Source: Asaia bogorensis | GTDB taxonomy: Bacteria > Pseudomonadota > Alphaproteobacteria > Acetobacterales > Acetobacteraceae | Direction: 5' to 3' | NCBI RefSeq assembly: GCF_900465345.1 | Contig: NZ_UEGO01000012.1 | Span: forward strand, 248,001-312,000 | Length of the DNA stretch: 64,000 bases | In this document: one piece after another, positions 1 through 64,000 of the stretch | Layout of the letters: each line of letters starts with the position of its first letter | Position numbering within the stretch: the stretch's first letter is position 1 | The notes under the pieces: generated by a model | What the model was told of the DNA's origin: nothing | Databases searched by the model: none | The model's input: the letters and a program-made list of their open reading frames with translations, nothing else | Position numbers and translations under genes: made by a program

Positions 1-488
1 TTTTTTTTCTGGAGGCTGAGCTAGAGCCATGCCTTGAAACAAATCCCCGCCATCGCGCTAGGACGTCTTGGCGGCCCTGCGTTGCCCTACGCCTGGACTT
101 ATCCCCGGTAGGATCGGCTGCTCGTTAGAGAGACGTTGCGCCGCATCAATCGCGTACGGGAGATCTTTAGTGTGCTTGGCGGGCACTGATCGCAACCTGT
201 ATCGGAAGATCCGGCTCCAGGATAATGATGCGCCTCAGATCGTTCATAACGACGACGCTGTACGACACGGCGTCACACATCTGGTGCAGTTTCCATCTCG
301 CGATGTTTGGTTTTATTTTTCTGAGCTCGAAATCGGATTGCTGCCCAGAGTAGAGGCCTCTTTTCTGAGCAGAATCTGATGTCTTCCTGATGATAATGGT
401 CGCGACTTGTCCTCAGACATCTGACGGCATCCTGAGATGCCTTCTTTTCGCGTTATTACGTGCGACATTTCGGTAATCTATTGACTTA
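1..488. other. No supportable gene in the left edge
   Basis: This stretch starts with a run of eight T and lies downstream of the minus-strand RgpF-like gene. A 103-codon open frame exists on the plus strand from 68 to 379, but its translation shows no domain, no membrane segment and no similarity I recognise. I see no tRNA, repeat or clear terminator here. It may be the decayed end of a mobile or accessory segment, but nothing in the sequence proves that. Confidence 0.4.
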
Positions 489-1724
489 TCAACTGGCGCG
501 GTTGACTTGCGGCCTTATGAGGTTGGAGAGTCGAGAGATATTACCGGCCATGAGAGGCGTCGTCAGAAGCGCTTTTTTGAGGAATGGGAATCCGGCTTCA
601 AGTAGAACATCCCATAGCTCGATAGTGGGGTTGGTAACTTGTCGCCTCTTGAAGATCTCACGCCGCCACTCCGAACCAGACCCGTTATCTCCACGGTCAA
701 GGAGGGTCTCGTACTCCCATGCGGCACCAATCGTGACACCACTCCGGGTCATCCATCTGGAGAATCCCATTTCCTGGCCATTCACGACAAACCAGCGGTC
801 TGAAGCGGGTCGGTACGCCTTCCAGAAGCCATCCCAGGCCGGGCTGGAAACAAGGTCTTTACGGCAATAGATGAAGAATGACTGCAGGTGCCAGTCATGG
901 AGGAGACTATCGACCGCACCTGTGATCTGGAACGGACCGCTGCGAGCCTGTTGGAAGAGTGGGGTCAGGTCATTCATGGTGCCGATCACGCTATCGTTAG
1001 CGAGAAGGATTGAGTGATCTGTGAAGCCCGTATCCTTCAGCAATTGGACGCCAATGGCGTATAGTCCCCAATCATAAGCCCTATTATCGCAATATACTAT
1101 CTGCCACACATAGTCCCTAAGTCGCCCGATGGCCTCGGAAGATAGATTATGGCTATTCGTCATGAAGATAGTACGCACATCTTGATCTTTTAATGCGCGA
1201 AGATAGTCATACACATAGTCCTGTACATTATCCTGCGCATCGTAGTGAACGAATAGACAGATATCCTCGTTTTCAGCAGGGGGGGACGACAATATGGAGC
1301 GGTTGAGAATAACCTCCCTGCTTGTCTGGCGATTCATTTCGACCCGGGCGAAACGTGCCTCCGCTCCAAGGCCTGAGAAGAGTTCGGAGCGCCAGGATTT
1401 GTCCGCAGGTACGCGCCAACCGAGAGTCTCATGCCACTGTCTCATGGAGAAGAGCGGATTGGGATCGTACGGTCTGTCACGACGTTGGCGGCAGAAATGC
1501 TCGAGACAACTCATTCCCTGGGGAATTTCGCCTCCATAGGATTTTCGATAAAATTCAACGTCCAGTAGCGCATTGGGACCAACTCGATCCTGCGCCTGCA
1601 TACATTCCTTAAGCGATAGTTCAGGTTTTCCTGTGGCCTGTCTGATCCAGGTGAGGTCGAGAAGGGGGTGAGGGCTGACCTGATCGGCTGTCAGCGCAAC
1701 GTCTTGCATAACTTCGACTCTCAT
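489..1724 (-). CDS. RgpF-family (rhamnan synthesis protein F-like) glycan protein
   Basis: Probable cell-surface polysaccharide biosynthesis protein of the RgpF family, expected to act at the cytoplasmic face of the inner membrane. The RgpF core begins near residue 155 (ICLFVHYDA) and keeps the family order: AYDWGLYAIG near 220, ILLANDSVIG near 240, LQSFFIYC near 280 and WFVVNGQEMGFS near 310. The first ~130 residues form a separate module with the pattern FYRKSYG ... LEHF ... YDPNPLF, which recurs in the large protein encoded divergently at 1800. ATG at 1724 is chosen because GGGAAG lies about nine bases upstream; an in-frame TTG at 1742 is the alternative. No signal peptide or membrane segment is visible. 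The family is clear, but donor, acceptor and even the exact reaction are not. Confidence 0.75.
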   Translation of the reverse strand: MRVEVMQDVALTADQVSPHPLLDLTWIRQATGKPELSLKECMQAQDRVGPNALLDVEFYRKSYGGEIPQGMSCLEHFCRQRRDRPYDPNPLFSMRQWHETLGWRVPADKSWRSELFSGLGAEARFARVEMNRQTSREVILNRSILSSPPAENEDICLFVHYDAQDNVQDYVYDYLRALKDQDVRTIFMTNSHNLSSEAIGRLRDYVWQIVYCDNRAYDWGLYAIGVQLLKDTGFTDHSILLANDSVIGTMNDLTPLFQQARSGPFQITGAVDSLLHDWHLQSFFIYCRKDLVSSPAWDGFWKAYRPASDRWFVVNGQEMGFSRWMTRSGVTIGAAWEYETLLDRGDNGSGSEWRREIFKRRQVTNPTIELWDVLLEAGFPFLKKALLTTPLMAGNISRLSNLIRPQVNRAS

Positions 1725-1799
1725 ACGAAAACTTCCCGCCAAAATATGGGACTTTTGAATTCACTAATGTTACGATAGATTACCATGGTCATCTGCTAA

Positions 1800-4700
1800 A
1801 TGGAAACAGATCCTTTGTACCGTGATTCTCTAGGAAAGCTCCCTGTTGCGGCTTTTTGGGTGCCGAAGCATATATGTATTTCCGCCTGGCTTGAGCATGC
1901 GCCATTTGCATTTAGCATCGTTCAGATGCTCCAGCCTCGAACTTTGGTCGAACTCGGAACGCATCATGGATTTTCATATCTGGCGTTCTGCCAGGCTGTG
2001 CAGAATTGCGGTCTAAGCACACGGTGCTACGCGGTAGATACGTGGGAGGGTGACGATCAGGCTGGATTCTACAGTAATGATGTATACGAATCTCTCAGAA
2101 TAACCAATGAAGAGAACTACAGAGGGTTTTCCACGCTTATCAGAAGCAGGTTTGACCAGGCTCTGCCATTCTTTGAGGATGGTGAGGTAGATCTTCTCCA
2201 TATTGACGGTCACCATACCTACGAGGACGTTCTCGCAGACTATACGCAATGGCTCCCGAAACTTTCAGGCAGGGGTGTTGTCTTATTTCACGACACCAAC
2301 GTGCGGCGCGATGATTTTGGTGTCTGGAAACTGTGGAAGGAGCTTTCCCCGCAATACCCGTCCATCGAATTTCCGCATGGTAACGGGCTTGGCGTACTTT
2401 GTGTCGGTCCTAATGCGCCCGAGCCTGTCATCAGGTTTCTCAGTGGGGAGGTAGAGAGCGTACAGAGCCTTCAATTGGCTTATGCTGCTCTGGGGGGCGC
2501 GATTACGGTCCGTTTCCTGAAGGAAGCCATGCAGACAGAGGCAGCCACAAAAGCTGCTGAAGTCGGTCATTTGCACGGTAAGTTGGCAGAACTCCAACTC
2601 TCAAAGGATGCTAATGACCAAGTAAAAGCTGTTCTTCAGAATAATTTTGAGAAATTGCAAGGGGAGTTTGCGGCGCAAGGCGAGGCACTCGAAAAGCTGA
2701 ATGGGGAGTATTCCAGGATATGCAGTGCTTATAGAGTCCAACAGGGCGAAATAAGCCGTATAGAGGCAGAGAGAGCGTCGGAGCAGGCTTCGAGGATCGA
2801 GGCTTCCAACAAACAAGCAGCAGAGATCGAGCGCTTGACTTCTGCATTGCGGCACTCGAACGTTCGTGCTGATTCCGCGGTAGCTCTCCTCGAAGATGCG
2901 CGTTCAGAGACCGAGGAACTACGGGCACAACTGGCGCTCAGAGCCGAATTGCCAAACCAGAAGATCCCGCCGGCTAACACTCAGGCAGACCTTCTGTCGG
3001 AAGAAAAACTTGCCTCCCTGCACGCAAATATTGCTGCTTTGCAGAGTGCCTTGTCGAACACTGAAGCGCGGCTCCGTAGCGAAATGACTGCGCATTATAA
3101 TCTGGGGCTGCTGTACCATCATGCGACCTCAAAAATCCAGGCGCTCGAGGGGAGCACGTTCTGGCGTGTAACTGCGCCACTAAGGGGGATGGTAAGCAAG
3201 ATCCCAGCGTCTAGCAGGAGGCATTTCAGACGGTCGGCCAAAGCCATGTGGTGGCTCATGACACCACATCGTATTCCCCAGCGCATACAGTTTATCCGTG
3301 CACGCAGGGCCGCAATCAGCGAGAGCGAAAATCTGTCTCCCTTACCGGTTGTCATTTCCCCGGCTGCCCCGACAGCACTCCCGCCTTCCATTCCAGCGCC
3401 TGCAAACATCGAAAAATGCTCTGCCCCAGACGCAGTGTTTCAGGGCTGGTTCGATCCCGATTACTATTCCTCGCAATTGCCATGGCTGGCTGATAGCGGG
3501 ATAGATCCATTTGAGCACTACGCCAGTCAAGGATGGCGTGAAGGATATGACCCGCATCCTCTCTTCAGCACGGATTGGGTTGTTCAGAACAACCCGTGGC
3601 TCGTCGAAAGCGGTGCCAGCCCACTGGAAGTTTTCGCATCCGGGGATGTTGGCTCACCGATCATTGATAGCAACGTTCCCCGTAACTGGTATCGCTCGTC
3701 GGTGACATTCGGTGATGTGCCGACGATGATGCCGACTTTGTACACACCGCCAGGGCGAGCGCATTTTCCGTCGACAAGCGAGCATCAGTTTTACGCGCTA
3801 CTGGAAAAATCCGATGTGCTGTCTTTCGATATTTTCGATACTGCGCTTCTGCGGCGCGTGACGCATCCGACTTCTGTTTTCGACATTCTGGAAGATCGGG
3901 CCAGACAGCTAGATATCCGACTATCGCATCTGGCCGATATCCGCTTCTGGGCCGAGCGCGTAGCGCGGAGAAAATCGGATGAGGCAGGCACCACAACCGA
4001 AATCAGCCTGTCATCAATCTATGATGAGATCCAGGCTGACCTTCAACTCGAAGATGAACTTCGCCTCAAACTCTACGAGATGGAACTTGCGATAGAGCGT
4101 GAGGTCCTTGTCGCTAATCCTCACGTGTTGCGCTGGTATCGCTATGCTCGTTCGATCGGCAAGAAAGTTGTTTTCGTCAGCGATATGTATCTGCCGAGTG
4201 AATTTCTTGCCTCGGTTCTGGCTGATTCTGGCTTCGAGGACCCTGAGGTTTACGTTTCGAATGAGTTCAAGGCGGGCAAGTGGGATTGCAGGCTTTTCGG
4301 AATCGTCGCACAAGACCTCAAGACAAACCCGGAACGCATATTGCATGTCGGTGACAATGCTCACTCTGACAAGCGTAATGCGGATCAGGCAGGTTGGCGT
4401 GGACTTCAGTTTCTAGAAGGCGCCAACGACCAGCCTTACGCGGTGCAGCTTTCCGCCTCTGCCGGACTGGATATCTCTAATGTAGCGGTCTCCGTGGGAT
4501 GTGGGCTTGCTCATGCTCACCGCCTCAAGGTCGAGGCAAAGGAGATTTCGTTCAATGAGCGTTTCGCAAGGCATCTCGGTTACGAGGTAATAGGGCCGAC
4601 AATGCTGGCCTTTGCCGGGTGGGTGGCTTCCAGAGCGCAGGCTGATAATCTTGATCGTGTCCTCTTTCTGGCGCGCGACGGTTTTCTGGTTGATGAGATA

Positions 4701-5825
4701 TATCGGAAGCTGAGAGACACGAAGTCGTTCCTGCCCGAATCCCGGTATGTGGCGGCGTCGCGACGAATGCTCTACAATCGCATGTTTTCAGATGCGGAAT
4801 CGTTGATTGATGTTGCTTCACGCAGCATCGGCTTCTCAAAGAGCACGACGATCACTGAGTATTTCGACATATTCCTGCTCTCAGCTGATGAAATCGCCGA
4901 GGCAGCATCCAGAGCGGGCATCACCCATCTGGATCGCCCGCTCCTATGGCAGTTCTCACCGACGGGCGATTTCCATGAAGCGAGACGATTGCTCAATGAT
5001 GTGATTCGCGAGCTTGCCCCGATGATCCTCAGCAAGTCTCAAGAGGCGGCTCGATTGAAATCGCAGTATTACGAGGATGCTGGAGCGCTCGCATATAAGA
5101 GACGCGTGGGCGTTGTGGATCTGGGTTGGTCCGGTACGATCGTCGAGCCTTTGCACAAAATCATTACCGAGATATCACCTGGCGCAGAAGTACTCTCATA
5201 TTTCTTCGGCCTTACCCCCAAGGCCAACGAGATCATTCCTGCCAATATCTCGCATCGCGCTTATTCTTTTGAAGATAAATGGCCGCGTTGTGCGGCGCCT
5301 AACGGCATTCCTTCGGCCAAGCAGCCGCATGTTATCTATGGGGCTTCACTGTCCCTCATGGAGATATTGCTCAGTGAGAACTGCCCATCGGCGATCAGGC
5401 TGCAACGCGACTCTCACGATCAGACACCCCAGGTTGTGCGTGGAACCGACGCCTACGATGCAGATCAGCGTCATTTTCTCAACCTGGCTCATTCGTCTGC
5501 ACTCGAATTTGCGCAGGATGCCATTCCATTACTGCCAGATGATCTACAAAGCTGGAACTTCGCACCGTTACTGGCACAGGTTTGGAACCGTATTCTGTCG
5601 AGCCCCAGCCAGGAAGAGGCAAGGCTTTTGGCCGGTTTCCCGCACCGCATGGATGCAAGCGGCCATGGCGCGACAGAACTTCTGGTGTCCCAGCCTGATC
5701 ACGGTGGGGAATCGCTCATAGATCAGTATTGGACTTCGATGTGGCCTGCCGGTTGGCTGGCTCTCCTCGATCCTCTGACCCGCGCCAAGGTTTTGTCAGA
5801 GACTTCGGATGAGGAGATGGTCTGA
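1800..5825 (+). CDS. Multidomain SAM methyltransferase / coiled coil / HAD (COG5610-like) protein
   Basis: A 1341-residue fusion. Residues ~45-200 look like a class I methyltransferase of the Methyltransf_24 type: VELGTHHGFSYLAF near 50, DLLHIDGHHTYEDV near 132 and GVVLFHDT near 160. Residues ~240-445 are charged, Glu/Gln/Ala-rich and probably coiled coil, ending in GSTFWRVTAPLR near 455, a motif often next to glycosyltransferases. Residues ~550-590 carry FDPDYY ... FEHYASQGWREGYDPHPLF, the module shared with the divergent RgpF-like protein. Residues ~672-870 form a HAD domain: SFDIFDTALLRR (motif I), VFVSDMYLP (II), K in FKAGKWD and VGDNAHSDKRNA (III/IV). The C-terminal ~430 residues (RVLFLARDGF near 953, VVDLGWSGTI near 1103) match the COG5610 pattern. 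Start at 1800 has no strong ribosome site. Likely role is glycan synthesis or modification; substrate unknown. Confidence 0.7.
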   Translation: METDPLYRDSLGKLPVAAFWVPKHICISAWLEHAPFAFSIVQMLQPRTLVELGTHHGFSYLAFCQAVQNCGLSTRCYAVDTWEGDDQAGFYSNDVYESLRITNEENYRGFSTLIRSRFDQALPFFEDGEVDLLHIDGHHTYEDVLADYTQWLPKLSGRGVVLFHDTNVRRDDFGVWKLWKELSPQYPSIEFPHGNGLGVLCVGPNAPEPVIRFLSGEVESVQSLQLAYAALGGAITVRFLKEAMQTEAATKAAEVGHLHGKLAELQLSKDANDQVKAVLQNNFEKLQGEFAAQGEALEKLNGEYSRICSAYRVQQGEISRIEAERASEQASRIEASNKQAAEIERLTSALRHSNVRADSAVALLEDARSETEELRAQLALRAELPNQKIPPANTQADLLSEEKLASLHANIAALQSALSNTEARLRSEMTAHYNLGLLYHHATSKIQALEGSTFWRVTAPLRGMVSKIPASSRRHFRRSAKAMWWLMTPHRIPQRIQFIRARRAAISESENLSPLPVVISPAAPTALPPSIPAPANIEKCSAPDAVFQGWFDPDYYSSQLPWLADSGIDPFEHYASQGWREGYDPHPLFSTDWVVQNNPWLVESGASPLEVFASGDVGSPIIDSNVPRNWYRSSVTFGDVPTMMPTLYTPPGRAHFPSTSEHQFYALLEKSDVLSFDIFDTALLRRVTHPTSVFDILEDRARQLDIRLSHLADIRFWAERVARRKSDEAGTTTEISLSSIYDEIQADLQLEDELRLKLYEMELAIEREVLVANPHVLRWYRYARSIGKKVVFVSDMYLPSEFLASVLADSGFEDPEVYVSNEFKAGKWDCRLFGIVAQDLKTNPERILHVGDNAHSDKRNADQAGWRGLQFLEGANDQPYAVQLSASAGLDISNVAVSVGCGLAHAHRLKVEAKEISFNERFARHLGYEVIGPTMLAFAGWVASRAQADNLDRVLFLARDGFLVDEIYRKLRDTKSFLPESRYVAASRRMLYNRMFSDAESLIDVASRSIGFSKSTTITEYFDIFLLSADEIAEAASRAGITHLDRPLLWQFSPTGDFHEARRLLNDVIRELAPMILSKSQEAARLKSQYYEDAGALAYKRRVGVVDLGWSGTIVEPLHKIITEISPGAEVLSYFFGLTPKANEIIPANISHRAYSFEDKWPRCAAPNGIPSAKQPHVIYGASLSLMEILLSENCPSAIRLQRDSHDQTPQVVRGTDAYDADQRHFLNLAHSSALEFAQDAIPLLPDDLQSWNFAPLLAQVWNRILSSPSQEEARLLAGFPHRMDASGHGATELLVSQPDHGGESLIDQYWTSMWPAGWLALLDPLTRAKVLSETSDEEMV

Positions 5826-5855
5826 GCGTTGTTACGCGCCGAGAGGTAAATGCCG

Positions 5856-5895
5856 TTCACAGGGCTTCATCTTCATGGAGATGAAGCCCTGTGAA
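5856..5895 (+). terminator. Perfect 17-bp hairpin after the 1341-aa gene
   Basis: Arms 5856-5872 and 5879-5895 are exact reverse complements around a six-base loop (TCATGG), starting 31 bases after the stop of the large glycan gene. No T-run follows on either strand, so it is either a non-canonical terminator, an RNA-stabilising 3' hairpin, or an inverted repeat of another kind. Confidence 0.5.
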
Positions 5896-6870
5896 ATCCA
5901 GAATCTCCAGTCTAGTGACGATGGAGAGATGAAAGACAATTATCAAATTTGTACGGCTGCCCGCTCGGGTAAGTCACGAACTGAGTCATTTTTGTCCGAA
6001 AGTTTTGTTTCGAGTGTTCGGGTCGATTGGCACAGACCTGTTCCCTAGGGTGTCATTCCGGCTTTTTGAGTGCCTTTCCCCCGGCTCGGACAAAAGACTG
6101 TATCAAGAGCCTTGTCGATGCGGTTGAGGGAGCTTGGAAAGGAAGAGGCGGCTTGGTCCTCTCGGACTGAGATAGGCAGGTACTGCTTGAGCTGATGGCA
6201 ACGATGCTCGGATCCGCGATGCGGTTGTTGCCCGAGTGACGCCGTCAGTCTTCAGTCTGTTTCATGCTGTCATTGTGGCCTCTGCTTAGTGAGCGAACCT
6301 GAAGGATATCGCGGATCGGAAAATCCTGGCAGAGAGTGCGGCTGTCATGGCTCTGATCAGTCCGTATGGCTCCGTGATCAGGGGCGGGCATCAGTGACGA
6401 GGCGTATGAGGCTCAGCCATCCGGCTTTTCACTTCTTGCCCAAGGGAAAAGCCCAGATAGCACCGTTGATTATCAGATCAGGCGGAATTTTCTTCGCAAG
6501 GCCCATGCACGATCGATCCAAATCCTCCCGATGATCCCATTTTTGCACCGATGGACTGCAAGTGGACATGAAGGACATGTCTTGTTGTCTCAAGCTGCCA
6601 GTCAACACTCAACCCACAACCTATCAGGATCTGGAACAGGACATCTGAAAGGCCTGGCGCAGACCAACGTCAAATGCTCGAGGGATTTCCGGGGTAGGCT
6701 GCGCACGACATCAGGGTGTCACGATTAATGCTCATCACTGCACCTGCAATATGTAACAATACAGTCGAGCATTAAGCAACGAGATGCCGGGATACGAGGC
6801 ACTTCAAGCAGGATCAGAGAGAACTACCAAGTTGCTCGAAGAGCGCCATATTGTCAGGTTTTGTGAAATA
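5896..6870. other. About 1 kb without a recognisable gene, left of tRNA-Cys
   Basis: Only short open frames (under ~85 codons) occur, and reading both strands gave no domain, transposase signature or conserved small protein. Frames are broken by scattered stops, as expected for decayed coding sequence, but I could not name the ancestor. The stretch abuts the 3' end of tRNA-Cys at 6871, a classical insertion site. I did not find an exact duplicate of the tRNA 3' end within positions 1-6870. Confidence 0.4.
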
Positions 6871-6944
6871 TGGAGGTCCGGGCGGGAATCGAACCCACGT
6901 ACGCGGATTTGCAGTCCGCTGCATCACCATTCTGCCACCGGACC
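6871..6944 (-). tRNA. tRNA-Cys (GCA)
   Basis: Read on the minus strand, a seven-base acceptor arm GGTCCGG pairs with CCGGACC. It is followed by discriminator U and an encoded CCA, 74 nt in all. The anticodon stem GCGGA/TCCGC encloses the loop CTGCAAA, giving anticodon GCA (plus-strand positions 6910-6912). The T-arm contains GTTCGATTC. U73 is the established identity base of cysteine tRNAs, which agrees with the anticodon. Confidence 0.95.
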
Positions 6945-7133
6945 GGCTGGTGTGTGGGCTATATCTCTCTTGGAGACGCGCTGGTCAAGGGGGTAAGGCA
7001 CCACATCGAGAAATAAGAAGAAATTTCCGAATGGTTCGAGTTATGGCATAGGAGCGGTCAAGAGCACCTCAACACCAGCGTATGAATATGTCAGCATGTC
7101 GTTGCAGCGTTGCCGTCAATCGAAAGGGCATCC

Positions 7134-8603
7134 ATGAAAACGGATCAAATAAAAGCCTATACTTCGCTCAGCGTCGGTCTGATTGCATTCCTGAACAGCA
7201 CGACGGCGCTGGGACAGACTTATGACGGCAAAGGCTCTCCCGAATTCATTCCCCATACGTTGCAAGAAGCACTGGCAACGGCGTATCTGACCAATCCGAC
7301 CCTGCGCCAGGAGCGGGCCAGATTGCGTGCCACTGACGAGCAGGTTCCTTCGGCGCTCGCTGGCTGGCGCCCTCAGATACGTGGTCAGGCCGGCCTGACC
7401 TATTACAGAGGGGCCAATATGTACGGCGCTCAGGGGCCGGAGCCTGGCTCCAATTTCGGAACCCCTGCCTATAGCCGCACCTATTCCACCCCGGGCTACC
7501 AAGGCGGCGTCACTATCACCGAAAACCTTTATACGGGTGGCAAGACGACTGCGCAGACGCATCAGGCAGTCAACACTGTCATGGCCGAGCGTGCTCAGTT
7601 GATCGAGACCGAGCAGCAGGTATTCAACGATGTCGTGAATGTTTATCTCGGGGTGATCCGGAGCGAGCAGTTGCTTCAGATCAACATCAATAACGAACAT
7701 GTTCTTGAGGAGCAGCTCAAGGCAACCCAGGATCGTTTCCAGCAGGGTGAAATCACGCGTACTGATGTGGCGCAGGCTCAGGCTGCGTTGGCTACGGCCA
7801 AGGCGACCCGCCAGCAAAGCGAAGGAACCCTGCGTGCCGCCCAGGCAACCTATCAACAGATCGTCGGTGTTCCTCCGGCCCCAAATCTTGTTGCGCCTCA
7901 GCCACTCGCTCTCCCTGTAAAAGCGGAGAAGGATGTAGTCGCGGAAGCGACGTGCAATAATCCGCAAATCATCAACGCGCTTTTCGTCGAGGCGCAGCAA
8001 AAGGATAATTTTTCGGTTCAGCTAGCCCAGATCCTGCCCAAAATTTCCGCTACCCTTGGCTACTCCTATGTCAAGAACCAGGGTTACGGCAAAATGGTCA
8101 CTGACAATAAATATGGCATGATCAATTTTGATGTGCCGATTTATCAGGGCGGGTCGGAGTATGCAGCAGTGCGTCAGGCCAGACAGCAGTATCTTGCTGC
8201 GCGTCGGGCCACCGAGATTGCCCGTCGTGCCGCGGCGCAGGATGCATCTTCCAACTGGCAGCAATTTCGCGCCTATAACGATTCCATCACCAGCAACCGG
8301 ACTGCTATCGCTGCCAACGTCATCGCGCTTGATGGCGTTGAGCGTCAGGCCATCGTTGGCACCAGTTCGACCCTGGAGGTCCTTCAGCAGCAGCAGACAC
8401 TGCTTCAGGCACAAACGGCGCTTGTGCAGAATCTCGCGGGGCTGGTCCAGTCATCCTACGCCGTGGCCGCGGCCATGGGTCGACTGACCGCAGCCGACCT
8501 CAAACTGGATGTGCCGATCTATGATGAGAAAGCCTATTACAAGGCCGTCAAGGATCGCTTGTGGGGGATCAACGATTATGCAGTCAGCCAGCCAGGTCGC
8601 TGA
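7134..8603 (+). CDS. TolC-family outer membrane efflux/secretion protein
   Basis: Outer membrane channel of the TolC family, the exit duct of tripartite efflux pumps or type I secretion systems. ATG at 7134 has AAAGGG just upstream and gives a signal peptide (hydrophobic SVGLIAFLNSTTALG); a TTG at 7110 is less likely. The mature part shows the usual internal duplication of long Ala/Gln-rich helices: PHTLQEALATAYLTNPTL at the start, RFQQGEITRTDVAQAQ in the first repeat, VPIYQGGSEYAAVRQARQ in the second and VLQQQQTLLQAQTALVQNLAG near the end. At 489 residues it has TolC length. No inner-membrane pump or adaptor gene adjoins it, so its partners must lie elsewhere. Confidence 0.88.
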   Translation: MKTDQIKAYTSLSVGLIAFLNSTTALGQTYDGKGSPEFIPHTLQEALATAYLTNPTLRQERARLRATDEQVPSALAGWRPQIRGQAGLTYYRGANMYGAQGPEPGSNFGTPAYSRTYSTPGYQGGVTITENLYTGGKTTAQTHQAVNTVMAERAQLIETEQQVFNDVVNVYLGVIRSEQLLQININNEHVLEEQLKATQDRFQQGEITRTDVAQAQAALATAKATRQQSEGTLRAAQATYQQIVGVPPAPNLVAPQPLALPVKAEKDVVAEATCNNPQIINALFVEAQQKDNFSVQLAQILPKISATLGYSYVKNQGYGKMVTDNKYGMINFDVPIYQGGSEYAAVRQARQQYLAARRATEIARRAAAQDASSNWQQFRAYNDSITSNRTAIAANVIALDGVERQAIVGTSSTLEVLQQQQTLLQAQTALVQNLAGLVQSSYAVAAAMGRLTAADLKLDVPIYDEKAYYKAVKDRLWGINDYAVSQPGR

Positions 8604-8856
8604 TCCTGCACTGACCACCTGAATTGGGTGAGGGCATTGGCGCCTTTGCTCGTCGAAGCACTGAGTGCTTGTCGGCGCCGCCGGGCAAGCACGCTCACCT
8701 CCGGTCTGTGTTCATCACCGATCCGGTTGGTATGGTTGTCTGCGAAACAGGGGTTTGGCGAGGCGCGGTGTAAACTGTAAAGTGCTGTCATGAACGTTCG
8801 ATTCATACCCGGCCCGTCAGGAGCCCGGATATGGCAAGACAGGTGACAGGAAGACA

Positions 8857-11544
8857 ATGCTCGAGAAGACCTTTGACCCCGCGGCATGTGAAGCCCGCCT
8901 CTATGCCCAGTGGGAGGCATCAGGTCTTTTTGCGGCGCATCCCGAAAAAGGGGGCGACGCTTTTTCGATCATGTTTCCGCCGCCGAATGTCACCGGCACG
9001 CTGCATTTCGGCCATGCGCTCGACTTTGTTCTCCAGGACATTCTGATCCGCTGGAAGCGCCTCGAAGGCTGTAATGTCCTCTGGCAGCCGGGTACGGATC
9101 ACGCTGGCATCGCCACGCAGATGGTTGTGGAGCGCGTGCTGGACAAGGAGGGTGTCAGCCGCAAGGAGATGGGGCGCGAAAAATTCCTTGAACGCGTCTG
9201 GGCCTGGAAAGAGCAATCTGGTGGCCAGATCATCAAGCAGTTGCGTACGCTCGGTGCTTCGGCCGACTGGGAGCGCGAGCGCTTCACTATGGATGAGGGC
9301 CTGTCACGCGCTGTTCGGGATGTGTTTGTCACCCTGCATCAGCAGGGCCTGATCTTCCGTGCCAAGCGTCTGGTGAACTGGGACCCGGCGTTCCGCTCCG
9401 CCATTTCCGATCTCGAGGTCGAGAACAAGGAGACCAAGGGCTCCATGTGGTATCTGCGCTATCCGGTCGAGGGTGGCGGGACCATTGTCGTGGGGACCAC
9501 ACGCCCCGAGACCATGCTTGGCGATACCGCCGTGGCCGTCCATCCTGAAGACGAGCGTTACACCGCACTGATCGGCAAGTTCGTGACGCTGCCGCTCACG
9601 GGCCGTCGCATTCCTATCGTGGCCGATACCTACTCCGATCCCGAGAAAGGGAGCGGTGCGGTCAAGATCACGCCCGGACATGACTTTAACGATTTTGAGG
9701 TCGGCAAGCGGCATGATCTGCCTATGCCGAGCATCCTGGACGAGGCGGCAGCAATCTGGCTGGATGAAATCGCGTCAGAGCTGCAGGAGATCGAAGGACT
9801 TTCCTCTATAGACTTTGTGCGGTCGCTCGAAGGGATGGACCGTCTCGAGGCGCGCAAGCGTATCGTGGAGGAACTGGAACGTCTCGAGCATATCGAGAAA
9901 ATCGAGCCGCATACGCTTCAGGTGCCCTACGCCGAACGCGGCGGTGCCATTGTTGAGCCGCGCCTGACCGAGCAGTGGTATTGCGACGCGGCAACCCTTG
10001 CCCAGCCTGCCATCAAGGCGGTGGAGGAGGGGCGCATCCGCTTCGAGCCCCAGCAATGGGAGAACACCTATTTCGCGTGGATGCGTGACATTCAGCCCTG
10101 GTGTATCAGCCGTCAGCTCTGGTGGGGGCATCGTATCCCGGCGTGGTACGGCCCGGAGGGAAGCGTATTTGTGGCGCGTAGCGAGGAAGAAGCCCTTGCT
10201 CAGGCACGTGCGCAGTTCGGCGATGATGTCAGCCTGACACGTGACGAGGACGTGCTGGACACCTGGTTCAGCTCGGCGCTCTGGCCTTTCACAACGCTCG
10301 GCTGGCCAGACAAGACGGCGGAACTCGCGCGCTATTATCCGACGAGTGTGCTTGTCACCGGATTTGACATCATCTTCTTCTGGGTTGCCCGGATGATGAT
10401 GATGGGCCTGCACTTCATGGATGACGTGCCATTCAACACGGTCCTGATTCATGGGTTGGTGCGTGACGAGCGCGGCCAGAAGATGTCCAAGAGCAAGGGC
10501 AATGGCCTCGATCCGCTCGATCTCGTGGCCGAGTTCGGCGCAGATGCGACACGTATGGCAATCTGCGCCCTGACGGGTCCGGGACGCGATATCAAGTTCG
10601 GCCGCAAGCGGGTGGAAGATTATCGCACCTTCATCACCAAGATCTGGAATGCAGCGCGCTTTTGCGAAATGAACGGCGTCAAGCCTGTGAACGGTTTCGA
10701 CCCGGTTAGCGTGCAGAGCGTGCTCGGGCGCTGGATCCTCGATGAGGCATCGAAGGCCGTTGCGAGTGCCAAGGCAGCGCTGGACGCCTATCGTTTCGAC
10801 GAGTTCGCCGGCACCTGCTATCGCTTTGTCTGGAACGTGTTCTGCGATTGGTTCCTCGAACTCGCGAAGCCTTCTTTTGCTGCCGAGAACACGCCGGAGC
10901 AGGATGAAATCCGTGCGGTCGCCGCTCATGTTCTCGGCGCTATCCTGCAGATGATGCATCCCGTCATCCCGTTCGTGACGGAAGAGCTCTGGCAATCCTT
11001 CGGGTTTGGCGGGAGTGTGGCACAGTCCGCCTGGCCGACGCTCGTTCCGCCGCAGGGAGCCGAAATCGCGTCTCATGAGATGGACTGGGTGATCCGTCTG
11101 ATCAGTGAGATTCGGACACTACGCTCAGAAATGAACATCCCGCCGGCGCAGATGGTGCCTGTGTTGCTGCGTGATGCCACCCCGGAAACGCTGGAACGTG
11201 CCGAGCGCTGGGCCACGGTGATCGGGCGCATGGCGCGCGTAATTTCGGTCTCCGCTCTGGCGGGCGAGCCCCCCAAGGCAGCCGCGCTGACGGTGATCGA
11301 TGAGGCAACACTCGTTCTTCCGCTGGAAGGACTGATCGACATCGGGGCTGAAATCCAGCGTCTGGAAAAGGAAATCGATCGTCTGGCCAAGGAAATCGAC
11401 AAGGTCGAACGCAAGCTGGGCAATGCCGATTTTGTGGCACGCGCCAAGCCGGAGGTGGTCGAGGAAAACCGTGAGAGATTGAGCAGCTTCAGCCACGACA
11501 AAACGCGCCTCGAAGCGGCTCTCTCGCGCCTCTCCGCAGCCTGA
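8857..11544 (+). CDS. valS: Valine--tRNA ligase
   Basis: Cytoplasmic class I aminoacyl-tRNA synthetase that charges tRNA-Val. The HIGH-type signature appears as HFGH in PPNVTGTLHFGHAL near residue 45. The editing (CP1) domain contains TTRPETMLGDTAVAVHPED near 215. The KMSKS loop is exact (GQKMSKSKGNGLDP near 545). The anticodon-binding domain follows, and the last ~65 residues form the Val-specific coiled coil (IQRLEKEIDRLAKEIDKVE). At 895 residues it is full length. ATG at 8857 follows GACAGGAAGACA. It stands alone, convergent with the TonB receptor gene, with a shared hairpin between them. Confidence 0.97.
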   Translation: MLEKTFDPAACEARLYAQWEASGLFAAHPEKGGDAFSIMFPPPNVTGTLHFGHALDFVLQDILIRWKRLEGCNVLWQPGTDHAGIATQMVVERVLDKEGVSRKEMGREKFLERVWAWKEQSGGQIIKQLRTLGASADWERERFTMDEGLSRAVRDVFVTLHQQGLIFRAKRLVNWDPAFRSAISDLEVENKETKGSMWYLRYPVEGGGTIVVGTTRPETMLGDTAVAVHPEDERYTALIGKFVTLPLTGRRIPIVADTYSDPEKGSGAVKITPGHDFNDFEVGKRHDLPMPSILDEAAAIWLDEIASELQEIEGLSSIDFVRSLEGMDRLEARKRIVEELERLEHIEKIEPHTLQVPYAERGGAIVEPRLTEQWYCDAATLAQPAIKAVEEGRIRFEPQQWENTYFAWMRDIQPWCISRQLWWGHRIPAWYGPEGSVFVARSEEEALAQARAQFGDDVSLTRDEDVLDTWFSSALWPFTTLGWPDKTAELARYYPTSVLVTGFDIIFFWVARMMMMGLHFMDDVPFNTVLIHGLVRDERGQKMSKSKGNGLDPLDLVAEFGADATRMAICALTGPGRDIKFGRKRVEDYRTFITKIWNAARFCEMNGVKPVNGFDPVSVQSVLGRWILDEASKAVASAKAALDAYRFDEFAGTCYRFVWNVFCDWFLELAKPSFAAENTPEQDEIRAVAAHVLGAILQMMHPVIPFVTEELWQSFGFGGSVAQSAWPTLVPPQGAEIASHEMDWVIRLISEIRTLRSEMNIPPAQMVPVLLRDATPETLERAERWATVIGRMARVISVSALAGEPPKAAALTVIDEATLVLPLEGLIDIGAEIQRLEKEIDRLAKEIDKVERKLGNADFVARAKPEVVEENRERLSSFSHDKTRLEAALSRLSAA

Positions 11545-11559
11545 GCGATGACGGAACAG

Positions 11560-11589
11560 CAGGCTGGCATCAGATCTGATGTCAGCCTG
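11560..11589. terminator. Hairpin between convergent valS and TonB receptor genes
   Basis: CAGGCTGGCATCAGA and TCTGATGTCAGCCTG pair over 15 bases with a single G.U mismatch position. It lies between the stop of valS (11544) and the stop of the receptor gene (11604). There is no T-run, so it would act as a bidirectional, non-canonical terminator or mRNA-end stabiliser. Confidence 0.5.
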
Positions 11590-11603
11590 TGAAGGGGATT
11601 TCG

Positions 11604-14087
11604 TCAGTAATGGCCCCTTAGCGTAAAGCTGAAGGTTCTGGGCTGGCCATAGATCATACCATCGTAAAACCCTGCCTGACGGACATAGGTCTTGTCGGTC
11701 AGATTGGTGATGTTTCCAGTCAGGTCCAGCCATCTCAGCAGGCGATAACGTGCCATGAGATTGACCAGCGTATAACCGTTTACCGTCAGATTGGAGGCAT
11801 CGTATTTCCCATGCCCCAATGGCCGCCCCGGATTGGTTGCCCATTGTGTGCTCGTCTGGCTTGAAATCCCTCCACCGATGGTCAGGTGTTTCAGGCGGCC
11901 GTGGAAGGTATAGCTCGTGGTCAGACGAACGAGATGTTGCGGGTCCTGACGGTAGCTCAACCCTTTTTCGTTGAGGTAGCTGTAGCCAAACAACACATTC
12001 CAGCCCGGAAGTATCTCCCCCGAGGCATCGAAATCCACCCCCTCGGTCTTTACCCCATTGACTGACTCGTAAACGGATTCACCCGTTTGCAGATTGGTGG
12101 CGCCCGTCGCCTGGGCAAGATTGTTCTGACGGTTGAGATAGAAGGCGAGGGTGGTGTTCAATCGCCCACCATAAAAGGCGCCCTTTATGCCTGTCTCATA
12201 GCTTTTGCCCATGACCGGCGACAGGGGTTGGTTGTCTGCATCGCGCAGCTGGGATTGCGGCGTATAGACATTGGTGTAACTGCCATACAGGGACAGGTTC
12301 CGTGTAAAATCCCAGACAGCGCCGGCATAAGGTGTAAGAACGGCATTCTGTCGCCCCGTGCCGGTCTGGCCTGAGTAGACATTGGCCATTGTATAGGTGC
12401 CGCTATAGGCCTCATAAGTACTGACGCGGCCGCCCAGAACCAGTGACAGTCCCTTGGCGAGAACAAAACGCCCGGAAGTATAGGCACCATAATTGCGCGT
12501 GACATCGACTTCCCGTGCATGGGTGCGATGGGTCTGGAAATCGGGGTAGTCGCCGTTCCAGCTACGCCAATTGGCAATGGGCAATCCGGTTGCGCGATAC
12601 TGACAGGCATTATAGGGAACGACCCCGGCAATCGAACAATTGCCAAGCGCATTGCTGAAGCTCCAGGTCGTCAGCGTATCATTATAGCCATTGAAGCCAA
12701 AGACGAGCTGATGGGTATGACCGAAAGCGCGGAAAGGCCCGCCGATATGCACGTCGGCATTATCGCGTGAATCGGCATATTCGGCATGAAGCGCGTTGAG
12801 ATAGCCCCCGGTCCCGTCCTCGTTCCAGAATCCGGCATAGCCGCCTGTTTTCCTGGAAGCGTTGTTGATCTTGGCAACACCAAGATTGTTGTAAGACCCT
12901 CCCTCGGTACGCATGTAGCCGATCTTGAGGTGCCATTCCCCGCCAAAACTGTGGTCGTAATTGGCGAAGGCCGTGTACTGGTCGCGCAATGCGGTGCTCC
13001 AGTTGGCGACCGGGTTGGTGCTGCGCGGCAAATTGGCCGTCTTGCCATCGGCGAACCATATCGGGACATTCGATCCCCATGAGGCACCGTCATTGCGTGT
13101 GCGCTCATACTGGAAGCCGTAATTCAGTGTATCCCGCGGCGAGAGATCGACGGCATAGTTGGCCAACGCGCCCAACCTATTGACATGCTCGCGTACGCGG
13201 AATGTATCGGTGTCGTCCCATGAAAAGACATATCGGCTGCGTATGGTGCCCGAGTGGTTCATAGGCGCATTCACATCGGCCATCACACGGTGTTCGTTCC
13301 AGTTTCCCAGCCTGAGCAGGCCATTCACCGTGAATTCCTTCATGGGTGCCTTGCGCTGCAGATAGATGGTAGCCGATGGATCGCCCGTGCCGCCGAGAAG
13401 ACCGTTGGCACCCCGCACGATCTGCGCATTCTCGTAGAGATCCATGTTCATGGAGGAGCCGACGCCGCCAAAACTCGCTGATGCATCGATTTGCATGCCG
13501 TCGATGCGATAATTGGTAATGTCGAACCCGCGCGCCCGATAGGTGGTACGGCCCGCATTATCGTTGGAATAGGATGAAATGCCGGGTGCCGTACCAAGCA
13601 CATCGTCAAGCGTGTTGATCTGCTGGTCGTCCATCAGCTGACGGGAGATGACGGTCACGGTTTGCGGTGTCTCGCGCAAACTCAGAGGGAGGCCTGTCGA
13701 TGTGCGCGTCTCACCAATCGTATAGCTGCCTTTTTCCCAGGCACGGGCATGGACGTTGATCTGTTCGCTTCCGGCATGATCGCCCGGTCTGAGGCGGGCG
13801 TGATCCTGTCGTGTGGCAGGATCATTGCCGGAGAGGGCCGTCGTGGCATGAGAGGGATGTGTTGATGAACTGGTTGCGCGCGCCGTTTGCCCATCATGAG
13901 TATGCTTCACCCGACCGCGTTTGGCGGATGAGTGTGATTTTGTTGAAGGCTGGCTGGACTGGGGCTGATTGGCGAAGCCAGGTACTGGGGCTGCATGCAC
14001 CAGATGGTCGTGTCCAAAGCACAGAAGGCACCCGCTCAACGCAGCGCCGCTGTGGAGGAGGCGTCGCTTGGATAGCATGCGTCGCAC
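11604..14087 (-). CDS. TonB-dependent siderophore receptor
   Basis: Outer membrane beta-barrel receptor that imports ferric siderophores using TonB energy. The start region is Arg-rich followed by a hydrophobic stretch (GAALSGCLLCFG), a plausible signal peptide. After a ~75-residue low-complexity Ser/His/Thr linker comes the plug domain: SLRETPQTVTVISRQLMDD near 137, NTLDDVLGTAPGIS, and YRARGFDITNYRIDGMQI. The barrel ends in the expected aromatic-terminated strand (RTFSFTLRGHY). At 827 residues the length suits the family. GTG at 14087 has GGAG ten bases upstream; ATG at 14078 is possible. A near-consensus Fur box sits about 20 bases upstream, so iron repression is likely. No TonB/ExbBD or siderophore synthesis genes adjoin it. 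Confidence 0.92.
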   Translation of the reverse strand: MRRMLSKRRLLHSGAALSGCLLCFGHDHLVHAAPVPGFANQPQSSQPSTKSHSSAKRGRVKHTHDGQTARATSSSTHPSHATTALSGNDPATRQDHARLRPGDHAGSEQINVHARAWEKGSYTIGETRTSTGLPLSLRETPQTVTVISRQLMDDQQINTLDDVLGTAPGISSYSNDNAGRTTYRARGFDITNYRIDGMQIDASASFGGVGSSMNMDLYENAQIVRGANGLLGGTGDPSATIYLQRKAPMKEFTVNGLLRLGNWNEHRVMADVNAPMNHSGTIRSRYVFSWDDTDTFRVREHVNRLGALANYAVDLSPRDTLNYGFQYERTRNDGASWGSNVPIWFADGKTANLPRSTNPVANWSTALRDQYTAFANYDHSFGGEWHLKIGYMRTEGGSYNNLGVAKINNASRKTGGYAGFWNEDGTGGYLNALHAEYADSRDNADVHIGGPFRAFGHTHQLVFGFNGYNDTLTTWSFSNALGNCSIAGVVPYNACQYRATGLPIANWRSWNGDYPDFQTHRTHAREVDVTRNYGAYTSGRFVLAKGLSLVLGGRVSTYEAYSGTYTMANVYSGQTGTGRQNAVLTPYAGAVWDFTRNLSLYGSYTNVYTPQSQLRDADNQPLSPVMGKSYETGIKGAFYGGRLNTTLAFYLNRQNNLAQATGATNLQTGESVYESVNGVKTEGVDFDASGEILPGWNVLFGYSYLNEKGLSYRQDPQHLVRLTTSYTFHGRLKHLTIGGGISSQTSTQWATNPGRPLGHGKYDASNLTVNGYTLVNLMARYRLLRWLDLTGNITNLTDKTYVRQAGFYDGMIYGQPRTFSFTLRGHY

Positions 14088-14106
14088 GGTTATGATGCTC
14101 CATTCC

Positions 14107-14125
14107 GATTATGATAATCATTCGC
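14107..14125 (-). promoter_or_regulatory. Fur box upstream of the TonB receptor
   Basis: The 19-mer starting GATTATGATAATCATT matches the classical Fur consensus GATAATGATAATCATTATC at 16 of 19 positions by direct comparison (mismatches at positions 4, 17 and 18). Its position just upstream of the receptor start supports Fur-Fe(II) repression. Iron-response regulators in some alphaproteobacteria use other boxes, but this one is of the classical type. Confidence 0.75.
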
Positions 14126-14314
14126 AATAGGCTCATATCGAGACAGAATAGAAATGGAAAGTCACATGCGTGACGTTTTCTGAAACACTCTCTCCCTCCC
14201 GGCCAGGACGTGTTGTTTACCGGGTTTGCATCATGGTCGGGATTTGTCTTGTGGAAGACGGCTGTCAGAACCTCCGATTATCTGGCAGCCGCTGCCCGGA
14301 AGTAGGGATCTGCG

Positions 14315-15463
14315 CTATGCCCTGCGCACCAGTTCATCCAGCTTGTCGCGAGTGATTTCCGCCACGGAACCCGCTCCGATGAGAGTCATCGTTACTTTCA
14401 GATCGGCTGCGATGAGGCTCATCAGACGCCGCACACCGCGTTCGCCATCGGCTGCCAGCGCATAGATGTAGGCACGCCCCAGCATGACGCCCTTTGCCCC
14501 GAGTGCAATCATGCGCGCAACGTCGAGGCCCGAGCGTATACCCGAATCCGCCAGAACCGTCAGCCGGTCTCCGACAGCCTCTGCGACGGCCGGGAGGGCC
14601 CAGGCGGTCGGAGCGGCTCCATCCAGCTGTCTGCCGCCATGATTTGATACGATCACCCCGTCCGCCCCCATACGGAGCGCGTCGCGTGCATCCTCTGGGT
14701 CAAGAATACCCTTGATGATCAAGGAACCCTTCCAGCTCTCGCGTATCCATTCCAGATCCTGCCACCGGATGGACGGATCGAAATTTGTACCGATAAAGCC
14801 CATGTAATCCGACATGGTCATGCGATGTCCGGTATAGGCCTCGATATTACCGAATGAGAGGGGACGACCGCCAAGCCCGACCTCGAATGCCCAGCGGGGA
14901 TGTGCAACGGCCTGGGCATATTGACGCAGCGAGGCAAGCGGACCTGACATACCTGAGTGACGGTCGCGATACCGTGACCCGGGCACAGGCATGTCAACGG
15001 TGAAAACCAGCGTCTTCATCCCCGCCTGCCACGCGCGTTCCAGTGAATTCTTCATATAACCACGGTCTTTCAGGACGTAGAGCTGCGACCAGAGATCCCC
15101 CCCTGCATCGCGGGCTACTTCCTCGATGGAGCAGACAGAGACTGTGGAAAGCGTATAGGGAACACCTGCTCGTCTGGCCGCCCTGGCCGCCTGTACCTCA
15201 CCGCGCCTGGCATACATTCCGGTCGCTCCGACCGGACCAAGAGCGAAGGGGAGTGACCATGTATGTCCGAGAATATCCGTTGAAAAATCCGGTGTGCCGA
15301 CGCCCGAGAGCACCCTTTGGCGAAACCTGATCTGCTGAAGGGCGCGATGGTTCGCATGCATGGTGCTCTCGGTAACAGCACCGCCGTCTATATAGTCGAA
15401 AAGAAACCGGGGGAGAGCGCGTTTCGCGGCTTTCCGGTAATCAGTCGGGGCAGATATGATCAT
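14315..15463 (-). CDS. lldD: FMN-dependent L-lactate dehydrogenase
   Basis: Membrane-associated flavoenzyme that oxidises L-lactate to pyruvate and passes electrons to the respiratory chain. It aligns over its length with the LldD pattern: [13 protein letters not shown] near 20, [20 protein letters not shown] near 80, [12 protein letters not shown] near 105, [10 protein letters not shown]-type segment near 155, [19 protein letters not shown] near 250 and [10 protein letters not shown] near 272 with the catalytic histidine, then [20 protein letters not shown]. At 382 residues it is full length. It lies 93 bases downstream of pdc on the same strand, so lactate can be carried through pyruvate to acetaldehyde by the two products. 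Confidence 0.93.
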
Positions 15464-15556
15464 GTCTTGCTATCCAGTCTTTCCGGTTGCGTGACCGGGC
15501 ATCGGCTTCACCATCTGTCTGGTTCGGTCGATCTCATAATAATGGCGTCCGCGATA

Positions 15557-17236
15557 TCATGCTGTGCGAGGCGCCGTGGAATTGGTTGCTGCGACAATCC
15601 TGCCCCATCGCCGCAAGGTCTCGGTGCAGTCTTCGCGGTCAAGTGCGCACTCGATCAATGTTGGGCCATCAGTATTCGCGAGGGCTTTTCCTATGGCATC
15701 TTCCAGCTCAGCGCCGGTTCCAGCGTGTAAACCCAGGCCGTGCCCAGACTCAGCGTTGAATACGTCCATAAGTCCGGCATAGTTCCAGTTTTTTATGTAA
15801 TTATACGGGCCGTCATGGATGGCTATTTCTATCGTATACCCTTTATTGTTGGCAAGAAATATGATTACCGGAAGATTGTGTCGTATCATCTGGGAAACTT
15901 CTTGCGCGGTAAGCTGGAACGACCCGTCGCCGACCAGGATGACATGACGCCGCTCCGGTGACCCGATTGCGTTCCCAAATGCACTGGGTACCGACCAGCC
16001 GATATGTCCCCATTGCATTTCGAGCTCGATGCGCGCGCCATCGGGCAGGCCCAGTCGCAACGCATTGAACCACGAGTCACCCGTCTCGGCAGTAAGTGTT
16101 GTTTCGGGCGTAACCAGTTTCTGTATCTGCCGCATCATCTCGTCATTGGTCAGTGCAAGCGCAGGATCTGCTGGGGCAGGGGAGAAGCGATGTACTGCCA
16201 GCTTCGGGACAGGTGGCGTTGCGCGGGGTAGTGTTCTTGCGAGACCATCCAGAAAAGCGCCCAGCGTGACGCCACTGAACGACATGCCATCGACAGTCAC
16301 CTGATCGGGGTCAGCGATGAGTACTCGGGGGCCTTCTGGCAAGGCATGCCATCCCACTGTGCTGTAATCATTGAAGACAGGACCAAGACATAGCAGTGCG
16401 TCGGCGTTCTCCACCAGGTCCTGCACGCCAGGGTCACTCACTTCTCCCCAGTACAGACCTCTGAATGATGGGTGCGTTTCGGGGAAGAAGCTCTTTGCCG
16501 CCGCCATGATGGTGACTGGCCAGCCTGTATGGCTTGCCAGATCAGCCGCTTTCTGGCCGGCTTGGGCAGCACGAATGCGGCTGCCCACAAGGATGACAAT
16601 GTCTTTCTTGCCCTTGAGCCACGACACGGTCCTCTCAAGGGCCGCGTCGAGACTGGACTGGTCGCATGCGGGAGTCAGCAAAGCCGCGATGGGACCCGGT
16701 CTGGAGCAGGGCGCATTCGCCACGTTGCAGGCTATATCGAGATAGGCAGGCTTTTGTTCGCGCAGGGCAGACCGGATGACATGGTCTATCTTCGCTGGCG
16801 CACTGGCGGCCTCATTGATGCTCTCTGCCGCGCAGGTAACCTCGCGCGCCATGTTGAACTGGAAATCGTAATCGGTCTTGCCAAGCGTGTGATGAAGGAT
16901 ACGACCTGTTCCACGATCATTCGCGTTCGGGCCGCCTGAGATGAGTATGACAGGCAGGTTTTCAGCATAGGCGCCAGCGAGGGCATTCAGTGCTGAAAGG
17001 GCCCCAACTCCAAACGTCACCACGGCGGCGCCTGCACCACGGGCACGTGCATAGCCCTCTGCGGCAAACCCGCAGTTGAGTTCGTTGCAGCAATAGATCT
17101 GCTCAGTATCTTCCCGCGTGAGAAGCTGGTCCAGCAGCACGAGATTGTAATCACCCGCAACCGCAAAATGCTGCCTGATCCCAATCTGTGAAAGACGCTC
17201 GGCAAGATACTGGCCTACCGTGAATGTCATCGTCAT
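15557..17236 (-). CDS. pdc: Pyruvate decarboxylase
   Basis: Cytoplasmic ThDP- and Mg-dependent enzyme converting pyruvate to acetaldehyde and CO2, a rare enzyme in bacteria known mainly from acetic acid bacteria, Zymomonas and a few others. The N-terminal domain has [14 protein letters not shown] with the cofactor glutamate in [19 protein letters not shown], and HHTLG contains the paired active-site histidines. The C-terminal domain has the ThDP motif beginning [15 protein letters not shown] and ending [10 protein letters not shown]. At 559 residues it has the normal length. Start at 17236; ATG six bases in is an alternative. It is transcribed away from a LysR-type gene with a 100-base gap, and lldD follows. 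Confidence 0.95.
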
Positions 17237-17322
17237 CAGCTCCTGTCATGATACGGGAAGTCCCTGAAGCGGATCCTATGACTGACTTTGAAAGACATCC
17301 AATATATGTTCAGGGCAGTTTC

Positions 17323-17339
17323 CATATCTGAAAGATATG
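17323..17339 (+). promoter_or_regulatory. Candidate LysR-type operator in the pdc/lysR divergent promoter
   Basis: CATATC and GATATG form perfect six-base arms around TGAAA, satisfying the LysR T-N11-A rule (T at 17325, A at 17337). It overlaps the 5' edge of the lysR coding start, as autoregulatory sites of this family often do. Confidence 0.5.
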
Positions 17340-17342
17340 ATC

Positions 17343-18260
17343 ATGGATTTGCGTCATTTACGTTATCTGGTGACGATCGCGGAGTGTGGAACCTTTACCC
17401 GCGCTTCGGAACGCCTGAACATCGCCCAGCCTCCACTCAGCCAGCAGATACGCCGTCTTGAAGAGGAACTGGGTGTGCGTCTGTTCGATCGTTCCCGTCA
17501 GGGCGCTGTGCTCACATCCGCAGGATCGCTTCTGGTCGATCGCGCAAGGACCATTCTGGCGCTTTCGGCGGAATTCAAGTCATTTGCCAGCGGGCTGGCC
17601 GATGGTTTCGAAGGGAGCCTGCGCATCGGCATGGCGGGGGGCGTTACCCTGCTTCCACTCATCCCGGCGGCGATACAGGCTTTCCGTCAGGCACGCCCGG
17701 ATATCATGGTCACGCTTGAGGAAAGCAACACCCCCGCACTTTGCGCCGCTCTGCGCAGCGGTCAGGTGGACGTGGCGATTGTGCGGCCGCCGGCACCAGA
17801 CCCGCATATCGTCGTCAGGCCTCTCCTGGACGAACCGACCGTTGTCGCCCTGCCGGTATCTCATCGTCTGTCAGGCGCGGCGGGTATCCATCTGCGTGAT
17901 ATCGCCAATGATCCTCTGATCCTCTTCGAGCGTCATCTGGGGCCAGGCTTTTACGACACCATCATTTCAGCCTGTCTTGAGGCGGGGTTCTCGCCCCGTC
18001 TGGGCCAGTCTGCCCCGCAGGTTGTTGCAACGATCCCGATGGTCGCGGCAGGCATGGGGGTGACAATTATCCCGGCTTACCTCAGTCAGATCCATACCGA
18101 TGGTGTCAGCTTCCATCCAATCGACGGAGCCGTACCGCGTGCAACCATAGCCATGGCCGTTGCCGAGACACAGCCGACGCAAGCGGTTCAGATTTTCGAG
18201 ACAATACTGCGCCAGTCTTGCGAGGCCTTCACGGCGCAGCATGCCGCTGCGCCTCCATAG
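17343..18260 (+). CDS. LysR-family transcriptional regulator
   Basis: DNA-binding regulator with an N-terminal winged helix-turn-helix (DLRHLRYLVTIAECGTFTRA, then LNIAQPPLSQQIRRLEEELG) and a C-terminal effector domain of periplasmic-binding-protein fold (GSLRIGMAGGVTLLPL near 90 onward). ATG at 17343 is preferred since GAAAG lies eight bases before it; ATG at 17337 would leave only two. Divergent from pdc-lldD, it is the natural candidate for their control, probably sensing a carboxylate related to lactate or pyruvate, but the effector is inference. Length (305-307 aa) is typical. Confidence 0.9.
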   Translation: MDLRHLRYLVTIAECGTFTRASERLNIAQPPLSQQIRRLEEELGVRLFDRSRQGAVLTSAGSLLVDRARTILALSAEFKSFASGLADGFEGSLRIGMAGGVTLLPLIPAAIQAFRQARPDIMVTLEESNTPALCAALRSGQVDVAIVRPPAPDPHIVVRPLLDEPTVVALPVSHRLSGAAGIHLRDIANDPLILFERHLGPGFYDTIISACLEAGFSPRLGQSAPQVVATIPMVAAGMGVTIIPAYLSQIHTDGVSFHPIDGAVPRATIAMAVAETQPTQAVQIFETILRQSCEAFTAQHAAAPP

Positions 18261-18290
18261 CGTCAGGGTGATTGAGCGGACACCAGGCAT

Positions 18291-18311
18291 GGGATGCAAA
18301 GCCTGCATCCC
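18291..18311. terminator. Hairpin between lysR and the DUF1868 gene
   Basis: GGGATGCA (18291-18298) and TGCATCCC (18304-18311) form an 8-bp stem with loop AAGCC between two convergent genes. There is no T-run. Probable bidirectional transcript end. Confidence 0.5.
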
Positions 18312-18342
18312 GATACTGCCACTGTTACATGATCCTCATGGC

Positions 18343-19236
18343 TTATCCGGGGCATTCCCCCTCGCAATTGATGTCATGTCCTTGCGATGAGGTGTGAGGC
18401 CGGGGACCATGACTGCGCAAAGGTAATAGGGGCTTGAAAGCGAACATTGTCTCGAAGCTGCAGAAAACGGGACCAGGGATTGTGAAACTCCCCAATCTGT
18501 CGGCAGCATTCCGACGCCATTGATGCACCGCCTTGCGAAGACCCCACTTCACGCCAAACGGGATGCTGCGGAACCGGTAGGCATATGTCGCATGGAACAT
18601 GTAATGCGTGAGGTCGTCGGGCTGAAACTGCAGGACCTCGGCGATTTGACGACGCAGATCATAAAGTCCGCTTGCGATGGCGGCGTTTGCCGGTCTGAGC
18701 GGCGTACCGGTGATCGGCGCATGGTAGCGGTCCGGATCGATCTGCATCTCTATGGGATCGGGAATATCGAAGACTGCCCTCGAAAGCCTCTCCGTGAGTC
18801 GTTCATTAACCGTTTCGGGCGGCATCTCCGCCGTGATGCCGATAGGAAGTCTGTTCTTCTGACGTTGCTCCGGATCGACACCACCCAGAATTGTCATGTG
18901 ATAGCTTGATGGTGGTGTTGTGGTCATATAGGTCGAATAATCGCTCGCAATCATGCGATTCATCGCGAGCATGGCCTGCGCCAGCGGATGCTCGACCGGA
19001 AACGGACAGATTATCGTATTCCCTGGCCACACGCTGACTTTTCCGGTCTCGTCGAACTTGCCGAGGCGCTCACCCCCGCGCGTGGCCGATCCCGGGGAAC
19101 ATGGCTGATCGTCTTCCGGCTGGGATGCCTCGGCGGCTTCCATCGTCAGAAGACCGCAAAGGCTGGCGGCACCACCGGCGAGGATTGTTCGGCGGCCTGG
19201 GGAGGATCCGGGCCGCGCCGGCTGTCTCAGGGGCAT
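18343..19236 (-). CDS. DUF1868 (2H phosphoesterase-like) protein with Tat signal
   Basis: The N-terminus has a twin-arginine signal (GRRTILAGGAASLCGL near residue 14), so export in folded form to the periplasm is predicted. The body matches DUF1868, a family with the fold of 2'-5' RNA ligase-like (2H) phosphoesterases: WPGNTIICPFPVEHPL near 70 and PPSSYHMTILGGVD near 108. The latter holds the first H-x-T motif. A typical second H-x-T is not obvious; the segment LTHYMFHATYAYR near 215 may serve instead (HAT). Substrate is unknown. It lies between lysR (convergent) and ilvD (same strand, 190 bases upstream). Confidence 0.75.
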   Translation of the reverse strand: MPLRQPARPGSSPGRRTILAGGAASLCGLLTMEAAEASQPEDDQPCSPGSATRGGERLGKFDETGKVSVWPGNTIICPFPVEHPLAQAMLAMNRMIASDYSTYMTTTPPSSYHMTILGGVDPEQRQKNRLPIGITAEMPPETVNERLTERLSRAVFDIPDPIEMQIDPDRYHAPITGTPLRPANAAIASGLYDLRRQIAEVLQFQPDDLTHYMFHATYAYRFRSIPFGVKWGLRKAVHQWRRNAADRLGSFTIPGPVFCSFETMFAFKPLLPLRSHGPRPHTSSQGHDINCEGECPG

Positions 19237-19400
19237 CGTCTTCTCTCGGAGTCATGTCAATCAGAATGTACGGGCAGGGTATCGGTACAAAATGCCTCTT
19301 CTCACGATGACATGTATCCGGGCATGAATTCTCCATGACATAACGCACGGTTTCAAGAGGCAAGCCATGAGAGAGGCATCCAGACGGACAGATGTCGCAT

Positions 19401-19422
19401 GCGGGAGGGGCTCCCCTCCCGC
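19401..19422 (-). terminator. GC-rich hairpin downstream of ilvD
   Basis: GCGGGAGGGG (19401-19410) pairs perfectly with CCCCTCCCGC (19413-19422), only two bases apart at the tip, just after the ilvD stop on the minus strand. No T-run follows, so termination is plausible but not certain. Confidence 0.5.
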
Positions 19423-19428
19423 CATCGG

Positions 19429-21279
19429 TCAGGATCGACGTGAAATCTGACCAATGTCGCGCACGGCACCATTGGCGGCGCTTGTGGTCAGCAAACCATA
19501 GGCGCGCAGGGCGGGTGACACTTCGCGCACACGGTCCGGGAGCCAGGCTTCAGCGCCGCGAGCCTCCATTGCCTCACGACGCGAGGCCAGGACAGCGTCC
19601 TCCACGAGTGCGCGCAGCACTCGGTTAGGGATATCAATCTCGATCTGATCGCCGTCTTCAAGCAGACCGATAAGGCCGCCCTCGGCCGCTTCCGGCGAGA
19701 TATGACCGATCGAGAGGCCCGAACTGCCTCCCGAGAACCGGCCATCTGTGATCAGCGCACAGGTCTCGGCAAGGCCTTTCGATTTCAGATAGCTGGTCGG
19801 GTACAGCATTTCCTGCATACCGGGGCCGCCTTTGGGGCCCTCGTAACGGATTACCACCACGTCACCGTCCACAATCTGATTGCCGAGAATACCCGCAACG
19901 GCATCCTCCTGACTCTCGAACACCCGAGCGCGGCCCGTGAATGTGAGAAGGCTGTCCACCACTCCCGCCGTCTTCACGATGGCGCCCGCCTCGGCAAGAT
20001 TGCCATACAGCACCGCAAGTCCGCCATCCTGTGAGAAAGCATGAGCGCGGTTACGAAGCACACCGTGTTCGCGATCGGTATCGAGTTCGTAATAACGGCT
20101 GGACTGCGAGAAGGCTTCCGTGGTGCGCACACCCCCTGGCGCAGCGAGGAAGCGGGTTTTGGCCTGTTCGTCACCCGCGAGGATATCCCATTTCGCGAGC
20201 GCGTCTTTCATGCTCGGAGCGTGCACCGTATGGGCGCTCGTCTCTATCAGCCCACAGCGATCAAGCTCAGCCAGAATGGCCGGGATGCCACCTGCACGAT
20301 GGACGTCTTCCATATGCACGTCGTTCTTCGCAGGCGCGACCTTGCACAGATTGGGCACCTTGCGCGACAGACGGTCGATATCGGCCATGTGGAAATCCAC
20401 GCCAGCTTCTCGCGCGGCAGCCAGAAGATGCAGAACCGTATTGGTCGAGCCGCCCATGGCGATATCGAGTGTCATGGCGTTCTCGAAAGCTGCCTTGGTA
20501 GCAATGCTGCGCGGCAGGGCGGTTGCGTCATCCTGCTCGTACCAGCGACGGGCAAGCGAAACGACCAGACGCCCGGCCTCAAGGAAGAGCTCACGCCGAT
20601 CAGCATGGGTGGCCAGCAGGCTGCCATTGCCCGGCAGGGAAAGACCGAGTGCCTCGGTCAGGCAGTTCATGGAATTGGCGGTGAACATGCCTGAGCACGA
20701 CCCGCAGGTCGGGCAAGCAGAGCGCTCGATGGCTTCCGATTCCGCATCCGATACTTTCGGGTTGGCGGCGGCAACCATGGAATCCACGAGATCGAGCTTG
20801 CGGTTGATACCAGGGCCATCCAGCTTGCCGGCCTCCATAGGCCCGCCCGAGACGAACACCACAGGGATGTTCAGACGCAGCGAGGCCATGAGCATGCCCG
20901 GCGTGATCTTGTCGCAGTTGCTGATGCACACCAGCGCATCGGCGCAATGGGCATTGACCATGTATTCGATTGAATCGGCGATCAGTTCGCGCGAGGGCAG
21001 GCTGTACAACATGCCCCCATGGCCCATGGCGATGCCGTCATCCACTGCGATGGTGTTGAACTCGCGCGCAATGCCACCGGCTTCAGCAATCGCCCCACCG
21101 ACCAGCGACCCCATATCCTTGAGATGCACATGACCGGGCACGAACTGCGTAAAGGAGTTGGCGACCGCGATGATGGGCTTACCGAAATCCTTGTCCGTCA
21201 TGCCCGTCGCACGCCAGAGCGCGCGGGCACCGGCCATGTTGCGGCCGTGGGTGGTGGTGCGGGAACGATAGGCAGGCAT
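19429..21279 (-). CDS. ilvD: Dihydroxy-acid dehydratase
   Basis: Cytoplasmic Fe-S dehydratase making 2-oxo acids from 2,3-dihydroxy acids in isoleucine and valine synthesis, also feeding leucine and pantothenate. Cluster ligands and Mg-site motifs are visible: [17 protein letters not shown] near 115 and [20 protein letters not shown] near 190. [20 protein letters not shown] near 510 is the C-terminal signature. At 616 residues it is full length. The start region [20 protein letters not shown] is typical. No other ilv gene is adjacent. Confidence 0.96.
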
Positions 21280-21455
21280 GAGACTGATCCGGGAAAGCTG
21301 GAGTGAGGGGGCGTGTTGCGCATGAAATGCAATAGCAACGAGCCCGCACGAGTATTTTTATTACCCTGTGCGAAATAACGTGGCCAATCGCTTGCCGCAA
21401 GGGGAAGTCTGTTCAATCATCGCGCCGCTTGTCATTGAACCAGAGGAAAAACCGC

Positions 21456-23408
21456 GTGCGCGTTGGCCATTTGACCCGATCCCTGCTTCTTGTGACCTCC
21501 TGCCTGCTAGGGGCCTCGCAAGCCCTGGCCCAGGGAGGAAACGGTCTTCCTGTCACGCCTGATATGGTGCAGCGCGGCTCGGATATTCCTGCCCATGTCC
21601 AGATGCCAGAGACGGCGCGCGACTATATCAAGCAGGATGTCATGATCCCGATGCGTGACGGTGTGAAGCTGCACACGGTTATCGTCATTCCGAAAGCAGC
21701 CAGGGACCATGAAGCTCCGATCCTGCTGACGCGCACGCCCTATCATGCTTCCGAGCGCGCTGATCGTGTCTCGGGCGCTGCCGAGATGCGCAACGTGCTG
21801 CCACAGGGTGACGGCGTCTTTGTCGATGGCGGCTATATTCGCGTCTTTCAGGACGTGCGTGGCAAATATGGGTCGGAGGGCGACTATGTCATGACGCGCC
21901 CGCCCATCGGCCCGCTCAACCCCAGCAAGACCGACGACACCACCGATGCATGGGACACGATCGACTGGCTGATCAAGAACGTGAAGCAGAGCAATGGCCG
22001 TGTGGGTATGACCGGATCATCCTATGAAGGATGGACCGTGGTGATGGCGCTCCTCAACCCCCATCCGGCGCTTAAGGTTGCGGCTCCGGAAAGCCCTATG
22101 GTCGATGGCTGGATGGGTGATGACTGGTTCCATTACGGCGCCTTTCGTCAGGGTAGCTTCGACTACTTCACCATGCAGATGACGAAGAAGGGCGAGGGCG
22201 ACGGTATTCCCCGCCAGAACGTCGATGACTACACGAACTTCCTCGAAGCCGGATCGGCCGGCGCCTTTGCCACCAAGGCGGGGCTCGACCAGTTTCCGTG
22301 GTGGCAGCGTACCAAGGCTCATCCGGCTTATGACGCCTTCTGGCAGGACCAGGCGCTCGACAAGCTTCTGGCAAAGCACCCTCTCACCGTACCGACCATC
22401 TGGGAGCAGGGGCTTTGGGACCAGGAGGACATGTGGGGTGCCATCCATAGCTGGATGATGCTGCGCAAGGACCATCCCAAGGTGCCGAATATCCTCGTCA
22501 TGGGGCCGTGGCGTCATAGCGGCGTAAATTACGATGGCTCAACGCTCGGCCCGCTGCATTTCAACGGCGATACGGCGCTCTGGTATCGCAGCCATGTGAT
22601 GCGTCCGTTCTTTGACCAGTATCTCAAGCCCGGCAGTGCCAAGGTCAATTTCGACGACGCCATCATCTATAATACGGGCGATAACCGCTGGGATCACCTG
22701 CGTGGCTGGCTGGGAAATTGCGGTGAGAGCTGCGCAGGTACGGGTGAGCGCCTCTATCTGGGCGAGGCAAACGGGTTGAGCTTCGAGCGTGCCAAGCCCG
22801 GTACCGACAGCTATGTGTCCGATCCATCCCACCCGGTGCCATTCATGACGCGGCCGTACAGCTTTGCCGATGGCGCGCGCTGGAAGCCCTGGCTGGTCAG
22901 CGATCAGCGTTTTGCGGAATCCCGCCCCGATGTGCTGACCTATCAGACACCGGTTCTGGATCATCCGGTGCGTGTATCAGGCGTGCCGACGGCGGATCTG
23001 TTCGCTGCAACAACAGGGACGGATGCCGACTGGGTGGTGAAGGTGATCGATGTCTATCCCGGCGTCACGGCGGATCGTCCCGAAATGGGCGGCTACGAGC
23101 TGGCGGTCTCCATGGATATCTTCCGTGGTCGCTACCGTCATGATTTCGCACATCCCGAGGCGATCCCTGCGAACAAGGTTGAGGAATACAAGTTCACCTT
23201 GCCTGCGGTGAACCATGTCTTCCTGCCGGGCCATCGCATCATGGTGCAGATCCAGTCGAGCTGGTTCCCCCTTTACGATCGCAACCCTCAAACCTATGTC
23301 TCGAACATCTTCGATGCCAAGGCGGCAGACTACAAGACTGCAACGCAGACCATCTCTCACGGTGGGGCTCAGGCCAGCAGCATCTATCTTCCAGTTGTAA
23401 ACCAGTGA
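21456..23408 (+). CDS. aehA: Alpha-amino acid ester hydrolase (CocE/NonD family), exported
   Basis: Periplasmic serine hydrolase/acyltransferase acting on alpha-amino acid esters and amides, including the side chains of beta-lactams such as ampicillin and cephalexin. GTG at 21456 has AGAGGAA eight bases upstream and starts a clean signal peptide (SLLLVTSCLLGASQALAQ); a TTG at 21429 is less likely. Counting from GTG, the nucleophile is Ser189 in GSSYEG. Asp322 lies in LWDQEDMWG and His354 in WRHSG. The carboxylate cluster that binds the substrate amino group is Asp223, Glu324 and Asp325. The spacing equals that reported for the A. turbidans enzyme (Ser205, Asp338, His370). A jelly-roll C-terminal domain follows. 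msrA begins eight bases after the stop, so they are probably co-transcribed. Confidence 0.9.
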   Translation: MRVGHLTRSLLLVTSCLLGASQALAQGGNGLPVTPDMVQRGSDIPAHVQMPETARDYIKQDVMIPMRDGVKLHTVIVIPKAARDHEAPILLTRTPYHASERADRVSGAAEMRNVLPQGDGVFVDGGYIRVFQDVRGKYGSEGDYVMTRPPIGPLNPSKTDDTTDAWDTIDWLIKNVKQSNGRVGMTGSSYEGWTVVMALLNPHPALKVAAPESPMVDGWMGDDWFHYGAFRQGSFDYFTMQMTKKGEGDGIPRQNVDDYTNFLEAGSAGAFATKAGLDQFPWWQRTKAHPAYDAFWQDQALDKLLAKHPLTVPTIWEQGLWDQEDMWGAIHSWMMLRKDHPKVPNILVMGPWRHSGVNYDGSTLGPLHFNGDTALWYRSHVMRPFFDQYLKPGSAKVNFDDAIIYNTGDNRWDHLRGWLGNCGESCAGTGERLYLGEANGLSFERAKPGTDSYVSDPSHPVPFMTRPYSFADGARWKPWLVSDQRFAESRPDVLTYQTPVLDHPVRVSGVPTADLFAATTGTDADWVVKVIDVYPGVTADRPEMGGYELAVSMDIFRGRYRHDFAHPEAIPANKVEEYKFTLPAVNHVFLPGHRIMVQIQSSWFPLYDRNPQTYVSNIFDAKAADYKTATQTISHGGAQASSIYLPVVNQ

Positions 23409-23415
23409 GGCGCGC

Positions 23416-23961
23416 ATGAGCGAGGCAGTTGTGGAAAAAGCCCTGATCGGGGGCGGGTGCTTCTGGTGCACCGAAGCGATCTTCACCGGGTTGCGCGGGG
23501 TCAAGTCCGCTCAGCCCGGCTATGCTGGCGGCCGACGCGAGAACCCGAGTTACGAGCAGGTGTGCTCGGGCGCGACAGGCCATGCGGAAGTGGTGGAAGT
23601 CGTGTTTGACCCGCAGGAAATCAGCTATGGCGACATCCTGCGCGTGTTTTATACCACCCACGATCCAACCCAGCTCAACCGTCAGGGCAATGACATCGGG
23701 ACGCAGTATCGCTCGGTCATTTTTGCGCTGGATGAAGCACAGGACGCCATTGCCCGCGACGTTACGCAGGAAATCGAGGCTTCAGGAATCTGGCCGGATT
23801 CGATCGTGACCGAAATTGCCGGCCCAGCCGTGTTCTGGGAAGCCGAGGAAAAGCATCACGACTACTTCGCGCGCAATCCCGAGACAGCTTATTGCAGTGC
23901 TGTGGTTGCCCCGAAGGTTGCAAAAGCCCGGAAGATGTATCGCGATCGCCTGAAGGCCTGA
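23416..23961 (+). CDS. msrA: Peptide-methionine (S)-S-oxide reductase
   Basis: Repairs methionine-S-sulfoxide in proteins or free form using thioredoxin. The catalytic cysteine is in GGGCFWCTEAIF near residue 14, GYAGG follows near 36, HDPTQLNRQGNDIGTQYRS near 85 is the conserved central block, and AYCSAVVAPKV near 160 carries the C-terminal cysteine. At 181 residues it lacks a signal peptide and should be cytoplasmic. It starts eight bases after aehA. Confidence 0.95.
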   Translation: MSEAVVEKALIGGGCFWCTEAIFTGLRGVKSAQPGYAGGRRENPSYEQVCSGATGHAEVVEVVFDPQEISYGDILRVFYTTHDPTQLNRQGNDIGTQYRSVIFALDEAQDAIARDVTQEIEASGIWPDSIVTEIAGPAVFWEAEEKHHDYFARNPETAYCSAVVAPKVAKARKMYRDRLKA

Positions 23962-23980
23962 TCAGGGTCATCTGACTCAA

Positions 23981-24006
23981 CCGGCTCGCGTATTATGGCG
24001 AGCCGG
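23981..24006 (+). terminator. Hairpin downstream of msrA
   Basis: CCGGCTCGC (23981-23989) and GCGAGCCGG (23998-24006) form a perfect 9-bp stem with an 8-base loop, 20 bases after the msrA stop and facing a convergent ABC gene. The T-run is missing. Confidence 0.55.
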
Positions 24007-24087
24007 GCTGGCGCCTCGTACTGCGGGCCTCAAGCGGTAAATCATCACGGCGCCGGGTGTCGCCGGAACCAACCTGATGGTGGTCGT

Positions 24088-25425
24088 TCAGTACCCGGTG
24101 GCCTCCCGATCGAGCATGAACTGATCGGCTTCCTCGTCAAAATCAAACAACTCGGTGTAGCGTGCCCAGTTGGTCGCCGTCATGAGCGTTTGCTCGGCGT
24201 AGCCCGGCGACATGGTGGTTTCCAGCTCTTCCCGGAAGCGATCCGCCCCGGTGCGATGCCCGGAGCGTTCATCGAGCACGGCGCGTATCGAACGGATGAG
24301 CGGGATATGATGAAGCAGCGCCGTGCGCATGATTTCCCGACGCTCATCCTGATCGGCCAAGACAAAACGGGCGCCCGCTTCGGTGATGAGAATGTCACCA
24401 TCCTCGAGCTCGGCCAGTTCGAGAAGCTGCAGGGACTCACCGAGCGGAAACAGATCATCGAGCGCCATCTGAAGGCGCTCGGCAAGGTGGGGCAGATCGG
24501 CTCGTCCGTTGAGCGGGGCGGCTGCCAGCGATTCGAGCAGGCCGACAAGGACATTGATGGGGATGGGCGGAAGGACCAGTGCCATGGGATGGGGGGGGGG
24601 CGCAGCGGTGCCACTTTCAAGACTGGCTTCCGAGATGAGGGGCGCCCTGCGTGTCATGAGGGTATAGATATGATCGACGAAGTGCCGGAATGCGGCGTCG
24701 TCACGGTTGCGCGGATGGGGAAACGGTACCGTCAGCTCATGCGAGACTCGCCCCGGGTTGGATGAAAAAAGCAGGATGCGGTCACACATCAACACGGCTT
24801 CTTCCACGTTATGGGTCACGAGCATCATGGCGCGTGTCGGCAGTCTTTTCTCCGACCAGAGCTCGATCAGGTCCGTCCGTAAGTTTTCTGCGGTGAGCAT
24901 GTCGAGCGAAGCAAAAGGCTCATCCATCAGCAGCAGGTCTGGCTGCATGACCAGAGCCCTGGCCAGCCCCACGCGCTGCTGCATAGCCCCGGAAAGCTCC
25001 TTGGGCAACGCGTTCTCATAGCCATTGAGGCCGATGAGATCGATCATGTCATCGCAGCGCTGTTCACATTCAAGACGCGGCAGACGCTTGGCTTCGAGCC
25101 CAAGCGCGATATTCTGCTGAACCGTGAGCCAGGGAAACAGCGCAAAGGACTGAAAGACCATGGCGATGTCGGGTGTCGGCCCGGTCAGCTTCTGGTTTTT
25201 CCAGAGAATTTCTCCAGCGCTGGGCGGGATCAGTCCTGAGGCAATACGCAAAAGCGTGGATTTTCCCGAGCCTGAACGCCCGACGAGCCCGACGATTTCA
25301 CCCGCATGGAGGTCAAAGCTGACATCCTCAAGCACGGGAAGGTCTGTGCTGCTATCCTTCTGATAAACCTGCAGGCAATTGCGGATCGAGAGCAGGCTTT
25401 CCTGCATGACGGGCTCCATGCTCAT
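24088..25425 (-). CDS. ABC transporter ATPase with AAA-associated C-terminal domain
   Basis: ATP-binding subunit of a nitrate/sulfonate/taurine-type ABC importer. The nucleotide-binding domain has Walker A GRSGSGKST near residue 50, signature LSGAMQQRVGLARAL (LSGA rather than LSGG), Walker B LLLMDEPFASLD and switch histidine in VTHNVEEA. The C-terminal ~150 residues match the AAA-associated domain found on some transporters of this class. The start at 25425 overlaps the permease stop as ATGA, so translation is coupled; a longer in-frame reading up to 25656 would lie inside the permease and is rejected. The linker between the two domains is encoded by a run of ten C (plus-strand G, 24591-24600), a possible slippage site. 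No substrate-binding protein is nearby. Confidence 0.88.
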   Translation of the reverse strand: MSMEPVMQESLLSIRNCLQVYQKDSSTDLPVLEDVSFDLHAGEIVGLVGRSGSGKSTLLRIASGLIPPSAGEILWKNQKLTGPTPDIAMVFQSFALFPWLTVQQNIALGLEAKRLPRLECEQRCDDMIDLIGLNGYENALPKELSGAMQQRVGLARALVMQPDLLLMDEPFASLDMLTAENLRTDLIELWSEKRLPTRAMMLVTHNVEEAVLMCDRILLFSSNPGRVSHELTVPFPHPRNRDDAAFRHFVDHIYTLMTRRAPLISEASLESGTAAPPPHPMALVLPPIPINVLVGLLESLAAAPLNGRADLPHLAERLQMALDDLFPLGESLQLLELAELEDGDILITEAGARFVLADQDERREIMRTALLHHIPLIRSIRAVLDERSGHRTGADRFREELETTMSPGYAEQTLMTATNWARYTELFDFDEEADQFMLDREATGY

Positions 25426-27137
25426 TTGACGGGCGGGCTCAGGGATGACGGGATACGGCGGCGGATCTGCAGGCGGATGGGATGCCAGACCATGAATTCG
25501 CCAAGCGCAATGCACAGGGTGATGACAGCCGCCCCGAGCACGACGCGTGGCAGATCCCCATTCTCGATGGCTCTGGCCACATAAGCCCCAATGCCGCCGC
25601 CATCTTCGCCGTGCAACGCCCATGACGAACGTTCGGCAAGGATCAGAATGGTCCAACCCGTCATCGAGGCTGCGCTGACGGCCTCAAGCAGGATGGGGGC
25701 GATGCCGGGCAGAATGATCTTGCGCCACCATAGCCAGCCGCGAATCTGCATGTTCTGGGCGGCTTGCAGCAGATCCACCGGAAAGCTTCTCATACCGCGC
25801 AGGATCTGGGCCAGCAGGAGCCACTGGATAAAGAAGAAGCACAGAACAAGCGGCCAGACGAAGCGTGATAACCCAAGCAATGTCAGGCCGAGGCACAGCA
25901 GCGGGAACAGGATATTTTTTGGATAGAGCGCCAGAAAACGCGTCACCACGCGCGCGATCTCGGCGCGCCGTGCCGTCAGGCCGAGCCAGACACCCAGCGG
26001 TAGCCACAGCGCAAGAGCAAGGAGGAGGGCGAGCGTCATACGCAGGGCCGAGACAAGGCTCTGCTCGGCCACGACAACGAGATCATGCAGCCCAAGCGCA
26101 TGATGGCGGTAGAAAAAGCCCATCACGATCAGCAGGGCAAAAGCGAGCGAAGAGAGTCCGATCAGCGGTGAGGCCGGATTTGTCGCGCCAGAAGGGCGGA
26201 AGCCACGACGGCCGATCGGCATATCGCCCAGCCATGCAAGACAGCGCCGCATATGCTCCCCCGCGATCTTGAGCAGGCGGGTACGGCGCCAGAGTTTGAG
26301 CATCCAGGGATCGGCAACATGCTCAAAAACCGGGCGCAGGCGATAACGATCCGCCCAGATCTGCCAGGGAAAGACAAGGCAGCTATCGTAGAGGAAGGCA
26401 AGAACACCGATAAGCCCGGCCGCCAGCAGGCACTCCCAGAACGACCCCAGAGCCGCGGCCTGCGCCGCGTGGGTTCCAAGCCCGGGGCGTGTCGGCAATG
26501 TGCCGTTTACCGGCAGCATTTCGGCAGCCATCAGAAGCGACCAGGCCAGCGGCATGGTGCGGGCAAGGGCCGTCACACAATCCGGGATGGCATAAGGGGC
26601 TTCGAGCCGCCAGAGACGTTGCCAGCTTGTCAGACCAAGCCCCCTGGCCGCTTCATCGAGGGCGCGGGGAATGGTGCTCCAGGCGCCTAGGGCTGCACTG
26701 GCAATGGGGGCAGCAAGGCAAAGCGCGGTGATCCCGATAGCGGAAACCTCGAAGCCGAGAAGATGCAGAAAGGGAAGGAGGCAGAGAAGCGGAACCATAT
26801 GCATACCGCCCAGCGCGGTAAGCACTGCACCGCGCACAGGCGGTGTCTTTGCTGCGGCAAGGGCCAGGCAGGCACCCAGCAGGGCGCCGACTACGGTGGC
26901 CGCTATCATCCGCAGCGTCGTATGACCCAGATCGCCCAGTAATACCCCGAGTCCGGCCAGAGAGCGGAAATGGGGCGTTGTCATGCTGTGATGCTGGAAG
27001 GCCGCCAGCTGCGCGGGAACCAGGCGCGAGATGAGGGCCAGCGCCGCCACCACGACGAGGATACCGACAAGCGATGCTGTCAGTCCTGCCTTACGATCCG
27101 GCCCGCGTGTGCCGCGTCGCGCCTGAAATGGCGACAT
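25422..27137 (-). CDS. ABC transporter permease, two fused permease domains
   Basis: Inner membrane permease in which two BPD_transp_1-type domains are joined in one 571-residue chain. The first has membrane segments from about residue 18 and the coupling-helix region GAWSTIPRALDEAARGLG near 155. The second begins after a basic linker near 285, has its membrane segments from ~310 and the corresponding motif MRSFPVDLLQAAQNMQIRG near 460. A single chain would then form the whole channel with a dimer of the downstream ATPase. Sequence style places it with nitrate/sulfonate/bicarbonate permeases; substrate unknown. It starts 36 bases after dut and may be read through from the ubiE-coaBC-dut cluster. 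Confidence 0.87.
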   Translation of the reverse strand: MSPFQARRGTRGPDRKAGLTASLVGILVVVAALALISRLVPAQLAAFQHHSMTTPHFRSLAGLGVLLGDLGHTTLRMIAATVVGALLGACLALAAAKTPPVRGAVLTALGGMHMVPLLCLLPFLHLLGFEVSAIGITALCLAAPIASAALGAWSTIPRALDEAARGLGLTSWQRLWRLEAPYAIPDCVTALARTMPLAWSLLMAAEMLPVNGTLPTRPGLGTHAAQAAALGSFWECLLAAGLIGVLAFLYDSCLVFPWQIWADRYRLRPVFEHVADPWMLKLWRRTRLLKIAGEHMRRCLAWLGDMPIGRRGFRPSGATNPASPLIGLSSLAFALLIVMGFFYRHHALGLHDLVVVAEQSLVSALRMTLALLLALALWLPLGVWLGLTARRAEIARVVTRFLALYPKNILFPLLCLGLTLLGLSRFVWPLVLCFFFIQWLLLAQILRGMRSFPVDLLQAAQNMQIRGWLWWRKIILPGIAPILLEAVSAASMTGWTILILAERSSWALHGEDGGGIGAYVARAIENGDLPRVVLGAAVITLCIALGEFMVWHPIRLQIRRRIPSSLSPPVK

Positions 27138-27173
27138 GCTCTCCTTCCTCGCGTCAGAGGCGTATTGGTGATG

Positions 27174-27635
27174 TCAGGGTGCGCGCAGGATACCTGTGCT
27201 GCCAAAACCCCCGGTGCCACGTGCCGTCTCATCCAACTCGGAAACCTCGACCCATGTCAAACGAATGACGGGAGCGAGAACAGCCTGGGCAATGCGCATG
27301 CCACGTGTCACGACGAAATCCTCGCGGCCAGTGTTCAGGATGATCACCCCGATCTCGCCACGATAATCCTCGTCGATCGTACCGGGTGTGTTGGGCAGGG
27401 TAATGCCATGTTTGAGCGCAAGACCTGATCGCGGGCGTATCTGCAGCTCATAGCCAGCGGGCAGGCCGATTTTGAGACCTGTCGGCACGAGGGCGCGTTC
27501 CCCGGCGCGGATAATCATATCCGATTCGATGGCGGCCAGCAGATCCATGCCCGCAGCCCCGCTGCTGGCATAATGGGGGAGGTCGAGCCCCTCGGCATGA
27601 GGAAGCCTGACGAGTTCAACGGGAAGCGGAGACAT
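27174..27635 (-). CDS. dut: Deoxyuridine 5'-triphosphate nucleotidohydrolase
   Basis: Trimeric enzyme hydrolysing dUTP to dUMP and pyrophosphate, keeping uracil out of DNA and supplying dTMP synthesis. The five dUTPase motifs are in order: [40 protein letters not shown] (with the catalytic Asp), [12 protein letters not shown] and [10 protein letters not shown] at the flexible C-terminus. At 153 residues the length is normal. It follows coaBC by six bases, a pairing common in bacteria. Confidence 0.96.
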
Positions 27636-27641
27636 GAAACC

Positions 27642-28844
27642 TTACCTTGAGGCAGAGGAAAAATGGTCGGCGATCAGAGCGGCGAGTTTCGCTGCGACAT
27701 CGCCCTTGCTCATTTCGGGCCAGTAATCGGGCGCAGCATCGGACAGAAACAGGATCCTGTTGCGATCCCCTCCGAAAATGCGGTGATCCGCACCAACATC
27801 ATTGGCCAGCAGCCAGTCGCAGTTCTTGCGCGCCCGTTTGCTGATGGCATTGTGTTCAAGGTGTTCTGTTTCGGCAGCGAAGCCAATAATAAGTTCCGGG
27901 CGTTCCGGTCTGGTCGCCGAGAGTGTCGCCAGTATGTCCGGGTTTTCGACGAGGGCGAGTGTCTGGGGCTGGCCGGGTATTTTCTTGCGCTTTTGCGTGG
28001 CGATGTCTTCCATGCGCCAGTCGCCCACCGCAGCCGCGCAGATTGCGACATCGGCTGGCAGGGCCGCTTCGCAGGCCGCCAGCATTTCGCGTGCTGTCTG
28101 CACGTCGATGCGCGTCACAGAGGCCGGGCAGGGCAGGTTTGTCGGCCCACTGACGAGCGTGACCCGCGCACCAAGCCGCGCGCAGGCCTCTGCCACGGCG
28201 TAGCCCTGCTTGCCCGATGAGTGATTGGCGATGAACCGAACGGGATCAATCGGCTCATGGGTTGGCCCCGCCGTGACGAGCACATGACGGCCGGCGAGCA
28301 GCGTAAGAGGAAACAAAGCGGCCTCGATCGCCGCATGAATGGTCTCCGGCGTGCTCAGGCGACCAGGACCAAACTCGCCACAGGCCATCTCGCCGTCATC
28401 CGGCCCGACAAAGAGGCAACCATGCTGACCCAAGGTGGCCAGATTGTGCTGCGTCGCCGGATGTTGCCACATGCGGACATTCATCGCCGGAGCGACCAGC
28501 ACCGGGGTATCGGTGGCAAGCAATAGTGTCGTGGCGAGATCATCTGCCAGACCGTTCGCCATGCGGGCCAGCATATTGGCAGTTGCAGGACAGACGACAA
28601 TCAGATCGGCGCTGCGGGATAGCGCGATGTGATCCATCTGGCTGTCCTCGGCCAGGGAAAGCAGCTCGGTATGCACCGGTGCCCCCGAGAGAGCCTGCAC
28701 AGCGAGCGGCGTTACGAAATGCGTGGCCGATTGCGTCAATACGCATTCGACCGCGATGTCGCTCCGGCGCAGCAGCCGGATCAGTTCCAGTGATTTATAG
28801 GCAGCAATACCACCGCCAATGATCAGGATGACCCGGGCGCGCAT
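27642..28844 (-). CDS. coaBC: Bifunctional phosphopantothenoylcysteine decarboxylase/synthetase
   Basis: Two steps of coenzyme A synthesis in one chain. The N-terminal CoaC flavoprotein domain (residues 1-~180) shows GGGIAAYKSLELIRLL and the conserved APAMNVRMW. The CoaB synthetase domain begins with VLVTAGPTHEPIDPVRFIAN near 190 and has NHSSGKQGYAVAEA, with AAVGDWR further on. At 400 residues it is full length. It sits six bases from both ubiE and dut, making a compact three-gene unit. Confidence 0.95.
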   Translation of the reverse strand: MRARVILIIGGGIAAYKSLELIRLLRRSDIAVECVLTQSATHFVTPLAVQALSGAPVHTELLSLAEDSQMDHIALSRSADLIVVCPATANMLARMANGLADDLATTLLLATDTPVLVAPAMNVRMWQHPATQHNLATLGQHGCLFVGPDDGEMACGEFGPGRLSTPETIHAAIEAALFPLTLLAGRHVLVTAGPTHEPIDPVRFIANHSSGKQGYAVAEACARLGARVTLVSGPTNLPCPASVTRIDVQTAREMLAACEAALPADVAICAAAVGDWRMEDIATQKRKKIPGQPQTLALVENPDILATLSATRPERPELIIGFAAETEHLEHNAISKRARKNCDWLLANDVGADHRIFGGDRNRILFLSDAAPDYWPEMSKGDVAAKLAALIADHFSSASR

Positions 28845-28850
28845 GGAAAA

Positions 28851-29636
28851 TTAGAGCTTCCAGCCGGAATGGATGGCTGCGATACCGCCAGAGAGATTCT
28901 GGTAGCTGACCTTTTCAAGGCCCGCATTGCGCATCATCTCGGCAAGCACCTCCTGCTCGGGGAAGGTGCGGATGCTTTCCGCCAGATACTGATAGCTCTC
29001 GGAGTCCTTGGCGATGATCTGGCCCATCTTGGGCAGAACGCCAAACGACCAGGCATCATAGATTGGGGCCAGAGCCGCCACCTGCACATGGGAAAATTCG
29101 AGGCAGCAGAACTTGCCACCCGGACGCAGGACGCGGCGGGCCTCGCGCAGGACAGCATCCTTGTCGGTGCAGTTTCGCAGCCCGAAAGCAATGGAAACGC
29201 GATCGACGCTGCGATCGGGCAGGGGAATGGCCTCGGCATCGACAACCGAGAACTCGATATCTGTCAGATATCCCTTGCTGGCAGCGCGTGACCGGCCGAC
29301 CTCGAGCATCGAGGCGTTGATGTCTGTCAGCAGGACAGGGCCGCCATTGCTGCGCAGCCAGCCAAAGCTGATATCGCCGGTGCCTCCGGCCAGATCGAGC
29401 AGCTTCAGGTCGCGGCGCGGTGCGAGCGTGTTGATGAAAATGCGCTTCCACACGCGGTGGATACCAAGCGACATCACATCGTTCATGACGTCATAGCGAC
29501 CCGCCACGCTGTCGAACACGGCGCGCACCAGAGGTTTCTTTTCAGCCCGCGGGACAGAGCGGTAGCCGAAATCGGTGGTTTCGTCCCTGTCGGCGTGCGC
29601 TGATTCGGGAGGGGGAAATGATGCGTTGTCGGTCAT
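28851..29636 (-). CDS. ubiE: Ubiquinone/menaquinone C-methyltransferase
   Basis: SAM-dependent methyltransferase of quinone synthesis. Family signatures are visible: VFDSVAGRYDVMNDVMSLG near 40 and the SAM-binding LLDLAGGTGDISF near 78. YQYLAESIRTFPEQ occurs near 215. At 261 residues it has the usual length plus a short acidic N-terminal extension. The product is soluble or peripheral. As acetic acid bacteria use ubiquinone, the ubiquinone branch is the expected role. Divergent from mutM with about 30 bases between starts. Confidence 0.94.
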   Translation of the reverse strand: MTDNASFPPPESAHADRDETTDFGYRSVPRAEKKPLVRAVFDSVAGRYDVMNDVMSLGIHRVWKRIFINTLAPRRDLKLLDLAGGTGDISFGWLRSNGGPVLLTDINASMLEVGRSRAASKGYLTDIEFSVVDAEAIPLPDRSVDRVSIAFGLRNCTDKDAVLREARRVLRPGGKFCCLEFSHVQVAALAPIYDAWSFGVLPKMGQIIAKDSESYQYLAESIRTFPEQEVLAEMMRNAGLEKVSYQNLSGGIAAIHSGWKL

Positions 29637-29666
29637 GTCTCTCTGGATATAGTGTCGGCACCCAAG

Positions 29667-30536
29667 ATGCCAGAGCTACCAGAAGTTGAAACCATCCTGA
29701 ATGGATTAAGATCGGCGCTTGCCGGTCGCCGTATCATCAGCACCGAGGTGCGTCACGATCTGCGCTGGCCGGTGCCCGATGATCTTTCGATCCGGGCGGA
29801 TGGCAAGAAGATCCGTGATGCAACGCGCCTGGGCAAATACATGCTGATTGCCCTCATGCGTGGCCCGACCATATTGATACACCTTGGTATGAGCGGGCGG
29901 ATAAGAATCACGCCCGGATCAGCGAAGGGTAAGCCCTATCAGCCCCTGCGCCATGAGCATGTCACGCTCAGGCTCGATAATGGGACACATATCGGCCTTG
30001 TCGACCCACGGCGTTTCGGTTGCTTTTTGCTGGCCGATGCAGGGCGGGAGCGGGAGCATCCCTTACTGCGACAGCTTGGCGCTGATCCGCTTCAATCTGG
30101 CTTTGATGCTGCCTATCTCCATGAAAAGCTTCATCGCAAGCGCGCGCCCATCAAGACAGCCTTGCTCGACCAGCATGTCGTCGCCGGGCTCGGCAATATA
30201 TATGTGTGTGAGATCCTCTTCCGCGCCGGAATTCACCCTGAGCGTCTGGCCTCGTCTCTGGATGAAACGCAGATTGCCCGTATCGCAGAGATCACCCCCG
30301 CCGTGCTGCGCGAGGCAATCAGCGCGGGGGGGTCGACGCTGCGTGATTATGTGGATGCCGATGGGAAAAAAGGGGCGTTTCAGGATCTGCATCAGGTTTA
30401 TGGCCGCGAAGGGGAGCCTTGTCCCGAATGTCCGGGCTTTCCGGCGTGCGGGGGAATCCGTCGTCTGGTGCAGGCAGGACGGTCAAGCTTCTACTGTCCG
30501 CGGCGTCAGCTGCCACTTTCTTTAGAGGACGCTTGA
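29667..30536 (+). CDS. mutM: Formamidopyrimidine-DNA glycosylase
   Basis: Base-excision repair glycosylase/AP lyase removing 8-oxoguanine and formamidopyrimidines. ATG at 29667 is chosen because it makes the catalytic proline residue 2 (MPELPEVETI); a GTG at 29652 would bury it. HLGMSGR near 70, PRRFG near 115 and VAGLGNIYVCEILFRAGIHP near 170 are the other family blocks. The C-terminal zinc finger is unusual: CPEC is followed by an insert with another cysteine (PGFPACGG), and the final knuckle reads CPRRQ instead of the usual CPxCQ. The fourth standard ligand is therefore missing, although the insert could supply one. Confidence 0.95.
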   Translation: MPELPEVETILNGLRSALAGRRIISTEVRHDLRWPVPDDLSIRADGKKIRDATRLGKYMLIALMRGPTILIHLGMSGRIRITPGSAKGKPYQPLRHEHVTLRLDNGTHIGLVDPRRFGCFLLADAGREREHPLLRQLGADPLQSGFDAAYLHEKLHRKRAPIKTALLDQHVVAGLGNIYVCEILFRAGIHPERLASSLDETQIARIAEITPAVLREAISAGGSTLRDYVDADGKKGAFQDLHQVYGREGEPCPECPGFPACGGIRRLVQAGRSSFYCPRRQLPLSLEDA

Positions 30537-30671
30537 CTGGAAGCGTGAAACTGGACTAAAGGCGAGCCCTCCGCTGGCTCTGCGTCTCTTTTGGAGATGA
30601 TTGGCCGGTATGCTTTATTGTCGTTGCAAGACGACCTAACAAGCCGAACAGAACAGGGCTGAAGAGTAGAA

Positions 30672-30941
30672 ATGGCTAACACCGCCTCTGCGCGCAAGCG
30701 CATCCGTCAGAACGAGCGTCGCCGTGAGCGTAACGTTTCCCGCATGTCCCGCGTCCGTACCTTCGTCAAGAAGGTCGAGAGCGCCATCCTTTCGGGTGAC
30801 AAGGCTGCAGCAAACGACGCTCTGCGTGCTGCCCAGCCGGAAATGCAGCGCGCTGTTGGCAAGGGCGTTCTCGCCGCCAACACCGTCAGCCGCAAGCTGT
30901 CGCGCCTTTCGGCTCGCATCAAGGCTCTGGCTTCGGCCTGA
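30672..30941 (+). CDS. rpsT: 30S ribosomal protein S20
   Basis: Small basic protein binding 16S rRNA in the body of the 30S subunit. The whole 89-residue sequence fits S20: [20 protein letters not shown] at the start, the central helix with FVKKVESAI, and [20 protein letters not shown] at the end. GAAGAG lies before the ATG. It forms its own unit, closed by a strong terminator at 30996. Confidence 0.97.
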
Positions 30942-30995
30942 TCAGATAACAGGGTGGTGCCTCTTCTGAGGCACTCCCCGGTCTGAGCCTACAGG

Positions 30996-31037
30996 AAGAA
31001 CGGGTGTGGTCACGCGACCATATCCGTTCTTTTTTTT
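30996..31037 (+). terminator. Rho-independent terminator of rpsT
   Basis: A 16-bp stem (30996-31011 with 31016-31031, two G.U pairs, loop ACGC) runs straight into a run of eight T (31030-31037). This is one of the few canonical intrinsic terminators in the window. It separates rpsT from dnaA. Confidence 0.85.
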
Positions 31038-31190
31038 CGCCGGTCGTCCCGCTTTATGACATCCGGTTAAGCTTGCCTGTCGCGCGCTGTTTGCCCTATT
31101 CTGTCCGCCCTTTAGCCGGGGATCAGGAAGGTCATGCCTCATTGCACGTGATGGCTCCTGTCGTGTCTTTTGTTACAACTCGGGGGAGTG

Positions 31191-32636
31191 ATGGCAGACG
31201 AAGGGTCTCATACGGATCTTCCTGCAGTGACGGAAACGGTTTCCTGCACCAGCGGAACCGATCCTGTCCTTGCCTCCCAATGGGTCAAGGTGCGCGAAAG
31301 ACTGCGTGTCGAGGTCGGTGACGTCGAGTACCGTACCTGGTTGCAGCAGATTGTGCTCGGCCCGCTGGAAGAGGATGAAATAACTCTCTTTCTGCCAACG
31401 CGCTTTCTGCGTGACTGGGTGCGTGGCCAGTATGGCGACCGCCTGCAGGAGTTATGGCGCAACGAGAACCGCGCCGTTCACCACGTCGAGCTGCAGGTCC
31501 AGCGCGTTGGCGATGGGCTTGCAACGCCGGTTGCCGTCGAGGCTGCGGCCCCAGTGGTCGAGATCGAGGCCCCTGCGGCTCCGGCTGTCACTGTGCAGGA
31601 CGCGCGACACGATCTGGCAGCGCCACTCGATCCGCGCTTCACCTTCGACAGCTTCGTTGTGGGCAAGCCCAACGAGTTTGCCTATGCCTGCGCCCGCCGA
31701 GTGGCTGAAAAGCCATCCAGCCCCGGTTTCAACCCGCTTTTTCTCTATGGCGGTGTCGGTCTGGGCAAGACGCACCTGATGCACGCCATTGGTTCAGAGC
31801 TGACGAGCGGTGGGCGTGTCTCAGTCGCCTATATGTCGGCCGAGAAATTCATGTACCGCTTCATTGCGGCCATTCGCTCGCAATCGACGATGGAATTCAA
31901 GGAGCAGCTGCGCTCGGTCGATGTGCTCATGATCGACGATTTGCAGTTCCTGATCGGCAAGGACAATACGCAGGAAGAGTTCTTCCACACGTTCAATGCC
32001 CTGGTTGATGCAGGCCGTCAGATTGTGGTCAGTGCCGATAAGTCGCCCTCCGACCTTTCGGGGCTTGAGGATCGCCTGCGTACCCGTCTTGGTTGCGGCA
32101 TGGTGGCGGATATTCACGCGACGACGTTCGAGCTGCGTATTTCCATTCTGGAAGCAAAAGCGCTTGCCTCCGGAGTTGCCGTCCCTGCCAAGGTGCTCGA
32201 ATTTCTGGCCCACAAGATCACCTCGAATGTGCGCGAGCTTGAGGGGGCCCTCAATCGCCTGATCGCCCACGCCAATCTTTTTGGCCGCCCTGTCACGCTG
32301 GAAAGCACGCAGGACGTGCTTCATGACATCCTCAAGGCGCATGATCGTCGTGTGACCATTGAGGAGATCCAGCGCAAGGTGTCGGAGCACTGGAATATCC
32401 GCCTGACCGATATGTCGTCGGCCCGTCGTGCACGCGCCGTGGCGAGACCGCGTCAGGTCGCCATGTTCCTTGCCAAGCAGCTTACCAGCCGCTCCCTGCC
32501 GGAAATCGGCCGTAAATTCGGCAACCGTGACCATACCACGGTCATGCATGCTGTCTCGCGCGTGCAGGAACTGATGGAGCGTGATGTTGCCTTTGCAGAA
32601 GACGTGGAATTGCTGCGTCGTATGCTCGAGGGCTGA
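31191..32636 (+). CDS. dnaA: Chromosomal replication initiator DnaA
   Basis: AAA+ initiator that opens oriC and also acts as a transcription factor. Domain I (residues ~20-100) has EYRTWLQQIVL; domain II is an Ala/Val-rich linker. Domain III has Walker A GGVGLGKTHL near 190 and Walker B VLMIDDLQFL near 245. Domain IV ends with the DnaA-box signature FGNRDHTTVMHAVSRV near 445. ATG at 31191 follows GGGGGAG closely; a TTG 21 bases upstream is possible. It is followed by dnaN and recF. I see no cluster of DnaA boxes next to the gene, in line with alphaproteobacteria, where oriC is often elsewhere. Confidence 0.97.
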   Translation: MADEGSHTDLPAVTETVSCTSGTDPVLASQWVKVRERLRVEVGDVEYRTWLQQIVLGPLEEDEITLFLPTRFLRDWVRGQYGDRLQELWRNENRAVHHVELQVQRVGDGLATPVAVEAAAPVVEIEAPAAPAVTVQDARHDLAAPLDPRFTFDSFVVGKPNEFAYACARRVAEKPSSPGFNPLFLYGGVGLGKTHLMHAIGSELTSGGRVSVAYMSAEKFMYRFIAAIRSQSTMEFKEQLRSVDVLMIDDLQFLIGKDNTQEEFFHTFNALVDAGRQIVVSADKSPSDLSGLEDRLRTRLGCGMVADIHATTFELRISILEAKALASGVAVPAKVLEFLAHKITSNVRELEGALNRLIAHANLFGRPVTLESTQDVLHDILKAHDRRVTIEEIQRKVSEHWNIRLTDMSSARRARAVARPRQVAMFLAKQLTSRSLPEIGRKFGNRDHTTVMHAVSRVQELMERDVAFAEDVELLRRMLEG

Positions 32637-32706
32637 TCTTTGCCGCGGCAAGCGGCTCTGCTAGACTGTTTTTTTGTTTTTCGGGTGTTCGAGGGTCTAC
32701 GATCAT

Positions 32707-33831
32707 ATGAAATTCCAGGCTGACCGCACAACGCTGATCCGTGCCCTTGCCCATATCCAGAGCGTTGCGGAAAAGCGCAACACGATCCCCATCCTGGCCA
32801 ATGTCATGCTCTCCATCGAGGGCAATCTTCTGCGTCTGACCGCTACCGACATGGAAATTGCGGTCGTCGAGGAAGTGGCTGCCGAAGGCGCCCGTGACGG
32901 TGCAGTGACCGCCCCGGCCAGTGTCCTTTACGAGATCGTGCGCAAGCTGCCGGACGGCTCGGTGGTCGAACTTGATCACGGTGGCGGTGATGCCCCGCTG
33001 GCGCTGCGCGCCGGACGTTATGCTACCAGCCTGAATGTGCTTCCCGTTGAGGATTTTCCCTCAATGGTCGCCGGCGATCTGCCTTGCGAATTTTCCATCC
33101 CGGCTGCGGTGCTACGTGGGCTGGTTGATCGTACCCGCTTCGCTATCTCGACCGAAGAAACGCGCTACTACCTCAACGGCATCTATTTCCATGTCGCGAA
33201 GGATGGCGAGACGAGCAAGCTGCGTGCTGTCGCAACGGATGGCCATCGTCTGGCCCGCGTCGAGACCGATCTGCCTGCCGGGGCAGCCGATATGCCGGGC
33301 GTCATTATTCCGCGCAAGACCGTGGCCGAACTTCGCAAGCTTCTCGATGAGGGCGCTGGCACGGTGCAGGTCAGCCTGTCCGATACCCGCATCCAGTTCC
33401 GCGTTGGCGCTGTGATGCTGACCTCGAAGCTGATTGACGGAACGTTCCCGGAATACGAGCGCGTCATTCCCAAAAACAATGACCGTTTCCTGAAGGTGAA
33501 CAAGCAGGCCTTTGCAGACGCTGTGGCCCGTGTCGCGGCGATTAGTCAGGAGCGCTCGCGCCCGGTCAAGCTTGCCGTGCAGACCAACCTGCTCACCCTT
33601 TCCGCCATCAGTCCGGATCAGGGCATGGCCAAGGAAGAGCTGGACGAGACAAGCGTTTCCTATGATGGCCCAACACTGGAGATCGGCTTCCAGGCGCGTT
33701 ATCTCAATGACATCACGGACCAGATTGATGTCGAGGCCGAGTTTGCCTTTGCCGATAGTGCGGCACCGACCCTCGTGCGCGACACCAACCTGCCGACAGC
33801 GCTTTACGTGCTGATGCCCATGCGCGTCTGA
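32707..33831 (+). CDS. dnaN: DNA polymerase III beta subunit (sliding clamp)
   Basis: Ring-shaped processivity factor for DNA polymerase III. ATG at 32707 (MKFQADRTTLIRAL) gives 374 residues, the normal length; an upstream frame opening at 32674 has no ribosome site. Three clamp repeats are present, with RNTIPILANVMLSIEG early, TRYYLNGIYFH-type segment mid-chain and the terminal ALYVLMPMRV, which ends in the usual clamp C-terminus. It lies between dnaA and recF. Confidence 0.97.
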   Translation: MKFQADRTTLIRALAHIQSVAEKRNTIPILANVMLSIEGNLLRLTATDMEIAVVEEVAAEGARDGAVTAPASVLYEIVRKLPDGSVVELDHGGGDAPLALRAGRYATSLNVLPVEDFPSMVAGDLPCEFSIPAAVLRGLVDRTRFAISTEETRYYLNGIYFHVAKDGETSKLRAVATDGHRLARVETDLPAGAADMPGVIIPRKTVAELRKLLDEGAGTVQVSLSDTRIQFRVGAVMLTSKLIDGTFPEYERVIPKNNDRFLKVNKQAFADAVARVAAISQERSRPVKLAVQTNLLTLSAISPDQGMAKEELDETSVSYDGPTLEIGFQARYLNDITDQIDVEAEFAFADSAAPTLVRDTNLPTALYVLMPMRV

Positions 33832-33851
33832 TTCGGGAGCGGGCCGCCTTC

Positions 33852-34958
33852 TTGCGTATCAATAGGCTCGTTCTCACGAATTTTCGCAATTACGAGCGTC
33901 TGGTCTGGACGCCGCAAAGCCGCCTCGTTGTGCTCACGGGTGAGAACGGGGCGGGCAAGACCAATCTGCTTGAGGCGCTCTCGCTTCTTGCCCCAGGGCG
34001 TGGATTGAGGGCAGCTTCCAACGCCCAGATTCAGCGCCAGGATGGTGGCCCATGGGGCGTTGTGGCCCGCCTGAATGATGTGGCGGGTGAGGGCATGGAC
34101 CTCGCCACCGGTACCGACCCGGCCAACCCTGTCAGACGTGTTTTCCGCCTTAATAACGAGGTGATCCGCAATCAGGGGCAGATTGCGCCCTACTGCGCAG
34201 TCACATGGTTGACCCCACAGATGGACCGCCTGTTCAGCGACCCGGCTTCCGGGAGACGACGGTTCTTCGACCGCCTTGTACTGGCCCTCGATCCCAATCA
34301 TGCGCGCGAAAGCGCAGCGCATGAGCGTGCCGTAACCCAACGCAACCGGCTTCTCGCGACTCGTCCGGATCAGAAAAGCTGGCTCGATGCCCTCGAGGAC
34401 AGCATCGCGCGCCATGCGGTGGCGCTGACCGCATCGCGCATGGCTCTTGTCGATGCGATGAACGCGACTGCGCTTACAGATGATACGGGGTTTCCCGTCG
34501 CGCGGGTGGCGCTGGAGTGCGAGATTGCGGCTGAACTGCATCGCAGGCCGGCGCTTCTGGTTGAGGATGGCCTGCGGGGGAAACTGGCTGCAGCGCGCGG
34601 CGAGGATGCGCAGCGCAGTACCACGAGTGTCGGCGCGCACAGGACCGATTTTGGCCTTCAGGATGCGGCCAGTGGTCGATCTGCAGCCCTGTCCAGCAGT
34701 GGTCAGCAAAAGGCCATGCTGGTTCATGTCATTCTTAACCATGCCGGTTTGACAGCATCTCGGACAGGCCGAGCCCCGTTTATCCTGCTTGATGAACCTC
34801 TTGTTCATCTTGACTCCCGGCGGCGGGAGGGCTTGCTGGGTTATCTAAGCGATCAGGCCTTCGAGGTGTTCCTGACCGGGACGGATCGCGAGCAGTTCGC
34901 GGCGCTGGGGGCGGGTGTGGACCATCGTAGCGTAATCGCCGGCCGTCTCACCGCCTGA
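33852..34958 (+). CDS. recF: DNA replication and repair protein RecF
   Basis: SMC-like ATPase that helps load RecA at gapped DNA. The start MRINRLVLTNFRNYERLVW is typical, with Walker A GENGAGKTNLLEALSLL near 30. The ABC-type signature region SSSGQQKAMLVHVIL lies near 280, and Walker B ILLDEPLVHLD near 313. A TTG start at 33852 is used because the conserved N-terminus begins exactly there and no ATG is available. At 368 residues it is full length. gyrB, which often follows recF, is absent. Confidence 0.95.
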   Translation: MRINRLVLTNFRNYERLVWTPQSRLVVLTGENGAGKTNLLEALSLLAPGRGLRAASNAQIQRQDGGPWGVVARLNDVAGEGMDLATGTDPANPVRRVFRLNNEVIRNQGQIAPYCAVTWLTPQMDRLFSDPASGRRRFFDRLVLALDPNHARESAAHERAVTQRNRLLATRPDQKSWLDALEDSIARHAVALTASRMALVDAMNATALTDDTGFPVARVALECEIAAELHRRPALLVEDGLRGKLAAARGEDAQRSTTSVGAHRTDFGLQDAASGRSAALSSSGQQKAMLVHVILNHAGLTASRTGRAPFILLDEPLVHLDSRRREGLLGYLSDQAFEVFLTGTDREQFAALGAGVDHRSVIAGRLTA

Positions 34959-35381
34959 TACCCCGGTTGTTTTGTCACTGAATTGTAACACAGGAAGCGT
35001 GGCCTTGTTTCAAGGCAACCCGCTCCAGCAAGTGCGCAATTCGACAAATGTAACAAAAAAAACGCGTATCATTGCCACCTTGCGTGTCGACCTAATGCAG
35101 AAGCGGTCCCACGCTGTCAATATGGCGTACAATGTGAAGTGACTATACGATATAACGTATGATAATGCGCGATGGTAAGTAAAGAATTTGAAAATCCGTG
35201 AATAACACAAGATATATTACATTTCTATTCTTGTTTCACGTCTGATCTTCGGCGTTTCGCCTCAGTCTGCCTTCAGGCGCCATAATCTGGTCAATTCGAG
35301 AATTACATTGTTACTCAATGTTATGAAATTCTGTCGTATGACGGTGTTCTATTGTCGAAGCCATAGGAGTTGGGCCCCCGG
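34959..35381. other. AT-rich gene-free stretch after recF
   Basis: About 420 bases visibly richer in A+T than the flanking genes, without a credible reading frame. An inverted repeat ATACG-N6-CGTAT lies at 35145-35160 and could be an operator. A G/C-rich hairpin-prone segment lies near 35250-35280. The last ~100 bases presumably hold the promoter of the following glycan gene. The composition break suggests this DNA and the next gene entered the recF-guaB interval together. Confidence 0.45.
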
Positions 35382-36530
35382 ATGAAGATAGCGTTCCTAT
35401 ACGTGGCTGAGCCCTATCAATGCTATCACGTGGCCGCTGTTTCCTCCGCCCTGTCCCAGCTACCGAATGTCGAGGTGACGGAATTCGTCAGCTTTCCCGA
35501 GACAGCAAAGCATCTCGACCGTATCCGTGAAACGAATAAGCTGGGTGGTCATATTGTGCGCGGGACACTCAGGATGCCCGCGCGGGCCACGCTGCTGCGC
35601 CGTTTGCGCCGTCTTGATGCCGAGCGCGAACTCGTGATGCGTGCCAACGTCGCCCAGTTGGAAGCATTCGATGCCGTTGTGGCGACAGAATATTCGGCCG
35701 GGCTACTCCGTGAGATGGGTCTCGCACGACCTGCTCTGATCCTGATTCAGCATGGAGCGGGGGATCGTGAGGTCAATGATGAACATCTCATACGCCAGTT
35801 TGACCTCTCTCTCGTTTCCGGACCCAAGATTGCCAAAGCGTTTCTGGCCAAGAAGCTCGCGACGGCTGCCCAGACCCGCATCATTGGCTATCCGAAATTC
35901 GATGCGGTAAGCGGTGATAGGGTCCATCGTGCCCCTGATAGCTGCACGAGACCATTGGCCCTTTATAATCCCCATTATAAAAAGGGCCTCTCGTCGTATC
36001 GTGATTATCTCACGCCGCTCGTCGAGGCCATCAATCGTCTTGACCGATACGACCTGCTCGTTGCGCCCCATGTGAAGATTTTCCACAAGGATTTCGGACG
36101 TCGCCGCCGGCAATTCGAGAAAGTTGTGGGGGGGAGGGTACGTCTCGATACAGCCTCCTCCTCAATGCTCGACATGACCCACACTGCGCGGGCGTCACTC
36201 TATATCGGTGATGTCAGTTCCCAGGTTTACGAGTTCCTGATCACCCCGCGACCCTGTGTTTTTCTTAATCCCCATGGGGTGGCGTGGCGGAACAATCCCC
36301 ATTTTCGTCACTGGACACTGGGGGACGTGGTAGAGCGTCCGGAGGATATCTATCAGGCGCTGGCACAGGCGGAATCGCGTCATGCGCTTTACAAGGCGCG
36401 TCAGGAACGCGTGATTCAGGAGACTTTCGGCTCGCAGCCCCGACGCGGCGCCTCTTTCCGAGCCGCACAGACGATCCGGGACTTTCTTCGTGGCGAGGCT
36501 TCGCCGGTCGGTGCCATCGCAGCCGCCTGA
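35382..36530 (+). CDS. CDP-glycerol glycerophosphotransferase-like protein
   Basis: Probable cell-envelope polymer transferase related to the TagF/CDP-glycerol glycerophosphotransferase family (GT-B-like fold). The N-terminal half starts MKIAFLYVAEPYQ; the C-terminal half has ALYNPHYKKGLSSY near 190, LLVAPHVKIFHKDF near 225 and DVSSQVYEFLITPRPCVFLN near 275. The last resembles the conserved donor-binding segment of that family. ATG at 35382 has AGGAG 12 bases upstream; a TTG at 35370 is too close to it. 382 residues, no signal peptide. It stands alone between recF and guaB, and its acceptor is unknown. A sugar-phosphate rather than glycerol-phosphate donor is possible. Confidence 0.65.
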   Translation: MKIAFLYVAEPYQCYHVAAVSSALSQLPNVEVTEFVSFPETAKHLDRIRETNKLGGHIVRGTLRMPARATLLRRLRRLDAERELVMRANVAQLEAFDAVVATEYSAGLLREMGLARPALILIQHGAGDREVNDEHLIRQFDLSLVSGPKIAKAFLAKKLATAAQTRIIGYPKFDAVSGDRVHRAPDSCTRPLALYNPHYKKGLSSYRDYLTPLVEAINRLDRYDLLVAPHVKIFHKDFGRRRRQFEKVVGGRVRLDTASSSMLDMTHTARASLYIGDVSSQVYEFLITPRPCVFLNPHGVAWRNNPHFRHWTLGDVVERPEDIYQALAQAESRHALYKARQERVIQETFGSQPRRGASFRAAQTIRDFLRGEASPVGAIAAA

Positions 36531-36731
36531 ACCTGGCCCGGCGCATGACTATGGATCAACCATGCTGAATCCGGGCTGGTGCGCCGTCGATAGTGCTGCC
36601 GGTATGCTTCGTCCTGGATGGCAAACAGGTTAAATTTGCAAAGGCTCACGCATTCTCCTGTTTTCAACACGGACCGCTTTGGTCTATGAGGACGCGCCAA
36701 CGGTGGGAAAGCCGCGGGCTTTCCTGATTGA

Positions 36732-38291
<1,560 letters not shown>

Positions 38292-38314
38292 CAAAAACTT
38301 GTAAGCGCGGGAGC

Positions 38315-39607
38315 ATGACTCCCGCCGCCAGACTTTCTGCTGCCATCGATCTGCTTTGCGCCATCGAGGCTGCTCCCCGCCGTCCTGCCGATGCAACGGC
38401 CAATAACTATTTCCGCGAACGCCGCTACATTGGTGGCGGTGATCGCCGGGTCATCTCTGCGCGCATATGGGATGTGCTGCGACAGTGGCGCCGCCTGCAC
38501 TGGCATCTGCGTGACATTCCCGGTGGCCCTTCACCCCGCACGCTCTGTGCGGCGTCGCTCATTCTGGGCGGTGAGGAAATCGGCACCGTGCGCAACCTGT
38601 TCAACGGTGAGCGCTTTGCCCAGTCACATCTGACATCACGTGAGGATGCCGCCCTTGCTGCCCTCGGCGGGCGGGAGCTTAATCATCCCGATATGCCCCA
38701 GCCGGTGCGTCTGGAATATCCTGACTGGCTTCAGCCCTATCTCGAGCGCGCCTTCGGTGAGACGCTGGAGGCGGAAATGGCTGCGCTTGACAACGCGGCC
38801 CCTCTCGATCTGCGCGTGAACCTGCTTAAGGGACATCGCGACGAGGCCATCCGGGCGCTCAGAAACGAGCAGATCCAGGCATCACCCACGCCGCTTTCTC
38901 CCTGGGGGCTTCGCCTGCCGGGGCGTCAGAACGTGACCGCCACGCAGAGCTTCCGTGAAGGCATCATCGAGATACAGGATGAAGGGAGCCAGCTCATCGT
39001 TGGAACACTCAACGCAAAGCCGGGTGAGCGCGTTGTCGATTTCTGTGCGGGTGCGGGTGGCAAGACGCTTGCCATCGCCATGGGCATGGAAAACAAGGGC
39101 CAGATCGTGGCCTGTGACGTATCGGCACCCCGGCTTGAAGGCGCGGTCAAGCGTCTGCGTCGAGCGGGCGTCCATAATGTCGAGCGCCATCTGCTGACCA
39201 GCGGTGATAAATGGGTCAAGCGCCGTGCCGGCGCCTTTGATCGTGTGCTGGTGGATGCCCCCTGTTCGGGCACAGGGACTTGGCGCCGCAACCCTGACGC
39301 CCGTATCCGGCTCGTGGAGCAGGATATCATCGAATTGCAGGCCAAGCAGGCCGATATTCTCGATCGCGCTTCGACACTGGTCAAACCCGGCGGGCGTCTG
39401 GTCTATGCAACCTGCTCGCTGCTGGCCGAGGAAAACGAAGCGCAGGTTGCTGCGTTCCTGGCGCGCAATGACCAGTTCGAGCGTGTCGCTGCGGGGGGTG
39501 ACATGCTTCCCGAAAAGCTGCGCGGTGAATCCGGTTTTGCCCTGACCCCCTTGCGTGACGAGACGGACGGATTCTTTGCCGCCGTGCTCCAGCGCAGGGC
39601 CGGCTAA
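38315..39607 (+). CDS. rsmB: RsmB/Sun-family rRNA (cytosine-5) methyltransferase
   Basis: SAM-dependent m5C RNA methyltransferase, most likely acting on 16S rRNA. The N-terminal ~140 residues resemble the NusB-like RNA-binding part, and the catalytic domain has motif I DFCAGAGGKTLAIAMG near 240. Motif IV with the first catalytic cysteine is DAPCSGTGTWRRNPD near 315, and the nucleophile is in YATCSLLAEENEAQV near 365. ATG at 38315 has GGGAG directly upstream. Assignment to RsmB rather than another Sun paralogue is from family style; site specificity is not proven. Confidence 0.82.
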   Translation: MTPAARLSAAIDLLCAIEAAPRRPADATANNYFRERRYIGGGDRRVISARIWDVLRQWRRLHWHLRDIPGGPSPRTLCAASLILGGEEIGTVRNLFNGERFAQSHLTSREDAALAALGGRELNHPDMPQPVRLEYPDWLQPYLERAFGETLEAEMAALDNAAPLDLRVNLLKGHRDEAIRALRNEQIQASPTPLSPWGLRLPGRQNVTATQSFREGIIEIQDEGSQLIVGTLNAKPGERVVDFCAGAGGKTLAIAMGMENKGQIVACDVSAPRLEGAVKRLRRAGVHNVERHLLTSGDKWVKRRAGAFDRVLVDAPCSGTGTWRRNPDARIRLVEQDIIELQAKQADILDRASTLVKPGGRLVYATCSLLAEENEAQVAAFLARNDQFERVAAGGDMLPEKLRGESGFALTPLRDETDGFFAAVLQRRAG

Positions 39608-39658
39608 GGTTTTCCAGATCGTCTCATCATACGACCGGGCAGGGATGAACGGGTTATC

Positions 39659-41512
39659 ATGGCGCTAGCAATGTTTATCGGGCTGCTTCTGACACTGGGA
39701 GCAGGGATCGGGGCGCAATGGGTGGCGTGGAAGTTCCGCCTTCCCGCCATTGTGCTCCTTTTTGCTCTTGGCCTCATTTTCGGGCCGGGGCTTGGAATAC
39801 TTCATCCCTCGGCGGCGCTCGGGTGGATTTTCCGCCCGCTTGTGTCCCTTCTGGTTGCCATCATCGTGTTCGAAGGCGGCTTGCTCCTCGACTTCCGCCA
39901 GCTGCGCGAGGCAGGCGAGGGGGTGACGCGCCTGACCATGCTGGCTCTCCCCATTTCCTGGGTTCTGGGCTGGTCGGCAGCGCACTATATTGCGCATATG
40001 GAATGGGGTGTGGCGGCGCTGTTTGGCGCCATCATCACCGTCACCGGCCCGACGGTCGTGCTGCCATTGCTGCGACATAACAAGCTGCAACCTCGTGTTG
40101 CCGCCTATCTGCGCTGGGAAGCCATCATCAATGACCCGATTGGTGCCATCTTGGCCGCCGTCGTGTTGCAGGTGGTAGCGACACGCGTGCCGATCGGCAC
40201 GGATGTCTTTCTCACCACGGTTCTGCCCGATCTTCTGGCCTCGACGGCGGAATCCCTCGCCGTCGGTATCCTGCCGGCTTATCTGGTGCGTTATCTGTTT
40301 GTGCGCGACCTCATGCCAGAGCCGCTCAAGACGCCTCTGCTGCTCACGCTGGCACTGCTGATTTTCAGCATCTGCAATATGAGCATGGAGGGCGCAGGCC
40401 TTGTGGGCGCGACCGTCTTTGGAATGGCGCTCACCAATCTGCATGTTCCCGGCCTGTCTGAACTGCGACGCATGAAGGAATCCCTGGTGGTTCTGGTAGT
40501 GGCCGTGCTGTTCATCATGCTGACCGCCGATCTGCATCGCGAGGTGCTGGCGCATCTGTCCCTGCCAATCTGCCTGCTGACCGCAGCTGTCATGTTCGGC
40601 GTGCGGCCGCTTGCCATTTTCCTCTCCACCATAGGGACGGGGCTCAAATGGCAGGAGAGGCTGTTTGTCGCCTGGATTGCACCGCGCGGTATTGTGGCCG
40701 CCGCTGTGGCTGGTGCCGCGGGGTATCGTATGACCGATGCCGGGTATCACAGTGCTGATCTGATCATGCCCGCCGTTTTCGCCATTATCGGCGGAACCAT
40801 GATCTTTCACGGCTTCTCCCTCCGGCCGATCGCCCGCTATCTCAAGCTCACCCTCTCCAATGAACCGGCCCTGGCTATTGTGGGCGCTTCACCCTGGTCA
40901 ATTGATCTGGCGAAATGCCTGAGCAAAAACGGTATTCCAATTCTCCTGGTTGATAACCGCTCCAACACGCTTATCTCCGCCATGCGCCAGGGCGTGCCGG
41001 TCCTGCGGGCTGAACTGCTTTCACAGTACGGCGAGGAAGCCCTGGAGGAGCGTCCGGCGGATTATCTGATCTCGACCACGGCGGATGCCATTTATAACGG
41101 GCTGGTCTGTGCCCATATGGCGCCTCATATGGGACGTCAGCGCGTGTTCCAGATCAGCCCCGGCGTGGCGCGCCTTGATTTCTATCACGGCCTCTCACGT
41201 GATGCCCGCGGCAAACTGCTGGGTGATCCGTCATGGAACTTCACCCTGATCGACATGCTGTTTGACAAGGGGTGGCGGTTTGCAACGGCAATGGCGGATG
41301 AGGCGAGCGCAGCGAGCTTCGGCGCCGTGTCGAACCGCCTCGATTTCCTCTCGATTCGTCGTGGTCAGTCCATTACCATACGCTCGGCGGAAGACGAGTT
41401 TCCCGTCAGTCCCGCCATTGGCGACATGCTTGTGTTCATGACGCCCCCTGCACCGCCTGCCGAAGCGGAGCCCGTTGCCGCGCCAGTCGAGGGGACGCCG
41501 CTACCCGCATGA
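39659..41512 (+). CDS. CPA1-type cation/proton antiporter with RCK-like C-terminus
   Basis: Inner membrane Na+ or K+/H+ antiporter. About twelve hydrophobic segments occupy residues 1-~395, with FEGGLLLDFRQL near 75 and EAIINDPIGAILA near 155. The latter has the ND pair typical of electroneutral CPA1 exchangers. The C-terminal ~220 residues are soluble and begin with a Rossmann-like RCK/TrkA-N segment (PALAIVGASPWSIDLAKCL near 402, ILLVDNRSNTL), suggesting nucleotide or ligand gating. At 617 residues it fits antiporters with regulatory tails. Likely role is pH or ion homeostasis, important for acid-producing cells. Confidence 0.88.
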   Translation: MALAMFIGLLLTLGAGIGAQWVAWKFRLPAIVLLFALGLIFGPGLGILHPSAALGWIFRPLVSLLVAIIVFEGGLLLDFRQLREAGEGVTRLTMLALPISWVLGWSAAHYIAHMEWGVAALFGAIITVTGPTVVLPLLRHNKLQPRVAAYLRWEAIINDPIGAILAAVVLQVVATRVPIGTDVFLTTVLPDLLASTAESLAVGILPAYLVRYLFVRDLMPEPLKTPLLLTLALLIFSICNMSMEGAGLVGATVFGMALTNLHVPGLSELRRMKESLVVLVVAVLFIMLTADLHREVLAHLSLPICLLTAAVMFGVRPLAIFLSTIGTGLKWQERLFVAWIAPRGIVAAAVAGAAGYRMTDAGYHSADLIMPAVFAIIGGTMIFHGFSLRPIARYLKLTLSNEPALAIVGASPWSIDLAKCLSKNGIPILLVDNRSNTLISAMRQGVPVLRAELLSQYGEEALEERPADYLISTTADAIYNGLVCAHMAPHMGRQRVFQISPGVARLDFYHGLSRDARGKLLGDPSWNFTLIDMLFDKGWRFATAMADEASAASFGAVSNRLDFLSIRRGQSITIRSAEDEFPVSPAIGDMLVFMTPPAPPAEAEPVAAPVEGTPLPA

Positions 41513-41517
41513 CGTTT

Positions 41518-41540
41518 CGGCCCTGTGACGCGCAGGGCCG
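41518..41540. terminator. Bidirectional hairpin between antiporter and YkuD genes
   Basis: CGGCCCTG (41518-41525) and CAGGGCCG (41533-41540) form a perfect 8-bp stem with loop TGACGCG between two convergent stops (41512 and 41550). There is no T-run. Confidence 0.5.
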
Positions 41541-41549
41541 CAATGGGCG

Positions 41550-42053
41550 CTAGTCCGGTCGGACCTCAATGCCGACATGACAAGAGGCAATAACACGGCG
41601 CAACAGGCGTTCCTCGAGCGCGATACAGCCTTCCGTTGCGCCGCTGGTGGGAGGAAGATGCAGGAAGATGGCCGAGCCACGGCCCGGAACTGCCGGGCTG
41701 TCGTTCCATCCCAGTACGACGCAGAGATCGTAGCAATGGTCCTCGCGCCAAAGCCTTTCATGTCGCGCCGGATGAGGCAGCGTTATCTGACGGTTGTAGT
41801 CAGGATGAGAGGGATCATCGCACCAGCCATCATCCGGCGCGAGCGCCTCGACACGCAGCGTAGTAACAGGTCTCGCAACGCGATCAGCCCGGTAAAAAAC
41901 ATGCCTGAAGGGAAGAAAGCCGACTGGCGTTGCCATGTCACCCTCACTCTTGTCCTGCCTTGTGCCGGCGGCGCCGATCAGGGCAGGGAGGGGCTCTCCC
42001 TCAAGGAGAAGGGTCGCGCGCGATCGGTTTGAGTGTCTCAGGATGACAGTCAT
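41550..42053 (-). CDS. YkuD-domain (L,D-transpeptidase-like) protein
   Basis: The C-terminal half holds the YkuD active-site pattern HLPPTSGATEGCIALEE near residue 135, with the catalytic cysteine in GCIAL and the preceding histidine. This fold forms 3-3 peptidoglycan cross-links or attaches proteins to the wall. GDMATPVGFLPF near 38 is the usual first strand. ATG at 42053 has GAGG eight bases upstream; a second ATG at 42077 adds eight residues. No signal peptide or membrane segment is visible with either start, which is odd for a periplasmic transpeptidase. A cytoplasmic hydrolase role or an undetected export route must be considered. Confidence 0.78.
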   Translation of the reverse strand: MTVILRHSNRSRATLLLEGEPLPALIGAAGTRQDKSEGDMATPVGFLPFRHVFYRADRVARPVTTLRVEALAPDDGWCDDPSHPDYNRQITLPHPARHERLWREDHCYDLCVVLGWNDSPAVPGRGSAIFLHLPPTSGATEGCIALEERLLRRVIASCHVGIEVRPD

Positions 42054-42254
42054 GTCACAAACCTCACGTCTGAACATTAATTTATGAGTAATAACCGTTT
42101 AAAGGCCGGTATCCCGCTGGCGGACGCGTCCGATCGGATTGGCGTTATCACGATATCCGTGTAAGGCTCACGGGCAAAACAAGGGTCTTTCTTCCTCGAG
42201 AAGTCAGGTCTTGGCTCAGGGGTGTCGTCCCCAGCTGGAGAGAGAAGGTTATAC

Positions 42255-42974
42255 ATGCCTGGTCCGCGTCCTGTCCTTATTGTTGACGATGACGATACGC
42301 TTCGCCAACTCCTGGTCGAACAGCTCAAGCTCGAAGGCGAGTTCGAACCGATTCAGGCAGTATCCGTTGCCGATGCCAAGGAGAAACTCGGCGTTCCCGA
42401 TGTGCGTGTCGATGCGATCCTGCTCGATGTGACACTCCCCGATGGCGACGGCCGCGATTTCTGTGCCGAGCTTCGCCGTCAGGGTATTCGCATGCCGATC
42501 ATCATTCTGACCGGTTCGGACGAAGAGGCCGACGTGGTACGTGGTTTGGATGCAGGCGCGAATGATTACGTGGCCAAGCCATTCCGTATTGCTGAGTTGT
42601 TGGCTCGACTGCGTGCCCAGCTTCGTCTGTTCGAGAACAGCGAAGATGCCGTTTTTCCGATCGGGCCGTATCTGTTTCGTCCTTCCTCCAAGATTCTCCA
42701 GGAGCCGGCCAAAAACCGCCGTATTCGCCTGACAGAGAAGGAAGCCGCGATCCTGAAATATCTGTATCGTGCCGGGCATCGCCCGATTGCCCGACAGGTG
42801 CTCCTCAACGAGGTCTGGGGCTATAATGCAGCTGTCACAACCCATACGCTTGAGACGCATATCTATCGTCTGCGTCAGAAAATCGAGCCCGATCCGGCAA
42901 ACGCATCGCTTCTGCTGACTGAAGGCGGTGGCTACCGTCTGAACCCGGAAGGCAGTGATGTTCTGATGGGCTGA
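42255..42974 (+). CDS. OmpR-family response regulator (orphan)
   Basis: Two-component DNA-binding regulator. The receiver has the acidic pocket VDDDDTL near 9, phospho-acceptor Asp in ILLDVTLPDGDG near 60, Thr in ILTGSDEEAD near 87 and Lys in YVAKPFRIAELL near 110. The C-terminal winged helix shows LTEKEAAILKYLYRAGHRPI and VWGYNAAVTTHTLETHIYRL. ATG at 42255 follows AGAGAAGG. No sensor kinase adjoins it. The sequence style and the neighbouring xthA recall CenR-type regulators of alphaproteobacteria, which control envelope functions; this is an inference. A strong terminator follows. Confidence 0.9.
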   Translation: MPGPRPVLIVDDDDTLRQLLVEQLKLEGEFEPIQAVSVADAKEKLGVPDVRVDAILLDVTLPDGDGRDFCAELRRQGIRMPIIILTGSDEEADVVRGLDAGANDYVAKPFRIAELLARLRAQLRLFENSEDAVFPIGPYLFRPSSKILQEPAKNRRIRLTEKEAAILKYLYRAGHRPIARQVLLNEVWGYNAAVTTHTLETHIYRLRQKIEPDPANASLLLTEGGGYRLNPEGSDVLMG

Positions 42975-43001
42975 ACGCTCTGTCTGCATAACACGCGATT
43001 C

Positions 43002-43033
43002 AAAACCTCGGTCCTGCAAAGGCCGGGGTTTTT
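43002..43033 (+). terminator. Terminator after the response regulator
   Basis: AAAACCTCGGTC pairs with GGCCGGGGTTTT (12 pairs, including two G.U) across a short loop, and the T-run extends to 43033. The A-rich 5' flank would make it work on the convergent xthA transcript too. Confidence 0.75.
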
Positions 43034-43115
43034 GTTTGACGCGCTGCTTGGTTGCGCGCCGCACTATGGAAGGGACATCCCCATTAAGAGGAAGGCCCGA
43101 CCGGTTATCTCAGGG

Positions 43116-43919
43116 TCATGCGGCAGTGAGATCGAGATCAAACACCACCGGAACATGATCCGACGGGCTGTCCCAGTCTCTTACATCTCTCAACACGTTG
43201 AGGCTCGTAAGCGCCGGCCGCAGATCTGGCGTCAGCCATACATGGTCGAGGCGCCGCCCCCGGTTTGAAAGCTTCCAGTCGCGATTGCGATAGGACCACC
43301 ACGTATAGAGTTTTTCCTGGGGTGGAACGACCAGCCTCATGGCATCGATAAACCCGGTCGCCACCCAGGCATCAAGCCGTTCGATCTCGGGTAGCGTATG
43401 ACTTACCACGGTCGAAAGCTGCTTGTGGCTCCACACGTCATGTTCGAGCGGGGCGATATTCAGGTCACCAACCACGATGGACCGTATCGGCGGGTTCTCA
43501 CGAAACCAGGCCGTCACCTCATCAAGAAAAGCCAGTTTATGGGCAAATTTGTCGTTGACCGCCGGATCGGGAATGTCGCCACCCGCCGGGACATAGAAAT
43601 CATGGAGCATGACAGGGCCGGTTGTGGTGTCGATGACGACACCGATATGCCGTGTATCGCTCTTGCCGCACCAGTCGGGCGTCGCTTCGATCGGCCTGAT
43701 GGGATGGCGCGAGAGAATCGCGACCCCGTTATATCCCTTCATGCCCAGAAAATGCTGATGAGCGTAGCCGAGCTCACGCAAGGGGGCTGCCGGGAACAGT
43801 GCGTCAGGGACCTTTGTTTCCTGGAGGCAGATGATATCGGGCGCCTGTTCCTCACCAAGGCGCTGAAGCAGGGGCAGCCTCAGGCGCAACGAATTGATAT
43901 TCCACGTCATCACCCGCAT
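43116..43919 (-). CDS. xthA: Exodeoxyribonuclease III
   Basis: Mg-dependent AP endonuclease and 3'-exonuclease of base-excision repair (EEP superfamily). Motifs in order: MTWNINSLRLRL at the start, ICLQETKVPD with the metal-binding Glu near 35, GYNGVAILSR near 70, VGDLNIAPLEHDVW near 150, and SNRGRRLDHVWLTPDL with SDHVPVVFDL at the end. ATG at 43919 begins at the family N-terminus; an open frame extends to 44042 but would overlap the divergent dipeptidase gene and shows no homology. 268 residues, normal length. Confidence 0.94.
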   Translation of the reverse strand: MRVMTWNINSLRLRLPLLQRLGEEQAPDIICLQETKVPDALFPAAPLRELGYAHQHFLGMKGYNGVAILSRHPIRPIEATPDWCGKSDTRHIGVVIDTTTGPVMLHDFYVPAGGDIPDPAVNDKFAHKLAFLDEVTAWFRENPPIRSIVVGDLNIAPLEHDVWSHKQLSTVVSHTLPEIERLDAWVATGFIDAMRLVVPPQEKLYTWWSYRNRDWKLSNRGRRLDHVWLTPDLRPALTSLNVLRDVRDWDSPSDHVPVVFDLDLTAA

Positions 43920-43997
43920 GGCGCAGTGTCCTTCAATTTGGCAGGAAGTGCAGCAAAGCCTCTTGCTGTACGGCTGCAATAAACCATTTAAACAGGC

Positions 43998-44987
43998 ATG
44001 ACACCTGCGATTCACAACCATCTCCTCACGCTCGACTCTCACATCGATATTCCGTGGCCCGACCGGGGCGATTTCGCCACCGGGTCACCTGATCGCCAGG
44101 TCGATCTGCCAAAGCTGCGTGAGGGCGGTCTCAAGGCTGTCTGTCTGGCCGCCTATATCCCACAGACTGTGCTTGAGCCGGCAGAGCGGCAGGCTGCCTG
44201 GGAGCGGGCCCAGGCCATGCTCAATGTGATCAACGGTCTTTCAGGACCCGGCGTTACGGTTTGCCGGACGGCATCAGCGATCGAAGAAGCAGCCTCAGGG
44301 GGCAATGTCGCCATCGTGCCCGCAGTGGAGAACGGTCACGCGCTGGGTGGTGACCTCTCCCGCATCAGTGCGTTGGCGGCACTGGGCGTGCGGTATATGA
44401 CGCTCACCCATAACGGACATAACGATCTGGCGGATGCCGCCATTCCCCTGCCGGCTTTAGGGAATGACAAGAGCCTTCATCAGGGACTTTCCCCCCTGGG
44501 GCGAGAGGCTATTGCCCTGATGAACGCACATGGGATCGTGGTGGATGTCTCCCATGCGGCGAAGACGACCATGATGCAGGCGACCGAAATTTCGGCTGTG
44601 CCGATTGTGGCGAGCCATTCCTGTGCCCGCGCCCTTTGCGACCACCCGCGCAATCTGGATGACGAGCAGCTTCTGCGGCTGCGTGATACGGGTGGTGTGA
44701 TCCAGATCACGGCCATGTCCTCGTTTCTCGTTCCCGCTGCCACCGGCAAGGCAGGTGTTGCCGATCTGGCGCGTCACGTGCGCTATGTTGCGGACCTGAT
44801 TGGCGTGGACCATGTGGGTGTGTCCTCCGATTTTGATGGTGGCGGACGCATTCAGGGCTGGGCCGATGCTGGACAATCCCCGGCGGTGACCGAGGCACTG
44901 GTCGAACAGGGGTTCAGCGAAGCCGAACTGGCGAAGATATGGGGCGGCAATTTCCTGCGCGTTCTCGCGCAAGCCGAGCGGGTCTGA
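43998..44987 (+). CDS. M19-family (renal-type) dipeptidase
   Basis: Binuclear zinc dipeptidase of peptidase family M19. The first metal motif is SHIDIPW near residue 14 (H-x-D), the bridging Glu is in VPAVENGHALGGDLSRI near 113 and GVRYMTLTHNGHNDLADA follows. Histidines are in VDVSHAAK near 185 and ASHSCARALCDHPRNL near 205, and VGVSSDFDGGG closes the site near 275. At 329 residues it is normal. No signal peptide is evident, so a cytoplasmic role in D- or L-dipeptide turnover is likely. It is divergent from xthA with about 80 bases between. Confidence 0.9.
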   Translation: MTPAIHNHLLTLDSHIDIPWPDRGDFATGSPDRQVDLPKLREGGLKAVCLAAYIPQTVLEPAERQAAWERAQAMLNVINGLSGPGVTVCRTASAIEEAASGGNVAIVPAVENGHALGGDLSRISALAALGVRYMTLTHNGHNDLADAAIPLPALGNDKSLHQGLSPLGREAIALMNAHGIVVDVSHAAKTTMMQATEISAVPIVASHSCARALCDHPRNLDDEQLLRLRDTGGVIQITAMSSFLVPAATGKAGVADLARHVRYVADLIGVDHVGVSSDFDGGGRIQGWADAGQSPAVTEALVEQGFSEAELAKIWGGNFLRVLAQAERV

Positions 44988-45285
44988 AGGCAACTTCGAA
45001 CAAAACAGGATCGTTCTAGCCGAAGCACCCCGGAAATTTGTCCACTTTCAGGGCAGTTCCGGGATTGACTCCCTGTATTTCCAACGTCTTGGCGCTGTTT
45101 CTTCGATCCGGATAGGCAAAATTGTTGATTTTCAACATCTTAGCATTAAATGCCCAAAATTTAGGCAAAGCGTCGCAAAGCGCGCCAAACTGCGCCCGTC
45201 ATCAATTTGTCACGCGATGCCCCACAGACTTATCCACATGTTCCGTGGATGAACCTGTGTTCAGCCTGGGCAATGGTGTCCTGTC
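44988..45285. other. AT-rich 300-bp region upstream of uvrC
   Basis: Between the dipeptidase stop and uvrC there is no gene. The middle (45110-45170) is A+T-rich and contains an inverted repeat TGTTGA-TTT-TCAACA. The end holds a perfect DnaA box (45230-45238) and a cluster of GTTC/GAAC half-sites at 45240-45262. It could be a long regulated promoter for uvrC or a minor DnaA-binding locus. Confidence 0.45.
45230..45238 (+). promoter_or_regulatory. Perfect DnaA box
   Basis: TTATCCACA, the strict consensus, lies 48 bases upstream of the uvrC start. No second perfect box was found in the flanking 300 bases, only poorer matches such as the complement of CGTGGATGA at 45244-45252. Confidence 0.6.
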
Positions 45286-47193
45286 ATGAAGACCACGCAA
45301 ACTGACCCCTCTGTTCGTGATGATCAGGCTGTTGGTACCGCTGAACCGCCTACCCGCAAGGAGGGCGCAGAGGCCATACGAGAAGCACTAAAAACCATCC
45401 CGTTCACGCCCGGCGTCTATCGCATGCTGGGAGAGAAGGGAGAGGTGCTGTATGTTGGCAAGGCGCTGAGCCTCAAAAAGCGTGTGTCGTCCTATCTCCG
45501 GCTCAACCAGTTGCCTGAGCGGCTACGTCGTATGGTAAGTCTTACACGATCAATGGAGATTGTGACGACGCGCACCGAGGCCGAGGCGCTGCTTCTTGAG
45601 GCGAACTACATCAAGAAGATGAAGCCACGCTTCAACATCCTTCTGCGCGACGACAAATCCTATCCCTGGATCATGCTGACCGAGGGGCATGAATTTCCGC
45701 AGATTACCAAGCAGCGTGGCCGCCCGGTCAAGAATGCTACCTACTGGGGTCCGTTTGCCTCGGCTTGGGCTGTCAATCAAACGCTGAACCTGATCCAGCG
45801 CAGTTTTCTGCTGCGTTCCTGCAGCGATGCCGTCTTGTCGTCACGCACGCGACCTTGCCTGTTGTTCCAGATCCGTCGGTGTTCCGCACCCTGCGTGGAC
45901 AGGGTGACACCGGGGCAATATGCCGAGCTGGTGGATGAGACGAAACAGTTCCTCTCAGGCAAGAGCACGGATGTGCACAAGACGCTTGTCGAGGAGATGG
46001 AGAGAGCCTCTGAAGCGCTCGAATTTGAGCGTGCAGCGGCCATACGTGATCGTATCCGTGGGTTCTCCAGCATGCAGGAATCGGGGATTATCAACCCGGC
46101 CTCGATTGGCGATGCTGACATCATTGCACTCTGGCAGGAGGCGGGACGGACCTGCATCCAGGTCTTCTTCATCCGTAATTCCCGTAACAACGGAAATAGG
46201 GCTTTCTTCCCTGATCATGCGGAGGAAGAGAGTGCGGCTGACATTCTCGCAGCCTTCCTGCTGCAGTTCTATGACGACAAACCGCCACCACCCCAGATCC
46301 TGCTCAACAGCGACCCTTCGGAGCTCGACCTTGTTTCAGAGGCGCTGAGTCTCAAGCGCGGGCGCAAGGTGGAATTGCTGCAGCCACAGCGTGGCGAGAG
46401 ACGCGACGTGGTCCGCCACGCCGAGACCAATGCCCGCGAAGCGCTGGAGCGACGATTGGCAGAGAGCGCCGGCGTCAGCAAGCTGCTCAACGGTGTGGCA
46501 AGCGTCTTCGGGCTGGCAGAGTCGCCGAAGCGGATCGAAACCTATGATAACTCACATATCATGGGTCAGCATGCCTATGGTGTGATGGTCGTGGGTGGTC
46601 CTGAAGGGTTCGTCAAACGTGCCTACCGCAAATTCGCTATCAAGGGGCCGGTCACGCCGGGTGATGATTTTGGCATGATGCGTGAGGTGATGGAGCGCCG
46701 CTTCGGCCGTCGTGATCCCGAATCACCTGAGGCACGCCCTGAAGACTGGCCTGACTTGCTGCTGATTGATGGTGGGTTGGGACAGTTCAATGCAGTACGA
46801 ACGGTTCTGGAAGAACTCAACGTGCGCGATATTCCTATCATTGCGATAGCCAAAGGGCCTGATCGCGACGCGGGGCGTGAGTGGTTCTTTCAGGAGGGAC
46901 GCGCACCATTCCAGTTGCCGCCGAACGATCCGGTTCTCTATTACCTGCAACGCCTGCGCGACGAGGCTCATCGTTTTGCCATCACAACGCACAGAGCCGG
47001 GCGCAGCAAGGCGATCAAGGTCTCGGAACTCGACAGCGTGCCGGGTATCGGTGCTGTTCGCAAGCGCGCTCTCCTGACGCGGTTCGGATCGGTGCGCGGT
47101 GTGCGCAGCGCGAGTCTCGAAGAGCTGATCTCTGTATCGGGCATCAACTCGGAGACTGCTCGGACAATTTATGAGTTTTTTCACCCGCAATGA
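45286..47193 (+). CDS. uvrC: UvrABC system protein C
   Basis: Endonuclease that makes both incisions in nucleotide excision repair. The GIY-YIG domain is near residue 40 ([19 protein letters not shown]). The UVR domain is near 235 ([15 protein letters not shown]). The RNase H-like second nuclease domain has [13 protein letters not shown] near 418 and [14 protein letters not shown] near 490, and two helix-hairpin-helix motifs end the protein ([19 protein letters not shown]). At 635 residues it is full length with a ~30-residue polar N-terminal extension. It is followed by pgsA, a common bacterial pairing. Confidence 0.97.
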
Positions 47194-47293
47194 TGCGTGA
47201 GAAGCTATGAAGAACCGATCCGACCATCCTATCATGGCAGTTGATAGCGGTTTTGCGCGTTTCACAACCTAGAGGCAGTTCCGGGAAAGATTC

Positions 47294-47899
47294 ATGCTGA
47301 CAGATCTGCCTAATATCCTGACCTTGCTGCGTATCGCATCGATTCCGGTGTTGATCGCTCTGATTGCATTCAGCACCCCGTTGACCGATGGGATCGCCTG
47401 CGTCCTGTATATTGCGGCCTGCATTACCGATTATCTGGACGGCATGCTGGCGCGGCGATGGAAGCAGGGGTCGGAACTGGGCCGGATGATGGACCCCATT
47501 GCTGACAAACTGCTGGTCGGTGCCCTGCTTCTTGCCCTGGCAGGCTATGGCAGACTTGTCGATGGCGCCCTTTTCGCTGCGATCATCATTCTCGTACGTG
47601 AGATCATGGTGAGCGGCTTGCGAGAATTCATGGCGAGCCAGCGTGCAACTTTGCCATCCACCCGCCTGGCGAAGTGGAAAACCGGAATCCAGATGGTGGC
47701 CATCGGTTGCCTGCTGGCCGGAGACGTGATGCCGCAGCGTATCGGCTTCGGCCCGATCTCGTTCACCCAAATTGGTGCTGTCATGCTGTGGGTCTCTGTG
47801 GTGCCAACCGTCATGAGTGGCTGGGGCTATCTGGCGACCGGCCTGGCAAAAATGCTCGGTACTGACACCAATCGCTCATCGCCCAAGGTTACGCACTAG
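47294..47899 (+). CDS. pgsA: CDP-diacylglycerol--glycerol-3-phosphate 3-phosphatidyltransferase
   Basis: Integral membrane enzyme making phosphatidylglycerol phosphate, the precursor of phosphatidylglycerol and cardiolipin. The CDP-alcohol phosphotransferase signature D-G-x2-A-R-x8-G-x3-D-x3-D is seen in DYLDGMLARRW followed by GRMMDPIADKLL (residues ~48-78). About five membrane segments follow. ATG at 47294 has GGGAAAG upstream. At 201 residues it is full length, 100 bases after uvrC. Confidence 0.93.
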   Translation: MLTDLPNILTLLRIASIPVLIALIAFSTPLTDGIACVLYIAACITDYLDGMLARRWKQGSELGRMMDPIADKLLVGALLLALAGYGRLVDGALFAAIIILVREIMVSGLREFMASQRATLPSTRLAKWKTGIQMVAIGCLLAGDVMPQRIGFGPISFTQIGAVMLWVSVVPTVMSGWGYLATGLAKMLGTDTNRSSPKVTH

Positions 47900-47980
47900 T
47901 ATTGTGCGCTATACATGTTCTGTATCTGGTGTTGTGCAACGGGTCGCCCTAAAAGAAGCCTGTACACACCCCTGGAGTAG

Positions 47981-48544
47981 ATGATGAGAAAGGCCGCTCT
48001 TCTAGCGATCCCTGTTTTATTGAGTGGCTGTTCCGGGCTCGGGAAATCGCTGCATGACACAGTGACGCTTCCTGGAGCCAATCCGAATATGCCGGATGGC
48101 ATCTCCGAAAACATGGAGAAGGTGCGTGGTCACGCCTATATGGCGATGCCGCTTGTCGCTGAAGGGGGAGATATCTGGCCCGGTGCCCCTCAGCCTCTGC
48201 CGACCCTCCGTGATGTCATGGCGTCGCCCAATGGCCTGCGTGACGCCCTTTCAGACACGAACAGCTATTTCGGCTCCATGACTAAAAGTCATGGTGCCAG
48301 TAACGATAGCAGCATCCAACTGGGGGATGGTGGTACGATCCAGATGGGCGAACATGATGGTGTGGTGAACGGGGTTCATCAATCATCAAGGCCTTCGCTC
48401 TCCTCATCTGTCGAGGATAACGCACATAAGTACCTCACACCGACCCATAATGGCACTATCGTGATTCCCAATGGAGACGGTACAAGTACACTCATCGCCC
48501 CGGATGGCACGGTGCGCGTCGTGAAAGAAAAAGCGGCGCACTAA
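47981..48544 (+). CDS. Putative lipoprotein, function unknown
   Basis: The N-terminus has a type II signal peptide with lipobox LLSGC (cysteine at residue 17), so attachment to the inner or outer membrane is predicted. The remaining 170 residues are polar and Gly/Asn/Ser-rich, with short repeats of the kind LGDGGTIQMGEHDG and HNGTIVIPNGDGTSTLIAPD, which look like beta-turn-rich surface segments. No domain is recognised. TGGAG precedes the ATG; a second ATG is one codon in. It follows pgsA by 80 bases and may be specific to acetic acid bacteria. Confidence 0.7.
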   Translation: MMRKAALLAIPVLLSGCSGLGKSLHDTVTLPGANPNMPDGISENMEKVRGHAYMAMPLVAEGGDIWPGAPQPLPTLRDVMASPNGLRDALSDTNSYFGSMTKSHGASNDSSIQLGDGGTIQMGEHDGVVNGVHQSSRPSLSSSVEDNAHKYLTPTHNGTIVIPNGDGTSTLIAPDGTVRVVKEKAAH

Positions 48545-49524
48545 ATACGTCGGACTCGCACCCAGTCTCATGGCGGTAGGTCGTTTCGTTGCTGCTGCCA
48601 TGTTACCGCTGTGGAGAGTGCTGAAGGAAGAGTCCCCGGGCCTATCTGCGACGGCTCTCGTGAGCCGACGCCGAACTGGTCAGCGACCTGGCGTTGCCGA
48701 CGATTAAGCCGCCGTGTTGCTGCTTTGTGCCAGTATCGTCAAAGCCATCACACTGTTGGCAGAATTTGCTGCGTCCTTCATGGCGGCAGGATCAGAATTG
48801 CTGATCTGAACATTCCGAAATCGACGAAGCATATGCCTCGATTGGAGTAGGCGGATCGTGATCATCAGAATGGTGACAATGAGGGATAATCCCAAGATGT
48901 CTCTGGCATGCATGAGATTTGCTTCGAATACCCACCCCGACTGATTTTCATGGTCTGGGATATTCGCGTCAACGGACGTCAGAGTTGACTACGCGCAACC
49001 CTGTCAGCGTTCTTACTCTGTTCGGATCCTGATGAGCTCTGTCATTCGGGCACCGGAACCTGCCGCAGGTATCCCAATCAACGGCGCACAATGATAAACG
49101 ATACGTGCCTGGATTCTGAGGCGATCAAATCCATCTGGATCGACGCTTGAGACTCGTCTGTGCAGGGCAACAGCGACAGCTTTGTGCCCTGTTCGGCACC
49201 CGATCCCGGAAGAATACCGGAGGCACTCTATTCCTCGAGGGATCGACAGCCTTGGCCTGCTCACGAGGGGGTCGCCGGCCGATATTTTGCTGGGGCCGGT
49301 CAGCGCGTTAAGAGCGGGAGCGTGAGCCAGTTGCCATGGTATCGTGACATGGTCATGCTCGCGGTCTGACTGGCTCAATACCTCGCTACTGCCATGGCTG
49401 CATGTCGTAATAGGGCAGAGGGAATCATCTGTGAGGCGGCGACATAGCCAAGATGGACAGGCCGCCCGGCAATTGATTTGGTAGCCCTTCCGGCCTTGCT
49501 CCCGGGTCCTGGGCGCGCTGAGAC
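48545..49524. other. Nearly 1 kb without a convincing gene upstream of lexA 3' end
   Basis: Two minus-strand frames exist. One at 48704-48913 (69 codons) has a hydrophobic N-terminal segment (LGLSLIVTILMITIRLL) and could be a tiny membrane protein, but no ribosome site precedes its ATG. One at 49013-49378 (121 codons) shows no domain. Neither is supported enough to call. No tRNA, CRISPR or transposase signature is visible. The stretch could house a small RNA or decayed genes. Confidence 0.35.
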
Positions 49525-50238
49525 TCAGTTGTACTGTCTATAGAGTCCGATCAGGATGCCCTGTATATTCACGCGATCTCGAGGAAAGATTTGCGTCTCG
49601 TAGTTCGGGTTGGCGGGCTCCAGCGCTATAGATTGCCCCTTCTGGCGAAGGCGTTTGAGTGTCACCTCGAGTCCGTCGACCAGTGCTACGACGATCTTGC
49701 CATTTTCGGCTGTCTCGGTCTGGCGAATGACCACGATATCGCCATCAAGAATGCCAGCATTGATCATCGAATCACCGGAGACATGCAGAGCATAATGCTG
49801 GCCGTTGGTGAGCTGAGCAGCCGGGATATCGATATGTTCTCCCTGGTCGCCAAACGCCTCGATGGGGAGGCCAGCGGCGATACGACCATAAAGCGGCACG
49901 CCGACGACCTGGCTCTCTACGCCCTGCAAGGAGGCCACGGGGCTGCTGTCCTGCACGTGAGCCAGGCGAGGATAGCTTGTGTCGCTCGGCTTTACCTCCG
50001 TGGCGGGTGATAGCTGGGCTTCAACAACCGGCATGCGCAGTATTTCAAGCGCACGGGCCCGGTGATGATGGCGCCGCAGGAATCCACGCTCCTCAAGTGC
50101 TGAAATCAGCCGGTGAATGCCGGATTTGGACCGGAGTTCGAGTGCCTCCTTCATTTCGTCAAAAGAAGGCGAAAATCCTGTCCGCTTCAGATAGCCGTCG
50201 ATATAAAGCAGGAGCTGGTGTTGCTTGCGTGTCAGCAT
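49525..50238 (-). CDS. lexA: SOS response repressor LexA
   Basis: Repressor of DNA damage genes that self-cleaves when RecA is activated. The N-terminal winged helix is present: LTRKQHQLLLYIDGYLKRTG and SKSGIHRLISALEERGFL. The cleavage site Ala-Gly is in GRIAAGLPIEAFG near residue 125, Ser of the dyad in HVSGDSMINAGILDGD near 160, and Lys in LEVTLKRL near 199. At 237 residues it has the alphaproteobacterial length, with a longer hinge than the E. coli protein. An SOS operator sits in its own promoter, so it is autoregulated. Confidence 0.96.
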   Translation of the reverse strand: MLTRKQHQLLLYIDGYLKRTGFSPSFDEMKEALELRSKSGIHRLISALEERGFLRRHHHRARALEILRMPVVEAQLSPATEVKPSDTSYPRLAHVQDSSPVASLQGVESQVVGVPLYGRIAAGLPIEAFGDQGEHIDIPAAQLTNGQHYALHVSGDSMINAGILDGDIVVIRQTETAENGKIVVALVDGLEVTLKRLRQKGQSIALEPANPNYETQIFPRDRVNIQGILIGLYRQYN

Positions 50239-50296
50239 GGGGTCCCTCTCTCCGTGGCAGGGGCGGCACTCGACCGGAACTGCCCGGAATCACAAT

Positions 50297-50311
50297 GTTC
50301 TTAATAAGTTC
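50297..50311 (-). promoter_or_regulatory. SOS box (LexA operator) of lexA
   Basis: GTTC-TTAATAA-GTTC on the plus strand (GAAC-N7-GAAC on the minus strand) is an exact match to the alphaproteobacterial direct-repeat LexA site. It covers the predicted -10 element of the lexA promoter and lies 59 bases upstream of the start codon. Confidence 0.85.
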
Positions 50312-50329
50312 TTGGTTCGATCTCTTCAA
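50301..50329 (-). promoter_or_regulatory. Predicted sigma-70 promoter of lexA
   Basis: On the minus strand TTGAAG (50324-50329) and TATTAA (50301-50306) are separated by exactly 17 bases. The LexA operator overlaps the -10, a layout in which LexA would block RNA polymerase. Confidence 0.65.
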
Positions 50330-50474
50330 GATTTTTTCCCCGGAACATCAAAAATTATCCACCGTTCGAGCGGAAACACTTGACCCGCAGGCGTAATAGA
50401 AGCATTTATGCGCCCAGCTTGAAAACGCTGCCGTTCATGTCGCGCGCAGCGACAGATCAGTTTGCGAGGACCCA

Positions 50475-50642
50475 ATGGCCAAGACCAACGTCATCCAGAT
50501 CCGTCTCGTTTCGACCGCGGATACCGGATATTTCTACGTCACCAAGAAGAACGCCCGCTCGGCGACCGGCAAGATGGAAGTGCGCAAGTACGACCCCGTC
50601 GTCCGCAAGCATGTTGCGTTCCGCGAAGCGAAGATCAAGTAA
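50475..50642 (+). CDS. rpmG: 50S ribosomal protein L33
   Basis: A 55-residue basic ribosomal protein of the large subunit. The translation [20 protein letters not shown] continues with a Lys-rich VTKKNARS segment and ends [10 protein letters not shown], which is the alphaproteobacterial L33 pattern. It is the form lacking the zinc-binding cysteine pairs. GCGAGGA precedes the ATG. A canonical terminator lies 24 bases after the stop. Confidence 0.95.
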
Positions 50643-50666
50643 GATCGGCTGACGCTGACGGAAAAG

Positions 50667-50693
50667 AAAAGCGGCCTTCGGGCCGCTTTTTTT
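50667..50693 (+). terminator. Rho-independent terminator of rpmG
   Basis: AAAA, stem GCGGCC/GGCCGC around a TTCG tetraloop, then a run of seven T (50687-50693). A textbook intrinsic terminator, also usable on the minus strand. Confidence 0.92.
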
Positions 50694-51036
50694 GTGCCTG
50701 CTCGCTGTCGATCGGGGAGAGGGGCGGTGCAGACTTCATGCGGGGCCGTGACTCACCCAGTCGACGCCTGGTCCGGCTTGATGGCCGTGAGCTTGAAGGA
50801 GAAGTTGGGGAGTACCCTTTTACGAGCAAGGTTGCCGATGCATATTTCGGCAACGATACGGTAGAAGTGCATGCAGGCCGTTCGGTAAGGCCGTCGTGTT
50901 GAACTCAGGCGCGTGGGCGCTGGTTGAGCCGAGATGTATCGCCACTTCGTCCCGAGGGCGCGAGCGTTACAGAACCCGCGCTGTTCGGCGTGTAGTCACA
51001 AAAGATCCGGCGGGAGAAACCCGTCTCTGGGAGTTT
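50694..51036. other. Region between rpmG and the FtsB-like gene
   Basis: A plus-strand frame of 54 codons from ATG 50738 to stop 50902 has a protein-like composition (GRELEGEVGEYPFTSKVADA and a following FGNDTVEVHAG), but there is no ribosome site and no family I recognise. It could be a small gene or a remnant. The rest, up to the stop of the FtsB-like gene at 51037, shows nothing else. Confidence 0.35.
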
Positions 51037-51366
51037 TCAGTAGAGCTTTTCGTGCGGGCCATACGGAATGACCGTATCGCCATTACGGGCCAGATTCAGC
51101 ATGGCGCGTGAGCGCTCATCCAGCATATCGGCGTCCAGGGCGCGCTCGTTCAGGCTGCCGATACGGCGCTTCCAGACGGCCTGTTCAGCGTCCGCATCTT
51201 TCTGGGCCTGAAGCGCCTGATCCATCAATTTGAGCTGCTGATGATAGGCCTTGATTCCGTGGTCGCCCTGAAGCGCGTTCCAGCCGAAATAGGCTGTGAG
51301 ACCGAGAAACAGCGCTGGAGGGACGACGGCACGTACAAAACGACGAATAGCACGAACGATCTGCAC
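51037..51366 (-). CDS. ftsB: FtsB/DivIC-family septum formation initiator protein
   Basis: Small bitopic cell-division protein. One membrane segment (AVVPPALFLGLTAYFGWNAL, residues ~13-32) is followed by a periplasmic coiled coil (residues ~38-75) and a short C-terminal tail with LDERSRAMLNLARNGDTVIPY, typical of this family. It would join FtsL and FtsQ at the division site. 109 residues is normal. It follows eno on the same strand, the usual alphaproteobacterial order. Confidence 0.85.
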   Translation of the reverse strand: MQIVRAIRRFVRAVVPPALFLGLTAYFGWNALQGDHGIKAYHQQLKLMDQALQAQKDADAEQAVWKRRIGSLNERALDADMLDERSRAMLNLARNGDTVIPYGPHEKLY

Positions 51367-51442
51367 GGTAACTCCATCAATCCAGGCACAACCAGATTGG
51401 GCAGAGAGTAGCCTCAGCTTGCCATCGCTGACAATCGTATAA

Positions 51443-51484
51443 ACGCAACGAGGGAGAGAATGACTCTCTCCCTCATGTTTGCGT
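51443..51484 (-). terminator. Strong hairpin downstream of eno
   Basis: GAGGGAGAGA (51450-51459) pairs with TCTCTCCCTC (51465-51474), extended by ACGCAA/TTGCGT (51443-51448 with 51479-51484). On the minus strand GTTTA follows, a weak T-run. It lies between eno and the FtsB-like gene, so it may attenuate rather than fully stop read-through. Confidence 0.65.
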
Positions 51485-51498
51485 AGTGCAGAAAAGGT

Positions 51499-53355
<1,857 letters not shown>

Positions 53356-53368
<13 letters not shown>

Positions 53369-53818
53369 AAGACAGGCTCGCAGATCACGGGGAAATTTAC
53401 CGAACGGGCAATGAAGCAATGGGCATGAGCCTGATCGTGCAGGCTTTGTGCCTGCTCGACCGAGCTTCCGCTCGCCAAGGTGATCACGGGGCGCAGAACA
53501 GCGCTCTCGAATTCACCATCCCCCTGCGGGTTCTCCATCATCACGGCTTCGGCGGCGTCGCGATAGGCCGTCACGACAAGGCCGGCACCTGCGGCAAGGC
53601 CGAGATACCAGAGCTTGTGGCAGGCACTCAGCGAGGCAAGAAGCAGTTCACCGGGATTCCAGCCTGTCGGATCACCATGAAAGCTGGGATCCGCCGAGCC
53701 GTGAATCACGGGTTTGCCTTCCGCCACAATGTCATGGTTGCGGCTATAAACATGCCATGAGCGCGTGCCGAGCCCGTGATTGCCGGTCCATTCGGTCTGA
53801 ACCGAATAGACGTGTCGC

Positions 53819-53829
<11 letters not shown>
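53356..53829 (-). CDS. OsmC-family peroxiredoxin-like protein
   Basis: Member of the OsmC/Ohr superfamily, cytoplasmic thiol peroxidases acting on organic hydroperoxides. The chain shows [20 protein letters not shown] near 15, [18 protein letters not shown] near 55 with the first cysteine, and [13 protein letters not shown] near 135 with the second. ATG at 53829 lies inside the kdsA 3' end (11-base overlap); an ATG at 53841 is possible. 157 residues. Likely translated from the pyrG-kdsA transcript. Confidence 0.87.
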
Positions 53830-56722
<2,893 letters not shown>

Positions 56723-56756
56723 GTCCGGCTTTCATGTAAACGCAATATATATGCCG

Positions 56757-57509
56757 TCAGGACGCCGACGAGAGACCCGCCTTTGCGATGCCGAGAAAGG
56801 ATTCGGCAGACAGGCTGGCCCCGCCGACGAGCACGCCCCCTACGCCGGAAACAGCGAGGATGGACGCGGCATCTTCGGGCTTAACTGAGCCGCCATACAG
56901 GACCCGTGGTGATTTGTCATCCGTTTCCAGATGGCGGTCCAGCACCTCATGAATCAGCGTCATGCGTGATTCGATATCCTGTTCGGTTGCCGCCTTGCCT
57001 GTGCCGATGGCCCAGATCGGCTCGTAGGCCACGATGCCCTGGAATGTTCTGGGCAGACATTCCACGATCTGGCGTGTCAGCCAGTCCTCGGCCTGTCCAT
57101 CGCGTTTCTGGCTTGCGCTCTCACCCACGCAGATGACCGGGCAGAGACCGAATTTCTGTGCCGTCACGGCCTTGCGTCGGATGAGGGCGTTGTCCTCATG
57201 ATGATGTTCTCGTCGCTCGGAATGACCAAGCAGCACATGTTTGACGCCAAGATCTGTCAGCATGGGAGCAGAGATATCCCCCGTATAGGCTCCTTCGGCT
57301 TCCGCATGGCAGTCCTGCGCTCCAAGCCCGATGCCAGAGGATTGCAGGATGGGTGCAATGAGAGCCGTCAGGGTAAAGGGCGGGGCCAGAACGACATCGC
57401 GCTCAGCCAGAACGGGCTCGATTGCGTCTGCAATTTCGGCAGCGAGTTCCGAACCCCGACCGCGAAGGCCATGCATCTTCCAGTTGCCCATGATCATCTG
57501 GTGCATCAT
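56757..57509 (-). CDS. tpiA: Triosephosphate isomerase
   Basis: Glycolytic interconversion of dihydroxyacetone phosphate and glyceraldehyde-3-phosphate. Catalytic residues are in GNWKMHG near 8 (Lys), LLGHSERREHH near 93 (His) and AYEPIWAIGTGKAAT near 165 (Glu). The phosphate-binding loop is VLYGGSVKPEDA near 208. GAAGGA precedes the paired ATGs at 57509/57506. 250 residues, full length. It is divergent from the ppiD-trp series. Confidence 0.96.
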   Translation of the reverse strand: MMHQMIMGNWKMHGLRGRGSELAAEIADAIEPVLAERDVVLAPPFTLTALIAPILQSSGIGLGAQDCHAEAEGAYTGDISAPMLTDLGVKHVLLGHSERREHHHEDNALIRRKAVTAQKFGLCPVICVGESASQKRDGQAEDWLTRQIVECLPRTFQGIVAYEPIWAIGTGKAATEQDIESRMTLIHEVLDRHLETDDKSPRVLYGGSVKPEDAASILAVSGVGGVLVGGASLSAESFLGIAKAGLSSAS

Positions 57510-57760
57510 GTATCCTTCAACGATCCTGCATTAACCGGCGAGCGATGCTCCTGCTTAGCGGAAGTTTTCGGACCGGAGACAGGGGGGAACGGCGATTGTC
57601 CGTCATCTTTCCATCATCTTATCGTCAGATGAATGACAAGCGTTGCATCGGGAATGAGCGCTTGATGTTTCCCGGGCAAGGGCGCCGTCTGGTCAAGTGA
57701 AGCGTGTCAGACTATGGTCCTGCCATTCAATCCCTTGCGAATTGCGGATCCTGGACGCGT

Positions 57761-59680
57761 ATGATTTCGACTTTGCGGCATCTTGTTGTCGATTCCTGGC
57801 TTGGGCGCATCATCGCGCTTCTCATTTTTCTGGCCTTTGTTGGCTGGGGCGTCGGCGATATGGTCGGCAGCTATAACGGTGACCAGGCCAATATTGCCGT
57901 GAAGATCGGGACCCGTCAGATCGGGGCCCAGGATCTCGCCAATGCCATTCAGAACGAGATGCCGCGTGTTGCGCAGCAGATGGGGCTGAGCAACCCGTCC
58001 CAACTGACCCCGGCTGTGCGTGAGCAGGTCGCCCAGGGTGTACTTCAGCGCATGCTGGCGCAGAACGAGGTTCTGGCCCTGGCGGACCGCAACGGCATGA
58101 AAGTGCCCGATGCCCTCGTTCGGAACGAGATCTTTGGCATGAGCGTATTTCATGGCACGGACGGGCAGTTTGACCGCAAGCTCTTCAACAGCAAGTTGAG
58201 CCAGATCCATATCACGGAGCGCGATCTTCTGGCGAAGGTGCGTGATGATATCGGTGCGCGTAACCTGCTGGAGGGGCTCGGCAACGGGATGAAGGTGCCG
58301 GGCTCGGTTCTTGATCAGCTGCTTTCCTACAATACGCTTGCGCATCAGGTAGATTTGCTGCGTCTTGACAGCGCCTCTGTGGCCGTGCCGGTCGCCCCCG
58401 AGGAGGCACAGCTTCGCCGCTTCTATGATCTGCATCCTTGGCTTTATCGTTCGGCAGAATATCGTCATGCCAAGCTTGTCCTGCTCTCGGCAGACACGAT
58501 CGCCCGTACGCTCACCATTCCCGATGCCGATCTCAAGCGCTTCTACGAGTTCGAGATCCAGAAATACGATGTGCCGGAAACGCGTAGTCTCGAGGTGCTG
58601 ACGCTTCAGGACCGGGCGGCTGCCGAGGCCGTTCTGGCAGCCTGGAAAGCCAGTGGCGATTACGCCGCTCTTCAGAAGCAGAATCCGGCCGCCGCAGCTG
58701 TTGCCTTCCCCAATGCGCGCAAGGCCGATATCCCGAGCCCTGAACTGGCGAAGGCTGCCTTCGAGGCTCCCTCCGGCGTAATCGAAGGGCCGATCGAGAG
58801 CCCCGCAGGCTGGATCGTTTTCCGCGTCACGGCAATCAATGCGCCGCACAAGACCGATTTCGACCATGCGAAAGCCGATATCCGTGATGAGGTGGCCCGC
58901 TCGCAGGCCCCGCAAATTCTCGGTGGACGCGTGGCTTCGCTGCAGGATGCCATAGCGGGCAGCGCGGACCTCGAGCAGATACCGACCGATATCGGCGCCG
59001 TGCCGGCTCAGGGGTCGCTCGATGCGCAGGGCCTGACGAAAGATGGTGAGGTTGCGCCTCTGCCGGGAAGCGATGCCGTCCGCAAGGCCATCATCGCGCG
59101 CATCTTCAGTCAGAAGAAGGACGAGAAGCCCTCGCTGGTCAACGGCCCGGATGGCAGCGCCTTTGCTGTGCTCGTGGACGAGATCGAGCCTGGCCATGTG
59201 AAGCCCTATGACACCGTGCGTGAGCAGGTGGGGCATGACTGGCTTCGCGAGCGTCAGATGCATATGGCAGACGAGCGTGCCACCACGCTCATGCAGGCCG
59301 CCCGCAAATCGGGTGGTCTCGATAAGGCCGTGGCGGGCACGAACGATGAAGCTCAGATGCAGAAGGATCTGATGATCTCGCGCATGCAGAATGGTAACCT
59401 GCCATCCGCTCTTCTTTCGCAGATTTTTTCGACCCCGGTTGGCAAGACTGGCATGATGGCCGATGGTGACGAGCTGTATGTGTTCACGGTCAAGGCGACC
59501 AAGCCCGCAAGCCCTGAGAGCACCAAGGCGCTTCGCGCCTCCATGCAGTCTCAGCTGCAGGACACATTGCGCGCCGATGTGCCGGTGGTGTTCGTCCATT
59601 CGCTGGAAGGGCAGATCAAGCCAGTGCCGAACATGCCGGTGCTTCAGCAGGCGCTCAAGGCAGGAACCGGACAGGAATGA
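57761..59680 (+). CDS. PpiD/SurA-like membrane-anchored peptidyl-prolyl isomerase
   Basis: Periplasmic chaperone or foldase for exported proteins. One membrane anchor lies near the N-terminus (IIALLIFLAFVGWGVGDMVG, residues ~16-35), followed by a SurA-N-type helical domain (QIGAQDLANAIQNEMPRVAQ onward). A parvulin-like rotamase region follows (~residues 245-365, ending SPAGWIVFRVTAI), then a second long helical region. ATG at 57761 starts the basic-hydrophobic anchor; GTG at 57704 would add an uncharacteristic leader. At 639 residues it is the size of PpiD. Its stop overlaps trpE as ATGA, so it heads the trp operon here. Confidence 0.88.
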   Translation: MISTLRHLVVDSWLGRIIALLIFLAFVGWGVGDMVGSYNGDQANIAVKIGTRQIGAQDLANAIQNEMPRVAQQMGLSNPSQLTPAVREQVAQGVLQRMLAQNEVLALADRNGMKVPDALVRNEIFGMSVFHGTDGQFDRKLFNSKLSQIHITERDLLAKVRDDIGARNLLEGLGNGMKVPGSVLDQLLSYNTLAHQVDLLRLDSASVAVPVAPEEAQLRRFYDLHPWLYRSAEYRHAKLVLLSADTIARTLTIPDADLKRFYEFEIQKYDVPETRSLEVLTLQDRAAAEAVLAAWKASGDYAALQKQNPAAAAVAFPNARKADIPSPELAKAAFEAPSGVIEGPIESPAGWIVFRVTAINAPHKTDFDHAKADIRDEVARSQAPQILGGRVASLQDAIAGSADLEQIPTDIGAVPAQGSLDAQGLTKDGEVAPLPGSDAVRKAIIARIFSQKKDEKPSLVNGPDGSAFAVLVDEIEPGHVKPYDTVREQVGHDWLRERQMHMADERATTLMQAARKSGGLDKAVAGTNDEAQMQKDLMISRMQNGNLPSALLSQIFSTPVGKTGMMADGDELYVFTVKATKPASPESTKALRASMQSQLQDTLRADVPVVFVHSLEGQIKPVPNMPVLQQALKAGTGQE

Positions 59681-61155
59681 CGACCGAATTTCTTACGCGT
59701 ATCGAGGCCGCCGACCTTCTGACGCCGGTCGCGGCATTCATGAAGCTTTCCTCGCTGGTGCCCGCTCAGGCGAGTGGCGGTGAGGGGCGTCCCTATCGTC
59801 TGCTGTTCGAAAGTGTCGAAGGCGGCGCCGCGCGTGGGCGATATTCGGTCATCGCCCTGCTGCCGGATCTCGTCTGGCGCTGTGCCCATGGCGTTGCCTC
59901 AATCAACACTGCGCCGCATGAAGCGGGGTCGGTATTTACCGAAACCGACGAGGCGCCGCTGGTTTCCCTGCGTCGTCTGATCGATGAGAATCGCGCCGTG
60001 CTGCCGGACTCACTGCCCACCATGATCGGGGGCATTTTCGGCTATCTCGGCTATGACATGGTCCGGCAGATGGAAACGCTGCCCGATGCGCCGCAGGATG
60101 ATCTTTATCTGCCCGATGGCGTGATGATGCGTCCGGGACTGTTCGCCGTGTTCGACTCGGTACGGGATGAGCTGCACCTTGCCGTTCCCCTGCGCGAGGG
60201 CGGGATGAGCCGCGAGGCAGGGCTGACCCTGCTTGAGCGTGCAAGCAGGGCACTCATTGCAGCCCCCCTCGATACGACGCCTGAACTGCCGGAAGGCAGC
60301 GTTCTCGACACTCCGGTTTCGACCATGACGGCGGAGGTGTTCAAGGACAAGGTGCGCAGGGCCCAGGACTATATTGCAGCGGGCGATGCGTTCCAGATCG
60401 TGCCGAGCCAGCGTTTCGAAGCAGGGTTTCCGCTGCCTGCACTAGCACTTTATCGTTCCCTGCGACGGGTCAATCCTGCGCCGTTCCTGTTCCTTGTCGA
60501 AATGGATGGCTTCTCGCTCGTCGGCTCATCTCCCGAAATTCTGGTGCGGCTGCGTGATCAGGTCGTGACCGTGCGCCCTCTTGCCGGAACCCGTCCGCGG
60601 GGTGCGGATCGCGAGGAGGATGAACGCCTTGAAGCCGAGTTGCTTGCCGATGCCAAGGAACGTGCCGAGCATCTGATGCTCATCGATCTGGGGCGTAATG
60701 ACGTGGGTCGTGTGGCACGCATGGGGTCGGTCACTGTGCCGTCGTCTTTCGTGGTCGAGCGATACAGCCATGTCATGCATATCTCCTCCACGGTGCAGGG
60801 GACGATTCGTCCAGAATGTGACGCACTGGATGCGTTGTCAGCCGCTTTCCCGGCGGGAACACTGACGGGGGCTCCCAAGATCCGCGCCATGGAAATCATC
60901 GACGAGCTGGAAGTGACCCGGCGTGGCCCGTATTCGGGCTGCATCGGTTATGTCGGCGTTGATGGCGACATGGATACCTGTATCGGCCTTCGCATGGCGA
61001 TCCTGTACCAGGGGCGGATGTATGTACAGGCCGGGTGCGGTGTCGTGGCCGATAGCGACCCCGCCAGCGAGGAGATGGAGACGCGACACAAGTCGCGCGC
61101 CATTTTCCGTGCAGCGGAGCTGGCCGTGATCCAGGCCAGCGGGAATGGTGGCTGA
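59677..61155 (+). CDS. trpE: Anthranilate synthase component I
   Basis: Makes anthranilate from chorismate with ammonia delivered by TrpG. The chorismate-binding domain has GSSPEILVRLRDQVVTVRPL near 285, AGTRPRGADREEDE, ERAEHLMLIDLGRNDVGRVA near 328 and FPAGTLTGAPKIRAMEIIDE near 393. The N-terminal regulatory region contains ARGRYSVIALLPD in place of the usual LESxxxG context, near 50. At 492 residues it is full length. The start overlaps ppiD; trpG follows after 74 bases. Confidence 0.96.
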   Translation: MTTEFLTRIEAADLLTPVAAFMKLSSLVPAQASGGEGRPYRLLFESVEGGAARGRYSVIALLPDLVWRCAHGVASINTAPHEAGSVFTETDEAPLVSLRRLIDENRAVLPDSLPTMIGGIFGYLGYDMVRQMETLPDAPQDDLYLPDGVMMRPGLFAVFDSVRDELHLAVPLREGGMSREAGLTLLERASRALIAAPLDTTPELPEGSVLDTPVSTMTAEVFKDKVRRAQDYIAAGDAFQIVPSQRFEAGFPLPALALYRSLRRVNPAPFLFLVEMDGFSLVGSSPEILVRLRDQVVTVRPLAGTRPRGADREEDERLEAELLADAKERAEHLMLIDLGRNDVGRVARMGSVTVPSSFVVERYSHVMHISSTVQGTIRPECDALDALSAAFPAGTLTGAPKIRAMEIIDELEVTRRGPYSGCIGYVGVDGDMDTCIGLRMAILYQGRMYVQAGCGVVADSDPASEEMETRHKSRAIFRAAELAVIQASGNGG

Positions 61156-61229
61156 CGGGCTGAACCGCCGGAAAGTCAGGCATTGTAACGGAATTTGACC
61201 TTCACTCGAGACATCGCCATCTTAGTGCC

Positions 61230-61826
61230 ATGATATTGCTGATCGACAACTACGACAGTTTCACCTTCAACCTTGTCCACCATTTCGGGACATTGGGAGA
61301 GGCCTGTGACGTTCGTCGCAACGATGCCCTGAGTGTCGAGGAAGCCCTTGCTCTCCGCCCAGAGGCCATCGTGATTTCTCCCGGCCCATGCTCGCCCAAC
61401 GAGGCCGGTATCTGTTGTGACCTGATCGCAGCAGCGGCGCCGAACGTGCCCGTGCTGGGTGTCTGCCTTGGACATCAGGCGATCGGGCAGGTTTTTGGCG
61501 CGACGGTCGTCCGTGCGCCTGTGCCGATGCACGGAAAAGTCGACGGCATACGTCATGACGGCACCGGCCTGTTCCATGGTCTGGCGAGCCCGACGCAGGC
61601 GACGCGCTATCACAGTCTTACCCTGGCGCCCGAGACGATACCCGACACCCTTATCGTCAATGCCCGGTCGCAGGATGGTGTGGTGATGGGGGTACGGCAT
61701 CGGACCCTGCCGGTCCATGGCGTGCAATTCCATCCCGAGAGCATCGCTTCGGAAGATGGCCAGATGATGCTTGCCAATTTTCTCAACATCGCCCGTGCTG
61801 CACGTCAGAAGTCGCAAGCAGCCTGA
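61230..61826 (+). CDS. trpG: Anthranilate synthase component II (glutamine amidotransferase)
   Basis: Releases ammonia from glutamine for TrpE. The class I triad is visible: Cys in LGVCLGHQAIGQVFGA near 78, and His and Glu in GVQFHPESIAS near 168. The start MILLIDNYDSFTFNLVHHFG is diagnostic. At 198 residues it is a stand-alone subunit, not fused to trpD. trpD begins on the next base after its stop. Confidence 0.96.
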   Translation: MILLIDNYDSFTFNLVHHFGTLGEACDVRRNDALSVEEALALRPEAIVISPGPCSPNEAGICCDLIAAAAPNVPVLGVCLGHQAIGQVFGATVVRAPVPMHGKVDGIRHDGTGLFHGLASPTQATRYHSLTLAPETIPDTLIVNARSQDGVVMGVRHRTLPVHGVQFHPESIASEDGQMMLANFLNIARAARQKSQAA

Positions 61827-62945
61827 ATGACAATGCAATCTGGTCGTCTCAAACAGGTCATGGGTCGGCTCGCCGAGGGGCGGCGTCTCTCGGGGGAAGA
61901 GACCGAAGCACTCTTTACCCTCATCATGCAGGGCGAAGTGCCCGGCGAGCAGCTTGCAGCCATTCTCATGGCGCTTCGCTTGCGTGGCGAGACTGTCGAC
62001 GAGCTGAGCGGTGCGGTGCGTGCCGTCCGGGCCTGCATGACAGCCCTGCCCAATGCTCCGGAAGGGGCAATGGATGTCTGCGGCACAGGGGGGGACGGGC
62101 TCGGCACGCTCAATGTTTCCACCGCCGTTGCTTTCGTGCTTGCAGGTCTCGGTGTGCCGGTGGCCAAACACGGCAACCGCGCTCTGTCGTCCCGGGCGGG
62201 GGCGACAGACACGCTCATGGCGCTGGGGATCGCCCCATGCGAGGATCTGGACGAGCAGGCGCGCCGCTTGCGTGAGGGCCGTCTGGCTTTTCTCGCGGCC
62301 CCTCTGCATCATCCGGCCATGCGCCATGCCGCGCCGGTCCGGGGGGCACTCGGTTTTCGCACGATCTTCAATCTGATCGGGCCGCTCTGCAATCCGGCTG
62401 AAGTCCGCCGACAGATGATCGGTATCTACGATCAGCGTTGGCTGCGCCCCGTGATCGAGACACTGGCATCGCTCGGTGCGGAGTGCGTGTGGGCCGTACA
62501 TGGCGAGACCGATCTTGGCGGGAGTGACGAAATCACCCTCGCGGGCCTGTCGCATATCCATGCCTGGGATGAAGGGCGCTTTCTCGATCTTGTCCTGACA
62601 CCGGATATGGCGGGACTGCCTCACCGCCCCATTGCAGCGATTGCGGGCGGTGACCCCGCCCATAATGCCAGCAAGCTGCTCGACATGCTCTCCGGCCAGG
62701 AGGGCGCGTATCGTGACACCGTGCTCCTCAACACGGCTGTCGCCCTGCATGTCTCTGGCCGTTTCCCCATTCTTGAAAACGCGTCGATCGTCCCCACTCT
62801 TCTTCGCAGGAATGTCGAGGTCGCCGCACATGCCATCGATACAGGGCTGGCCCTGTCGGCCCTCGTTCAGGCGCAGAAGCAGGCGCCCGATTCTGCCGTT
62901 GCGGTGCACCCCTCCCATTTGATCCAGACGTCAGGCTTGAAATGA
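61827..62945 (+). CDS. trpD: Anthranilate phosphoribosyltransferase
   Basis: Transfers phosphoribose from PRPP to anthranilate. Signatures: MDVCGTGGDGLGTLNVST near 85 (PRPP/Mg site), KHGNRALSSRAGATDTL near 112 and RTIFNLIGPLCNPAEVRRQM near 172. At 372 residues it has the family length plus a short C-terminal tail. Starts directly after trpG and overlaps trpC by four bases. Confidence 0.96.
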   Translation: MTMQSGRLKQVMGRLAEGRRLSGEETEALFTLIMQGEVPGEQLAAILMALRLRGETVDELSGAVRAVRACMTALPNAPEGAMDVCGTGGDGLGTLNVSTAVAFVLAGLGVPVAKHGNRALSSRAGATDTLMALGIAPCEDLDEQARRLREGRLAFLAAPLHHPAMRHAAPVRGALGFRTIFNLIGPLCNPAEVRRQMIGIYDQRWLRPVIETLASLGAECVWAVHGETDLGGSDEITLAGLSHIHAWDEGRFLDLVLTPDMAGLPHRPIAAIAGGDPAHNASKLLDMLSGQEGAYRDTVLLNTAVALHVSGRFPILENASIVPTLLRRNVEVAAHAIDTGLALSALVQAQKQAPDSAVAVHPSHLIQTSGLK

Positions 62946-63853
62946 CCGATCATTCGTCCACTCCCACGCATGACACGCCCGCCGGCTTTCCTGATGTCCA
63001 GGTGCCCGGAACCATTGTGCAGGAAGAGACCGCATTGCCCGTTTCCGGCGTGGACATGCCGGATGTTCTGGCGCGTATCTGTGCCCGGACGCGCATCGAT
63101 GTTGAACAGCGTTCACAGATCATGCCGCTCAAGGAAATCACGGCACGCGCCCGCGAGGTGAGTGTGCCCACCCGCGGTTTCGGTCAGGCGCTCAAGCAGA
63201 TGGCGGCCGATCGGCGTGTCGGGCTGATTGCTGAAATCAAGAAGGCTTCGCCTTCGGCCGGAATTCTTCGGCCGGATTTTGATCCGGTTGGCATTGCGAA
63301 GGCTTACGAAGCGGCAGGCGCGATCTGCCTTTCGATCCTGACTGAAGGCTCGTGTTTTCATGGGTCGATCGAGGATCTCAAGGCGGTCAAGGAAATCTGC
63401 CCGCTGCCGATCCTGCGCAAGGATTTCATCCTTGAGCCCTGGCAGGTGCATGAAAGCCGTCTGATCGGTGCGGATTGCATCCTGATTATTCTCTCGGCCT
63501 TGACCGATGCCGAGGCCGCCGAACTCATCGCCCTTGCCCGTGGTCTCGATATGGACGTGCTGTGCGAGGTGCATGACGAAGCCGAACTCAACCGCGCGCT
63601 TGCGCTCGACACCTCGCTTATCGGGATCAACAACCGCAACCTGCGCACGCTCGTGACCGATCTGGACACGACAGCCAAGCTTGCCCCGCTGGTGCCGCCC
63701 GATCGTATCCTCGTTTCCGAGAGTGGTATCCGCACACTCGAAGATGTGACGCGTGTGGGTGAGGTGGGAGCCAGTGGCGTGCTCGTTGGCGAAAGTCTCC
63801 TGCGCGAACAGGATCCTGGCATCGCCGCCCGCCGTCTGCTCGGCACGCTCTAA
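62942..63853 (+). CDS. trpC: Indole-3-glycerol phosphate synthase
   Basis: Closes the indole ring to give indole-3-glycerol phosphate. The barrel shows VGLIAEIKKASPSAGIL near 95, LPILRKDFILEPWQ near 155, SLIGINNRNLRTLVTD near 222 and RILVSESGI near 255. The canonical start would be at MPDVLARIC, residue 39 (63056). The ATGA overlap with trpD favours 62942, giving a 38-residue Thr/Pro/Val-rich extension. 303 residues in that form. It ends the visible trp series; trpF, trpB and trpA are not in the window. Confidence 0.95.
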   Translation: MTDHSSTPTHDTPAGFPDVQVPGTIVQEETALPVSGVDMPDVLARICARTRIDVEQRSQIMPLKEITARAREVSVPTRGFGQALKQMAADRRVGLIAEIKKASPSAGILRPDFDPVGIAKAYEAAGAICLSILTEGSCFHGSIEDLKAVKEICPLPILRKDFILEPWQVHESRLIGADCILIILSALTDAEAAELIALARGLDMDVLCEVHDEAELNRALALDTSLIGINNRNLRTLVTDLDTTAKLAPLVPPDRILVSESGIRTLEDVTRVGEVGASGVLVGESLLREQDPGIAARRLLGTL

Positions 63854-63957
63854 CGCACATATTAACAGCCCGGGTTGTGGACTTGCTCAACGGGACTGGT
63901 AAATACCGGTCCCTGAGTTGTGCATGACACAACGATCTGGCCCAGGAGATACTCAGC

Positions 63958-64000
63958 ATGTCCGGCAAAGCCCATAAGGGAGCGGCTCAGCCGCTCGCCG
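63958..64000 (+). CDS. 5' end of an unidentified gene (partial)
   Basis: ATG at 63958 is preceded by CAGGAGA and opens a frame of 14 codons (MSGKAHKGAAQPLA) that runs off the window. It is 104 bases downstream of trpC, with the same orientation. The N-terminus is too short to name. In some related genomes moaC or lexA follows trpC, but nothing here confirms either. Confidence 0.5.
   Translation, partial: MSGKAHKGAAQPLA

Follow-up and report, generated by a model that had tools for sequence, protein, structure and literature searches.

A predicted ribofuranosyltransferase joined to a methyltransferase and a helical arm in one 1341-residue chain of Asaia bogorensis

The protein encoded at 1800-5825 on the forward strand of the window (the whole 64,000-nucleotide stretch of Asaia bogorensis DNA that was analysed) is best explained as a glycan-assembly enzyme, with a probability of roughly 0.6. 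Its frame is open from ATG to stop and gives 1341 aa, and the four regions named by the sequence-only reading were confirmed in one chain and in the same order. The C-terminal half is predicted, from profiles and a structural model, to be a two-step, PRPP-dependent ribofuranosyltransferase composed of a HAD phosphatase (PRP) and a phosphoribosyltransferase (gPRT). Homologies, domain order, conservation of catalytic residues and gene neighbourhood were observed directly, and the features are as follows.

489-1742, reverse strand: divergent RgpF-family gene, 417 aa by TTG start (PF05045 RgpF, E 4.7e-8)
1800-2444, forward strand: methyltransferase domain, residues 1-215 (PF13578 Methyltransf_24, E 7e-29)
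2460-3152, forward strand: helical arm, probable coiled coil, residues 221-451, 231 aa (modelled helices, heptad test)
3153-3335, forward strand: arm-end signature STFWRVTAPLR ... RRSAKAMWWLMTPHRIPQRIQFIRARR, residues 452-512 (basic; same signature in relatives)
3420-3635, forward strand: FDPDYY...DPHPLF helical module, residues 541-612 (profile match 550-610)
3792-4454, forward strand: HAD phosphoribose phosphatase (PRP) domain, residues 665-885 (D677, K827, D852, D857; phmmer match to Bcs3)
4455-5822, forward strand: glycan phosphoribosyltransferase (gPRT) domain, residues 886-1341 (R959-D960, S987-R988, D1107; 7shg and Bcs3 profile matches)
6871-6944, reverse strand: tRNA-Cys (GCA), by ARAGORN, one edge of a variable site

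A joint of two genes made by sequencing or assembly error was ruled out by the same chain in the separate assembly of Asaia platycodi (L064), where methyltransferase, arm, module, HAD and most of gPRT lay in one 1153-aa frame, broken near the C-terminus. The C-terminal half of that copy was 62% identical. Between the two Asaia copies pN was 0.14-0.25 and pS 0.77-0.86 in methyltransferase, HAD and gPRT; these values are given instead of dN/dS, since saturation of the silent sites prevented its calculation in five of seven segments. Among the matches listed from 299 genomes, with two candidates per genome scored, no full-length match was found elsewhere. Loci were compared for the best 79 of 561 relatives, and from the phylum sample (again two candidates per genome) 11 loci were taken, from 11 of the 28 matching genomes, the window's own being among the 28. 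Partial arrangements were also present. Paraburkholderia oxyphila (L065) kept the arm end, module, HAD and gPRT and had no methyltransferase, while two other chains carried a sulfotransferase domain at the same N-terminal place, followed by arm, RgpF, HAD and gPRT.

For the C-terminal half, the HAD domain matched Bcs3 from residue 672 by phmmer (E 6e-18), and the family profile matched Bcs3 with E 1e-56 and nearly the whole length of 7shg with E 6e-63. The model of this half (pLDDT 85.7, pTM 0.83) was searched with Foldseek, and the eight best PDB chains were all Bcs3 or 7shg (E 2e-22 to 3e-21). By alignment, the HAD nucleophile Asp and the motif III Lys were present (D677 and K827 for Bcs3 D386 and K548), as were the residues of the PRPP site, R959, D960, S987, R988 and D1107 for Bcs3 R679, D680, S707, R708 and E818. 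Six of these seven positions were identical and one was a Glu-to-Asp change (D1107/E818). Two further pocket residues differed, A958 standing for Bcs3 S678 and Y992 for R712, where 7shg also has Tyr. In the tail, G961, S987, R988, D1107, G1109 and E1188 were invariant in all 21 rows of the alignment. Since sequence, fold and the aligned active-site residues all point the same way, the chain itself would be a glycosyltransferase. Of the earlier description, the HAD domain with intact motifs held good (HAD-type match at 826-878), while the "COG5610-like tail" turned out to be the predicted gPRT half of a bipartite enzyme; HAD would be its 5-phosphatase half, and the chain would add ribose. In the HAD-gPRT tree, the half from this protein fell outside the branch adjoining methyltransferase-GT2 proteins, which shows a chimera, but with a partner enzyme of a different branch; the tree was a quick one in which many branches were long, and its 44 rows were what remained after two of 46 sequences (the second copy of L066, and L067) had been dropped for want of the start motif.

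The N-terminal domain was confirmed as Methyltransf_24 type, with a Pfam match over residues 50-166 (E 7e-29; 101.2 bits against a curated cut-off of 26.3), and E51, G53, D80, D136 and D165 were invariant in 15 aligned rows, this protein included. Its best Foldseek matches were O-methyltransferases, from a model of low overall confidence, and the methyltransferase profile found one weak match in the PDB sequences (6g7d, E 0.0016). Besides the methyltransferase, residues 1-450 had no Pfam match above cut-off, for a kinase or anything else, and the arm starts directly after it at about residue 221. With no kinase between the two, only a methyl cap would be possible.

In the methyltransferase tree the domain grouped, at 96% support, with its Asaia platycodi counterpart and the domains of five further loci of the family. 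A separate HAD-gPRT gene lay directly after the methyltransferase-arm protein in four of the five nearest loci against 0 of 24 other loci, kinship being ignored, and in 3/4 against 0/24 when the identical rows G215 and G247 were counted once; the 24 controls were those fetched, six of them shorter than 7.5 kb at contig ends. The fifth locus, G166, had no HAD-gPRT within its 10 kb. Two GT2 domains followed the arm in all three of the nearest methyltransferase-arm relatives that were scanned.

The arm, residues 221-451, is a probable coiled coil. Helices were modelled at 221-267, 273-382 and 393-465 with low confidence (block pLDDT about 41-71), and a weak SMC match at 246-425 (E 0.0048) was far below its cut-off. 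The heptad periodicity was reached by 1 of 1000 shuffles when I/L/M/V/F/Y/W were counted and by 4 of 1000 with L/I/V/M; with Ala counted too it was reached by 211 of 1000, which is no signal. Because the periodicity depends on the residue set, the coiled coil proposed before is probable rather than proven: its helix was modelled as almost continuous, but model confidence was low and one residue set gave no signal. The arm was the fastest-changing long part between the two Asaia copies (38% identity), and its length was 231 residues in this protein, 203 in Asaia platycodi and 112 in Citrobacter.

The signature at the arm end was common to L064, L065, L037, L038 and L108. Residues 450-525 hold 13 K/R against 3 D/E, and this basic, Trp-rich character was kept in relatives; residues 452-512 could possibly be a membrane or partner contact. 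The FDPDYY...DPHPLF module, noticed earlier as a motif, proved to be a real family by a profile built from 17 copies, this protein among them, which matched residues 550-610 here. It was modelled as helical with block pLDDT 84-92 over most of its length, and modules of the FDPDYY type also occurred elsewhere in the same genome, in proteins encoded on contigs C25 and C21.

The start of the divergent RgpF gene and that of the 1341-aa gene are 57 bp apart, and the RgpF protein was the sole match to PF05045 in the genome. It also carries an FDxxxY/DPNPLF-type module at residues 61-101, which scored 23.1 bits against the module profile (E 6e-9 when two sequences were searched), although this protein was not in the profile. 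The two genes form a low-GC islet at a variable site between tRNA-Cys and tRNA-Ser (GCT), the latter lying about 520-610 bases before the first base of the window (ARAGORN). A close copy of the islet was found in two of nine genus genomes. At the same genomic site, G149 has a related methyltransferase as a 407-aa protein without HAD-gPRT. The flanks hold gatA/gatB, tRNA genes, a tolC-like OEP gene and valS. The dTDP-rhamnose genes rmlB, rmlA-like and rmlC were present elsewhere in the genome, in which rmlD was not identified. A comparison with PHROGs added nothing.

An export operon adjoining the islet was not found at its flanks. Neither a polysaccharide exporter nor a glycosyltransferase family was matched in the 30 larger downstream ORFs of the window, three of which had no match at all, and of the ten upstream ORFs scanned a single one, some 13 kb away, was GT2-like. 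In the whole genome, PF14524 (Wzt_C) had no match. A Wzt_C-type exporter typically accompanies such terminators, according to the part of the source available (PMC11127046); since this exporter is absent, the chain is not classed as a terminator of WbdD/O7 type, only as one that would work alike. The exporter candidates examined came from ABC2_membrane matches (contigs C6, C7 and C17) and, on C32, from a Wzm-like match. The C6 match resembles a general ABC exporter, and C7 is most like a capsule exporter of Kps/Bex type, with Poly_export and Capsule_synth genes. On C17, a Wzm-like protein of 345 aa adjoins a Wzt-like ATPase of 254 aa, and on C32 a protein of 302 aa with no Pfam match has a 258-aa ATPase and a transglycosylase gene as neighbours; both pairs could be polysaccharide exporters. 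None of the four candidates carried Wzt_C or was linked to the islet.

For the working of the enzyme, we infer the donor and acceptor substrates, capping, the ruler or length control, and export from these observations. RgpF and gPRT/PRP would extend a ribose-containing chain, to which the divergent RgpF protein would most likely add the alternating sugar, perhaps rhamnose. By domain order, the putative terminating domain is N-terminal at the far end of the arm, with the predicted polymerising module behind it. The methyltransferase, held off by the arm, would most likely methylate a chain end that reaches past the arm, growth would then stop, and chain length would be set by the arm, whose basic, Trp-rich end would serve to keep the complex at the membrane or to contact a partner. 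In its fullest form the reading sees terminator, ruler and PRPP-dependent ribose polymerase module combined in a single chain, the methyl cap being plain and free of Wzt_C recognition, and the two genes as a portable glycan cassette that is gained and lost at the tRNA-Ser/tRNA-Cys site in Asaia; we propose this specific form tentatively. With such a cap, capping would set length without gating export. Capping or length control of a surface glycan, as the sequence-only reading had suggested, is plausible and backed by family context (available part of PMC11231755), though predicted. Several observations count against the main reading: no Wzt_C domain, no exporter near the islet, no kinase, the mixed signs of a coiled coil, the fast change of the arm, the two differing pocket residues, the L065 chain, the G166 locus, and the different branch of the HAD-gPRT half.

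Considerably less probable than the main reading is a C-terminal ribofuranosyltransferase whose methyltransferase decorates sugars within the repeat, the arm being a scaffold with no part in capping or length control. The lack of a Wzt_C exporter and of a kinase and the poor conservation of the arm agree with it, as do the occurrence of a related methyltransferase in G149 without HAD-gPRT and the lack of any methyltransferase in L065. However, an N-terminal enzyme, a long arm and polymerising modules are the arrangement of the studied terminators, as far as PMC11231755 was available, and the two chains with a sulfotransferase ahead of arm, RgpF, HAD and gPRT argue in the same direction. An unlikely alternative sees in the islet two cargo genes, orphaned or in decay, at a tRNA hotspot, with ribofuranosyltransferase homologues and no exported polymer in the strain. 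Low GC, the variable site, the presence in two of nine genomes, the broken Asaia platycodi frame and the lack of a nearby exporter suit this account, but the copy in the window has an intact frame and retains the aligned catalytic residues, amino-acid changes are much rarer than silent ones in the catalytic parts, and the genome holds the capsule export set on C7 and the exporter-like pairs on C17 and C32. The reading raised from the sequence alone, in which the HAD would be a phosphatase or phosphotransferase working on a methylated glycan and the tail an accessory, agrees with the intact HAD motifs but is very improbable, as profile and fold both identify the tail as a phosphoribosyltransferase domain, with residues invariant throughout the alignment.

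If the single-chain form of the reading is true, ribose-adding and chain-capping enzymes would be covalently linked through a measuring arm. One chain here unites a predicted ribofuranosyltransferase with a terminator-like methyltransferase and its arm, and for this acetic acid bacterium of the genus Asaia the vague label "HAD, COG5610-like" gives way to an activity that can be tested. With three natural arm lengths, the ruler idea could readily be tested on ribose polymers. The literature searched, which did not include one key 2022 paper, held no account of this joining and nothing usable on Asaia/Acetobacter surface glycans. There each half is described separately and the architecture as a whole is not; the parts are known and their joining looks new.

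Among known systems, the ribofuranosyltransferase of Thermobacillus composti (7shg) likewise has the HAD phosphatase followed by gPRT, with aligned VDxGWxGT and SRxG/ARDG regions and 18% identity in the fold match; its 648-aa chain is filled by the HAD-gPRT match, leaving no room for a methyltransferase or arm. Bcs3 of Haemophilus influenzae b (CroT-CrpP-CriT; PMC10299916) is also a multi-enzyme chain, in which CrpP-CriT corresponds to HAD-gPRT, but it carries a ribitol-phosphate transferase and an SH3b domain, and the available part of PMC11231755 gives no known chain-terminating residue for it.

In Klebsiella pneumoniae O7, as described in the same part of that source, ORF6 has a methyltransferase, coiled coil and GT2 modules and ORF7 is a ribofuranosyltransferase, and Gluconacetobacter diazotrophicus is said to have homologues of both. 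The likeness to ORF6 is one of described architecture, not of direct sequence comparison. O7 has a kinase domain and a separate ribofuranosyltransferase, whereas the Asaia chain lacks kinase and GT2 and carries the ribofuranosyltransferase itself, fused to its arm. In Oleisolibacter albus, Wzm, Wzt with Wzt_C, methyltransferase-arm-GT2-GT2 and HAD-gPRT follow one another, much as in O7 (PMC11231755, in the part available). In WbdD (E. coli O9a, K. pneumoniae O3/O5) the terminating methyltransferase sits at the far end of the coil and the C-terminal region near the membrane (same part of PMC11231755). The terminal methyltransferase and arm are shared by the Asaia chain, but WbdD recruits its polymerase WbdA as a separate protein, and the Wzt_C exporter is absent from this genome. 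A methylphosphate cap kinase belongs to O3 and O7, while O5 has methyl only; the 1341-aa chain has no kinase.

A comparable joined chain outside Asaia is Citrobacter braakii WP_181533356.1 (L034, 1289 aa, "rhamnan synthesis F family protein"), encoded on a plasmid, with methyltransferase, arm, an arm end of SWKITKPLR type and HAD-gPRT. It differs in having RgpF inside the chain, between arm and HAD, in its ABC-transporter and rml neighbours, and in the other branch of its HAD-gPRT, and the Citrobacter fusion seems to have arisen separately.

The sequence-only reading had given the 1341-residue chain the order methyltransferase, arm, arm-end, module and HAD with a tail, and this order was borne out. 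Its features and those of the surroundings were as follows.

1800-5825, + strand: long gene, an unbroken frame of 1341 residues
residues 50-166 of the long protein: Methyltransf_24 domain (match E 7e-29)
residues about 221-451: helical arm
residues 452-512: arm-end, basic and Trp-rich, starting STFWRVTAPLR
residues 541-612: FDPDYY...DPHPLF module
C-terminal part: HAD domain, then about 460 residues
489-1742, - strand: divergent RgpF gene, the sole RgpF match in the genome
tRNA-Ser(GCT) about 610 bases ahead of the window's first base, to tRNA-Cys(GCA) at 6871-6944: variable tRNA site
contig C7, 4001-24000 (L158) and 2169-4291: Kps/Bex-type capsule export and Capsule_synth genes

Adjacent 20-base arms, 95% complementary, were present at 5856-5895, 31 bases past the stop of the long gene, which may be a terminator.

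The C-terminal half is well supported, from alignment and model, as a glycosyltransferase of the predicted PRP-gPRT chemistry, the domain names being those of PMC11127046 and PMC11231755 (available parts). In single-sequence searches, residues 672-990 matched Bcs3, the capsule polymerase of H. influenzae b (E 6e-18), and residues 671-866 matched the ribofuranosyltransferase of PDB 7shg (E 4e-10); a profile from 21 HAD-tail proteins (alignment A1) reached E 1e-56 against Bcs3 and E 6e-63 against 7shg, nearly the full length of which was covered. The structure of residues 530-1341, predicted from 34 alignment rows, had pLDDT 85.7 and pTM 0.83; its eight best PDB chains were only Bcs3 or 7shg (E 2e-22 to 3e-21), with ordinary HAD proteins much weaker (2e-5 and weaker). 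With the Bcs3 numbering in the available text of PMC10299916, D386 and K548 of the PRP part aligned with D677 and K827 of the window protein, and R679, D680, S707, R708 and E818 of the gPRT part with R959, D960, S987, R988 and D1107, whereas two positions were changed, S678 to A958 and R712 to Y992. According to the same text, ribose-5-phosphate is moved from PRPP by CriT, and the 5-phosphate is then taken off by CrpP. Since this half aligned with enzymes of such chemistry, the HAD phosphatase with a tail proposed earlier would instead be a glycosyltransferase, as the profile matches, the model and the aligned residues all indicate. Ribose transfer, in which gPRT would act and then PRP, was given a probability of about 0.9.

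In a quick tree of 35 methyltransferase domains, the window's domain paired with that of Asaia platycodi, and both fell into a set (96% SH-aLRT) with relatives G016, G293, G166, G215 and G247. The proteins of G016, G293 and G215, scanned whole, had the order methyltransferase, arm and two GT2 domains. A separate HAD-gPRT gene followed directly on the same strand in four of these five nearest loci (the exception being G166) but in none of 24 further methyltransferase loci examined from this family; by simple counting with kinship ignored, the chance of this contrast was 2e-4, or 1e-3 when the identical G215 and G247 rows were counted once. The full operon of Oleisolibacter albus comprised Wzm, Wzt with Wzt_C, methyltransferase-arm-GT2-GT2 and HAD-gPRT.

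In the HAD-gPRT tree, the window's half grouped with Asaia platycodi, Paraburkholderia oxyphila and Komagataeibacter (100%), apart from a second 100% set of five. Four of the latter (G016, G293, G215 and Oleisolibacter) adjoined methyltransferase-GT2 proteins, and the fifth, L048, had no such neighbour within its 9 kb. As the two halves group with different lines, the long chain appears chimeric, combining two lines that both serve ribose polymers. The arm-end signature, STxWRxTxPLR and RRxAKxxWWxxTPHRxPxR with small changes, was common to the window protein, Asaia platycodi, P. oxyphila (methyltransferase absent), G016, G293 and Oleisolibacter; a shorter motif occurred in 27 of 1347 ORFs of the loci examined, several being copies of one gene. 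The arm-end has roughly even odds of contacting the membrane or a partner. Capping of the chain end by a methyl group is slightly more likely than not, and the arm might, on balanced odds, set chain length.

Among 79 related loci listed of 561 relatives, only Asaia platycodi had one frame covering both methyltransferase and HAD-gPRT, and L093, L108 and L118 had a methyltransferase gene nearby. The Asaia platycodi copy (L064:4117-8042) showed an apparent frame break in the gPRT region, true or a draft error, giving a chain of 1153 aa and then an overlapping 188-aa frame. HAD-gPRT was matched (E 1e-20) in at least 28 of 398 sampled Pseudomonadota genomes, the window's own included, with two candidates scored per genome; the 11 loci examined from the others held no window-type methyltransferase, and four had RgpF in the same chain. 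A plasmid of Citrobacter braakii encoded a comparable fusion of 1289 aa, with RgpF placed between arm and HAD, the neighbouring genes being of ABC-transporter and rml type; Pantoea, Klebsiella and another Citrobacter record gave the same type of search match. Two genomes (L163:3871-7911 and L164:3698-7672) joined sulfotransferase domain, arm, RgpF, HAD and gPRT in one chain, with the sulfotransferase in the methyltransferase's place and an arm end of SxSWxLTKPxRF type; the sulfate-adding domain is possibly another kind of chain cap.

Other many-module chains were observed. One relative (L162:6092-10708, 1538 aa) carried PIG-L deacetylase, GT2, RgpF, HAD and gPRT. The window's own genome encoded an 1823-aa methyltransferase-glycosyltransferase chain (L059:1184-6655, contig C21) with Methyltransf_11, a pair of FDxxxY/DPHPxF-type modules, GT2 and GT1. 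A MAG contig titled Methanoregulaceae archaeon (L112) had Wzm-like and Wzt-like genes (737-2395) and an RgpF-HAD-gPRT chain (4882-7899); an archaeon with homologues is also named in the available part of PMC11231755. Fusions of the ribofuranosyltransferase with other modules are already in print, as PMC13171606, in the part available, describes E. coli capsule chains in which a GT99-like Kdo transferase is joined to a ribofuranosyltransferase-phosphatase. Each half of the window protein is already known singly; their joining had no account in the portions of literature searched, and the family's founding paper of 2022 may discuss such fusions.

The RgpF protein of the islet carries a module of the type seen in the long protein, and is probably a partner transferase for the same polymer. 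GC content of the two-gene islet was 53.0%, against a mean of 59.3% (s.d. 1.4) over 53 overlapping five-kilobase segments taken further along, none of which was as low. The islet lay between gatB and tolC, flanked by the tRNA-Ser(GCT) and tRNA-Cys(GCA) genes, a site whose cargo varies among Asaia genomes: about 750 bases without an ORF of at least 120 aa in G085 (L201); a Methyltransf_24 protein of 407 aa, an ORF of 641 aa lacking any Pfam match, a transposase and other ORFs in G149; a PI-PLC-X gene in G286; and an integrase gene beside tRNA-Cys in G300 (L202), where the stretch examined ends short of gatB, as in G228, G259 and G192. Asaia platycodi had the islet at the same site, inverted relative to gatAB (L153:4851-9630 versus window 489-5825). 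A close copy was found in two of nine genomes of the genus, the window's counted.

Across the remainder of the window, a Pfam scan of 30 of the larger ORFs found no glycosyltransferase or polysaccharide exporter; they were ordinary housekeeping genes, three without Pfam match. Upstream, one of ten scanned ORFs was GT2-like, about 13 kb off. Elsewhere, contig C7 carried a Kps/Bex-type set (ABC2_membrane, ABC ATPase, Poly_export and Capsule_synth), interspersed with ORFs resembling, by eye, insertion-sequence genes; contigs C17 and C32 had two further exporter-like pairs, and C22 had rmlB, an rmlA-like gene and rmlC with a GT2 gene. None of these was linked to the islet, and neither rmlD nor, by domain search, Wzt_C was found in the genome.

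Gluconacetobacter diazotrophicus is an acetic acid bacterium, as is Asaia. It has homologues of K. pneumoniae O7 ORF6 (methyltransferase, kinase, coil and two GT2 modules) and ORF7 (ribofuranosyltransferase), with an exopolysaccharide of the O7 main chain, according to the available part of PMC11231755. The operon plan of Oleisolibacter albus is near that of O7 in the same source; the window protein, unlike ORF6 as described there, has neither kinase nor GT2 modules. In Hib, an ABC exporter can export PRP-gPRT polymers without a terminator (PMC11231755, same part); the gap in export genes is thus less damaging to the ribose reading than to that of a terminator.
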